The notes beneath the pieces were generated by a model. It was not told where the DNA came from and did not search any database. It was given only the letters and a program-made list of their open reading frames with translations. From assembly GCA_009768925.2 (NCBI GenBank), contig VHIT02000022.1, positions 1 through 53,337 of the forward strand: a stretch of DNA of 53,337 nucleotides, read 5' to 3'. This DNA is from Cryptosporidium bovis. Taxonomy: Eukaryota; Apicomplexa; Conoidasida; Eucoccidiorida; Cryptosporidiidae. The number at the start of each line of letters is the position of its first letter. The first letter of the stretch is position 1. Positions 1-53,337 of this stretch are shown one piece after another. Position numbers and translations under genes: made by a program.

Positions 1-46
1 TCCATTTTTACATATTTACAAACTTCACACTGTGCAATCTACCTAA
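1..46 (-). repeat. 46-bp subtelomeric element next to the telomeric tract
   Basis: These 46 bases are identical by eye to 4730-4775 (same orientation) and to the reverse complement of 3588-3633. The element ends in CTACCTAA, so its last bases run straight into the CCTAAA hexamers that follow. In the other two copies the same edge is followed by unique sequence. It is the outer tip of the 314-bp arms described at 3588 and 4775; only this tip lies inside the window, so a further arm with its own gene may lie to the left of base 1. Strand is given relative to the arm at 3588. Confidence 0.85.
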
Positions 47-184
47 ACCTAAACCTAAACCTAAACTAACCTAAAACCTAAACCTAAACCTAAACCCTAA
101 AACCTAAAAACCTAAAACCTAAACCTAAACCTAAACTAAACCTAAAACCTAAACCTAAACTAACCCTAAACCTAAAACCCTAAT
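42..184. repeat. Telomeric CCTAAA repeat tract, degenerate
   Basis: About 23 units of CCTAAA occur, mixed with CCTAAAA, CCTAAAAA, CCCTAAA and short CTAA units. TTTAGG is the reported Cryptosporidium telomere hexamer, and the C-rich strand reading inward is what the left end of a chromosome should show. The tract is short and variant-rich, and 41 non-telomeric bases precede it. It is therefore either the inner edge of a telomere with an odd first 46 bases, or an interstitial telomere-like tract. Confidence 0.85.
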
Positions 185-1880
185 TTAAAAGTATAATATA
201 TGTTATAAGAAACTAAAGAAAAACAAACTTTCTTGTAGAGACCAGGTAGTCATCGCTATGATGTATGCAAATCTTATAAATAAAGACCATTTTAATATGT
301 AATAAATTATATAAGCATTATTTTAAATTCATAGAAATAATGTGAATGTTTCATATCATAAATAACATGAAAAGTGATTTATAAACGCAAGGATTAAATT
401 ATATAGTTTTAGAAAATCATTATCGCGAAAAATAAGAATTTTACTATAAAGGGTGTTACATATTAAAAAAATTTAATAGAAAAATAATAATTTGTAACTT
501 AGAACTTGATTAATATGAAAGAGTTAATAAATTAAGAAATGTAAAAAATAGTGATGAAAGAATGATCAAATAATGAAAATAACTACTCAGATGAAATAGA
601 AATTAGGTCTAAACATAATTATGAAGTTTATGATAATTTAAATTGTCCAAATGATTCAGAAGACAAAACTAAAGGTGATTAAATATAGGGTCATTAGACT
701 CAACAAAGAAAATTGTTTCAAATCAATAAATACATTGTTATTTTAACAAGTAATACAGCAAATAAGAAAGTCAAAAGAAAGTGTTATATTTACCTACCAG
801 CTTGATTTGCACTAATAATGATCTTTTGCTAAATAATTGAAAACAAATAACTATCATTTTATTTTTTTAGAAATCTGTAATGAGACAAAATTCTTGTATT
901 TTCAATGACATTTAAATTACATTATCATCGAAATTTTTCATTTACCTTTTCTATATATTAACTAAATTTCAAATAAATAAAAATGATTTAGAAAGTTTGA
1001 AATTTTTAAAAAAAATTAAACTAGATAAACATAACTACTTGTCAAATTAGAAGAAAAAGAAGATAAACGGCCATTTATAAATAAAAAATTACAGGTGATT
1101 GTTTTAATGTGTATTTTTTAATTGAATGATCTATTTATTTTAGGTAAATTGAAACGAGAAAAGACAATTACAGGAATTTTACAGTATTCTACAAGTTACC
1201 ATATCCAGTTACTCATAAAACAAAAGTAATTGTATTAAACTTTGAGAAAAAATAACGATCTACTATAAATAATGGTTAATCTGTTTAAATAATAAAACCT
1301 CAATAAAAAAAATACTGTGTTATCACTTACATTTAACTATAATCCAAGTAACTCGATATCCTCATATTAAGTAGTGCTAAATGAATATATAGTACATACT
1401 GAATGTTAATATTATTGTTTCTTTTAAAGAAAAATACTGTAAATATACACAAAAGTAATGTTAATACTAGTTTCTATGATAATAAAAATGTATAAGGTAT
1501 TTGCCCTAAGTGGTATGAAAAATAAATATAAATCTACTGAATTATTAAGATAAAACGAGAATTATATCAGTAAATATAATATAATATACTTGTTACCTTT
1601 AATTGCATTTTTTACACTAAGAAAAATTTAGTTTGCGGTATGTTATAAATTTACTATAATTGGTATTTAAAAAAGGATCAAGTAAATTCTATTTTGAAGT
1701 TAAAAATATTAATTTATTATTATTTTTTCCTATTTTTACTTGTTTTACATTCATATTTAAAAACCAAAACTAATTGTTTACATCTCAAATTAATATATAA
1801 AATTATTATAAATACACATTAAACGATTAAGATATATGATTCGACATTTAAATGCATTATCCACATTTTTTTAGATAAAA
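185..1880. other. Subtelomeric AT-rich stretch, no supported gene
   Basis: Nearly 1.7 kb with dense stops in all frames. The only coding-like piece is 566-682, a 38-residue open run rich in Asn, Asp and Glu with no start codon. It has the composition of the neighbouring secreted-protein genes and may be a remnant. Another weak piece lies near 1141-1225. Nothing was recognised as an RNA gene. Confidence 0.5.
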
Positions 1881-2909
1881 ATGAAATTCCTCAATGTACT
1901 TTTTATTATTTTAAGCCTCTTAAATTTAATTAACAGTATTATGGGTGATATTCATCCAAAAAATCTGTTTTTGGTTGAAGTAAATGAAAACTATGAAAAT
2001 AATGAAAACATTGGAAATAGACTATTTTTAATGGTTGATAATAACGGTATTTTAACACCAAATTATTCAATAGAAGCTTCATGTAATAGTGAAATCAATT
2101 ATTTTATAGATATTATTAATAAAAATATTATCAGCCTTCGAATTATTTGTGCTGGAACATATATAGTAAATAACTTAAATGGCGTTGTTTTTTTAAGATT
2201 TTCAGATAATGTGTTTGAACTAAATAATATGGCTTTAAAAAAGGAACTATATTTTGATAGAAATTTTGAAAACAAAATATTTGTATTTCGAAAATATAGT
2301 AACATATATGAAATTGAAAATATTCCTAAAGTATTACAAAATTTTGACTTTAATTTATTACCAAAAAACTATAATATAATTGGAGATTCTATATACATAA
2401 AATATATAATAGAAGTGAAATTAATTGGACTAATTGATAATTCTAACAATGAACTAAGGGATATCGATACGAAAAATAACAACATCAGAAAAGTAAGCAA
2501 TGACTATGAAATAATTAAAATTGATATTAAAGATCCAACATATCTAGTTTTTTTCGCAAAAAAAAGATACTACAATAGTATATATATTGCAGTACCAATA
2601 TTTCATTTCACGAGTGTCTGTTACAACAAGGAAAACTATACAATAACATTTAATTGCAATGATGATTTAAGTAACACTGAAACAAGTTATCTGTTAAATA
2701 GTGGAATATATAATAATAAGGGAATAAAGGTGGTCACTAATAAAATATATTCCAATAGAATTATTTCTACTGAAGATATTAACTATTTGAAAAGTATAAT
2801 TAGTATAAAGTTCGGTATTAGCAATGAAACAAATATATATCAAAATGAAAAGGAAAACTATTATTCAGTAGCAGAAAGAATGATAATAATAAAAAACATC
2901 GATATATAA
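1881..2909 (+). CDS. Secreted hypothetical protein, 342 aa
   Basis: Single-exon gene, not recognised as any family. Residues 1-19 (MKFLNVLFIILSLLNLINS) form a clear signal peptide with a hydrophobic core and a small residue at the likely cut site. The rest has no membrane span, so secretion is inferred. It is rich in Asn, Ile, Lys and Tyr, has a few scattered Cys, and has NxS/T sequons (NYS near residue 56, NYT near 252, NET near 314). The start is the first ATG, preceded by A-rich sequence typical here. Its place between the telomeric tract and an inverted repeat of small secreted proteins suggests a lineage-specific effector- or surface-type gene, but no function can be assigned. A broken, similarly composed stretch follows at 2998. 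Confidence 0.75.
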   Translation: MKFLNVLFIILSLLNLINSIMGDIHPKNLFLVEVNENYENNENIGNRLFLMVDNNGILTPNYSIEASCNSEINYFIDIINKNIISLRIICAGTYIVNNLNGVVFLRFSDNVFELNNMALKKELYFDRNFENKIFVFRKYSNIYEIENIPKVLQNFDFNLLPKNYNIIGDSIYIKYIIEVKLIGLIDNSNNELRDIDTKNNNIRKVSNDYEIIKIDIKDPTYLVFFAKKRYYNSIYIAVPIFHFTSVCYNKENYTITFNCNDDLSNTETSYLLNSGIYNNKGIKVVTNKIYSNRIISTEDINYLKSIISIKFGISNETNIYQNEKENYYSVAERMIIIKNIDI

Positions 2910-2997
2910 AATATAATTAAGGAGAATAATAGTATTTATTAATTACTTTTGTTGAAATATTCATAGCTGATGTGTTAATCGCAATGTTTCAAATATA

Positions 2998-3430
2998 ATG
3001 TTAGATAACGAGAATGATACTGTTAACAATGTTTTATTTGCGAATTTGAATAACTCGAGTAATGAAAATATGGAGGCAATAGGTAACATTAATTTTAATT
3101 GAAAAAATTCATATTTGAATAACATTATCAATGATAACAACTCCAATATTTACAAATATTACGGATATATAATAAAACTTGATTATTATGATAACTATAT
3201 TTATGATCTTAACATCAAAGGAAAACCAAGAACATATCAGAATGTTAAAATAATTAAATATATAGAAGATGAGTTGAAATAATTAATTTGACAAATATAG
3301 ACGAATTTAGTTAAAATAAGAATATAGAAACGAGACATTATAACAATTAGATCATTGAAGCTACAAGTAAAATTTCTTATTCAGTAAATTCTATAGGAAA
3401 CAATTTTACAAATACCAACTTAAGTCGTTA
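2998..3430 (+). pseudogene. Degenerate Asn-rich coding remnant
   Basis: From the ATG at 2998 a 34-codon frame ends in TGA at 3100-3102, then stays open in the same frame for 59 more codons to TAA at 3280-3282. A further coding-like run continues in another frame from 3291 to 3429 with internal stops at 3312 and 3348. The reading is Asn-, Ile- and Tyr-rich like the intact gene at 1881. I read it as a decayed relative of the subtelomeric secreted genes. The likeness is one of composition and style; I cannot show a firm alignment. Confidence 0.45.
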
Positions 3431-3587
3431 ATAATAGCACAAATAGTTTATGACTAATTTTCTTAATTAATATATTAATTTGTTAGACAGTAGATTGTTT
3501 CTACTTATTCTGATATAGTATTTAAAAATATAGATGGATATATGTAATCATTATACAATGCAAAAACTTTAATTGTTGAAATGTTTG

Positions 3588-3901
3588 TTAGGTAGATTGC
3601 ACAGTGTGAAGTTTGTAAATATGTAAAAATGGAATGAATGAATAAATCATTATTAAAATTTTATGGATTTATTTGAATAATAAGAATTATTAAAATAATT
3701 CTTAATAAAAAAGGATAGAATTTTTTTTAATAGTGTTGAAGTAAATTGGAATTGTATTAAAAAAAATTGTTAAAAATGAAAGTATTTAATATTTTAAAGT
3801 GTTTGATATCACTAATTATATGTATGTTATTTTTGAGCAAAAACGATGAAAGCAATTTAATTGAGAATTCGTTACTTAAATTAAGAAAACCAAAGTGCCC
3901 A
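3588..3901 (+). repeat. Left arm of a 314-bp perfect inverted repeat
   Basis: Bases 3588-3901 match the reverse complement of 4462-4775 without a mismatch or gap that I can find by eye. The arm holds the 46-bp element (3588-3633), an AT-rich leader with a hairpin-forming palindrome at 3681-3704 (11-bp stem), and codons 1-42 of the small secreted protein gene. Identity stops at the codon after the first mature Cys-Pro. The arms being more alike than the gene halves they lead into points to recent duplication or gene conversion. Confidence 0.9.
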
Positions 3902-4054
3902 CAACTCAGTAAAGAAGATAGAAAGAGTCTTGAAAGGCAGTGGAAAGAATTGCAAAGTGACTTGGGTAACTTTAAAATGCAAAGGAATGATAGGAAAATT
4001 AGAGAGACGGAAGAAAAATTACAAAGGGTTAAACAGCGTTTGTGCAAGGATTAA
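3776..4054 (+). CDS. Small secreted Cys-pair protein, copy A, 92 aa
   Basis: Starts at ATG 3776. Residues 1-24 form a signal peptide (MKVFNILKCLISLIICMLFL and following). The mature part has one Cys in KPKCP near residue 41 and one in QRLCKD at the very C-terminus. Between them lies a charged, probably helical stretch rich in Lys, Arg, Glu and Gln. A helical hairpin or helix closed by a Cys-Cys bond is a reasonable guess. The copy at 4309-4587 on the other strand has the same first 42 residues, then differs at most positions but keeps both Cys, the SLERQ motif and the final QRLC. Not recognised as a named family. Confidence 0.8.
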   Translation: MKVFNILKCLISLIICMLFLSKNDESNLIENSLLKLRKPKCPQLSKEDRKSLERQWKELQSDLGNFKMQRNDRKIRETEEKLQRVKQRLCKD

Positions 4055-4308
4055 TAAATTATTATTTACACAGTTAACAAAACGGAATAATTGAAATAAA
4101 ACTTATCTGTAATATTATTCATCAATAATGAGAGTATAGAAATAAATTTATGGTAAATAATTTAACGGTTTACTAATACTGATGCTTACATTTAGATTAA
4201 GTAACTTAAGAATCAGTTTTACCCGAGTTATCTACTTTGTGAAATTCTGTACATTTATTTCAATATTAAATGTACTATCATGAATAAACACATTTACGTA
4301 TTTGTAGT

Positions 4309-4587
4309 TTATGGTCTACATAGTCTCTGTCTGATTTTTCCAATATCACCAGTTAATCTTTCTATCTTATTTCTATCACCACTTAATTGTGCTTGACCAA
4401 GTTGATCTTGCTTTATTTTCAACTGCCTTTCAAGACTTGTTTTATCACTACTACTGAGTTTTGGGCACTTTGGTTTTCTTAATTTAAGTAACGAATTCTC
4501 AATTAAATTGCTTTCATCGTTTTTGCTCAAAAATAACATACATATAATTAGTGATATCAAACACTTTAAAATATTAAATACTTTCAT
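4309..4587 (-). CDS. Small secreted Cys-pair protein, copy B, 92 aa
   Basis: Inverted partner of the gene at 3776, starting at the ATG whose first base is 4587. Residues 1-42 are the same as copy A, including the signal peptide, because the DNA lies in the perfect repeat arm. The mature half differs: it is Gln-, Gly- and Asp-rich where copy A is Lys- and Glu-rich, yet it keeps KPKCP, SLERQ, a central helix-like stretch and the terminal QRLC-R-P. Length is exactly conserved at 92 residues. The two genes converge, 254 bp apart (4055-4308), with no other feature seen in that gap. Confidence 0.8.
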   Translation of the reverse strand: MKVFNILKCLISLIICMLFLSKNDESNLIENSLLKLRKPKCPKLSSSDKTSLERQLKIKQDQLGQAQLSGDRNKIERLTGDIGKIRQRLCRP

Positions 4588-4775
4588 TTTTAACAATTTT
4601 TTTTAATACAATTCCAATTTACTTCAACACTATTAAAAAAAATTCTATCCTTTTTTATTAAGAATTATTTTAATAATTCTTATTATTCAAATAAATCCAT
4701 AAAATTTTAATAATGATTTATTCATTCATTCCATTTTTACATATTTACAAACTTCACACTGTGCAATCTACCTAA
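4462..4775 (-). repeat. Right arm of the 314-bp perfect inverted repeat
   Basis: Reverse complement of 3588-3901, leading into the gene on the minus strand. Its outer edge is the 46-bp element 4730-4775 that also lies next to the telomeric tract at 1-46. Immediately beyond it, at 4776, the base composition jumps to a GC-richer patch. Confidence 0.9.
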
Positions 4776-5746
4776 CGTCGGTCGATTACACGACACACAA
4801 GTATCGCACCCGTGCAGGTATGCATACCGGTGAATGGATGGATTACCAAAATCACTAGATATCAATAAAGCATTGAATAAAAAAGTGTGTATATCACATA
4901 TAAATTTAAATACGTCACCAATAAATATTCAAAGATAAATTTAGTTAAAGTACAAATTCATAGTTAATAATTATTATATATATTGCAATTGATCATATTT
5001 CTTCATACAACCTTTGCTTACAGTTATACATTTATCCTTTAAATAGATATCTTTTTAAACTTTTCTACACATCAAAAAAATAAAATATGCTAATTTCTTA
5101 TAAGACATATTCAAACAGTTTAGGATAATAAGAAATACATTCTATTTTGTTACTATAAACCAAGAAATACAGGTTTGTTTTTGATAATAAAGTAATTTAT
5201 GACTAATTAGATAAGTAATCTTTTGAATGTGTTTATTTAATTAAATTACAATGGCTTAACCTATTTGCCTTCAACAACTTTATCTATAATCCATGTGCAA
5301 CTGAGTTTCTAATGTACAGTTAACATAAATACTGTCACCTTAATTTAAAACAAACTTTTATTGTAAGCGGCATTTGCGTGCGAATAGTGTGCATGGTAAT
5401 GGTCACAATGTGACATTAAAACAATTAATAATAAATACTATAATTTAATTTAAAAAGAAATAAATTTACTGTTTTTGATTTTTTTTATAATTAAATTAAA
5501 ATAGCTTTATATCAGAATGAAATATAGGTATTATTTATTATACGGATAGTGAATAGGTTCATCAAAGATAACAGTGAATACATAGAATAACAATGCGGAT
5601 AGCAAAAAAATAATTGATACCGGGATAAAATTGAGTATATGAACTCAAAACAGTTATTATACATATATCTTACAGAATTTAATTTAATTAGATATATAAA
5701 AAATAAATTTTAAGGTAACTTAGGTGTATAGTAAAAAACAATAAAA
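4776..5746. other. Intergenic stretch with a GC-richer edge
   Basis: Bases 4776-4850 are clearly richer in GC than their surroundings and contain the palindrome at 4817-4828. The rest, up to the gene at 5747, is AT-rich with stops in all frames. No gene or RNA was recognised. The junction at 4775/4776 is where the subtelomeric repeat unit ends. Confidence 0.5.
4817..4828. promoter_or_regulatory. 12-bp perfect palindrome GGTATGCATACC
   Basis: A perfect palindrome with the TGCAT core seen in many ApiAP2 binding sites. It lies 42 bp outside the inverted repeat and about 920 bp upstream of the gene at 5747, so a promoter role for a nearby gene is not established. Confidence 0.35.
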
Positions 5747-7066
5747 ATGGGTGGAGGTGGAAGTTCTGCAGCAGAAACAACAACAACATCTACATCTACT
5801 ACAACTACAACTACAACGACCTCAACAACAACAACCACGACAACTACAACTACAACAACTTCAACAACAACAACAACAACGACAACGACTAAAATGCCGA
5901 CGAGTATGATAACGAGTAAATTTATGATACCGACAGATAGAGGGGATATAAGTCAAGGGGGTAGTTTGTCATTTATATTACCACTATATACATTGAATGA
6001 GAACAACTTAAAGGTTGAGTTAATGAATGATAATAACGTAACGATAGTTTCGACAGAGTTTATGAAATGTTGCGTGAAACTAATGAACATAGTAACTGGC
6101 TACTTTGATAAGTTTACATATCCATCAAATTGGGAGTTATTAACATCAATGAATCTAACATTAGCGTGGACAACAACAATGATTTACTTGATAGTATCTT
6201 CAACACTGGTACCTCTGGCAGGAATAATAACGTCAGGTAATACACTGCCTTCAACAGTGAGATTAATAGACAGTAAAGAGCAATTAATATCTACAACATG
6301 GAATTTCAATCCGTTTTTTGACAATATAATTTCAAACTCGTGCACTTTAACCGGTTCAGGAAGCAAATGTAAAAGCGGAAAAGCAATTTTATCTTTGACT
6401 AAGCCATTTCAACCTGAGAGTAACTACTTGAGATATTCATTTATATCACCACCAGATTACTATTACCCAATAACAATATCGATATACTCATCGGCATCAT
6501 TGTTGGCAACTATTAACTTTTATAAGACAACAATAGAATTAAAGTCGAGTTCAAATACAGTTACAATTACTATTCCAACCCCAGTTGAAGAAGGACAGTG
6601 GATAGCTGGAGATATATTTACGCTATCTAAAAGTGGATATAAATATCTAAAAGATAATTCTTCGTCTTATAGTTGCCTATTTATTGTCTCTAGCAGTTGC
6701 TTTACAACACAAGCCTCTCAGAGTTGGAAACAGCAAGATGAGAAACTCGACATTTTAAGATATGCATATATAAAAGGTACTGAATATAGAACTGTTTCAA
6801 GCTATGTCGATTCAGAAACTGGAGAAGTTGTTGGTAAAACAGAAACATCTTCTGAGAGCGATGAAGTATATCTTCACTTATCGTACAGCAATAATATTGT
6901 GGCTGGTATTTCAATTCCTCCATCCTCTATTACAGAACTTAGAATTACAGGCACACAAAATCTGGTGCCCCTATGTTATTGGAGATTTTCTGTTGGGACA
7001 ACTCCGTCTATAAATGTATCCTCCTCTAAATTAAATGGTTTGTTATCTCAAATAAAGGCTTCGTGA
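5747..7066 (+). CDS. Poly-Thr protein with MGxxxS N-terminus, 439 aa
   Basis: Single exon; an in-frame stop at 5732 fixes the ATG at 5747. The protein starts MGGGGSS, fitting the N-myristoylation pattern (Gly2, Ser6), and has no signal peptide. Residues 11-48 are an almost pure Thr run broken by four Ser. From about residue 68 (GGSLSFILP) to the end it aligns with the gene at 7702. Shared landmarks in order are GSLSFILP, KCC-KL, C-x-L followed by CKS, YLRY-F, a GDIF-LSK block, a Cys pair, ILRYAY-K, a LSY-N-IVA-like strand, CYWR--VG-x-PS and a final KL. Family not recognised. A Thr tract in a surface protein would be an O-glycosylation target, but the N-terminus argues for a cytosolic, membrane-anchored protein. 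Confidence 0.8.
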   Translation: MGGGGSSAAETTTTSTSTTTTTTTTSTTTTTTTTTTTTSTTTTTTTTTKMPTSMITSKFMIPTDRGDISQGGSLSFILPLYTLNENNLKVELMNDNNVTIVSTEFMKCCVKLMNIVTGYFDKFTYPSNWELLTSMNLTLAWTTTMIYLIVSSTLVPLAGIITSGNTLPSTVRLIDSKEQLISTTWNFNPFFDNIISNSCTLTGSGSKCKSGKAILSLTKPFQPESNYLRYSFISPPDYYYPITISIYSSASLLATINFYKTTIELKSSSNTVTITIPTPVEEGQWIAGDIFTLSKSGYKYLKDNSSSYSCLFIVSSSCFTTQASQSWKQQDEKLDILRYAYIKGTEYRTVSSYVDSETGEVVGKTETSSESDEVYLHLSYSNNIVAGISIPPSSITELRITGTQNLVPLCYWRFSVGTTPSINVSSSKLNGLLSQIKAS

Positions 7067-7701
7067 TAAATGAATATTAATAAAAGGTTTCATCCGACAT
7101 TATCTATTTAAAACGCATTTAGATTTAAAGTATCAATAGTAAATAAGATAGAAAATCAATTATCGTACACTTGCCAATATTTATACTGTTAATATAAAAA
7201 GGGTTTAGTTATTAATTTTTTTAGTTTTCACAACTATGATATCTAATGATATCATATTTACCTCATTAAATTGTCGACTCGTGTGAAATAGTGACAAAAA
7301 CATTATATTAAAAAGATAAATGTTGTTAATCTATATTTAAAATTTAGTATTGTTTATTTGTTTTTTCCTTCTTATATTCTACTTAGTATTTTAAATTTTT
7401 ATCATTTCTTTAGACACAATTTGCATGCAACTCTGAGACATTTCCGTATTACACAAATTGGTAACTAAAATGATGAAATCGTGATGCAAAACATACTGCA
7501 AAATTTATTTAGTAAATTAAATTATTTATTACTAATGGTCTTCACAAACTAAATTGTTACATTATCATCTGGAGCAGTTCCTTTCTTAACTCTTATTATA
7601 AATAAATATAATAATTATTACGTTATATTCAATTAGAGTGTAAACAGAAAGATTACAAAAATAAATTATTACTTGTAAGTTTGAAAGTTAATAATTAAAA
7701 A
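7067..7701. other. Intergenic region between the two paralogues
   Basis: AT-rich, with no open frame of note. It holds a perfect TGCATGCA at 7422-7429, about 270 bp before the next gene. Nothing else was seen. Confidence 0.5.
7422..7429. promoter_or_regulatory. TGCATGCA, candidate ApiAP2 site
   Basis: Exact 8-bp palindrome upstream of the gene at 7702. TGCATGCA is a reported binding sequence of an ApiAP2 domain conserved between Plasmodium and Cryptosporidium. Only three exact copies were found in the window (also 15457 and 36202), all intergenic. Confidence 0.4.
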
Positions 7702-9545
7702 ATGGGATCTGAAGTCAGCTGTCAATTCAATGGCATTGGTGATATATGTTATAATCAAGCAGTTGTGTATAATACTAGTATTCCAGAATTACTAAACAAC
7801 TACTATATATTTAACAATGAAGTTTCAAAAGTGAAAAATAAAGAAGAGTACGTTTTTTCATGTCTTGATGAAAATGAGGAGGTAGCTGGTAGTTTAGTTT
7901 GTGATTTAAGTACAAATGCAACAATTTCTTGTGGTAAAAGTAAGTTTAGATAAAAAAATGTTTAACCACCTAGATAATTCAATTTACAAATAAAATTAGA
8001 AATGTTGAGTTTTAAGCACAATAACAGCTGTTCTTTTGGTTTTATGTTTAGAACAAACGAAACATTAATTTTTCAGGTAAGTTTGAACTATAAAAATATA
8101 TTTCAATTTAGATAAGAACGAATTAATTATTATTTTAGAGCAATGACTTAAATAAACCAATTATTTCATTTCCATCAATTTCCAATCAGGTTAAATTATA
8201 CTCTACATATTACGATTTAGAAGGCGAAGATAGATGGGCACTTAGAGAAGGATATAAGGGTATGTTTGAAAAAAAAATCAATAAATCAATACATTATAAG
8301 CGAATAATTTAATTTCATACAGGAGGTGAATTCGAATCATTTGTTATTGAAACATTTGATTTAAAAGATGAATGGAGTGAAGGATATTTAATTGTTAAAA
8401 ATTCGAGCTTAATTGAATTCCCACCTATTGATAAAAACAGAAATGATTATATTCACAACAATAATGGTAGTTTATCATTTATTCTTCCTATCGATGCAGT
8501 AAATAATGGAAATGTACAACTAAGCCTTTTAAATGAAGAAGATAGTCCAATAATTACCTTAGTTATCTCAAAATGTTGCTCTAAATTACTAGATGTTAAA
8601 AACAATATAATGGACAAACACTCATTTATATCTGATAACATTCATGCTCAATCAATGAATTTAACAATATCTTGGATATCATCAATATTATTTTTATATG
8701 AGTCGACAAGTATGAAACCATTGTCTGTATTAACAAGCATCAGTGAAATTATACCTACTAAAGCAAAATTGGAAGATAAAAGTAATAATAATGAAATAAC
8801 AACAGACTGGTATCTTAAACAATACTCGAATTCTATTGGTCCAAATTATTGCGTTCTAACGAGTGATAATACATGTAAAAGCTCTGAAATTAATATTTCT
8901 GGAAATCTATATAGCGACTCTCAATATTTAAGATATGGATTTATGTTTTCATCAATATTAGCACCATATGTTATGGATATTAAAAAAAATTCCAATAAAT
9001 TAGTAAGTATTATATTTAAACAAAATTCAATCATTATTTCCAGTAGTTCAGAAACCATTAATATTATTCTAAAAGATCAACTTGAAGATGGTGATTGGGT
9101 TTCTGGAGATATATTCATTTTATCAAAAAATTTACATAGAGCTGTCATCGATGATGCTTATATTACTTGCAAGGAATACAGCGATTCATGCTTAATCAGT
9201 CAAAATAATAATTGGATGAGTAAAATAAGTCTAGAATCGATACTCAGATATGCATATTTAAAAAAGGAAGCCGTTATTTACGAAATTAACGAAGGTGAAG
9301 TTGATTCTTCTATTGAGAGTCAAATTAAAGATGAATATTATATATATATTTCATACAAAAACTGTATTATTGCAAAATTAGGTACTAGTGATAATTACAT
9401 TAACAACGTGCAAGTTACAAATTCAGAGAATGTCGCTACACTTATCTATTGGAGAATTAATATTGGCATATCGCCTTCTGTTGCGGTGCCTTCAGATAAA
9501 TTAACTACAATAAAAGATTTTATCAATAATAACTCTACGCAATAA
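7702..9545 (+). CDS. MGxxxSC paralogue of the poly-Thr protein, four exons, 552 aa
   Basis: Exons 7702-7939, 8000-8076, 8139-8259 and 8323-9545 join in frame (phases 1, 0, 1) with GT-AG borders: GTAAGT, GTAAGT and GTATGT donors and TTAG, TTAG and CATACAG acceptors. The protein starts MGSEVSCQ: Gly2 and Ser6 fit N-myristoylation, and Cys7 is a likely palmitoylation partner, the dual-acylation pattern of membrane-anchored apicomplexan proteins. Exons 1-3 and the start of exon 4 (about 185 residues) have no counterpart in the gene at 5747. Homology begins at NGSLSFILP in exon 4 and continues to the C-terminus, with the KCC motif, GDIF-LSK, ILRYAYLKK and YWR-N-G-SPS conserved. It is a tandem duplicate with an unlike N-terminal half. 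Molecular function is unknown. Confidence 0.8.
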
Positions 9546-9915
9546 AAAGAGTTACTTGTGTGTTGAAAGATACATCAATTATCATTTAAGATAATTATTT
9601 CAATTATATCTACTACCACTATTGTTATCATTATTTATTTGACAAAATATTGTTTGGGGGATATTTATATTCATATTTTTCCTTTTTTTGTGAATAATAC
9701 CACATAGATACATACACATGCATATTTTTGCTCGCTGTAACATCTTTTTTCACATAATTCTATTTATTTCCAATATTTTTTTTTCTAAAATATTACAGGA
9801 GAGGGGTGAGGGGGGGAGAGAGGAAGTCGGAAACGAACAATGAAAGTGCACATTGAGAAAAAAAAAACACTAATATAGTCAATTATATTATTTAAACAAA
9901 ATAAAAATAAAGAAA
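9546..9915. other. Intergenic region with a G-rich purine tract
   Basis: Mostly AT-rich, but 9797-9826 is an almost pure purine run containing GGGG and GGGGGGG blocks, very unusual in this sequence. It lies about 90-120 bp before the ATG7 start and could be a promoter element or a two-layer G-quadruplex. Nothing else was seen. Confidence 0.5.
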
Positions 9916-11956
9916 ATGAATAATAATTTTGAATTTAATATAATATCGGAATTACCTAAGGTGCAAATTGAACTAGGGTTTTGGAAAACTTCTAGTAATC
10001 TAAAATATAATGAACTCAAACTTCAAAATGAATATATTGATATCTTTGGTTTCTATAATTCACAATATAATATTGTTAGAATAAGAGAAGAGTCTATTAA
10101 ATCAAACAATAAATTGCACGAGTCAGGTATGTCATTGTGAATTTAATAATAATTATAATATTATTGTTAAAATATTACTATTTGTTAATTATTTTAAAGT
10201 TTAAATTACTTATATATTTATTAACTTTGTTATTCCAATAAACGAACTAAAAATAAATTGTTTAGAATACAATAATTTGATTAAAGGAAAATTAAGATTA
10301 TTAAATTCTTTGCATGAAATTCTACATCTAAATAAAGATATTGAATCAAATCCTCAAATACACTTCTCTACAAATATTGAAACAATAAATAATTGGTTTA
10401 GTGAAATAAATAACAAAAAACATGAACATTATCCATTTTCTTTCTTACTGTTAATATATTTTGATTTTAAAAAACAGATAGCATATTATAGTATTTGTTT
10501 CTCAAATATAAATAAAGTTTTTGAATTTAAAATACTAAATAATAGTGATAGTAATAACAATCCAAGTACATCTGATTTTTATGATATTATAATACTACCA
10601 ATTACTCATAATGATAAAAATAATAATTCTTCTTTAAATTTAGAATCAATTAAAAATTCAAAACTATGCCGTGATATTTTAATTAAATTAAAAAAAGATA
10701 TCTCAAAATATAGTAATAATGTAGTTAATTGTCCCTGGTTCTTCATTACAATACTTTCATACATACTAATTGATAAAGATAATATAACTGATGTCATTTC
10801 CATTAAACCTAATTTTATTAAACAAAGTAATTCTATGATTAATAATAAAGCTGAAATTAATGACGATAAATTACTTTCATTTGATTTAAGAACACATTTT
10901 GACTCATATACAATACAACAAAAAATAAATAATATCAACATTGATCTTATAAGATGGAGAATAGCCCCCGAGTTTGACCCTAATAAGTTTAAAAATTTGA
11001 GGTTCTTACTTATTGGCAGTGGCACTTTAGGATGCAGTGTTTCAAGAAATTTGATCGGGTGGGGAATAAGAAATATTACTCTTGTTGATAACTCTGAAGT
11101 TAGTTTAAATAACCCATCTAGACAATGTTTATTTACTTTTGAAGATGCTAAATTAAAAAAAAATAAAGCATCTGCTGCTATTGAAAGGTTAAGATATATT
11201 TGTCCCGATTTAATGGGTCATGATTTACCTTTTGATGTGCCTATCCTTAACGATCCTACAATCAGTGATAATGAATTCATACAAAAATGTGAAGAATTGA
11301 AAGAAATAATACAAGATTCTGATGTTATACTTTTACTTACAGATACAAAAGAATCTAGACTTATTCCAACTATTCTTACTTCATTTATTAATAGGCATCA
11401 CAGAAATAAAGACAATCCGATTCTTTGTATTACAGTTGGTCTTGGGTTTGATTCTTTTGTAGTCACTAGAAATACATTTATTGAAGATAAAGTAACATCT
11501 GATCAAAACGACTCTAACGGCTGTTATTTTTGTGGTGACCTATCTGTTAATTCAAAAACTGACCTTTTTGATATTCCCATTGATCAACAATGTTCAGTTG
11601 TTAGAATTGGAAATAGTTATATTGCATCTTCTATTGCAGTTGAGCTTATCATTAATTTATCTCAAAGTAATGGATATTGGAATTCAACTCATTGTGATAA
11701 TGTTGAAAGTATTTTAGGATCTTATCCACAATGCATTCGTGGATGTCTAAATGGTTTTTCCATTAAAAATTCCTCCATTCAAAGAAACAATAATTGTATT
11801 GCTTGTTCTAACAAAATTTCAGATGAAATGTTAAATAACGAAAAAAATTTTTTATGCCAAATATTCAACGATCCTAAACAACTTGAAACCTTTTCTGGAT
11901 TAGACAAATATAAACAGCATATTGAAAATAATATTAATATAATTAGCGACTTCTAA
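9916..11956 (+). CDS. ATG7: ATG7, E1-like activating enzyme for ATG8/ATG12
   Basis: Two exons, 9916-10126 and 10266-11956, give 633 aa; the join (phase 1, GTATGT donor, TTTAG acceptor) restores the conserved N-terminal block. ATG7 activates the ubiquitin-like proteins ATG8 and ATG12 with ATP and passes them to ATG3 and ATG10. The N-terminal ATG7-specific domain is visible (ELGFWK near residue 20, then LIKGKLRLLN and the FLLLIYFDFKKQ block). The adenylation domain has the nucleotide motif GSGTLGCSVSRNLIGWG at about 321-337, VDNSEVSLNNPSRQ after it, and the Cys pairs CYFC and CIAC. The catalytic Cys is residue 513 in DQQCSVVR, matching the family's DQQCTV. The C-terminus keeps the IRG and IACS segments. 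It is slightly shorter than yeast and human forms. The stop is 9 bp from the stop of the convergent gene. Confidence 0.93.
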
Positions 11957-11965
11957 TATTAATAA

Positions 11966-14900
11966 TTATTTTTTTATCTTATTTGATTTTGTGGCTTTTT
12001 TGCTATTTACTATCATAAAGTTTTTACCACTCCTATTTTGAATCGGAAAATCACGAATTTCTGTGTTACCACCTATTACATATTTACTGCCAACCATGGA
12101 AGTATTATCATATCTTTTTGATGATTCTATTGATAAACCTTCATTGTACCATTTCATAAAATTTTTCTCAATTTCTTCTGTAGATATTATAGATGTTCCT
12201 GCTATTGGTAATATATCTTCAAATTGTTTTCGCACTTTAATATATCTTTCATGATCATATTCATGATCCAACCTTCCATCAAGTGGATCCCATCTTGGTG
12301 GTAATATCAATTCATTCAAGCGTTTCATGTCTAATAGTTCTTTTACATCCGGACGAATTGGAATATTAAATCCAAATACTTTATCATACATATTATTACT
12401 CTTTAATTCATTCAACTTCCTCTTTCTTTCTTTTCTTATTTCTTTCGCTATCATTCTCGCATCTATTATTCTCAACCTAAATTCTTCGTCATCCGGATAT
12501 ACCATTGGTAATGCATCCGGAAATATTTGTTTAAAGTTTTTCTGTAACAACCGACTTTCTGATATATTTGAATAACGCATATCAGATAAAAATTTGAATA
12601 AGTCATCTGATGCAGTTTTTAATACTAAAAAAATAGTTAAGAGTTAATTTTTTATTTTTTAATAGTCAATATAGCATATTTAAACTTACATGTTGACTCT
12701 CCAAATTGTTGTGAGGAAAATATTACCCTTGCACCTTTTGCTCTAAATTGAGAATTTTTTACTGCTGTTTCTATACCTAAAATTCGAATGTTATTCATCA
12801 TTGCTTTTCTAACTTCTGCTAATAATTCTGTTTCAGTATCTACAGGTATATCTGAATTTGATCTATATCCTTTTATCTTTGGAATTAAATATCTCAGAGT
12901 TTGACCTTGTGGTTCAAAAAATCCTGCAGAAAACAGTAATTTACCAACATCCTTTGCCTCACAATCAAATATATCTCCTTGCTCTATAATATATAGCATT
13001 TGTGATGCTGCCTCGTCTGGAAAAGGTGACTTCAACAAACCCATTAATAAGTTATTTTGTTCGTTTTCTCCAAGTTTATGTTTATAATATAAAGAAATAC
13101 CATCTTTTGATTCTGTTGTATCTAATAATTGTTCTTTTACACCATAAAGTTGTTTATGCTCATTATATCTATGTATTAACAAACAACAATCTACAAACAT
13201 TTGTTGCACTAAGAATAATACTGTAATTAAATGTATTATAATTATTGAAACTTCAATTGTAAATCCATAGTTTGGATAATGAGTAAGAACACAAAACAAA
13301 CATATTATTGATACCAGTGAAAGTGTTGGTATAACAGTAGTACTGAAAATATCTATTGAAAATATCCACCATGGTTTATCCATCTTGAAGTTTTCATCAC
13401 TATCCACATTTTCAGTAGGAAATATTACACTTTCTATAAGCATTATTATTGAATATACCGAAAGTAAAAACAATGTAAGATTTCTCGCTGTCATAAAATT
13501 AAAATTCACTATTTGTATTATTGATGTTATTATATAGAATCTAAACGATTCCCAAAACAAAAATGGTAATCTGTATCCAGAAAATAAAAACCCACTACTT
13601 ATCAGATACAATTTATCTCTTCGAATTATTCTTTTTTTTATAAAAAAATATGCTATAATGTTTATGAGTGGAAAAAAAAATACATAATAAATATAACAAA
13701 ATAATGCTATTTCATTTAATGTATTACATGGTAATATATATGATTGATGTTGTACGGAACCATATCCTGGTATTGTTCTACAAGCCATTGAACTTACAAT
13801 TGACCAAGTTACAGGAGTGTATATCAGTGTTAAAAATACTTGGCAATTCGTTATAAATCTATATGTCGATTTCTCTGTTTGATCTCTTAACATCTCATGA
13901 AATTTTTCAACTCTAATTGACAAATCTATGTTATTCATTCTTGTGTCATGATTTATTCTTTCATTTTCATTATATATCCTTGCTACATCAATTATATGTT
14001 TAATAGTAAATATTATAAATAATAATAATACACCCAATATTGGCATAATTGATAATATCATTAGATCAGCTTTGATATCAGTAATATTAACGTCTCCAAT
14101 ACTACTTAATGTTATAGGAAATAACTTCAAAAGACACTTTATTGGAAACATTCCTACGGGTAACCAAAGATTTGTTGACATGAATTGTAATATTTTTAAG
14201 TATATTGTGAAGAATTCATCCATATTTTTAAGATCTTTATCATAGTAATATATAAACATTCCATAAGTTGTACTTATTGATAAATAAAATATTAATATTT
14301 TAAACTTTGCAATTACTGACGATTTTTTTCCACTTATGAGAGTATATTTACATGATAATTCGCTTATCCTCGAAATACAATACGTTATTAACAATATCAA
14401 TATTATTATTCCAATAAATATGCATAGGAGTAAATACTTATTTGGGCATTCCTCACATATTCTTGAATATCCATTTTCAATTGGATAATGATCATCTGAA
14501 CATGTATTACAAAGTGGTCCAATATAACCCTTCTTGCAACTAGTACAATCTGGTAAACACGAGTTTTTATTTGGACATCTTATTATTATTCCAGACTCTT
14601 GACTACTCATCCACCATCCCCCTTCTGCTGTTTTTACATTATTCTCACAATAATTCTCATCAATCTTTCCAGGGCATATGTACGAATTTTCCTCTTCTGG
14701 ACACTTTATACAATTCGTCGTACCTTCGAACCTATAATACCCCTCAATACAGTAACAACCTGCATAACTAGATACCCCTACCTTCCCAAATGTGCTTGAA
14801 AATATTGGACACTTATTACATCCCGACAAATTACTTGTTATTGCAATTGTGTCAACTGGACAAAGCTCACAAGTCCCACTTGAAGATGTATAACTCCCTG

Positions 14901-15012
14901 CATTACATGGGGTTCCAGATGGAACTAAAGTATTACCAAATTTTATTTTTTTTTCTACCAAAAAATATATCAAAAATACAAATAATACCCATCGTACTAA
15001 TACTTTCCTCAT
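11966..15012 (-). CDS. GCC2/GCC3-type Cys-rich multi-pass membrane protein, 993 aa
   Basis: Two exons: 15012-12690 and 12624-11966, separated by a 65-bp intron with a GTAAGT donor and TTTTTTTAG acceptor. The phase-1 join gives GEST-LLKTASDD and continues to the stop at 11966. Residues 1 to about 22 are a signal peptide. Residues 35-190 are a Cys-rich ectodomain with GCC2/GCC3 and ephrin-receptor-like spacing (CNAGSY, CELCP, CNKCP, CYCIEGYY, CIKCP, CTSCKKGYIGPLC). About eight to ten hydrophobic spans lie between residues 195 and 640, then a hydrophilic tail of roughly 350 residues predicted to be cytosolic, including a basic helix (KEIRKERKRK) and a PPRWDPLDG motif. The layout suggests a receptor- or channel-like plasma-membrane or organelle protein; ligand and function are unknown. 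Confidence 0.82.
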
Positions 15013-15218
15013 GTTTATCTTCTACCTTTAATTATTTAATAAATATACCCATTCCACAAATCAAAAACACAGTATGTCATCGAATATATAAATTCAATAT
15101 GTTTTCATCAGTTTATTATTTTATGGTTATTATTGACAAATTATTTTTACTTTTCTCGCCTATTTCTTTTACAAATCTATTAATGGAAACTTTTGACTAC
15201 ATAAAATTATTAAACCAT

Positions 15219-15236
15219 AGCGCCACACAGGCGCCA
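15219..15236. promoter_or_regulatory. Paired E2F-like GCGCCA motifs
   Basis: AGCGCCA and AGGCGCCA occur 4 bp apart, about 210 bp upstream of the GCC2/GCC3 protein gene on the minus strand. Both resemble the TGGCGCCA element reported upstream of Cryptosporidium genes. Confidence 0.4.
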
Positions 15237-15456
15237 CATTTGCATATACTTTCAAATGTCAAAGTTAAATATTGTATTCATTCTTGTTTGTTTTATCTTG
15301 ATTCAATTTTATCTTTTCATTAAGTTATATGTTTAATATTAGTGATAAAAAATAACTAATATTATATAAAAATATTGTTATCCCAGCTTACAATTTTTTT
15401 CAAAATCTTCTGCAAATAAGTTACATGCAAATTACGTACACAAATTTCCTCTTAAT

Positions 15457-15464
15457 TGCATGCA
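15457..15464. promoter_or_regulatory. TGCATGCA, candidate ApiAP2 site
   Basis: Exact palindrome in the divergent promoter region, 445 bp from the gene on the minus strand and 555 bp from the gene on the plus strand. Confidence 0.4.
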
Positions 15465-16018
15465 TATACCGTAAATTCATTTTTTTGGAAAATATGTGAA
15501 TTTGAAATACAAATGGCTGCATTTTCTCATATTGAGCATTCTTTTCTGCATATGTAGTGATATTGTTTATCTTATTTAGTTTACACATAAGATTACCCAT
15601 TAACTTTTTTTTTTTATTCTCATTTTAGTTCTTTTTTTTGACGATTTTATTTGTATGTCAGTTATTGAATTACCATGCGTTAGTTTAAAAAATAGTATAA
15701 AGGTTTATGGTGATTTTTTGTCGGAAAAACTATCGACAAATCAATTTTTTTTCATTTATTCATTATTATTTTATCGATTAAATTTGTGGAATAATTTTTC
15801 TAAAATCCTATATAAAGGTTTTTTAATTACATTATTTTACAAAATATCCATTTCACTAAATAACGATACATAAAAGGAGTTTAGGAAGTCAAACAAAAAA
15901 TATTCTTGGTAAAGAGTGAAAAAAAAAATTTATGCAACTAAAAAAGTTATAAAGTAACAAAATATAAATATATTAGTATTGGATATATTAAAGAAATAAA
16001 AAATAAGGTTGTTGTATA

Positions 16019-16616
16019 ATGGGAATTAATAAAATATTAATAATCATTATCGGGTTATTATTAATAAACACACAAAATGAGGTTAATTGCCTCAATATTA
16101 ATTCTCACTCTTACAAAATTAATTTAAATGAAACAATATCAAAAGATGAAATTTTGAAAGAAATTAAAGAGCATTATTTACAAATTAATGACACAACAAA
16201 CAATACAGGAATCTTAAATGAAGAGGTGAGTTTTAGTTTCTTCGGTAAATAGAAACATCAATTGATCCCAAAACTTATTTTACTTACAAAATGTAACAGG
16301 TACTAAACAACACAATAGAAGAATTGACAGACTTGTCTAATGATATAGAAACTAAATTAAATGAATTAAAAAAGAAAGAAGTAATGTAAGTTATGTTAGA
16401 CTTTATATATTTATTTATAGTTTTTTTAATGTAAAATTTAACAGAATGGATTTGGACAAAAAGAATATTGGAGTATTTGCAAGTATTACAATGATTGCAC
16501 TAGTATTATTGTTTTATCTTGGCGTAGCACATATGGAAGATGCATTGAAAGATGCAACCATTTTATATGGGGAGGGTAGTTCGCCTCAAAATGTAATTTT
16601 TGATCCAAGATGGTGA
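16019..16616 (+). CDS. Small signal-peptide protein with one TM span, 154 aa
   Basis: Three exons, 16019-16225, 16300-16385 and 16445-16616, join in frame (phases 0 and 2) with GTGAGT, GTACTA-preceding CAG, GTAAGT and AACAG borders. The start has a signal peptide (GINKILIIIIGLLLINTQNEVNC). The lumenal part of about 80 residues has NxT sequons (NET, NDT, NNT) and a charged helical segment (LKKKEV). One TM span follows near residues 105-124 (GVFASITMIALVLLFYLGVA), with a short tail ending FDPRW. This is a type I membrane topology. The shape recalls small V-ATPase accessory or secretory-pathway proteins, but I see no diagnostic motif, so function is left open. It converges with eIF2D, 85 bp away. 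Confidence 0.75.
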
Positions 16617-16701
16617 TGACGTGCAATTTTTTAATATAATAAAAAATCTGAAATAAAAATAACTAGTCTGGTGAATTAATTATTGTATAAACCATATGAA
16701 A

Positions 16702-18693
16702 CTAACGAACTTCAATAAATGATTTGGGAATTCCCCATTTACTAGATAAAAAATCTGAAATTTGATCCGTAACATTTCCTTGTATAACAACACCAATGTT
16801 TAAGTCTGAAGGAAATCCCTTTATTTCTGATGCTGTTGCTGAACATGCAAATTTTTTTTGACATGATTCTGCAACCTCTTGAGGATTTAAACCAAACTGG
16901 CTTATATAAGGACTAATAATTGTAACAAATTTTCTAGCACCAGTTCTAGATTCGGTATATATTAAAATTGATTTACAATTTCCTCTTATTATGTTTGGAT
17001 TTTCGTTTGAATTGACATTGAATGAATTATTTCTAATATAATAGAAAGGTTTCAAGAAGCTCGGAATGGACTTAAATAAATTTGATAATGGAATAATATC
17101 ATTATCTTTATTTGAAATCAAACTCATTAAAGTTTCGTCCAACTTTACATGGGTTAACTTATTGCAATTTGACCCTGGATCACAAACTCTCAGATTATTA
17201 GAGTTAATATAATATTCAATTGCTCTTCTTGCATCTAATATCGAAATAAAAAATTGCTTCTTTTCACCCCTTGATGTCTTTAATAAATAAATTTCACCAA
17301 ATTTATCACTGTCGTTGTTTGAAATGTAATAATCGATAACCATTTGTAAATTTGAATTTGGTTGGTAAATGTTAATTACTTCCATTGATTGACTATTCCC
17401 TTCACTATTATTTGTATTTTTTGCTCTTCCACTGAAGTTATTATTAGATAAACTATTTGATTCTCTTCCTACCTCAGTTTTTAATTTCCTTTTTCTAATC
17501 AACTCAAGTTCGGCAAAAATACAATTTGTAGAATTATCCTTTTCTTTTAAACTTATTTTTTCGATGTTAATCTCAACAATATTCATGATTCCTATTCTAT
17601 TTTGTTTAATAGCTAAAATACCTGTTTTATTATAATGTTGAAAAAATTTTGAAATTTTAATATAAGAAGAATTTTTAATGTCTAATGGTATCCCATAGAT
17701 TCTTAAAGATAAACGAGACATTCTATCCCATATTGCCGATGAATCCAACGGAAGAACAGACTTACTGTCCTTCAAACTATCTAATACCTGAAATAATAAC
17801 ACTTCCAAAAGAAAATCATATTTATTTTTATCGATTACAATATCTTCTTTTTGATCTTTCGTCTCAATACCAATATTATCATTAATTGACACTTTTTCCG
17901 TAATAGCTGAATTGAGATTGTCAACTGTTAACTCCTCAACCTTTTTTTTCTGAGTACTAAATTCAAAATTACCTTCTGCTGAAAGTGCATCGTTACAGTG
18001 ATGTATAACCTTAAATACCTTTCCTTTTCGTAGTTCTGGTGTCTCTATCTGATTCCAATCTACTAGAGATATCCCTATTGCAATAGGATGCTCGTCGCTT
18101 CTACACTTGATCACCCATATTTGATCTTTTTTTATTCCTTCTATTCCAATACTCTCGTCAAAGAGAACCCCTCCTGCCATTAAATCAGCCCCATTTAAGA
18201 TATAAGTTTTAACATGATCTAAAACAATGATTTTTGGTAATACAAAAATTGAACCGTAGATCCAAATAAGCTGTAGAGTAGGAAATATTTTTCCTGACCC
18301 AAACTCAAAGAATAACGGAATAACTGCAGGATATTTTACTATATTTGACACATTTGGCTTGAAATCCAAATTAAAAGTTGGTGAGACACTTTCCAAAATG
18401 TCACTCTGCACCTTTTCATGTTTCAAATTATCACCATCTTGAAGAGATTTGTCAAGATAAAAACTAGATTCACCTTCAAATTCCTGCCTATAGAGAATTC
18501 CTCTATTCGTTTCTTTAGTCTCGAACTTTACTGAAAATATTTTTAAATCTTTTTTTTTTCTTTTCCCCAAAATTATGTCACAAATCTTAGAATTCAAGTT
18601 ATATTGATTTAGTAGTCGATCTTTTAACTGAGTAACTGAGCGACGACCCAAAACAGTCTCCCCACCCGTTTGAGGCACTTTTTTCTTAAACAT
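16702..18693 (-). CDS. EIF2D: eIF2D, translation initiation/recycling factor, 663 aa
   Basis: Single exon. eIF2D binds the small ribosomal subunit and helps deliver or remove tRNA at the P site. Domains in order: an N-terminal DUF1947-like region starting MFKKKVPQTGG; the segment YPAVIPLFFEFGSG followed by a PUA domain at about 150-240 with the VLDHVKTYILNGADLMAGGV core; a winged-helix/SWIB-like middle at about 290-400; and a C-terminal SUI1/eIF1 domain at about 585-660 with SRTGARKFVTIISPY and GNVTDQISDFLSSKWGIPKSFIEV. Length is close to the human 584 aa, with extra Asn/Ser linkers. The stop is just after FIEVR, as expected for the SUI1 end. It shares a 276-bp divergent promoter with SAC1. 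Confidence 0.9.
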   Translation of the reverse strand: MFKKKVPQTGGETVLGRRSVTQLKDRLLNQYNLNSKICDIILGKRKKKDLKIFSVKFETKETNRGILYRQEFEGESSFYLDKSLQDGDNLKHEKVQSDILESVSPTFNLDFKPNVSNIVKYPAVIPLFFEFGSGKIFPTLQLIWIYGSIFVLPKIIVLDHVKTYILNGADLMAGGVLFDESIGIEGIKKDQIWVIKCRSDEHPIAIGISLVDWNQIETPELRKGKVFKVIHHCNDALSAEGNFEFSTQKKKVEELTVDNLNSAITEKVSINDNIGIETKDQKEDIVIDKNKYDFLLEVLLFQVLDSLKDSKSVLPLDSSAIWDRMSRLSLRIYGIPLDIKNSSYIKISKFFQHYNKTGILAIKQNRIGIMNIVEINIEKISLKEKDNSTNCIFAELELIRKRKLKTEVGRESNSLSNNNFSGRAKNTNNSEGNSQSMEVINIYQPNSNLQMVIDYYISNNDSDKFGEIYLLKTSRGEKKQFFISILDARRAIEYYINSNNLRVCDPGSNCNKLTHVKLDETLMSLISNKDNDIIPLSNLFKSIPSFLKPFYYIRNNSFNVNSNENPNIIRGNCKSILIYTESRTGARKFVTIISPYISQFGLNPQEVAESCQKKFACSATASEIKGFPSDLNIGVVIQGNVTDQISDFLSSKWGIPKSFIEVR

Positions 18694-18755
18694 TCCTCCT
18701 AAATCCTTTTTTAGTTACTAGTCTAAATTTTTGTTTACAATATTCTAACATCTAG

Positions 18756-18763
18756 TGGCGCCA
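18756..18763. promoter_or_regulatory. TGGCGCCA, candidate E2F-like site
   Basis: Perfect 8-bp palindrome centred in the 276-bp divergent promoter of eIF2D (start 18693) and SAC1 (start 18970). A half-related GGCG follows at 18767. The motif is reported as over-represented upstream of Cryptosporidium genes and attributed to an E2F/DP-like factor. Confidence 0.55.
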
Positions 18764-18969
18764 TTCGGCGGTAATGTTATTATTTTAATATTTTGTTCAC
18801 ACGAGAGGATCAATACATGCATAGTATTTCATTAACATCAAATACATATTATGGTATAGATATTTAAACACTGTACAAATAAAGGTATATTCAATTATAA
18901 AACTCGTAGAAATATAAGATTTAACCATATTATTATTTACTCCTTTTTTTTGTAAAAGAGGAAACAAAA

Positions 18970-21465
18970 ATGAAAAGCCCTTTTGAACCACAATTGAAAG
19001 TTTATGAAATAAACACTCCAGTGGGGAGATGGATAAAGATATCAAAATTAGATAGTTTTTCATGTCTTGGAAATTCTGTTGAGAATATTATTAAATCATT
19101 TAATTCATGTTCTGATTCAAAAAATGACATTTCAATAGATGATTCCGGAGATGCAAAGGAATTAGGGAATCAGAATAAAGTTGAATACTTGTATATCGGT
19201 TCAATAGGATCTGTAAGTACTACAGAACCACAACATATCCAAGGTGGAGCAGAGAAAGAGATTTTTAGTGCATATGGTTTAGTAGGCGTTTGGAGATATG
19301 ATAAAGGTATTACTAAGTGCTTGTTTATTACTGAAGCTGAATTTGTTACAGAAATAGGATATTGTGAGGGAATATACAAGATAAATAAAGTAAAATTTGT
19401 TGATTTAGAAGAAAACATTAAAGATATTTCAAGTGATATTGGAAGAAAAGAATTTAAAGAAATTTCTAATAATGAATCAGATTGCAGCTTTTCAAATAAA
19501 ATTGAATCCGTAAATTTAGCCGAGTCAATGATTCTATCAATTTTTGACAGAGGTGGATTTTACTTTTCAACATGCTCAAAAATTGATATTACAAAAAGTG
19601 TTAGACAATCAATAATAAGTGGAAAAGGCGACTTACCAGAAGAAAGATTTTGCTGGAATTACAACTTCTTACTTCCTTTATATGAAGGAGGATCTACTAC
19701 TTCAAAATGGGCGTCTCCAATAATATCCGGATTTGTTGGTTCATCTAGGTTTACTTTTGGAGATTTGAATGATAAAGTGGAAGGCCTTGAAGATGTTAAT
19801 AATTTCACTGAAATAAATTTTATGCTTATTTCCAGAAGAGATTTTCGTCGCCAAGGAGTTAGGTATTTATGTAGAGGTGCCAATTCAGATGGTAATGTTT
19901 CAAATTCAGTTGAAACAGAGCAAATTGTTATTGTAAGAAAACAAAGATCTACTAAATTATTAAGTTATCTACAATATAGAGGTTCAATTCCTTTTATTTG
20001 GAAACAAAGTCCTAATTTAGAAAAGACCCCCCCTATTGAAATTTATTCGAATAAGGAATTTCAGCAGAAAATAGTAAATCGTCATTTTAGAGAGTTATCG
20101 AAAAAATATTGTAATCAATTGAATGCTGCTGAAAACAATGATAGCCTTTTACTTGATAACAAATATCAGAGTATGAACTCAAGTAGTGGAGTTATAGTAG
20201 CTAATCTAATTGACAAAAAACGTCACGAGTTGGTTCTCGGGACTGAATTTGAAAAATATTTAAGTAATTTAGATGTCAATGATGTTTGTGGAAATAACTT
20301 TAAAGTGTTAGGTGATGGTTATTCAAATGATGTTTCTAAAAATGGCAAAATAAATAATGATGTTAGATTTTGTTGGTTTGACTTTCATTCAGAGTGTTCT
20401 AAGATGAGATGGGAGAATTTGCGCTTTCTTATAAATAATTTAGTGAATATTGGGCTAGATGATATAGGTTTTACATCACTAGAAATTCAACTAAATTTCC
20501 AAGAATATGATTATTCTCCTATTTATGGTATTATACAAGGCAGCTACAATAACGACTCACAAGATGAATTTAAATTAGTTGTGAATTCCATTCAGAATGG
20601 TATTTGTCGAACAAATTGTGTAGATTGTCTTGATAGGACAAATGTAGTTCAGTCAGTACTTGGTAGAAGAGTACTTTTGAATATATTGAGACAAATGAAT
20701 GATATTGATATTCCTCAAATTTCTGAAATTACTTCAGTTTTCCAAGCTATTCCAGGAAGAGATTCTTTAAACGAATTCTATTTTAGACAAATTTGGAGTG
20801 ATAATGCAGATGCTCTTAGTAAACTATATAGTGGAACACCTGCTCAAAAAACAGATTTTACTAGGTATGGAAGGCGTACAAGAAAAGGTGTAGTGATGGA
20901 TTCAATATACTCTATTGTCAGATTTTTACTTAATAGCCTAATTGATGGTTATACCCAAGATGCTTACTTTGTCTTTACAAATCAATGTAGTTATCCAAAT
21001 AGTGATCTGGGAATTAAAAAGAATATGCAGGACAAACTTATTGTAAATAGGCATAAGTATTTAAGTTCTCCAATAGTATTCGCTATTGGGCAATACTTTA
21101 CATTAGTTGCCTTACTCATATTCCTCCCTTTGTTTCAAGTCATTGTTTCTTATTCACAGATGATCGGAGGAAGTGCAATATGCCTGATTAAGGACTTTAT
21201 CTACCTTCCTTCCAAATTTCTATTCTACTTATTAAATGGCAAATCAGAGTATGAATACAGTCATTCTATATTAGATATATTCTCGGAAAACTACTTTTTT
21301 CAGAATAATGAATGCTATATTTACCCTATTGGTTCTTTAATAGCCACTATTATTGTTTTTATCATTGGGCTTGTTCAATTCGTTAAATACAGAGGTTCAA
21401 AAGTCGCTACGAAACCTCTTATAGATGACACCAATTCAAACATTTGGGAAAAAGGAAACCAATAA
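18970..21465 (+). CDS. SAC1: SAC1-type phosphoinositide phosphatase, 831 aa
   Basis: Single exon. Removes phosphate from phosphatidylinositol phosphates, chiefly PI4P, at ER/Golgi membranes. The catalytic CX5R(T) motif is complete: Cys550 in NCVDCLDRTNV, preceded by GICRT and followed by the conserved RRVLLN segment. Other family marks are HFRELSKKYCNQLN, FCWFDFHSECSKMRWENL and FTRYGRRTRKG. The N-terminal Sac domain has RDFRRQGVRYLCRG. Two C-terminal hydrophobic spans (about 697-728 and 783-806) match the two-TM anchor of SAC1 proteins. The protein is about 240 residues longer than the human form because of linkers in the first half. The convergent neighbour RRP7 is 48 bp away. Confidence 0.92.
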   Translation: MKSPFEPQLKVYEINTPVGRWIKISKLDSFSCLGNSVENIIKSFNSCSDSKNDISIDDSGDAKELGNQNKVEYLYIGSIGSVSTTEPQHIQGGAEKEIFSAYGLVGVWRYDKGITKCLFITEAEFVTEIGYCEGIYKINKVKFVDLEENIKDISSDIGRKEFKEISNNESDCSFSNKIESVNLAESMILSIFDRGGFYFSTCSKIDITKSVRQSIISGKGDLPEERFCWNYNFLLPLYEGGSTTSKWASPIISGFVGSSRFTFGDLNDKVEGLEDVNNFTEINFMLISRRDFRRQGVRYLCRGANSDGNVSNSVETEQIVIVRKQRSTKLLSYLQYRGSIPFIWKQSPNLEKTPPIEIYSNKEFQQKIVNRHFRELSKKYCNQLNAAENNDSLLLDNKYQSMNSSSGVIVANLIDKKRHELVLGTEFEKYLSNLDVNDVCGNNFKVLGDGYSNDVSKNGKINNDVRFCWFDFHSECSKMRWENLRFLINNLVNIGLDDIGFTSLEIQLNFQEYDYSPIYGIIQGSYNNDSQDEFKLVVNSIQNGICRTNCVDCLDRTNVVQSVLGRRVLLNILRQMNDIDIPQISEITSVFQAIPGRDSLNEFYFRQIWSDNADALSKLYSGTPAQKTDFTRYGRRTRKGVVMDSIYSIVRFLLNSLIDGYTQDAYFVFTNQCSYPNSDLGIKKNMQDKLIVNRHKYLSSPIVFAIGQYFTLVALLIFLPLFQVIVSYSQMIGGSAICLIKDFIYLPSKFLFYLLNGKSEYEYSHSILDIFSENYFFQNNECYIYPIGSLIATIIVFIIGLVQFVKYRGSKVATKPLIDDTNSNIWEKGNQ

Positions 21466-21513
21466 GTTTATACGAATTTCATATTAAGTATTAATTGACA
21501 AAAAAAAGGTTAA

Positions 21514-22632
21514 CTAATGTAGCAATTTTTGCATATCCTGCATTTTTTGCTCTCTTATTTGAAATTTATAAAAGTCAGAATATTCCTTTTTCTTCTTTTC
21601 TTTATTTTTTGAATTTTTCCTAGTTCTAAATCCTATAATGCAATCATTCACCTCTGGGCAAAAACTATAAACAACGGTACCATCTGGTGTTTTTTGCTTT
21701 TTATTTACAACCTTAATAAAACCGTCTTCATCCGGAATTGTTGATTCCAATTTCAAGTTTTCTTTTATTATTTCCATTTCTATGTCTTGTTTTGCCATAT
21801 ATATGTCTATTTCCCTTTTCAGATACCCTGGATCTGCTCTTTTTTTCATGATATCTATTATAATTTTCTGGACACCTTTATTGTAATCATCTTTATTTTT
21901 ATATGTATCAATATCATCAAAAATTATACTGTCGTCTATATATAGCATCCTAAATAAATATTTTGGATCAAATTCTGAATTTTGTTTCATTTTGTTTATT
22001 GGTAAACTATTGTGATAAGTTATATATACCCATGATTCAACAGACTCGCTATTTCTATTAGAATAATTAGAAGAGTGATGTTCTGAATTGTTATTGTTAT
22101 TATAAGAAATCTAAAAAAAACACATAGTTAGAATATTAAATTTATAAATATGAAATGATATGTTATTTTAATTCACGAGTTTCAAAACGAAAAAAAAGAT
22201 AACATCATTCCATCATTAATTAGATAACATCAAGTTACCAAAATAAGACAAACTTACCTCCTTAATATCACCAAAACCTCTAAAAATGCGTTCCAATTCA
22301 AAGTTACTTATACTGTCTGGAATACAAAACAATAAAATACTCGTACTTTCGTCACTTCCTTTGATTTCGTTCAAATCAGCTCTTAATCCGCTCTTATATA
22401 AAATTTTCCCCATTATCTACATAAAATAAGGCATTAAATTCAATTATTGTTTTGTAGTTTATAAGAAAAACGGAAATGATAAATGGTTCACCTTGAATTA
22501 ACAAACTACAATAAATGTAAATAAATAACATACCTCTCTATATACCAGAGATTTTCTTTTCAAAGGAACATAAAACAAAATGTTTTCTCCTTTAAGTAAA
22601 TCGTGGTGTAGAAAACTGGATTTATTCATCAT
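21514..22632 (-). CDS. RRP7: RRP7-like 90S pre-ribosome factor, 284 aa, three exons
   Basis: Exons 22632-22534, 22416-22258 and 22110-21514 join in phase 0 with GTATGT and GTAAGT donors and GTAG and TTTTAG acceptors. RRP7 acts in the UTP-C/CURI part of the small-subunit processome in the nucleolus. Visible features: a short N-terminal segment (ILFYVPLKRKS); an RRM with an RNP2-like ILLFCIPDS, FGDIKEI and an RNP1-like SWVYITYHN strand; then a charged region and the RRP7 C-terminal domain with DEDGFIKVVNKK and YSDFYKFQIREQKMQDMQKLLH, the signature ending. Length is near that of yeast and human RRP7 (297 and 280 aa). No start codon is open further upstream in frame. Confidence 0.85.
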
Positions 22633-22701
22633 GGGAGGAGCTGAAGCTATAAAAAAGGAACTATATTAGTCAGTTTTATATCTGCAATTTTTTGATATAA
22701 T

Positions 22702-22709
22702 TGGCGCCA
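22702..22709. promoter_or_regulatory. TGGCGCCA, candidate E2F-like site
   Basis: Perfect palindrome 70 bp upstream of the RRP7 start; a second partial ATGGCG follows directly at 22711. It lies in the divergent region shared with RPC3. Confidence 0.55.
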
Positions 22710-23295
22710 TATGGCGTTAAAGGTGCAATTTATTAGAAATATGACAAGAATTGAGGGAAAGAAAACAATTTAATTATGTCATTGATCACTAAATAAATTT
22801 ATATTGTTTTTAATAGTTAATCTTTTCGCCTATGAGGAGATAAATTTTTGATGATTTATTTAATTTGAGGTATGGTTTTGATATTTTTCTCTGTTATTCC
22901 ATAAACTAGTTTTTTTCTACATAAAATAATCAGATAATTCTAGACCACTGACCCCCCTTATTTTAGTATTTGAAAGATTGGTGATAAATATAGTGATTTA
23001 ATATACATGAGAGTACAACATTTCACTTTATAATGTAAAGCCGAAAATAAATCTACATAATTAACCCTTCTAGTGTGGAAATTAAAATTTCCTACAAAAA
23101 ACATGCAAAAGTCACTTTGCTTCATTGTTGATAGATGATATATTTATTTGAGCACTCAGAAAAATTTAACGTAAATTTGAACAAAATCTATTTTTATACA
23201 TAAAGCAAATTCTTTTAGAAGATGTATGCATAAACTTTGGAAAAACAGCTCTATTTTTTGTATAACCTGAATCAATAAAATTAGCTGAGAACATA

Positions 23296-23303
23296 TGGCG
23301 CTG
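23296..23303. promoter_or_regulatory. TGGCGCTG, E2F-like variant
   Basis: One mismatch-pair variant of TGGCGCCA, 195 bp upstream of the RPC3 start. Confidence 0.3.
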
Positions 23304-23497
23304 AATTCAGAGTTTCCATTTGACAATGCGGAAAGAAATTTAGTGAAAGTAACAAATGGCACTGTCTGTGTAAATGATATTTTAATTTTGTGAAAAATTT
23401 TCTTATAAGAAATATAAAATAGGTTCTTTTTTGTTAATAAGGTATATATATGGTGTAATATCGATGTTTTAAATATAGAGACAATTACATCTTTAAG

Positions 23498-25405
23498 ATG
23501 AGAGATGAAATTGAATTGCTTTGTGAAATAATAAATAGCCATTTTGGAAGTCTTCCTTCAGTAATAATTCGGACATTGTTGGTAAATGATCGACTACCAC
23601 TAGATAGACTATATAATTTAATTTTACAGAGTAAAGAAGCCCAAACTTATTTCCCAAGTAATGTGAGAGATAAATTTATATATTTTAGAAACTCTATGTT
23701 AATTTTAATTCAACACTTTTGTATATTTTACAAAGAGTCAGTAGATGCGGACTTTTGTTCAAACAATTCTGAGAACTCAATGACAACTTTTTTTGAAGTT
23801 AATTCAAATAACATATTATCTAGGTTGCGTTTTCCTTTATATTTGAATCATGTTGGTTCTTTGTTAGGAGAGAATAGCAGAGTGATTTTAATGGAAATAA
23901 TGAAATATGGGAGGATTTCAACGAATTTATTGATTTCAGAATTATCCGAAACAGTTGAGGATGTAGAAGGTAACTTAAGTTTGTTACTGAGTTACGGATT
24001 TATAAATATTCACGAGGAAACTAAAGATGAGTCGGAGTTAAAAAATGATGATGGGAGTCAAGATAACAAAAATATCAATAGTGCTTTTAACGACCTACTT
24101 CTTGACTATAGTGAAAGTTATTATACAAATTTTGAATCAGAAAGAACTGAACCGGAGTTTATGTTAGATAACAATTCAGCACTCAGAATTTCGGCATTAG
24201 GCTTGGTTCCTGCTAAAAATACTGATAGTGATGAGAATAAATTTGGACCTGGTATCAAGAAGAAGAAGTTAGATAAAGCTAAAAATGACACTATTAGTAG
24301 GATTCTGAACAAAGTTATTTATATAAACATTAATGGGCTTAATAATTCAATTTATAGCCAAATATTGGAGGAGATGGTGAGGACAAGATATAACAATGTA
24401 TTGTCCTCTGTTATTGTTAGAGTTATGTCAGATAGTAAAGGGTTAAGAAAAAAAACAAACGACCAGGGATGGACAGTAGATGAAATAAACAACGAAATTT
24501 TGGATTTTATTAATCTAAATCCAAAACTAAAAAAAGACTTAGATTTCACGGACGAGTCAAAGCTGAAAAATTCTATTTTAAGAGTAATAGATGTCCTATC
24601 AAAACATACAGACGAATTTATCTCACTTAGTCTCTCCCCCATTGGTACTATCTATAAACTTAATTTGGCTAAGATAAAGTTTTTAGTAAAATATAAAACA
24701 ACATTCGAGTATATAGGACAGAGAGTAGGGTCTTTAGGATCTAGAATTTGGAGTATGATGTGTAATCCACATCTTTTAAATACAAATGATAATATTAAGG
24801 TTTCAAATGTTGGGAGGGACAGAAACGATTCAGACGCAAATTCGTCTTCAAAACCAGTAAATTCCATGGTAGAAAGTGAAATAAAAGGTAGGGTATATTG
24901 GGATGATGCGATATTGGCAGAAAAATGCCTTCTTCCCAATAATGTTGCTAGGAATCTTTTATATTCTCTAAGTAATGAAAGATTTATTAGGATACACCAC
25001 TCGGACACTGTAACTATAGATAGTAGTTTGGGAACTCATTCAGTTGGAAACAGTCAATCTTTGGATTCAAAAGAGTCAGGAACGAATTTGAACACTATTT
25101 CAGGTTCTAGCAACTCCAATATGGTTAATACAATATCTCAGGCATCTTTAAACAAACACGGGATATATTATAGTACCTGTGTAGTCAGCACAATTAAAGA
25201 AGTTCAATTAAAACTTTTTAGAACGGTATTAAATGTCTTGACACGTCTCAGGGTACAAAGTGACCAGATAATGGAATATGAAATTAGATCTAAGCATCTT
25301 TCTCAAATAGAAATGCGGTTTTTTGAAAAACTCAACATTGGGCTTTCCTCTCTCTCTTATAATGTAACTCAGATAGATAGGATATTGCTTATTCTATCGC
25401 AATAA
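23498..25405 (+). CDS. RPC3: RNA polymerase III subunit RPC3 (RPC82), 635 aa
   Basis: Single exon. RPC3 is part of the RPC3-RPC6-RPC7 trimer that Pol III uses for promoter opening. It is built from winged helices. Visible: an N-terminal HTH with LLCEIINSHFGSLPSVIIRTLLVNDRLPLDRLYNLI; a middle winged helix around ILMEIMKYGRISTNLLISEL; and the diagnostic late block LGSRIWSMM, WDDAILAEKCLLPNNVARNLLYSLSNERFIRI at about 410-500, which matches the RPC82 RIWRLL/ML-EKQIAE/AMIP-KEARELLY-L-EN pattern. The C-terminus is the expected helical pair ending IDRILLIL. Length is close to yeast (654) and human (534). An Asp/Ser-rich linker at 180-270 is specific to this lineage. Confidence 0.82.
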   Translation: MRDEIELLCEIINSHFGSLPSVIIRTLLVNDRLPLDRLYNLILQSKEAQTYFPSNVRDKFIYFRNSMLILIQHFCIFYKESVDADFCSNNSENSMTTFFEVNSNNILSRLRFPLYLNHVGSLLGENSRVILMEIMKYGRISTNLLISELSETVEDVEGNLSLLLSYGFINIHEETKDESELKNDDGSQDNKNINSAFNDLLLDYSESYYTNFESERTEPEFMLDNNSALRISALGLVPAKNTDSDENKFGPGIKKKKLDKAKNDTISRILNKVIYININGLNNSIYSQILEEMVRTRYNNVLSSVIVRVMSDSKGLRKKTNDQGWTVDEINNEILDFINLNPKLKKDLDFTDESKLKNSILRVIDVLSKHTDEFISLSLSPIGTIYKLNLAKIKFLVKYKTTFEYIGQRVGSLGSRIWSMMCNPHLLNTNDNIKVSNVGRDRNDSDANSSSKPVNSMVESEIKGRVYWDDAILAEKCLLPNNVARNLLYSLSNERFIRIHHSDTVTIDSSLGTHSVGNSQSLDSKESGTNLNTISGSSNSNMVNTISQASLNKHGIYYSTCVVSTIKEVQLKLFRTVLNVLTRLRVQSDQIMEYEIRSKHLSQIEMRFFEKLNIGLSSLSYNVTQIDRILLILSQ

Positions 25406-25816
25406 TATATTTCACACTTACCTCTTATGTTCGGCTCTTAAGTATGTAGAATATATATAATTTTGTGCGATTTATGTAAATGAACACGTGGTTTTGCTGC
25501 TTCTTATTTATCATGTATTCCTTTTTTTTTGTGGGTTTATGCAATTTTTTATCTGTTTCTCGAGATTATTTTAAACTATGATGCCCTAATTTAATTTAAA
25601 CCGGTATAAAATATACACAAAAAAAAAAAAATTTAGAACACGAAAACAGAAGAGGGATCAATATTGTAGTTGTATTTAATTTTAGGTTTCATTCTATTTT
25701 CTAATTCCTCAAATTTTGTGTTTTATTACCAGGTAAATAACATATACATAAAAATAAAAAAAAGACAAAATAAAAATAAGACAGGAAGATAGGAGTAAAT
25801 ATAATTGTTATATCAA
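25406..25816. other. Intergenic region RPC3/WD40 gene
   Basis: AT-rich with long A and T tracts and one CACGTG at 25485-25490. No gene was seen. Confidence 0.5.
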
Positions 25817-27550
25817 ATGGAATTAATTATAAATGAAAACCCCAAGATCCAGGAAAATTGGCTTTGGAGAAAGAATGTTCCTTTTATTTATGACTATTTA
25901 TTTATGACCCCTTTAAAATGGCCAACTTTGTCCTTTAGTATTCCATCAATTAGATTTAATAGTGAAAGTATGGAAATAGAGCAAGCTATGAATGATTTAG
26001 AGAGCGATCCAGAAGTATATTCACATGGACAATTGGTGGTTTATGGATCATACACGGGCAGAAGTTTAGTTAATGATATTAATTATTCAGAATCAGGTAC
26101 TTCAGACAACTATATTGCAATATGTCTAATAGATGTTCCAAATTTTGATATTGATCTTTTAACTGTAAATGATATGCAAAAAGGTAGTGAGTTAATGAAG
26201 CCAAAATATTTGAACCCAGATATAAACACATTGCTTGAAATTTCAGTAGAGGAGGATATATTTAAAATTTGTTCAACAATTAATGACAATAAATTAAAGC
26301 TCGCGAGTAAAACTATTAAAGGAAAGATAGTTATTCATAGCATAGATATTGATAAATTAAAGGATTTAGGTATGGATTTAAGAAAAAAAAGTGATTACAA
26401 TGTTGAAAATAATTTGTTTGATAACAGTGTAGCTAGTGTTTTACTTGGTGACAAGCATAGCAGTACAGGAAAGTCGGGATATGGAATGGAATGGGGAACG
26501 ACAAACTCAAATTGGCTGCTCTCAGGTAACGAAGATTCTTCGATTTATATCTACGATTTAAATTCAAACAATGTAATATTTGAATCTGACGGTGACTATA
26601 ATTTAAATGGAGGGATAAATGATTTATCTTGGCTGAATCCCGACTTAACTCCAAATATTTTCACAACAGTGAGCCATCAAGGGAATTTATCTATTTACGA
26701 CTTTAGAATTAACAAAAAGTCGGGTGACAACAACTCTCCTTTACCAAAAATAAGGCTGAGGTCAAGCTCAAACATAAATTCTAAGACTAGTGCCCCAGTA
26801 GGAAAATGGAATGTATCAGATTATCCTTGTTTGTCTATTTCGGTACATCCCTGCATTTCAAATTTGGTTAGTGTGGGGTGTTATGATGGAAGTATATATT
26901 TGATTGATTTAAGGTATTTTTCGAATAATAAAGATAACAAAAATTCAAGTAATAAATTCGTGGTTAACAAATTAAAATACGGCAAAGACGGAATTCACAG
27001 AGTGGAATGGCATGGAGGTGGTAATGGACTACTGCTTTCTTCAAGTTTGGATGGGAAAGTTTCCATTTGGGATATAACAAAAAGCAATAATTTACCAATA
27101 TGGGACCAATTTTACAATGTCGAAGAAAAGAAATCGAATAATCATTCAGTGAAATCAAAAGAAGGTAATATTCATTCAGAAAATACAAGTTCCAGAGATG
27201 ATATTGCCACATTCAAAAATTCACTTAAGACTATTATTGGGAATAAATCTTCAAGTTGGAGCAAATCTGAAAGATTAGAGGGGCCCGATGAATTGCTCGG
27301 TATCCATTCTGGGCATTTCGGACACGTTACGGACTCCCACTGGATGTACAGCCCTGACTTCGACTCTTGGACGGTTGCTAGTTCTGACTCTTCAAATGGA
27401 CTTCATATTTGGTCTTTTAACGAAGCCTTATTTTCCTCAGAAAACGACTTGATTGAACTTGCCTATGCAAAGAATAATCCAATATTTCAGAATACAGCTG
27501 ATATATTCAGTACAAAAGCGTCTATTCAAAATCTAATAGATTCATTCTAA
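25817..27550 (+). CDS. RBBP4/MSI1/HAT2-like histone-binding WD40 protein, 577 aa
   Basis: Single exon; the first ATG in frame is 25817. The N-terminus carries the CAF1C/H4-binding signature: WLWRKNVPFIYDYLFMTPLKWPTLSF at residues 12-37 matches the family [23 protein letters not shown]. Seven WD-type blades follow, with GNEDSSIYIYD, GNLSIYDFR, GCYDGSIYLIDLR, SSLDGKVSIWDI and, near the end, HSGHFGHVTDSHWMYSPDFDSWTVASSD. Such proteins are shared subunits of chromatin assembly (CAF-1), histone acetyltransferase and deacetylase complexes in the nucleus. At 577 aa it is longer than RBBP4 (425) because of Ser/Asn inserts between blades, and it is strongly diverged, so which complex it serves cannot be told. 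Confidence 0.75.
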   Translation: MELIINENPKIQENWLWRKNVPFIYDYLFMTPLKWPTLSFSIPSIRFNSESMEIEQAMNDLESDPEVYSHGQLVVYGSYTGRSLVNDINYSESGTSDNYIAICLIDVPNFDIDLLTVNDMQKGSELMKPKYLNPDINTLLEISVEEDIFKICSTINDNKLKLASKTIKGKIVIHSIDIDKLKDLGMDLRKKSDYNVENNLFDNSVASVLLGDKHSSTGKSGYGMEWGTTNSNWLLSGNEDSSIYIYDLNSNNVIFESDGDYNLNGGINDLSWLNPDLTPNIFTTVSHQGNLSIYDFRINKKSGDNNSPLPKIRLRSSSNINSKTSAPVGKWNVSDYPCLSISVHPCISNLVSVGCYDGSIYLIDLRYFSNNKDNKNSSNKFVVNKLKYGKDGIHRVEWHGGGNGLLLSSSLDGKVSIWDITKSNNLPIWDQFYNVEEKKSNNHSVKSKEGNIHSENTSSRDDIATFKNSLKTIIGNKSSSWSKSERLEGPDELLGIHSGHFGHVTDSHWMYSPDFDSWTVASSDSSNGLHIWSFNEALFSSENDLIELAYAKNNPIFQNTADIFSTKASIQNLIDSF

Positions 27551-27662
27551 AAAAAAGCAATTTTCGTACTTGAAGCTAGTGAAAAATAAGTAATGAATGA
27601 AAATTGAAAGAACTCTAATTTAATTGCAATTTCTGTCATGGTCTATATATTTCTGTTTCTAA

Positions 27663-28375
27663 TCAATACATATCAATTTTTTTTTTGAGTAACAGAGCGC
27701 AACATTTTTTGTATTTCTTCCCCGAGTTACACCTAGGACATTTTTTATTTGAATATTTTGAAATGGGATAATTCATTTCATCATCACTGTATTCTTCATC
27801 TAAAATTCCCATTTGCCTCTGATCTAAGTCATCATCATCGCTTTCTGTGTATCTATTGAACAATTGCCTTTCAAATTGCTCTGTTCTTAAGTCGCCTAGT
27901 ATCCTTCTGAAACCTTTGTTATTTTGAGAAAAGTGATAATAATTATATTTTATATACTAATAAATTCACTTTATAAATCTTACCTGGATTTAGTATGTTG
28001 TATGCGCTTAATTCCTTGCTATCTTTGTTTTTGGACGAAGTATTAAAGAACAATCCTAAAATAGTGAGAACAATTAAACCACTGAAACGTTAATAAACGA
28101 ATTCAAAAACGGTAATTTACATAGAGTTTGTGGTAATGTGAGGTTGTTTAACAAAGAATAGATAACTTTACATATTATATGATTTTTATCCATTTTGTGC
28201 AAGGATAAAAACCTATTTATAATATGCTCCAAGTACAAATATTCTGCACTTTGAAAACTTACGGCAAACCAAAGTGGTATCCACACAGTATATACAAAAC
28301 TAGAAATGTTAGCTTAACTAGAATGGATCTAAATCTTTTTATTTTGTTGAATAATGCTCCTACCTCAAGTTTCAT
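27663..28375 (-). CDS. SAYSvFN-domain membrane protein with C-terminal SEC-C motif, 153 aa
   Basis: Exons 28375-28263, 28081-27984 and 27913-27663 join in phases 2 and 1. An in-frame TAG precedes the ATG. The protein has a short basic N-terminus, one or two adjoining hydrophobic spans (about 17-50), then the SAYSvFN core KELSAYNILNPGF followed by LRTEQFERQLFNR, which matches the SAYSD1 pattern (SAYSVFN-P-G, LTAEQ-ERE). An acidic stretch (ESDDDD, DEEYSDDE) leads to CPRCNSGKKYKKCC at about 131-144, a SEC-C zinc-binding motif. Human SAYSD1 is an ER-membrane protein reported to sense UFMylated ribosomes at the translocon; the SEC-C end is not part of that protein. The first intron (181 bp) is long for this window; the second acceptor is AAAG rather than pyrimidine-AG. 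Confidence 0.82.
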
Positions 28376-29352
28376 TATCTAGCTTCACGCTCACACTTAA
28401 ATTTTCATTCATTCATTTAAAAAAAAACAAACCCGCCAAATCGAATCAAAACTCAAATGATATTTAGTTTACAATATTTGAAATCTCATGGGTATGTAAG
28501 CATAGCAAAATAAACAACGAACATCATTATTAAGTAGTTGGAAGATAATATTTTAAGCAAGTTATGGCTGAAAAAATGGGTATGTGTATTCGACGGGATT
28601 AGAACAAAACGTATTAAACTTTGCGAGTCGGGCTATAGGGTGTTTTCCTCAGTAGAATTATTCTTATGTTTGAATCTCATTAACTTGTGTAAAATAAAGC
28701 AGTAATGTAAATGGCTTTTTATTTATATTTGAAATTGTAGCGCAACAAATCATAATTTTTTTTTCATAGGTACCAGTGTGATAATGCATTTGAGGGGAGT
28801 TCTCGGCGCCACATTATTTATTAGTGCAAATTAATGCACAATTAGAATATTAATGTGAGAATGGCATATTAATGCGCGTGGGGGATTGCATTTATTTGGA
28901 TGTAAATGTTGAATTTTACGAGTTTTGCGGCCAAGCATGTATTGGAAAGAGATATTTGATGATACTAAGCTAGAATAGTGAAGTTATGAGGGAGTGAGAA
29001 GTGGAATTGTTCACAACACAATAAAAGTTGAAAGATAACAAGATAAATAAATTAAATATAAAGGGTGAGAATAACATACTAATAAATTGACAATATAGTG
29101 TAATTTATGATGTAATGGGCTCTCACTTGAATTAAAAAAATTATTGTTTTTAAATTAACAAAAATAAATATTAGAGTAATATTAGAAACTACTGCTTTTT
29201 TATAATCATATGAAATTGTAGATATTATTTAGAGAAATTATATTAGTAAATAGGATAGTGTGAAATATTTTTGTGGTGAATAGGTTGGAGAAGTATAAGA
29301 ATAAATAGAATTTGTAATTATTAAAAAAATAATATTAGCAAAAGTACAATTA
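28376..29352. other. Divergent intergenic region with a GC-richer patch
   Basis: Nearly 1 kb between divergent genes. Bases 28564-28660 and 28780-28900 are richer in GC than usual here. The second patch holds CGGCGCCA at 28804 and a set of ATTAATG repeats with an inverted GTGCA/TGCAC pair at 28824-28839. It may be a long 5' leader of the KH gene or an unrecognised RNA; no known RNA family was seen. Confidence 0.45.
28804..28811. promoter_or_regulatory. CGGCGCCA, E2F-like variant
   Basis: Seven of eight bases match TGGCGCCA. It lies 540 bp upstream of the KH gene and 430 bp upstream of the SAYSvFN gene. Confidence 0.35.
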
Positions 29353-31818
29353 ATGTTAAAGAATCAATTGAATTGTGTTTTTGGTGATCCAATTGAAAAA
29401 GATTTTAAGCCTTTGGTTTATGACCAAAATAGACAGAATAAAACTTCAATGTTGAAGTGGCCAAAAGTACAGAAAACAACACAAGAAATAAATAGGAATT
29501 CAAATATAGATAATCCAAAGTTATTGGAAATGGAGTTAAAACATTCATTGGTTAATGAAAATATGAATAATGTAGAATTGGGTGGTTTTGAAGTTGGTTT
29601 CAATAGGGAGTCAATAATAAAAAATGAAACAATGACAACAACAATAGAAAGAAGTTATAATGAAGTGCCAAAGTTTCTTATTTCATATTCAGATATTTAT
29701 CAGGATAATAACTCATCTCATGGATGCGGTTTAGACGATTTTGAGAATGTTGAATTTAATAACAAATTGTTGAGATCAAACAATAGCAACTCATCTACAA
29801 CACAACAGAATTACTGGGTAGGTAATGTTTTGGACCAAAATTTCCCAGTAATAAATTCAGGGAATACGTTTATAAATTCACTTTCCGGAACAGAGGCAGG
29901 TTCAGTTTTGAACAATAGCAGCCTAGTGCTTGAGGAGGATAATGGGATATTGGATTTGTTAACCCAAGCATTGAACAAGACATATTTAAGTGACGAAAAG
30001 AACGATAACTTGATGATGTGTAATGAAAATGTCAACAATTTGTTTTTGAATAATAATTCAAATTCAATAAGTGGTGAACGGAATATTGGTGTAATAAAAG
30101 AAACAAATAAATTAATTAGTGGTAAAAATGATATAAATATTTATGAGAATAACAATGAAAATGGTATGGGTAAAATGAGTCTCGTTGACAATTTGAACAA
30201 TAGTTTGGAGCAATCCTCAATTATTTGTGGTGATGCTAAAAATGTAGCCCAACACGTGTTAGGAATAAGGATATTCGCGAATACTGAGTCAATGAATAAA
30301 AAAAAACTCTCAAATATCCAACTAAATACTTTTGACTTGATTAACTTGTGCTCACAATTTGGAAATATATTAGATATATGTATTTGCAATGATGGGTATT
30401 ATATTACATATGAAACGAGAAACTCACTAGAGAAAGCTCTATCATCCCTCGAGAATTTGCAAATATCCGCAGAAGGGGATTTTATTCATGTGTTTTTGCA
30501 TCAAACATCAAATAATATGATAGGAGGTATAGGGAGATCAATGGATTTAACTAAAAATGAATGGGATGATGGTTTTAATTCATTAAATTATTCAGGGATT
30601 AAAGATATCACTAGCGTGAATAGTAGCAGTGACTCATTAAATTTGATTGATAACATGTCCATTTTGGGTAATAGCAATTGTGGGAATACGTCAACTTCAT
30701 TTTCTTCTACACTTTCAGCTAGTACTGGAATAAGTGCAGTAAGAACTCCTAATTCAGGATTGATGATTGGGAACTCAGTAGTAGGAACATCTCTAGGACC
30801 AGGCTCTCCTTGGAATAATTATGATAATCAACAAATTTCATCTTATGAGAATGATTTGTGGACGTCTTTATTGAATGATGGAATGAATTACAATATAAAT
30901 GACAATATTATTTTTCCTGACTCCTGTAATAAAAGTAATATTCGGCTGAATAAGAACCAGGATTACACTCAGAATAATAATATTGGCTTGAAAATTGACA
31001 TGGTAAATGAAATTGAAGTAAAAAACAATGCAAAAAATACGGTAAAATCAGATAATAGATTTAACACAATTAACAAAAGTTGTGAAAATGGTAGAATAAA
31101 TAAAGTTAATAATTCAGTTACATACTCATCTGTTGCAGGTTCAAATATCAATAAGAACGATTCAATAGATTTAAATCTAATATCGAATAGTGGTAATGTC
31201 GGACAAAAAGTAATCAAACCCTCTAAGTTATCAACAGATAAACCAAACTCAAAGGATAACAGTTCTGAGTTATTGGGAACAGAGAAAATGCAAATTTCTA
31301 CTTCTGTTAATTCATTAATGGATTCGCCATCTTCATCCTCTTCTTTGTTATCTTCTGGATCAAACAACTCAAACATTCAAAATTCTCAACCATTATTGAA
31401 GAAATACACGGCTAGATATGAAATACAAATTCCACCGGATAATCAATTTCAAATAGCGAGAAGAATAATCGGAACGAGAGGAGTTAACATGAAGAAAATA
31501 TTTAAATTAACACAGTCAAAATTGCGTTTAAGAGGAAAAGGATCTGGTTATTTAGAGGGATATAATAAACAAGAAGCTGATGAGCCTTTACATCTATGTA
31601 TATCTTCAACAGATTCTGAACAGTATAATAATGCCAAAAAATTGGTTGAAAAACTACTTTTAAAAATATATCAAGAATACGATGATTTTCTAATTTCAAA
31701 TAATGAAAGTCACAAATTGCTTAATCTCCAACTTAAGTATAAAGAAACAATGAGAACTAAACAAACTGGGAGTTCGGCTGGTAGTAACACAAATATTAAT
31801 CAAAGTAAGCACAAATGA
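29353..31818 (+). CDS. RNA-binding protein with RRM-like and KH domains, 821 aa
   Basis: Single exon. Most of the protein is Asn- and Ser-rich low complexity. Two folded parts can be seen. An RRM-like region at about 296-375 has ILGIRIF, FGNILDICICNDGYYITYETRNSLEKALSSLENL. A C-terminal KH domain at about 684-780 has YEIQIPPDNQFQIARRIIGTRGVNMKKI with the nucleic-acid-binding GTRG loop, followed by KLRLRGKGSGYLEGY and a C-terminal helix (NAKKLVEKLLLKIYQEY). The pairing suggests a cytoplasmic mRNA-binding regulator. Proteins of this KH type occur across Apicomplexa, but targets are unknown. The first ATG after a stop-rich leader was taken as the start. Confidence 0.75.
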   Translation: MLKNQLNCVFGDPIEKDFKPLVYDQNRQNKTSMLKWPKVQKTTQEINRNSNIDNPKLLEMELKHSLVNENMNNVELGGFEVGFNRESIIKNETMTTTIERSYNEVPKFLISYSDIYQDNNSSHGCGLDDFENVEFNNKLLRSNNSNSSTTQQNYWVGNVLDQNFPVINSGNTFINSLSGTEAGSVLNNSSLVLEEDNGILDLLTQALNKTYLSDEKNDNLMMCNENVNNLFLNNNSNSISGERNIGVIKETNKLISGKNDINIYENNNENGMGKMSLVDNLNNSLEQSSIICGDAKNVAQHVLGIRIFANTESMNKKKLSNIQLNTFDLINLCSQFGNILDICICNDGYYITYETRNSLEKALSSLENLQISAEGDFIHVFLHQTSNNMIGGIGRSMDLTKNEWDDGFNSLNYSGIKDITSVNSSSDSLNLIDNMSILGNSNCGNTSTSFSSTLSASTGISAVRTPNSGLMIGNSVVGTSLGPGSPWNNYDNQQISSYENDLWTSLLNDGMNYNINDNIIFPDSCNKSNIRLNKNQDYTQNNNIGLKIDMVNEIEVKNNAKNTVKSDNRFNTINKSCENGRINKVNNSVTYSSVAGSNINKNDSIDLNLISNSGNVGQKVIKPSKLSTDKPNSKDNSSELLGTEKMQISTSVNSLMDSPSSSSSLLSSGSNNSNIQNSQPLLKKYTARYEIQIPPDNQFQIARRIIGTRGVNMKKIFKLTQSKLRLRGKGSGYLEGYNKQEADEPLHLCISSTDSEQYNNAKKLVEKLLLKIYQEYDDFLISNNESHKLLNLQLKYKETMRTKQTGSSAGSNTNINQSKHK

Positions 31819-32183
31819 ATTAAAAAAATGAGTGATTTTTCAATGTAATGTTAATATTTGAAGATGGACTTGTAAAATTGAAGAACGAGATGTAAGATAT
31901 TATTTCATTAACGCTATGTGTACTTAATGATCATTGAAATAAGTAAGGCCAATTAATAAGGCAAAGTAAATTGAAAGCAAAAGTATTAGAGGCGTATTGT
32001 CGACCCTATTTATATACTTTTTTGGATAAGTTGTTTTTCGTAGTAAAAACGGAATATCAGAATTTAAATGATGATGAAATGAACTAAAAAAATATATGTA
32101 ATGACAAAAGTAAAGTTATTCTGAATATTAAAGTAATCATCACAATTTAGGTAAAAGGAACTAAGAAAGAAAAAAAACTCAAC
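31819..32183. other. Convergent 3' region KH/RAD16
   Basis: AT-rich sequence between two convergent stops. No open frame, and no RNA seen. Confidence 0.5.
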
Positions 32184-35100
32184 TCAGTTTTGAAACAGGA
32201 ATTTGAGATCGTCAGAGTTCAATTTATTTAATGCATTGTTTGAGGCACCAACTGTTCCATCGAAAACGAGTTGTTTTTTTTCCTGTAATTGGAACATTCT
32301 TTCCTCAATTGTGTCTTTTGTAATGAACCTGATTGCCATAACCTTCTTTTTTTGACCAATTCTATGAGCTCTTTGAAAGGCTTGTAATTCAACAGCAGGA
32401 TTCCACCAAGGATCAAGTAAAAATACATAATTAGCAACCTGCAAATTAAGACCTTCGCCACCTGCCTTTAAACTTATCAATATAATTTTCAAATCAGGAA
32501 ATTTATTGAATGAATATAATATACTGTTTCTTTGCAAAATAGACATTGACCCAGCAAGCATTACACAACCAATATTAGATTTTTTAAGTCTATATGACAC
32601 CAAGTCAAGCATGTTAGTGAATTGTGAGAAAACAATGCCTTTGGATTCTGGATCTTCATTCATCATTCTATTAATTTCCTCTATTAATCTATCTATTTTT
32701 GTTGAACTCTCAAATCCTTGTGTTTTAATCTGTCTAATTATGTTTTTGTTTCTAACAGAAGTTAGTATGTCATCTTCTTTTTCTTCATTGCTTAAAGAAG
32801 TACTCTCAACGCTTGAATTACCTATTATTCCCATTTTTTTTGCCATTTCTAGTCTCTCTAAATCCCTTTCAATTTGCATTTCTTGATTTTCAGACTCCAA
32901 ATTATCACTAGTATCATTCTCTTCGTCACTCAAAGATGAATTTTTATTGTTGTTCAAAATGTTATTAAAGTCGATTGTTAAAGGAACATAACATACAGGA
33001 CAACCTAAAACTCCAATCATGCTTGACTCATTTTCCATATTGCTATCAGTTATACATTCCTCAAATTGAGGAGCCTGTTCCACATATTCTTTAATGCATT
33101 TGATATGGAACCCATGTTTACACTTACTCGTTACTCTTTGGTCTAGTGTAACATTGTCCATGCATATATAACATAAATCTTCATTATTAGAGGCTCTGCT
33201 TTTAGAGGGGATCAGTTTGTCTTTTTTTCTGGTGTTTTCTTCACAGTCTGTATCTTCATTATGCTCACTATCGTTGCTACAAAATGAAGTCGTTTTTTGT
33301 TCATCTTCATTTCCATAAAGGTCTTCCCTTGTGTTAAATTTACCATATACAATTAAATACGGATGGTCTACAGCTTGTCTTAAGCGACTAATTAAATCAA
33401 AAACATGAGCATAATTGTGCAGAACTGTCCCTTGATTTACAAATGTGTCAAATTTTATTTTTGATCTTTGGTAAATAGATGTATAAAAGTCTTTTTCTGG
33501 TGGAGATAATTCGTTATACAGTACTTTGATCTCTAGAGGTGGTAATTTAACATCTTCTTGACGTTGAACTTTTGTTCTTCTAAGTAATACTCTATCCAAC
33601 ACATCATTTTTGAGCCTTTTTAAAGCTTCGGAACCTTCTCCTGAAAAACCATAACGTTTTATTGGATTTATTATCATCTTATTGAAAAATGAATAGTGGC
33701 ACGACCTTGCATGCTGACACTTAGAACAGTATTTCATATGTGAAACATAATTTAATTGACGACAATTACAGTCATTTTTTTGACAAAAGTAATATGCATA
33801 TGGATGATATCCTATAAATCTAACCAATGAATATAATTCACCCACTCTGTTTTGAAGTGGAGTTCCTGTTAAACACCACTTGGTTCCTATACAAGTAAGT
33901 GAGAATATTGCTTTCGCTGTAGACGTTGTTCTTGCTTTAATTCTATGTGCCTCGTCTAATACTATACGATACCATTTTCTTTCAAATATTCCTGAATATT
34001 CCTTTAATTTATTAATGATTTCTTCTTCTTCAAGTTCTATGTCTTCGTCATTATACTCTTCGTTCTCAACCTCAATTATATGATTGTCATTGTCATCATT
34101 ATAGTCATATTCGTCATCGCTTTCTGATTTTTTTTTGTTTGCTCTTTTTTTTAAACCTGTCCTACTAACCTTGTGATCATTATATTCAAAATCGTCATCG
34201 CTCACATCAATATCAATTTCATCCTCTACTTCGTAATCATCATCATCATCTTCATAGTAATCGTATTCATCTTTATTTTTGCTCATTTTTCTTTTTTTTG
34301 TTGTATTATTGTTTTTTCTACTCATTGTTTTTGACTTGTTACGTTTAGTCTCAGACTTGATGGTTTTTGGATTAGAGTCATCTTTTATACCAAATACATT
34401 TGAAATTTGGTCAATAATTTCATCTTTTTTTTGTTTCTTTGAATTATTACTAAGCACAATGAGGTCGTTTAATATATTTTCGTTTAATGAAAATTTGTTC
34501 ATCAAGTGGTCTTTACTAGCTTCAATATTTGATAGAAATTCTTTTATTGATTTTAAGGTTTCTTTTTTAAGTGGTAATCCAATTCCACCCCATTCAAAAA
34601 ATGCTTTAATGTTCTCTTTTTTGTCAATGGGATCAATTTTGATTTTTTTCTTAACAGCAGCCATATCTTTGGGAATAACAGTTGATTTATCACTAGTGTC
34701 CACTTCCTCCTCTTTAACTTGTTTTGAATCATAATTGTTGCCTTTTTTTATATTAACACGTTTTCTACTCACGAACCAAGGTATAGAAGATGACAGAGAC
34801 TCATCATCTAGTAAATCAGCCTTTGCTAGTATTTCCCTGTACACATTGCTTATTGTGGGGAGACTCTTTGCAATTTCTTCCAATTGCTTGGCCTTGTCAA
34901 CACCATCTTCAAGCCCTATTTTTAATGTATTCATTGCCTTTTTTAACCCATCGCTTTTTCTTTCAGTTAGTGCTTGCTTAGCTGTTCTTCTCGCATTTGG
35001 ACCACAAAAATACCTTAAATGCAACCTCAAATTTCTTTTTAGAAACGATCTATCGCAATATTGACATTTATATTTGAAACTTGAAGATACTTTCCTATAT

Positions 35101-36041
35101 TCTGCTTCTAGTGTTGGATACGTTGTAATTACAACATCAGCTTGATCAATGTCAACTCCATATTCTTGATTGTTGTTCTTAAGCTTATTTCTATTTGAGC
35201 CGTGATATACGTGAACTTTAAGAGACCCTGGTTTCGTGAATCTCTCTATTTCTTGTTTCCACTGAAGCACTGCTGCAACTGGTGCTATTACTAAATTTTT
35301 ACCTGTCGATACTTTTTTCTTTTTATCATTAACATTTTCGTCTGTTATCGGCGGTATATCGTGTTCCAAAAATAATGAAATTGTTTGAATCGTTTTTCCC
35401 ATACCCATTTCATCTGCAAGTATTCCACCTCTTGCTATGGAATTCTCCTGGTTGCACATCCATTCAAGTCCTTCTTTTTGGAACTGAAGTAAGTCGTAAG
35501 TTAGGTTAATTGGAGTTGGACGGCTATTTACAACAGTTCTATTTATTAAATCATCTGAGCTATTTATTGTGTATTCGTTACTTTGTGTTATTTCTTCTTT
35601 TGCAGATAATTCAACTATTTCATCTTTGATTCCTATTGACAATGTATCCCAACCATAAATAGTGTCAGACAGCCTGTTTTCTATTTCGTCTGAATTGGAA
35701 TTGTATCCTTGAATTATTTTTTTAAAGAATTTTTGTGAGCATGGATTTATATGATTCCATCTATTTATTATACCATAAACCCCTCTTCTATCATATTCCG
35801 GCACTCCTATTCTATATTCACCTCTACTGATTACTTTGCCACATACGCTACATCTTGATATATTGCTAGGTGTTACTACTACTACTAATAGTTTTTGTAC
35901 TATAATCTCTCTTTGTTCTTTCCCCAAATCATTTATCATTAACTTTGGTACCCACTCTTTTATTTTCGGCTCCCAATATGCGTCATTTATTAAAACTAAC
36001 GGTTTTCTCTTAGTTAACGCACTTAAATCCAGATCTGTCAT
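32184..36041 (-). CDS. RAD16: RAD16-like SNF2 ATPase with RING finger, 1285 aa
   Basis: Single exon. RAD16-type proteins are DNA-dependent ATPases and ubiquitin ligases of global-genome excision repair. Order of parts: a PARP-type-like zinc finger near the N-terminus (Cys64, Cys67, His97, Cys101); SNF2 motif I DEMGMGKT at 210-217; a C-x2-C-x11-H-x4-C finger at 326-346 placed inside the helicase; a long charged, Asp/Glu-rich insertion of roughly 360 residues; the DEAH box with TGTPLQNRVGELYSL; a RING finger (CYICMD, CKHGFHIKCI, CPVC) at about 955-1020; and helicase C with FSQFTNMLDLV, SLKAGGEGLNLQ and QAFQRAHRIGQ. A RING within the SNF2 fold is the RAD5/RAD16 hallmark. No HIRAN domain is seen, favouring RAD16 over RAD5. 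Confidence 0.88.
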   Translation of the reverse strand: MTDLDLSALTKRKPLVLINDAYWEPKIKEWVPKLMINDLGKEQREIIVQKLLVVVVTPSNISRCSVCGKVISRGEYRIGVPEYDRRGVYGIINRWNHINPCSQKFFKKIIQGYNSNSDEIENRLSDTIYGWDTLSIGIKDEIVELSAKEEITQSNEYTINSSDDLINRTVVNSRPTPINLTYDLLQFQKEGLEWMCNQENSIARGGILADEMGMGKTIQTISLFLEHDIPPITDENVNDKKKKVSTGKNLVIAPVAAVLQWKQEIERFTKPGSLKVHVYHGSNRNKLKNNNQEYGVDIDQADVVITTYPTLEAEYRKVSSSFKYKCQYCDRSFLKRNLRLHLRYFCGPNARRTAKQALTERKSDGLKKAMNTLKIGLEDGVDKAKQLEEIAKSLPTISNVYREILAKADLLDDESLSSSIPWFVSRKRVNIKKGNNYDSKQVKEEEVDTSDKSTVIPKDMAAVKKKIKIDPIDKKENIKAFFEWGGIGLPLKKETLKSIKEFLSNIEASKDHLMNKFSLNENILNDLIVLSNNSKKQKKDEIIDQISNVFGIKDDSNPKTIKSETKRNKSKTMSRKNNNTTKKRKMSKNKDEYDYYEDDDDDYEVEDEIDIDVSDDDFEYNDHKVSRTGLKKRANKKKSESDDEYDYNDDNDNHIIEVENEEYNDEDIELEEEEIINKLKEYSGIFERKWYRIVLDEAHRIKARTTSTAKAIFSLTCIGTKWCLTGTPLQNRVGELYSLVRFIGYHPYAYYFCQKNDCNCRQLNYVSHMKYCSKCQHARSCHYSFFNKMIINPIKRYGFSGEGSEALKRLKNDVLDRVLLRRTKVQRQEDVKLPPLEIKVLYNELSPPEKDFYTSIYQRSKIKFDTFVNQGTVLHNYAHVFDLISRLRQAVDHPYLIVYGKFNTREDLYGNEDEQKTTSFCSNDSEHNEDTDCEENTRKKDKLIPSKSRASNNEDLCYICMDNVTLDQRVTSKCKHGFHIKCIKEYVEQAPQFEECITDSNMENESSMIGVLGCPVCYVPLTIDFNNILNNNKNSSLSDEENDTSDNLESENQEMQIERDLERLEMAKKMGIIGNSSVESTSLSNEEKEDDILTSVRNKNIIRQIKTQGFESSTKIDRLIEEINRMMNEDPESKGIVFSQFTNMLDLVSYRLKKSNIGCVMLAGSMSILQRNSILYSFNKFPDLKIILISLKAGGEGLNLQVANYVFLLDPWWNPAVELQAFQRAHRIGQKKKVMAIRFITKDTIEERMFQLQEKKQLVFDGTVGASNNALNKLNSDDLKFLFQN

Positions 36042-36346
36042 TGTTTAAAAAAAATGTTAATTTACTAAAAGAACAACTTTTTGATAATTTTAAAAAAAGT
36101 TTATACTTTACGTTTATTCCGGTAAATTTTTTTCTCCAAGCTGCACGACATTGAAATTAGGTCTCCTAAAAAAATTATGCTACAAGGCAAAAATAGACAA
36201 TTGCATGCACATAAATAGTTATTTAATAACTAACACTAGGAATAAAGATATAATACGGAAAAGAATAGTCGATAAACCAAAGATAAATAAACAAATTTAG
36301 AATTGGTAATTTAACATATAAAAAGTAAAAAAAAGTCAGTTTAAGA
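36042..36346. other. Intergenic region RAD16/PRP31 with TGCATGCA
   Basis: About 300 bp between tandem minus-strand genes, holding a TGCATGCA at 36202-36209 and otherwise AT-rich. Confidence 0.5.
36202..36209. promoter_or_regulatory. TGCATGCA, candidate ApiAP2 site
   Basis: Exact palindrome 160 bp upstream of the RAD16-like start on the minus strand. Confidence 0.4.
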
Positions 36347-37700
36347 CTAGAAAACCATTCCTTGATAAGGGGTGAAAGATATAGTACTGGAATTCCCATT
36401 CCTAGTATCATTAGAATTGACTGATTTTCCATTTGAAATTTTTATCTTCTTAAAACTGATATTTTTAATTCTGCCTCTACCTTCCACTTTGGACAACATT
36501 CCAAGTCCAATGGTTTTTCCATCAACAGTGTATTCTTCCTCTTCTTCACCAAATTTTACTCTGTTCATTTCTTTTCTAGTTTGAGTTTGCTTGAATTTTT
36601 CTTTTATCTTTCTAATCCTCCTTCCACCTCTTTTAGATTTTGGAAAGTCTTTTGGAACTGGCAGTGGTTTTTTTAAGGGTTTTTGAGGAGGCTCCTGAAC
36701 TTTTTCTAACATGTTAACTATATAATTTCTTAATTTTTCACCGTGATGGGAATTTTTATCACAAGAGGTCAAGTCAATTCTAGCACAAAGCCCACATTTT
36801 GAGGATAAGAGTCTAATTGCTTTTTTTTTGTGGATTTCTGGAACATTTTTAATAATATCACATTGGGAAATTGTACTTTGTAAGAGTTCTATTCTAACAG
36901 GACCTGTGGAGAAGTGGCCATTCGCTTTATTATTTCTATTACTACCCAGTACCATTATATTTTGAGAAGGCATTTCCGCCAAATTTCTAAGTCCTCCAGA
37001 TTTGCATAACAATATTGCACTTATTTCTGGACCTACTAATGCAGATAAGTTGGGTGTTATCCTATTTACTTGTTCCTGTAAAAAACCTAGAAGGACATTT
37101 TTTCCGTTGAGTATTTCCTTGGAATATTTGATGCATTCAAATATAGAGTCGTAAGCCTCTTTATTAGGTACACTTCTTTTATTTGCGCTTAATGATATTG
37201 TTATTGTCATGATTGTCGAGTTTGGAAGAATGTCGTCTAATTTAACACCTGAGATGGTATTTTTAGTTATAATTCTCCCAACGACTTCCAAGTAATCCAT
37301 CTGATTGATTATAATACTAGATAATTCTGGAAAGTAGTCTTTATACAATAATTTTACTTTTTCATATTTTTTTTCTATCTTCTTGTCTACTAGAGAAATC
37401 ATGTCAATTATCTCCTGAAATAGCGAATATATCTCATTCAAATTATCATCACCCATGTAGGTATCTTCTTTTAAACCACAATGGCATCTGCCTAACTTTA
37501 TTAATCTTTCGATTTCCTCTTTAATATCATCGTCGCTCAGCTCCTCATTATCTGGAAAATTATGGTTGCTCGGTGAAGCGTTTTCAATTTCAGATAAATC
37601 TCTAAGCAGTAATTCTTGTAATGAACTCTTTATACCGAAACAAGAGAATTAACATATTTTGAGTCAATAAACAAGTATATATATATTCAAAACTTACCAT
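36347..37700 (-). CDS. PRP31: PRP31, U4/U6 snRNP protein, 427 aa
   Basis: Exon 1 codes only the start codon (37700-37698, ATG followed by GTAAGT); exon 2 is 37627-36347 with an AAAG acceptor. The join gives M-SSLQELLLRDLSE, which matches the MSLADELLADLEE start of human PRPF31 and supports the model. PRP31 bridges U4 and U6 via the 15.5K protein in the tri-snRNP. The Nop domain is clear: NVLLGFLQEQVNRITPNLSALVGPEISAILL, GGLRNLAEMPSQNIMVLG, IKNVPEIHKKKAIRLLSSKCGLCARID. The C-terminal PRP31 part has KRGGRRIRKIKEKFKQT, MNRVKFGE, GLGMLSK and SFTPYQGMVF, the last matching the human FTPLQGLEI. It is somewhat shorter than human (499 aa). Confidence 0.92.
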
Positions 37701-37860
37701 ATCGAGGATAATATTCAGTGAAATTATATATATCCACTAAAACATGTATAGCAATATATTAAAATAGTTAAAATGCTACTCTACACTTTTCTTATTGTAA
37801 TTTACACCTTTACTTCATTGCAAACTTGAATTTTGTTAAAAAACCTAAATATAATTTAAA

Positions 37861-38694
37861 CTAACCGCCATCTTTCTTTTTTTTCTTTCTAGATACAAGT
37901 TTACTTTTTAAACGTAATAGTTTATGTTTTTTCCACGAATTAAATAATCTAGAGTTCTTGTTTCTCATAGTAAGGGCGATTTTACCTCTCTGTATAAGTT
38001 CATCTTGTATAGTTGTGTAATTGTTGAAAACAGCGTCAGATTCGCTTCTAGAAATATATTCAATATTTTCCGTGGCAACTGCGTTCTCAATGTGATTTTT
38101 TTCTACGTATGAACTATCAAAGACAGTGAATATATTTTCGGAAGGGGAGATTACATGACCTAAATCCTCATCTTGGCCAAAAAACTCAAAACTGGAACTA
38201 CTAGTGCCATGTGAATCTTTTTTATCATTTAATTCATTAGGGTTATTATTGCTCAAATTTGGCAGACTTTTTACCTTATTTGAATTTGAACCCAAAATTG
38301 ACTTTGTAACAGAATCGAGTTTAATTGTATTCACATAAAGCCTACTGAATATAGAGAACAGCGAAAAGGCAAGAGAAAGGTGAAACCCATGTGCAATTAG
38401 TCTAGATATTGATATACCTGCATCTTTCAAATCCCATTTGATCCTTCTTGATATCCTGGAAAGATCTTTGACATTTAATCCAAATATTTCAGGGTTCTCT
38501 GTTGAGGTTTTATTGAAAAACGTCTCATGATAGGCTGTAATAAATAACTTTAAATCTCTATTTGTTCTGAAAACACTCCTAAAGTGTCCGAGCCTTCCGT
38601 GTTGATTTTTAAATTTGTAAATCAATCTGTTTAACAGACTATGTTCCTGCACGTAAAGATTGTAGAATTCGTTTATTTTTTCACTTTCACCCAT
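37861..38694 (-). CDS. RMP1/NEPRO-like protein, 277 aa
   Basis: The first ATG in frame is at 38694; the open frame extends to 38760 but without ATG. The N-terminal half has EHSLLNRLIYKFKNQHGRLGHFRSVFRTNRDLKLF, which fits the LLNHRNKNQHR...WY..F..M.R. pattern of yeast RMP1, an RNase MRP-specific subunit, and the related NEPRO nucleolar family. A second conserved-looking block (RIKWDLKDAGISISRLIAHGFHLSLAFSLFSIFSRLYV) matches the RMP1 later helix. An Asn/Ser linker follows, and the C-terminus is Lys/Arg-rich (KLVSRKKKKKDGG), as in nucleolar proteins. The family call rests on one motif plus layout. The role would be rRNA precursor processing. Confidence 0.6.
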   Translation of the reverse strand: MGESEKINEFYNLYVQEHSLLNRLIYKFKNQHGRLGHFRSVFRTNRDLKLFITAYHETFFNKTSTENPEIFGLNVKDLSRISRRIKWDLKDAGISISRLIAHGFHLSLAFSLFSIFSRLYVNTIKLDSVTKSILGSNSNKVKSLPNLSNNNPNELNDKKDSHGTSSSSFEFFGQDEDLGHVISPSENIFTVFDSSYVEKNHIENAVATENIEYISRSESDAVFNNYTTIQDELIQRGKIALTMRNKNSRLFNSWKKHKLLRLKSKLVSRKKKKKDGG

Positions 38695-38739
38695 TTTGGT
38701 AAATAGTACGACTTTGACGAGACCATTTTCTGCATTTAT

Positions 38740-38747
38740 AGGCGCCA
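38740..38747. promoter_or_regulatory. AGGCGCCA, E2F-like site in a 98-bp divergent promoter
   Basis: Lies in the middle of the 98 bp between the starts of the RMP1-like gene (38694, minus) and the small acidic gene (38793, plus), so one site may serve both. One base differs from TGGCGCCA. Confidence 0.5.
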
Positions 38748-38792
38748 CAATTGAAATCTAATTTTGAATATTCGGTAAAAGGTGGACAAAAA

Positions 38793-39134
38793 ATGACAAG
38801 AAAGAGAAGAACTGATTCAGGCGATGATAGTGACGAGACTGAAGAGAGTTTAAATATAGAAGAATGGAAAAAGGATTTTTTCAAAGATTCAGAAGAAACA
38901 CAGAAAAACGGTAACTCTTTTGAAAAAGACCAAAATTATGCTGGCGAAGAAGAATTAGAATTACTTGAAATGATGGATCCTGATGCATTCGACAGAATAC
39001 CTATGATATATGAGGAGAAAGATCCCGAATTCATTGAAGAGAATTGGAAAGAAACCAGGCAATACCTAACTCAAGATTATATTAAAAAGTCAAAATCAGC
39101 AAATAGAAAGCTTAAAAACAGAGCGTTTAGTTAG
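38793..39134 (+). CDS. Small acidic protein, 113 aa, unknown
   Basis: Starts at ATG 38793. An N-terminal basic patch (TRKRRTDSG) precedes an acidic first half (DDSDETEES, GEEELELLEMMDPDAFD) and a helical C-terminus rich in Lys, Arg and Tyr (ENWKETRQYLTQDYIKKSKSANRKLKNRAFS). No family was recognised. The composition and the divergent promoter shared with an RMP1-like gene hint at a nuclear or nucleolar role; that is inference. It converges with MMS19, 32 bp away. Confidence 0.7.
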   Translation: MTRKRRTDSGDDSDETEESLNIEEWKKDFFKDSEETQKNGNSFEKDQNYAGEEELELLEMMDPDAFDRIPMIYEEKDPEFIEENWKETRQYLTQDYIKKSKSANRKLKNRAFS

Positions 39135-39166
39135 GAATCATAGTTTAAGTTGTGACTATTTATATA

Positions 39167-42100
39167 TTAGATGTATATATGGTCATTCATTGTAACAATT
39201 TTGAGTTTTAAAATGGATGATAACTCTCTTAAATATTTATTTGGATCATTATTTGAGGCAATTGCTAACGTTTTTAATACTATATTTTTAGTATTTGTTC
39301 TAAATACAGACGGAAACTTAAATATTTGCGAGATTATTAGTAAAGATATAAATCTAACTAATGAATTGGGATGGTTTTCGATAATATTTAACACGAATAT
39401 TGAATAAATTCTTAAATTTTCAAATATGAAATCCAATTTGTGTTTTCCATTACCTTTATTTTCGTATATAATAAATTTGTTTTCCCTTGAATAGTGTATT
39501 ATTCTCATTAGAATTGACAGAGATTGTATATTGAAAATAAATAATTCTTTTCTATATGAAGTACAATTATTTTTTGGTATTTCTTTCATTTTTAATAGTT
39601 TAACTACCAAATTCGAGTCCATTTCCAAATTATTATCGGCCTCTTGTGTGACTTTTAAATTTACTCCATTATTATTTGGGGAGTTTTGAATCTTAGTTAA
39701 GTCAACGATATAATTAAATAAATGTGTATTTTCGCACCTAGTTGATTTATATGTTTTATAGTTGGTGCATTCAAACAATGACAAAAACAGAATGGAATTT
39801 ATCATACTTGATGAATAATCTTTTAGTATTGTTGATATATTTAAATTATTAATGCTTGAAATTAATGGAATTAGAAACAAGGTTCTGTTTCGATAGTTCA
39901 ACAAGCGATTTAAAAATACATTCTTATAGTGTTCGACAATTATGTTGTTAATATCGATAATTTTCTCTTGAGTTAACTTATTATTAAAATCAATAATTGG
40001 GTAGGAATTGTCTGTTAGTGGTATTACTGTTGGCCACATATTACATAATAACTCATTTTGAGAATTTTCACTATCTTCATTGTAATTGTTAGTACAATAG
40101 TAGTTATTGCTTGTTGCTTCATTGATATTAAAACTGCTAATATAGTACTCCAAGAGCTGGTATAAAAATTTGCCATTATTATGATTACTGTGAGTTGTTA
40201 GTATATTAGTAGTGAAGTTACTGACGTTTGAGAGTGTCACAAGTGGGATGAAATATAGCTCATCATTTGATCTTAAATTCTCGCCCGAGCTAAGTGAACT
40301 GTTGTTCTCAGTATTGTTGGACTCGAAAATATATCTTGAATTTCCAAATAATAGGGAAATATTATCAAAATTCTGATTTTTAAGCAAGTTCATGTCACTT
40401 CCTATAATGTATAATAGTTTAATGGAATCAAATAACTCTAAATCCAAATAGTCATTGTTTATTTCTTCAGGGCTTGATTGATTATCGTTCTTTTTGCAAT
40501 CATCACTACATTTCTCAATTGTCATCTTATGCAAAGAGTCCTTTATCTCCTGGTATATTATCTCGAAATTTTTTGTCTGACTGAATAGATAATATCTAGA
40601 TATTTTGCCGATGATAACATTGTTTTTCTGATCCAGTTTGCTCAATATGGAATTTTTAACAGTAACTATATCTTTCTCCATTAATAGTGAATTTAATATG
40701 AATTTTTCTATTTCGTCATTAATTAATTTGTTTAATTTATCATCTTTATCGTATGGTTGATGTTCATTTACCCATTCAATGCAGTAGTCAATAATAGTTC
40801 CAATATTGTTTATATTAAATTTGATATCAAAAATCAATAGTTTATTCATAAATTCATTAATATATACTAAAATAAACAGTTTGTTTTCTATTTCGAGAAT
40901 TTTATCTGAAATAATATCAAACAACTGATTTATTAATATGGAATCGCCTTTAGGTCCAGAAACTTGGATGTTAAATAATTTAATTGTAAGTATAGCCATA
41001 TTTTTGAATATATTATAGTACATGTTTTTGTTATTGAAAAAAAATATGTTAAAGTTGTCTGTTTGGAAGCATAGACCTGTTAGATGAGTAATTGTATAAA
41101 CCCAGTCTTCCAATTTAAAATTTAAGTGTTTGTTTAAATCAACATATTTCCATTTATTTGAACTTAAAATGTCAATGGTATTCGCTAACTTTTTATTTAA
41201 ATAAGTAAAGTCAATGAATTCAACACTCTTATTTATTAGTTCAACAATATTACTTTTAATATTCTCAATAAAACAGGATATTAGGTCGTCCATAACGTGA
41301 TTCTCTGACGTTATTGTATAAAGTGCATATTCTAGTATGTAAACATTGCCATAGTTGTTTAAGTCTTCATTATTGTAATAGCTCAACCAATAATTTTTGG
41401 CTTCATCATTCTTAAATACCAAAAAGAAAGAAGTCAAGCCCAGTAAATAATTTTTGTCATTTTCATTTAGGCTACAATATTCATTCCAAACATTTTTAAT
41501 TATGTCGAATAGTTTTTTCGGGAAATTACTCAAGAATCCTAGTTCAAAGTTATAAATGGTGTAAATACAAATTTCTGCCAAAGAAAAATAGCTCTCATAT
41601 GGATTTGGTTTTGTATTCGCCTTCTTTGTGGATTCATATTTCTTGATATAGTTGTTTATGTTGTTTTCAGTGGACTCCAAGAAACCCTTAACCCTTTTAT
41701 TATATTCATCTAAATTAATCACAACATTCATAACACTATTAGTATCGTTTTCGACAGAAACTTTAGTGAGATAATCACTTTCTAAGGGAGAGCACTGTTT
41801 TACATTGCTATTAATTATATAAATAGTTATCAATAACTTAAGGTTTAGGTTGATTCTCTCAATGTCTTTATGATCATAAGTAATATCTTTAAGCAAAAAA
41901 TGATCCTTAATATTGTCAATAATTGCTTTATTTCCTGTTAAAACAAAAACTTCAAGAATATTAAATGAAAATTTGTCCAGTTGATTGCTAGAATTTAATT
42001 TGTTAAGGATATTCGGAATGACAAACTTGTTGATTGAACTTATAACTACACTTTGTCCATATTTATATCCCAATTCAAGATTTGTGAATATTGAAAATAT

Positions 42101-43690
42101 TATGATTAAAAGTTTATATATTTTATCTGTGGAAATAAGTGTGTTTTTGAGTAACTCGTTCAGTAAAAGAAATACACTTGGAATATATTTATTAATAATT
42201 ACAGGGTCTATTTCATATTTGATCATTCCAAAAATGGAAATAATATCCTCAAATATTTCCTCATCCATTTTATTCATATTTATAGGTTTATTACTTGCCT
42301 CTTTATTAACGTAGTTTTTACTCAAAATATTGTCGTTTATTTGCCCATATTCATTAATTACATTTGTGCTTTCGTCCACAAATTCAATATCTTCTAAAAG
42401 TCCTTGTGTATCTACATACTCAGCAATAGACTGAATGAGTGTGTCTTGAATAATATTTGAACAAGTAATTACTGAAAAGTAAGCATTTTTGAGGTCTTTT
42501 TTTGGTATTCTACCCTTTTGGTTCTTATTGTTTATATTAGGTGAGTTGAATTGAAGAGGAAAATAAGCAAATAATGTTTCTGAAATAAGATTAGAAAGTA
42601 TTTCACCATTGTTTTTTAATGATTGATCTTCTTCAGAATCTTCAAGGGAATTATCAAATTTATTCTTGAAATTTATGTTATTCTCAAGCAGTGATTGGTA
42701 TTTATCCATCAAATTTCTCTCTTCTTCTTTTTCCAGCTTAGGTATTCTCCCATGATATATTTGGTAATAACCATACTCGATTTTAACTTCAGAATTAGAT
42801 AATCCTGCGCTATTTTTATCATATAAAGTGATTATGTTATGAAATTTCTTAATCATTAGTTCCATCAACGGAAAAGCCTTAATAAGTACTCTTGGATCTT
42901 TTTCGTTCTCTAAATGTTGAATTAAGATTGGAACTATTCCAGGACCAAGTCTAGATAACTCGTCATCATAGGTGGCATCTTTTAGAATAAGGAGTAGAAA
43001 GTCAATAATAATTATTCTTGAACTGTATACTAACTGTCTCGTTGTTACTTTGTACAATATTTGCGTAATAAGATAAAAAGAAAGATTCATTTTATATAAA
43101 TCTTCATCATTTTTTGCATCCTCAATACAAAAAGTATTGTTAAATTTATGATAAGAGCAAATTTCAAAGTAGCTTTTTAAGTACCTTCTGCTTTCATCAG
43201 AACCATGATTTTCGCCTAATATTTCAATCTTACCAAAATCTGTGTTAATATTACCAATATTTTCGTCTTTTACTTCTATTACTGGATTGAAAAAATACTC
43301 TTCAAATATATTTTCATCATCTCTTATATCTATTTTTACGCTCTTTATTACATCCGGACTCTGAGTTTCAAATATGCATCTTATTATACTTATGACTGAG
43401 TCTATACATGCCCAATCATAAATGTAATTGAGTACAAAACACGATATTAATTTTATATGAGTGCTTGTAAAATTATCATTTGGTAAATAGCTCCAAAGTA
43501 GTTCACCAATTATTTCAATACCTCTCTTCTTTTGATCAACTATTGGAGAAACAAGTTCTGATTCTAATGAAAAAATAATGTCGTTTATGCCTATTGTTTT
43601 GTCATTCAAGAGTTTACAAATACCTTTTATATCTTCTTTATTTAATTCCTTACTATTTATGCATTTTGATAGTAGTAATTCAAAGCCCAT
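39167..43690 (-). CDS. MMS19: MMS19-like cytosolic Fe-S assembly HEAT protein, 1507 aa
   Basis: Single exon. MMS19 is the adaptor of the cytosolic iron-sulfur targeting complex, loading clusters onto DNA and RNA enzymes. The protein is helical throughout. The N-terminus fits the MMS19 pattern: SLESELVSPIVDQKKRGIEIIGELLWSYLP at about 42-71, followed by DWACIDSVISIIRCIFE, then the LLPLL/ENEKDPRVLIKAFPLMELMI segment, which matches the VDGEKDPRNLL motif. The C-terminal HEAT end is VRFISLLIISQIFKFP and NKYLRELSSILKLKI. It is about 480 residues longer than human MMS19 because of Asn-rich inserts. The family call is by pattern match and overall layout; a search would settle it. Confidence 0.68.
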   Translation of the reverse strand: MGFELLLSKCINSKELNKEDIKGICKLLNDKTIGINDIIFSLESELVSPIVDQKKRGIEIIGELLWSYLPNDNFTSTHIKLISCFVLNYIYDWACIDSVISIIRCIFETQSPDVIKSVKIDIRDDENIFEEYFFNPVIEVKDENIGNINTDFGKIEILGENHGSDESRRYLKSYFEICSYHKFNNTFCIEDAKNDEDLYKMNLSFYLITQILYKVTTRQLVYSSRIIIIDFLLLILKDATYDDELSRLGPGIVPILIQHLENEKDPRVLIKAFPLMELMIKKFHNIITLYDKNSAGLSNSEVKIEYGYYQIYHGRIPKLEKEEERNLMDKYQSLLENNINFKNKFDNSLEDSEEDQSLKNNGEILSNLISETLFAYFPLQFNSPNINNKNQKGRIPKKDLKNAYFSVITCSNIIQDTLIQSIAEYVDTQGLLEDIEFVDESTNVINEYGQINDNILSKNYVNKEASNKPINMNKMDEEIFEDIISIFGMIKYEIDPVIINKYIPSVFLLLNELLKNTLISTDKIYKLLIIIFSIFTNLELGYKYGQSVVISSINKFVIPNILNKLNSSNQLDKFSFNILEVFVLTGNKAIIDNIKDHFLLKDITYDHKDIERINLNLKLLITIYIINSNVKQCSPLESDYLTKVSVENDTNSVMNVVINLDEYNKRVKGFLESTENNINNYIKKYESTKKANTKPNPYESYFSLAEICIYTIYNFELGFLSNFPKKLFDIIKNVWNEYCSLNENDKNYLLGLTSFFLVFKNDEAKNYWLSYYNNEDLNNYGNVYILEYALYTITSENHVMDDLISCFIENIKSNIVELINKSVEFIDFTYLNKKLANTIDILSSNKWKYVDLNKHLNFKLEDWVYTITHLTGLCFQTDNFNIFFFNNKNMYYNIFKNMAILTIKLFNIQVSGPKGDSILINQLFDIISDKILEIENKLFILVYINEFMNKLLIFDIKFNINNIGTIIDYCIEWVNEHQPYDKDDKLNKLINDEIEKFILNSLLMEKDIVTVKNSILSKLDQKNNVIIGKISRYYLFSQTKNFEIIYQEIKDSLHKMTIEKCSDDCKKNDNQSSPEEINNDYLDLELFDSIKLLYIIGSDMNLLKNQNFDNISLLFGNSRYIFESNNTENNSSLSSGENLRSNDELYFIPLVTLSNVSNFTTNILTTHSNHNNGKFLYQLLEYYISSFNINEATSNNYYCTNNYNEDSENSQNELLCNMWPTVIPLTDNSYPIIDFNNKLTQEKIIDINNIIVEHYKNVFLNRLLNYRNRTLFLIPLISSINNLNISTILKDYSSSMINSILFLSLFECTNYKTYKSTRCENTHLFNYIVDLTKIQNSPNNNGVNLKVTQEADNNLEMDSNLVVKLLKMKEIPKNNCTSYRKELFIFNIQSLSILMRIIHYSRENKFIIYENKGNGKHKLDFIFENLRIYSIFVLNIIENHPNSLVRFISLLIISQIFKFPSVFRTNTKNIVLKTLAIASNNDPNKYLRELSSILKLKIVTMNDHIYI

Positions 43691-44191
43691 TGTTCAATTC
43701 AAAAAATTGATAATGATCAATATAATTTGATGGACTGTATTTGGTGTCAAAATACAGTCAGGCCCTTGACTATTTGTTTATAAAGGCAGATAGACAAAAA
43801 AGCGTCAAGGTAACGTATAAAACGGTGATATCAATTAAATAAAATTTTCTTGGTCTAAAATAAATTTATAATAAAAAATAACATTAATGAGTAAACATTA
43901 TTTTTTTTGTTTGGAATTGAAAATAATTATCCCAGTCAATTTTTTTTGGCTCCATTTGAAAAAATTACACAATTTTGAGGAAAAAGGCCGAGAATTGTTT
44001 TAATTGCAGTTTATATATTTAACAAACAAAAAGCACAAATAAAGATAAAACAAAACAAAATATATATATATATTTTTATTGCCTTTTGTATATGCACTAG
44101 TGTTAATGATGAATTTTTAACTGGAACCCAAAATTGAGAGTTTGTATGTAATATAATTTGACACAAAAATAGGAAATACACATTTTTGAAG
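43691..44191. other. Divergent promoter region MMS19/VPS8
   Basis: AT-rich with an ATATATATATAT run near 44061. No gene, and no E2F-like site seen. Confidence 0.5.
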
Positions 44192-47100
44192 ATGTCAGTT
44201 GAAGAGTTTTATAATGATCTAATTTCTAATGATTCCGCTAACACATCGATACTTTTAGATATTAATTCTGATAATAATTTATCTGTTATGCAAAGTACAG
44301 GATCTACAAACAACAGAAATAATAAAGTTGACATACCGGACGCTATTCACTCTAATTACAACGAAGATAATTTATTAATGATTTCATCTCCTTCATTGCC
44401 ATCTTCTTCCTTATCAGATTCGTCTTCATCGCCGTTATCTGGTTCATCATACTTATACTCACCTTCTCCATTATCTAGGAACTCTGTTTCATCTTTTCCA
44501 TTGTCATTATCCCCATCTTCAAGCTCATTTTCATGTGCATCTCTTCAAGATTTATCCTTAAGCAATTCAGAGTCATTTTCTTTTTCAGGACAAATATTTG
44601 CATCAAAATCAGAAATAGATGAGACTGAGAACAACAATGTCAGCGTGTTTGAGTATATAATAGAAAGATCATTAAGCGTATTTATGAACAGTGGAAAAAT
44701 AATAAGGCAAAATAAGGCTTTGGCAATAAAGGATGAAATTGACATTAATAACTACATGCTGTTTGAGGCCTATTTACATAAGGAAGATGAAATATCGAAA
44801 GTAAAGTACTTTTCTCAAAAGGGCATATTTAAAACTCTACTGAATTGTCACAGAAAAACAGCCAAGAGTGTGAACAAAGAATGCGATAACTTTGCAATAA
44901 GTGGAAACAGTAAAGTATTTGAAAGAGAAGTCATTGAATTAAATAGTATAAGTGGCTTTAATAACAATAATAGCATTAAGGATATTTCAGATTTGTCTTG
45001 TACGAAGTATGGCTCTCCTTCAGCTATTGCTCATGATAATAATGGTTTGTTATTTATAGGTACGATAAGAGGTTATATAGTGGCCATGTTAGATGTTAGT
45101 AAAGATAAATGTTTACTTTTGTTTGATCCAAGCGAGGATTTAGTATCTAAAATATCATCTATATCAGTAACAAAAACGGAAAACAAAGACTATGTATATT
45201 TGTCAGTAACTAGAGTGGATGGGAGTATTTTTATATGGAAGATAAATTCACAGTTAGTTATAAAGTATTTAAGAGGAAACGAAGATAGTGAGGATATTGT
45301 CTTCAAAGAAAGTATTTTTTTAATAAATAAATCAATAAGGTACATAAAACAGGGGATTTTAAATCACGATTTTATTGATATCAGAAATCAAAGTTTATCT
45401 AAATTGGCACTATTTGTATCTGATTTACAAGGTAACTTGTTTGTTCTATTGCTTGAACAGAAAAATAGTGGCAATACTGAATCAATTATTAATGATAATT
45501 CATGGGTTATTGCGGACAATATATTTTTGTATCATTCCACTGAAGAATTAATACATGAATTTAAACCCTTTCCAACTCCTCCATTAATTAAGAACAGTGC
45601 TAGCAAAATGATAAATAACAGCGTAAACAAGAGGGATGTAATTCCAATGGATTATTATCAGTTATATTTAATTAGCAGTAAAAGAAAGTTTTCAATAATA
45701 AGCATGTTACCACATCCTGCTTTATGCAAGGTAGTGGACGTTTATGAGGATTTAAAATCGAAAAATATACCAATTGGTATTGGAGAGTATGACAATATAA
45801 CATGTTTACATTCAAATTGGCTCAGACCAAGTGTTGTATTCAAAGATATAAATTCAGCTGGGACAAGTGATTCAGTGAAACATCCGATTAAAATACTAAT
45901 ATCGATAGATAGGTATCTTTGCATATACGAAATAGAATCCTTTAGTGAATATAAAGATTCGGACGAAATAGATATAGAAATCAATTTAACAACAGTTTTA
46001 GAGCTATTCGACACAATAAACGGAATTAAAGTAATTAGTGATAACTTAATTTCGCTTTTAATTGGTTTGAATGGAGTTTACATCTACCAACTAATGGAAA
46101 ACACTGAATCAGAAGGGCTTAACATAACAATCAAGGTTAATGATACCTTTTCGGACTTTAACATAGTTAAGTCATTTAGAGGAGTTGATAATATAGACTC
46201 AAATAGCCTTGTAACAGTTAAAGAAAATGTGAATGAAAGTAATAATAGCATTTTAGTGAATAAAAATATAACTAAAAATAAATTAAGTGAATTTTATCCA
46301 GTTATTTCAAATGTCTACCGGGAGAAAGAGGATATAATTCTAGTCTGTATCTACAAGTATGGCCAAAAAAATAAGAAATTGCTTGTTGTTTCACAAAATA
46401 TAGTAAATGATTTTAATGAAACCATTCAATTGTTTAACTATTCATTGATTACCTGCACAAGCATAAATAATAACTGTGGGAATAAAGCGAATAAAGTTAT
46501 TTTACTGCTGAATGATAAAGTAATAACGTTTACAATGCTATTCAAGTCTTGGATGACGTATTTAGAGAGCGAGTATAATAAAATTATAGAACAGCTAAAA
46601 CAAGGAGATACGAATGTGTTGTCCTGGGTGAAACATTCTTCAATTTTCATTGCATTGTTTGAGAATAGGTTGCCTCCATTATTGACATGGAAAAGTCTTA
46701 GTAGAGAAATGATTTTGGTAATTATAAGGAATATTTTTAATTCTCTATTGAATAACGTAGTAGTTAATCATTTAAAAAGTATACAGATTGAAGATAAAAG
46801 AAAGTTTGTTTTAGTTAGTAATTACATAAGGAAGATAATTGGTTTAATAGTTGATTCCAGTTCAAGACTGCTTCTGTGGGAATATCTGTTTTCCGAAATA
46901 ATACCAATAGTAAAAACACATGGGGATGTAAGTATATTAATTGAAGATTCAGAAAAGGAATTTAATATGACTTTATTTGATTATTACATAAAATTAATTG
47001 TATTTAAATTTGTTTCCGGTGAAATAGAGTGGAGATATATTAATCATGACATTATTTCAGTTATCATAGATTGGTACGGTGCCGTTATTTCAATATGTGA

Positions 47101-50100
47101 TAGAGAAGGTAAACTAAATGATAAACAAGCTCTGCTTTCAGAGGTTGAGTATTTAATGATTAAAACTTTGAAATATGGAGTTGTTAATGTAAATGACGAA
47201 AGCAATACTTGTAATTCTTTTAATTGTCATACAAACGGAAACGATAATAATAATAATAATAATCCATGGTTAAAGTTCGTCCCAATATTTAAAAATAATA
47301 ATTTGTGGACAAGTTATATTACTTTGTATTTATACAATGGAAGGGAACTGTTGCCTTTATTCAAGAGAATTATTTTATTCCTGTTGAATGATTATTATTT
47401 GGTTGAACTAAATGGTGAAAATGGACAAAGATTTAACATTATAGACTACCAATATAAAATTGAAAGTGATTCAACAATACAGAAGTTTTACCACTTTATT
47501 TTTTCGTTCTTATTTAAAAGTAAATATCCTTTTAACGAGTACGTACGTAACTATGAAAATAGCAATGATATGAATTTTGAATTGGACTACAATACTCATG
47601 ACTTGATTAAATTAATGACCTCAAATGTTTCAAATAAAAGTATAACAGGTGTTAATTCCATAAGCTATATTGATGTTTTAATATTAACATCAATTAGGAT
47701 TTATGTGAACATTATTCTGGAATTAAACAATAGAAAAAATAAGTTATTACTTGTTCATAATGAAAATGATGAGGAAAAAATAGACAAGTTAATAGTTTGT
47801 TATGAGAAACTATCACTTATAATGCAAGAAAGGTTGGAAGTATTTGTATTCTTTAATATTAAAAATCATAATAATATTAACAATGGCTTTATATTAACTG
47901 AAATAAGAGAAGATTTTGATCAAGATATTGATTTTAAAAACAGTATTTTAGAAATGTTATTGAGCAAAGAATATTCAAAAATGAGTTTAGACGTTTATTA
48001 CATGGCAGGTCATTATATTATGTCTATATTAAACAACTTGGATAAATACAATGTTAATGATGAAAATAGCTTCATTCCAATTATAAAATGCATATTTACT
48101 TTAATACGTAAATTAAATTTTGGAATTTGTGAATCAAAGGAGATGCTATTTAATTTAGTCAATAATATAGAGTACTATTTGATAATGGCCATAATTAGAA
48201 ATAACAAAAACAATCAGGGAATAAATTTTTTGGTGTTAATAAACAATAATATTGATTTCCTAGATAACGAGTCTTATTATGATGACTTATCCAATACAAA
48301 TAAGGTTGACATTGTTAATAATGACACGAGTAATCCAGTAAATAATATAGAAGTTAGTGATTTGGAGGCTAATCAAAGAATATCTCTAATATTAAAAAAA
48401 TATTATTTCTATAACTTGTCTTTATATTTATCAATACAGGTTTTTGATTTGGAGAATATATTGGATATATTTTCAAAGGAAAAATATATTAATAACAATA
48501 TATTGAAAGAATTATATATAATTGATGATAATAACAATAATTTACTATTCTCCTTTAACTATATTATGAGTACTATTGAAAAAGGGATTAAATTTAATGT
48601 TTTTGATTACAATCACGTTCTCAGCTTAATAACAAAATATGCTGATTTATTAAGTAAAATTGATTCACTGAATACAATTGATTTAATAATAAATATACTG
48701 GAAAAGTGCATGACCACGTTTAAAGTTAATAATGAAGTGCCTAATGATATTGAAGTTTCATGTTTGAATTCTCCCTTAAGTAATGAGGATAATCAATGTA
48801 TAGACTATTATAATCGTATTCTCAGGAATGAGTTAGATGGTAAATTATACAGGCTATTACTTGATTCATTGTTATTTAATGGAGGGAATATATATAAAAA
48901 GGGAAGCAATTATTCAAAATGGAACAGTTTTATAAACAATTTGTTGTCTGATTACTTAGAGATGATCATTAGTGAAGTTAAGTTGTCTTTAAACAATATA
49001 AATAATCACAAGGATGTAACTGAAAACAAGATATTGATGCTGCTGGATCATTGGTATAAAAACTCTATTTTTTTCGATGAATTGATTAATGTCCCTCTAG
49101 ATAAATTCTTTAACTTACTTAAAAAAAACGATTTACCTTTGGGAATGATTTATATAAATCACATATTTATGATAAATCCAACATTGTGTAAAACTGTTGG
49201 TGAAATAGGTGGATACAGTTCAATAGTTAATACCTGTATTTACAGATTTGAAGAATACTTGAACAGTTTGAGCAGTATTTTAAACAGTAATAAATATAAC
49301 AAAGAGACATTTAACGTTAATATAAAAGGATCAAACGACGGTAATTCAATAATCATTATATTAAATGACTGTGAAATGGCTGAAAAAACGCAGATACACA
49401 ATATTTTGGATAACATATTGGAATTATCTAGTTTTTTATATATTTATTGTTTTTCAAACAATGATAGTCAAACAAATAATATGGATTTTTTAGGTTTGTA
49501 CGCTGCTTTAATTAAATCTTTATTTTATAATATGGACAAATACATTATTGAATATTTTAACAATAATGGTAACAACATTAATATAGAAAAAAGTGAATCT
49601 TCAATTGTAAATGTAATAGGTGAATTGATTAAAACTGCAAACCTTAGTAGCAACGGTAACTTTCATTTGGCAAGCAGTCATTTGAATGCTAAACATATTA
49701 GCTTAATTAAGAGTTCGTCTTGTGGAAATTTAACTTTAAATGGTACCCAAATGATGATTGTGTTATATTATATACTAGCATTTCACATTCTTGGAAATGA
49801 ACATTATCAGTATATACTTCAGGGATATGTAAACAAATACGCAAACATCTCATGCATTATTTTCAACGGAAAACTAAACCAAATATTTTCAAACCAAATA
49901 ACAAATTATTATAATTTCATTAAACCAATATTATTACTTATTATTAAAGATGCAAATAAAATACCATGCAGATTTTGGCGCCACCTTGCCCTTAATATGA
50001 TAAATACGAGACTATTTATAAATAAGTGTAATGATCAATTAACACAGTTGTTTCAGAATGACCTTGTATTCCTATTCAATTCTTTGATAGATTCATCAAA

Positions 50101-50638
50101 AAAGGCAGTAAATATCGATTTGATCCGAGAAGGTGGTACAGAAAACAACCACTTAGATGACTATAACTCTGATGTTTGTTATATTTGTAAGCAATGGCTA
50201 TACAATACTGATGATTTAAATAATTATTCTCGTGGAGTTGGAGACATTTACACCGATGAAAGTTCCAATAAAGCAAAAGCGGACAACAAAAATTCGCTTT
50301 ATTTTAATCTCAAAGTTGTTTCAGAAGGTACAAATAACTTTTACCTCTTTAATAATGATTACTATGGTAAGGCACACTACATTGAGAATATAGTTGAAGA
50401 TTTGTATGGGGTTGGTACTGAAAATAACTTTGAACTAGAAAAGCTACTCGTATTTAGCTGCGGAAATGTATTCCACAAAAAGTGTTACTACAAGGCTAAG
50501 CAGAAATTTGGTATTAGAAGCGGTGAAAATGATGTTGTATATAATAAAAGTGTTGAAAGTGATAGTTCTAACACAGATTGTAACGAAAAAATTAAACAAA
50601 ACATTCAGTGTTTACATCAGTATAGTGCTTCTTTTTAG
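44192..50638 (+). CDS. VPS8: VPS8-like CORVET tethering subunit, 2148 aa
   Basis: Single exon; first ATG at 44192. VPS8 tethers early endosomal vesicles through the CORVET complex. A Ser/Pro-rich run at about 67-120 precedes a beta-propeller (about 250-800) that starts YGSPSAIAHDNNGLLFIGTIRGYIVAMLD, matching the VPS8 GSPTxLAVS-LIAVGTSHGLVLVFD strand. A long alpha-solenoid follows. The C-terminus has a RING-like start Cys1996-x2-Cys1999 and CGNVFHKKC (Cys2090, His2095, Cys2098), but the last Cys pair of a full RING is not clear. Length is about 1.5 times the human form because of Asn-rich inserts. VPS41 or VPS18 are alternatives; the propeller start favours VPS8. Confidence 0.68.
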   Translation: MSVEEFYNDLISNDSANTSILLDINSDNNLSVMQSTGSTNNRNNKVDIPDAIHSNYNEDNLLMISSPSLPSSSLSDSSSSPLSGSSYLYSPSPLSRNSVSSFPLSLSPSSSSFSCASLQDLSLSNSESFSFSGQIFASKSEIDETENNNVSVFEYIIERSLSVFMNSGKIIRQNKALAIKDEIDINNYMLFEAYLHKEDEISKVKYFSQKGIFKTLLNCHRKTAKSVNKECDNFAISGNSKVFEREVIELNSISGFNNNNSIKDISDLSCTKYGSPSAIAHDNNGLLFIGTIRGYIVAMLDVSKDKCLLLFDPSEDLVSKISSISVTKTENKDYVYLSVTRVDGSIFIWKINSQLVIKYLRGNEDSEDIVFKESIFLINKSIRYIKQGILNHDFIDIRNQSLSKLALFVSDLQGNLFVLLLEQKNSGNTESIINDNSWVIADNIFLYHSTEELIHEFKPFPTPPLIKNSASKMINNSVNKRDVIPMDYYQLYLISSKRKFSIISMLPHPALCKVVDVYEDLKSKNIPIGIGEYDNITCLHSNWLRPSVVFKDINSAGTSDSVKHPIKILISIDRYLCIYEIESFSEYKDSDEIDIEINLTTVLELFDTINGIKVISDNLISLLIGLNGVYIYQLMENTESEGLNITIKVNDTFSDFNIVKSFRGVDNIDSNSLVTVKENVNESNNSILVNKNITKNKLSEFYPVISNVYREKEDIILVCIYKYGQKNKKLLVVSQNIVNDFNETIQLFNYSLITCTSINNNCGNKANKVILLLNDKVITFTMLFKSWMTYLESEYNKIIEQLKQGDTNVLSWVKHSSIFIALFENRLPPLLTWKSLSREMILVIIRNIFNSLLNNVVVNHLKSIQIEDKRKFVLVSNYIRKIIGLIVDSSSRLLLWEYLFSEIIPIVKTHGDVSILIEDSEKEFNMTLFDYYIKLIVFKFVSGEIEWRYINHDIISVIIDWYGAVISICDREGKLNDKQALLSEVEYLMIKTLKYGVVNVNDESNTCNSFNCHTNGNDNNNNNNPWLKFVPIFKNNNLWTSYITLYLYNGRELLPLFKRIILFLLNDYYLVELNGENGQRFNIIDYQYKIESDSTIQKFYHFIFSFLFKSKYPFNEYVRNYENSNDMNFELDYNTHDLIKLMTSNVSNKSITGVNSISYIDVLILTSIRIYVNIILELNNRKNKLLLVHNENDEEKIDKLIVCYEKLSLIMQERLEVFVFFNIKNHNNINNGFILTEIREDFDQDIDFKNSILEMLLSKEYSKMSLDVYYMAGHYIMSILNNLDKYNVNDENSFIPIIKCIFTLIRKLNFGICESKEMLFNLVNNIEYYLIMAIIRNNKNNQGINFLVLINNNIDFLDNESYYDDLSNTNKVDIVNNDTSNPVNNIEVSDLEANQRISLILKKYYFYNLSLYLSIQVFDLENILDIFSKEKYINNNILKELYIIDDNNNNLLFSFNYIMSTIEKGIKFNVFDYNHVLSLITKYADLLSKIDSLNTIDLIINILEKCMTTFKVNNEVPNDIEVSCLNSPLSNEDNQCIDYYNRILRNELDGKLYRLLLDSLLFNGGNIYKKGSNYSKWNSFINNLLSDYLEMIISEVKLSLNNINNHKDVTENKILMLLDHWYKNSIFFDELINVPLDKFFNLLKKNDLPLGMIYINHIFMINPTLCKTVGEIGGYSSIVNTCIYRFEEYLNSLSSILNSNKYNKETFNVNIKGSNDGNSIIIILNDCEMAEKTQIHNILDNILELSSFLYIYCFSNNDSQTNNMDFLGLYAALIKSLFYNMDKYIIEYFNNNGNNINIEKSESSIVNVIGELIKTANLSSNGNFHLASSHLNAKHISLIKSSSCGNLTLNGTQMMIVLYYILAFHILGNEHYQYILQGYVNKYANISCIIFNGKLNQIFSNQITNYYNFIKPILLLIIKDANKIPCRFWRHLALNMINTRLFINKCNDQLTQLFQNDLVFLFNSLIDSSKKAVNIDLIREGGTENNHLDDYNSDVCYICKQWLYNTDDLNNYSRGVGDIYTDESSNKAKADNKNSLYFNLKVVSEGTNNFYLFNNDYYGKAHYIENIVEDLYGVGTENNFELEKLLVFSCGNVFHKKCYYKAKQKFGIRSGENDVVYNKSVESDSSNTDCNEKIKQNIQCLHQYSASF

Positions 50639-51060
50639 CTAAGCAGATAATATAAATATATTCACATTTTTTTATTTGCATATTTATCACTCTTCGCAAT
50701 AAATTAACTTAAAGATATCTAAAAAAATTTTAGATTCCCACTGCGCGCCAGTAGGCGGGAGCGTGCGTTTTAGGTATTTATAGGTACCGGTAACTTTAAA
50801 TAATAGATATTTGAATTAAACGTTATAAGATTTTAGTATTTTTTTCTTCTAGTGTGAACAAACTATTTTTTGTGCAAATGATTATGAGTTTGTGAATATA
50901 TCATTTGAAGTAAAATAATAGTAAAGAACAACCGAGTTTGATTAAAAATATTAAAGTTTTTATTTTTTAATTGAAGTTTCTAGTAATAAACAAAGTATAA
51001 GAGTGCACACAAAGAACGAATAGAGAAAGTAAGGGAAAGAGAGTGATATGTAGCAGTAAA
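50639..51060. other. Intergenic region VPS8/coiled-coil gene
   Basis: AT-rich except for the GC-rich patch at 50741-50770 with E2F-like sites. No gene seen. Confidence 0.5.
50741..50760. promoter_or_regulatory. GC-rich E2F-like cluster
   Basis: GCGCGCCA and GGCGGGA follow one another within 20 bp, 300 bp upstream of the coiled-coil gene. GGCGGGA resembles the general eukaryotic E2F core. This is one of very few GC-rich spots outside genes. Confidence 0.4.
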
Positions 51061-53337
51061 ATGGTAACAACAAGTTATTATCATACTCATAGTGAGTATG
51101 ATGACAAAAAAAAAAGAAGTAAAATAATACCATTAGTAAAAAAGGAGATAAATGCAGGGAATATACATGATAAAAAGTATGCCTCTTATATTCAGGATAC
51201 ATTGGCAGATTTCCAGATAAACGCATTAGATGCACAAAAAATAGCGCTAGAAAAGGATAGAGAATTAAAAGAACTAAGAGAAAAACAGAATGCACAGGAG
51301 TTGTCACTAAAATACTACGAGGAGAGGTGTAGAAAGCTGGAAAATGATATAAAAGAGACAACAATGGGTTTGCTATACGGTAAAAAGGAAAAAGAACAAG
51401 AAAGAGAGATAATAAGACTGTCTTCAGAGATCAATAATAATATTAAAGAAAGGGAGAGTTTGGAAAGCAATTTAAGGTATTATAAGGATAGAGATACGTA
51501 TTTAAATTATGAATTAGATTTAAAGCAGTCAGAATTGACAAGAGTAAGTGAAGAATTAAGTTCAATGACTGAACATTATAATAATACATATTCAGAGTTA
51601 GAAAAATGTAAATTTGACTTAAATAAAGAGAGGGACAATGGTAAATATTTAGATAATCAATTGAATATAAAAAATAATGAGATATTGAAGTATCAGAAGG
51701 ACTTAAATTTGAAAGAAAACGAAATAAACATGCTAAAGGATGATGTTACAAAATTGAATTCTGTTATTGAAATAAATAAAAACGAGATAAATAATTTACA
51801 GGCTCAATTGAAGGAAAAACAAAGTGAATGTATAAATTACAGTAATAGAATAAGAGAAATAGAGATAGAAATGCGAAAAAATTTGGATGAAAATGAAATA
51901 TTAATCAAGGATTTAAATTCACAAATAGTCTTAACAAGAAATGACTTAACAAAGAAAGTTGAATTAATTAATGACTTAAATAATCAAATATCATCTTTAA
52001 ATAGCAAATTGCAGGATTCCACAGTTAAAGCATTGGAGAATGAGAGAATAATAAATCAACTGAAAACTGAGAGTGAGTTAATGAGTTTAGAGAGTGATAA
52101 TTTGAAAACAAAAATAGAATTAATTAAAGAGGAAAAGAGTAGCGTGGAGAAAGAATTTCAAACAGTATTAATTGAAAAAAAGAAAATGGATGAAGAATTT
52201 AGGGAAAAACTGAGTAAAAAGAATACTGCATTAGATGAAGCTTTAACATACAGAATAGAATCTGCAATACATACTGAAAGGGAGCTATTACAATATAAGG
52301 AAAAAATGGATATATTAGAGTTTGAGAAAAAAATATTGAAAGAAAAATTGGACATTTCTGACAACAATACAAAAATAAAGGATGACGAGATACAACAACT
52401 TAAAATGACTATTCAAGATTTAAATAGTCAGAATACTAAATTAGAGAGAGAGTTATATGCTTTGCAACAAAGTAGCAGGAGAGAAAGTGTTGAGAATACA
52501 TTTAGAAGTCGTGCATTCTCAAGTGATTCAAAAGATAACATAACAAGTGTTAGTAAAGATGCAAACAAAACTATACCAGAGTCAGTTAGTACACAACAAC
52601 CCACTCCTTTGGTACCTTCTACAACCTCTTCAACCAAGGTTGGGGTAATTTCATCAACACCAAAACCAAAGGCAAAATCAGTTATAAATAAAGACAGTTT
52701 TATTAGGGAATTTGAGTCTAATGATATAAATTTAGACAAAAAAGTTGAATCAAAAGCAGAGTCTGTAAATATTGACAATAACCTTTACAAAAAAATTGGA
52801 GGCGATATTATTGAATCTAAATCAATTTTAGGTAAGGATACCACATCAGATTGTAAATTGTTACCAAAATCAGATTTAAAAATTAACACAAAAATGGAAG
52901 CAAAGGCAAATTTAATACCAAAATCATCATTACAACCTTCTGATTTAAGCAAGAATGATTTATCTACTAAACCTAGTAATGTTGCTCCAAAAAAGAATGT
53001 ACCAAGTAAAGTTTCAAATGTAAAAAAACCTATTATATCGCAAGAAACTGAAATGGAGAATAATGATACACAGAAAGATACGAACAATGAAGAAATAGCG
53101 AATAAATTATCAACTAAACCAGAATTAGTATCTAACATAAGGTCAGTGCCACCACCTAAGCCCAAAGCAAAATCTGTCTTAAAGAATGACTCATTGAAAA
53201 AAGGGCTCAATATAGATAAGTCAGAAAGTAAACAGAATATAGACACTAAAAAAAATAATGAAAATGATGGAACTAAAGCAAAGGAAGCCGACGAAAATGC
53301 TAAACTAGAAAAAGAAGCTGAAGCAAAAGCTAAATTA
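51061..53337 (+). CDS. Long coiled-coil protein, 5' part only (759+ aa)
   Basis: An in-frame TAA at 50998 and the first ATG at 51061 set the start; the frame is open to the last base of the window, so the gene is cut off. Residues 1-45 are basic and Tyr/His-rich (TTSYYHTHSEYDDKKKRSK). About 45-480 is continuous charged heptad sequence rich in Glu, Lys, Asn and Leu, a long coiled coil. From about 480 the chain is Ser/Thr/Pro/Lys-rich and repeats PKPKAKSV (near 535 and 700) and STKP-like units; the last visible residues go into an Ala/Lys/Glu repeat. No family recognised. A structural or cytoskeletal role, for example at the apical or inner membrane complex, is only a guess. Confidence 0.85.
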   Translation, partial: MVTTSYYHTHSEYDDKKKRSKIIPLVKKEINAGNIHDKKYASYIQDTLADFQINALDAQKIALEKDRELKELREKQNAQELSLKYYEERCRKLENDIKETTMGLLYGKKEKEQEREIIRLSSEINNNIKERESLESNLRYYKDRDTYLNYELDLKQSELTRVSEELSSMTEHYNNTYSELEKCKFDLNKERDNGKYLDNQLNIKNNEILKYQKDLNLKENEINMLKDDVTKLNSVIEINKNEINNLQAQLKEKQSECINYSNRIREIEIEMRKNLDENEILIKDLNSQIVLTRNDLTKKVELINDLNNQISSLNSKLQDSTVKALENERIINQLKTESELMSLESDNLKTKIELIKEEKSSVEKEFQTVLIEKKKMDEEFREKLSKKNTALDEALTYRIESAIHTERELLQYKEKMDILEFEKKILKEKLDISDNNTKIKDDEIQQLKMTIQDLNSQNTKLERELYALQQSSRRESVENTFRSRAFSSDSKDNITSVSKDANKTIPESVSTQQPTPLVPSTTSSTKVGVISSTPKPKAKSVINKDSFIREFESNDINLDKKVESKAESVNIDNNLYKKIGGDIIESKSILGKDTTSDCKLLPKSDLKINTKMEAKANLIPKSSLQPSDLSKNDLSTKPSNVAPKKNVPSKVSNVKKPIISQETEMENNDTQKDTNNEEIANKLSTKPELVSNIRSVPPPKPKAKSVLKNDSLKKGLNIDKSESKQNIDTKKNNENDGTKAKEADENAKLEKEAEAKAKL

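Follow-up and report, generated by a model that had tools for sequence, protein, structure and literature searches.

Identical fronts and diverged rears in a convergent subtelomeric gene pair of Cryptosporidium bovis: a probable case of gene conversion

Gene conversion between inverted repeats occurs in segmental duplications and palindromes. Among genes near the chromosome ends of Cryptosporidium, those encoding secreted proteins are suspected host-adaptation factors, and short-read assemblies handle the ends poorly (PMC11130048, PMC6532270). The MEDLE, SKSR and FLGN families are described as secreted and largely subtelomeric, with copy number or sequence varying between species (PMC6532270, PMC11130048). 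The telomeric proteins Cops-1 and Chos-1 are near-telomeric, secreted, basic and divergent, with no relatives found outside the genus (PMC3586618). A locus that resembles each of these systems in some respects is described here. It lies near one end of the window, i.e., the whole 53,337-nt contig of C. bovis that was analysed (contig C25 of a searched genome of 9,064,136 bases in 43 contigs). A nested-PCR primer published for gp60 of C. bovis (PMC8539439) has a single exact match in this genome, in keeping with that species. Two 92-aa genes, A and B, face each other there; as in segmental duplications and palindromes, the inverted copies are identical along part of their length, non-coding bases included, and as in the secreted families, the genes lie near a chromosome end and their products are probably secreted. 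Nothing on this gene pair was found among the titles and abstract beginnings listed in literature searches. Judged from its sequence, the arrangement is best read as a real, new and small example of subtelomeric gene conversion, ordinary in kind.

The inverted repeat and its two genes

The original prediction of a perfect inverted repeat is correct: the two arms are identical at all 314 bases (Table 1), which in our judgement is far beyond chance. Each arm consists of 188 bp of upstream sequence followed by codons 1-42 of a 92-aa ORF, and the two ORFs converge on a 254-bp spacer. Just beyond the 314 bp, the outer base G (3587/4776) is also common to both arms. Upstream of 3587 there is no homology between the arms; homologous but diverged sequence adjoins the identical tract at its 3' end only. 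Inward, the first mismatch falls at base 3902. If mismatches are allowed, the arms extend to 369 nt with 96% identity (3587-3955 and 4408-4776), and all 14 mismatches are confined to the last 54 nt (P 2e-12 if uniform). The identity had been predicted to end abruptly after codon 42. The exact match does end at that point, but codons 43-60 are intermediate and there is no straight drop to background.

Table 1. Features at the telomeric end of the window
Feature	Positions	Strand	Basis
46 bases that repeat the outer end of the arm beyond the telomeric array; probably a fold-back chimera of the assembly	1..46	-	100% identical to 3588-3633 in inverted and to 4730-4775 in direct orientation
Degenerate CCTAAA telomeric array, terminal orientation	47..183		18-base repeat pattern
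Left arm: the 188 bp before gene A and its codons 1-42	3588..3901	+	314/314 vs 4775-4462
Gene A, 92 aa; two-Cys helical hairpin, probably secreted	3776..4054	+	ORF; C. xiaoi ortholog RS030_273678 (84%)
Intermediate stratum, codons 43-60 of gene A	3902..3955	+	14 mismatches to B; 10/10 residues in common keep their codon
Gene B, 92 aa, convergent paralog	4309..4587	-	ORF; relatives found are gene A and its C. xiaoi ortholog only
Right arm: gene B up to codon 42, with the sequence before it	4462..4775	-	314/314 vs left arm

The outer ends of both arms are formed by the telomere-like sequence GTTAGG (3587-3592 and 4771-4776), and the short tail at the contig tip joins at the same place. In 8.8 kb of this region TTAGG or CCTAA is present only eight times, counting both arm ends. 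A 75-bp patch of 51% GC (4776-4850) adjoins the right arm on its outside, in surroundings of ~20-26% GC. A second copy of this patch was not found in the genome, and one exact 24-mer taken from it had no match in a collection of prokaryote genomes.

Residues 1-42 of A and B, including C41, are all identical. In the rear halves (residues 43-92) 18 residues are in common, among them the SLERQ motif and the QRLC motif with C90; none of 20000 shuffles of B's rear reached this number. Thus the mature halves retain, as predicted, the 92-aa length, the two Cys and both motifs, with 18 of the 50 rear residues in common. A hydrophobic stretch at about residues 1-21 of both proteins is a putative signal peptide, and A and B are probably secreted. 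The shared 188-bp upstream sequence is, from its position alone, a putative promoter, and the two genes may share their expression. The products from residue 22 have calculated values of ~8.7 kDa and pI 9.7 for A, and ~8.1 kDa and pI 10.0 for B. AlphaFold2 models built from 3-row alignments (mean pLDDT 75.1 and 73.7) contain the same two helices, 46-69 and 72-89, in A and B. In the modelled hairpin C41 precedes the first helix and C90 follows the second, and a disulfide may join the two Cys. Pfam gave two weak matches for A under the cut-off (E 0.085 and 0.087) and none for B. A fold search against the PDB returned 101 matches at E up to 10 but none at 0.001 (best E 0.83), and a sequence search of the PDB with a profile gave no match.

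The subtelomeric position proposed for the pair is supported by the array at 47-183, which is terminally oriented like those of six other contig ends. The left arm begins 3.4 kb inward of it. The 18-base repeat pattern has 49 exact matches, all of them at seven contig ends and in the orientation of terminal telomeres; the Cryptosporidium telomere repeat is given as GGTTTA in PMC13125899. The exact pattern marks these seven ends as compared with the 16 expected for eight chromosomes. When window positions 190-9800 were compared with eight stretches, seven from the six other telomeric contigs and one from contig C13, no subtelomere sequence in common was found at better than E 0.03. Inside six of those stretches the only repeats of at least 60 bp were a tail on contig C1, described below, and one direct repeat of ~201 bp and 88% identity at positions 1-370 of C36, the start of a small telomeric contig.

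Several other genes lie around the pair. A 342-aa ORF at 1881-2909 has a hydrophobic start, and the sole relative listed for it is a C. xiaoi protein with 89% identity. No paralogs of this gene were found in the genome at E up to 1, and a decayed copy between 2910 and 3700 was considered but is unsupported, the best tblastn E being only 0.048. On the other side, 5747-7066 and 8610-9545 are neighbouring paralogous genes with 32% identity across 314 columns. The first of these has a Thr-rich mucin-like start (under the Pfam cut-off). C. hominis and C. tyzzeri have relatives of it; the matches listed (7988 candidates scored) comprise three proteins, none from C. xiaoi. Residues 27-368 of the ORF at 10835-11956 match ATG7 sequences of solved structure (E 1.6e-57); in 4gsk_A, a chain of 615 residues, the match covers only residues 289-614. 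The ATG8 pathway is reduced in Cryptosporidium, and this ORF is worth attention for that reason.

Relative age of the front and rear halves

The ortholog of gene A in C. xiaoi allows the two halves to be dated relative to a species split. In C. xiaoi, gene A and the 342-aa gene each have an ortholog; the two carry consecutive locus tags (RS030_273677/273678) on contigs of the same length, and the locus therefore appears syntenic. An ortholog of B was not found in C. xiaoi by protein search. In codons 1-42 A and B differ at 0/42 residues, and each differs from C. xiaoi at 4/42. In codons 43-92 the differences are 32/50 between A and B, 11/50 between A and C. xiaoi, and 30/50 between B and C. 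xiaoi; A thus matches the C. xiaoi rear at 39/50 residues and B at 20/50. The front and the rear have conflicting histories in these protein-level counts from three sequences with a single outgroup ortholog: A and B are closest in the front, A and C. xiaoi in the rear. The front residues alone (0/42 vs 4/42) are not significant by themselves (P 0.12). At the base level, the minimum of 4 changes in 126 bases between A and C. xiaoi would lead one to expect ~10 changes in 314 bases, as compared with 0 between the arms (crude Poisson P 5e-5).

Silent positions separate the rear into two strata. In codons 61-92 the pS between A and B is 0.89 and 6 of the 8 residues in common use changed codons, whereas none of the 10 residues in common in codons 43-60 does (Fisher P 0.0015). 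Codons 43-60, with their intermediate divergence, point to a longer tract of earlier date. Since the silent sites in codons 61-92 are saturated, the rears are taken to be old rather than fast. For B's rear the age rests on this saturation (8/32 residues in common), because its ortholog was not found in C. xiaoi. The conflict with the C. xiaoi ortholog and the silent saturation together bear out the original prediction that the fronts are newly homogenised and the rears old.

A further proposal, that selection drives the variation of the payloads, finds no support in the substitution counts. Between A and B, dN is 0.73 and dS 1.5 (near-saturated) in codons 43-92, a ratio of ~0.5. The excess of replacement changes in codons 43-60 is not significant (P 0.33), and neither is the higher rate of change in the rear than in the front when A is compared with C. 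xiaoi (11/50 vs 4/42, P 0.16).

Copy number and the tail at the contig tip

The 188-bp leader (3588-3775) was found at three places in the 43 contigs, the two arms and bases 1-46. In protein searches of the genome with whole A, whole B and the 42-residue front, the best candidates, which were the ones scored, gave A and B themselves and a single weak match on C13. This match was to A but not to B (E 0.009, 39%), lies in an 816-aa frame and was dropped as a likely coiled-coil chance match. Additional payloads had been suggested as possible at other chromosome ends; two full copies on one contig were found among the 43 contigs, seven ends of which are telomere-marked. A variable effector family would have several members at several chromosome ends; that was not seen in these contigs, although further copies may lie at ends that are missing or unmarked.

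The copy at 1-46 was rejected as a genuine third copy; it lies outside a terminally oriented array, and the same pattern is seen on C1. At the right end of C1 (585429-585620), 192 bases running from the outer edge of the array are an exact inverted copy of a site ~6.7 kb inside that contig. The junction overlaps are 5-6 nt, TTAGG for the tail of the window and GGTTTA for that of C1. When the seven telomeric ends were inspected by eye, identifiable tails were seen in two (C1 and C25); about five odd bases stand at the tip of C43, and the remaining four ends have no tail. Multiple displacement amplification (MDA) is usable for samples with few Cryptosporidium oocysts (PMC11130048), and in an E. 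coli study more than 85% of MDA chimeras were inverted and more than 70% primed on matches of 2-21 nt (PMC1855051). The two tails resemble such chimeras in being inverted, in deriving from a few kb away and in their short overlaps. Because it lies beyond the expected end of the chromosome, because C1 has the same defect and because MDA chimeras provide a precedent, the segment 1-46 is read as a fold-back artefact; it presumably joins exactly at the outer edge of the arm because TTAGG sits there. Both tails are probable amplification chimeras retained in the assembly. Fold-back tails beyond telomeric arrays are a checkable assembly defect, and one that could pass for extra gene copies.

Origin of the pair and comparison with known systems

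In the explanation that we consider likely, A and B are old convergent subtelomeric paralogs, and non-reciprocal recombination later than the divergence from C. xiaoi transferred the front of one, likely A, to the other. The starting point would be an old inverted pair near the chromosome end. After the split, gene conversion or template switching between the inverted copies would have carried codons 1-42 of one gene, together with its upstream region, onto the other. This tract would have its outer end at GTTAGG (3587), the limit of homology, and its inner end at codon 42-45, with the drop in similarity, and a second, older tract would probably have reached as far as codon 60; the front was perhaps copied more than once. 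Since the non-coding bases are as identical as the coding ones, copying is required, not selection on the protein. The direction was probably from A to B, because the common front is like the C. xiaoi ortholog of A at 38/42 residues and B's rear at only 20/50. The limits of the tract, outward at the end of homology and inward where homology fades, appear to be as expected of conversion between inverted paralogs.

Fold-back errors in the assembly count against conversion: they affect two telomeric ends, including that of this very contig, where the error starts from the arm's own outer edge. A chimeric right arm, produced during assembly or whole-genome amplification, could have put the A front on B's rear or overwritten a diverged true B front; the 46-base and 192-base tails favor such an event, and their TTAGG and GGTTTA overlaps fit MDA chimeras (PMC1855051). 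However, the consensus would need two switches, one in frame within homologous coding sequence and one back to the unique flank at 4777, and a plain fold-back would give no diverged, open, Cys-conserving rear half. A, though not B, is also independently supported by C. xiaoi, and we regard an artefact as quite unlikely. The identical fronts, and the failure to find a B ortholog in C. xiaoi, would also fit an origin of B as a recent duplicate of gene A whose rear half then changed very fast. This is highly improbable given silent positions that are saturated in codons 61-92 (pS 0.89) vs 0 changes in the 314 adjacent bases, and given that all the arm mismatches crowd into the last 54 of 369 nt, at the P of 2e-12 quoted above for a uniform distribution.

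Two readings would add a function or a trigger to the conversion. Conversion may have been kept by selection because the upstream region and signal sequence stay equal while the mature payloads diversify. The conversion limit just before the predicted hairpin would suit such an expression-and-export module, as would the two nested strata, which suggest repeated conversion, and the report that the most divergent genes between two compared Cryptosporidium species are mostly subtelomeric and secretory (PMC6532270). But only two full copies were found in the 43 contigs, dN/dS is not above 1, and the tract end is equally explained by fading homology; selection for a module is thus an unlikely addition. 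It is rather improbable, too, that the two genes form a subtelomeric cassette whose upstream and export sequences are reset by conversion again and again while the secreted hairpins drift apart, the process being seeded by telomere-primed copying. The seeding is suggested by the telomere-like GTTAGG at the outer limit of both arms where TTAGG/CCTAA is otherwise scarce.

Neither the MEDLE nor the SKSR string, which we take from the family names to be the motifs, is present in A or B. The pair also differs from the MEDLE, SKSR and FLGN families in having only two copies of 92 aa (PMC6532270, PMC11130048). Cops-1 and Chos-1 are ~50 kDa, Ser-rich proteins with internal repeats and a pI above 10 (as characterized in PMC3586618), whereas A and B are ~8-9 kDa with pI 9.7 and 10.0 and without repeats, and do not belong with them. 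If isolates were to show rears varying under fixed fronts, the pair would provide a compact model for the diversification of secreted proteins. MDA inverted chimeras as described in PMC1855051 account for the tails but leave the two diverged rear halves and the two-sided tract of A and B unexplained. Unlike the conversion known from segmental duplications and palindromes, that proposed here involves very short arms and a tract that ends inside coding sequence. For the chromosome ends of Cryptosporidium, the pair would provide an example of gene conversion that is relatively dated and resolved to the base.
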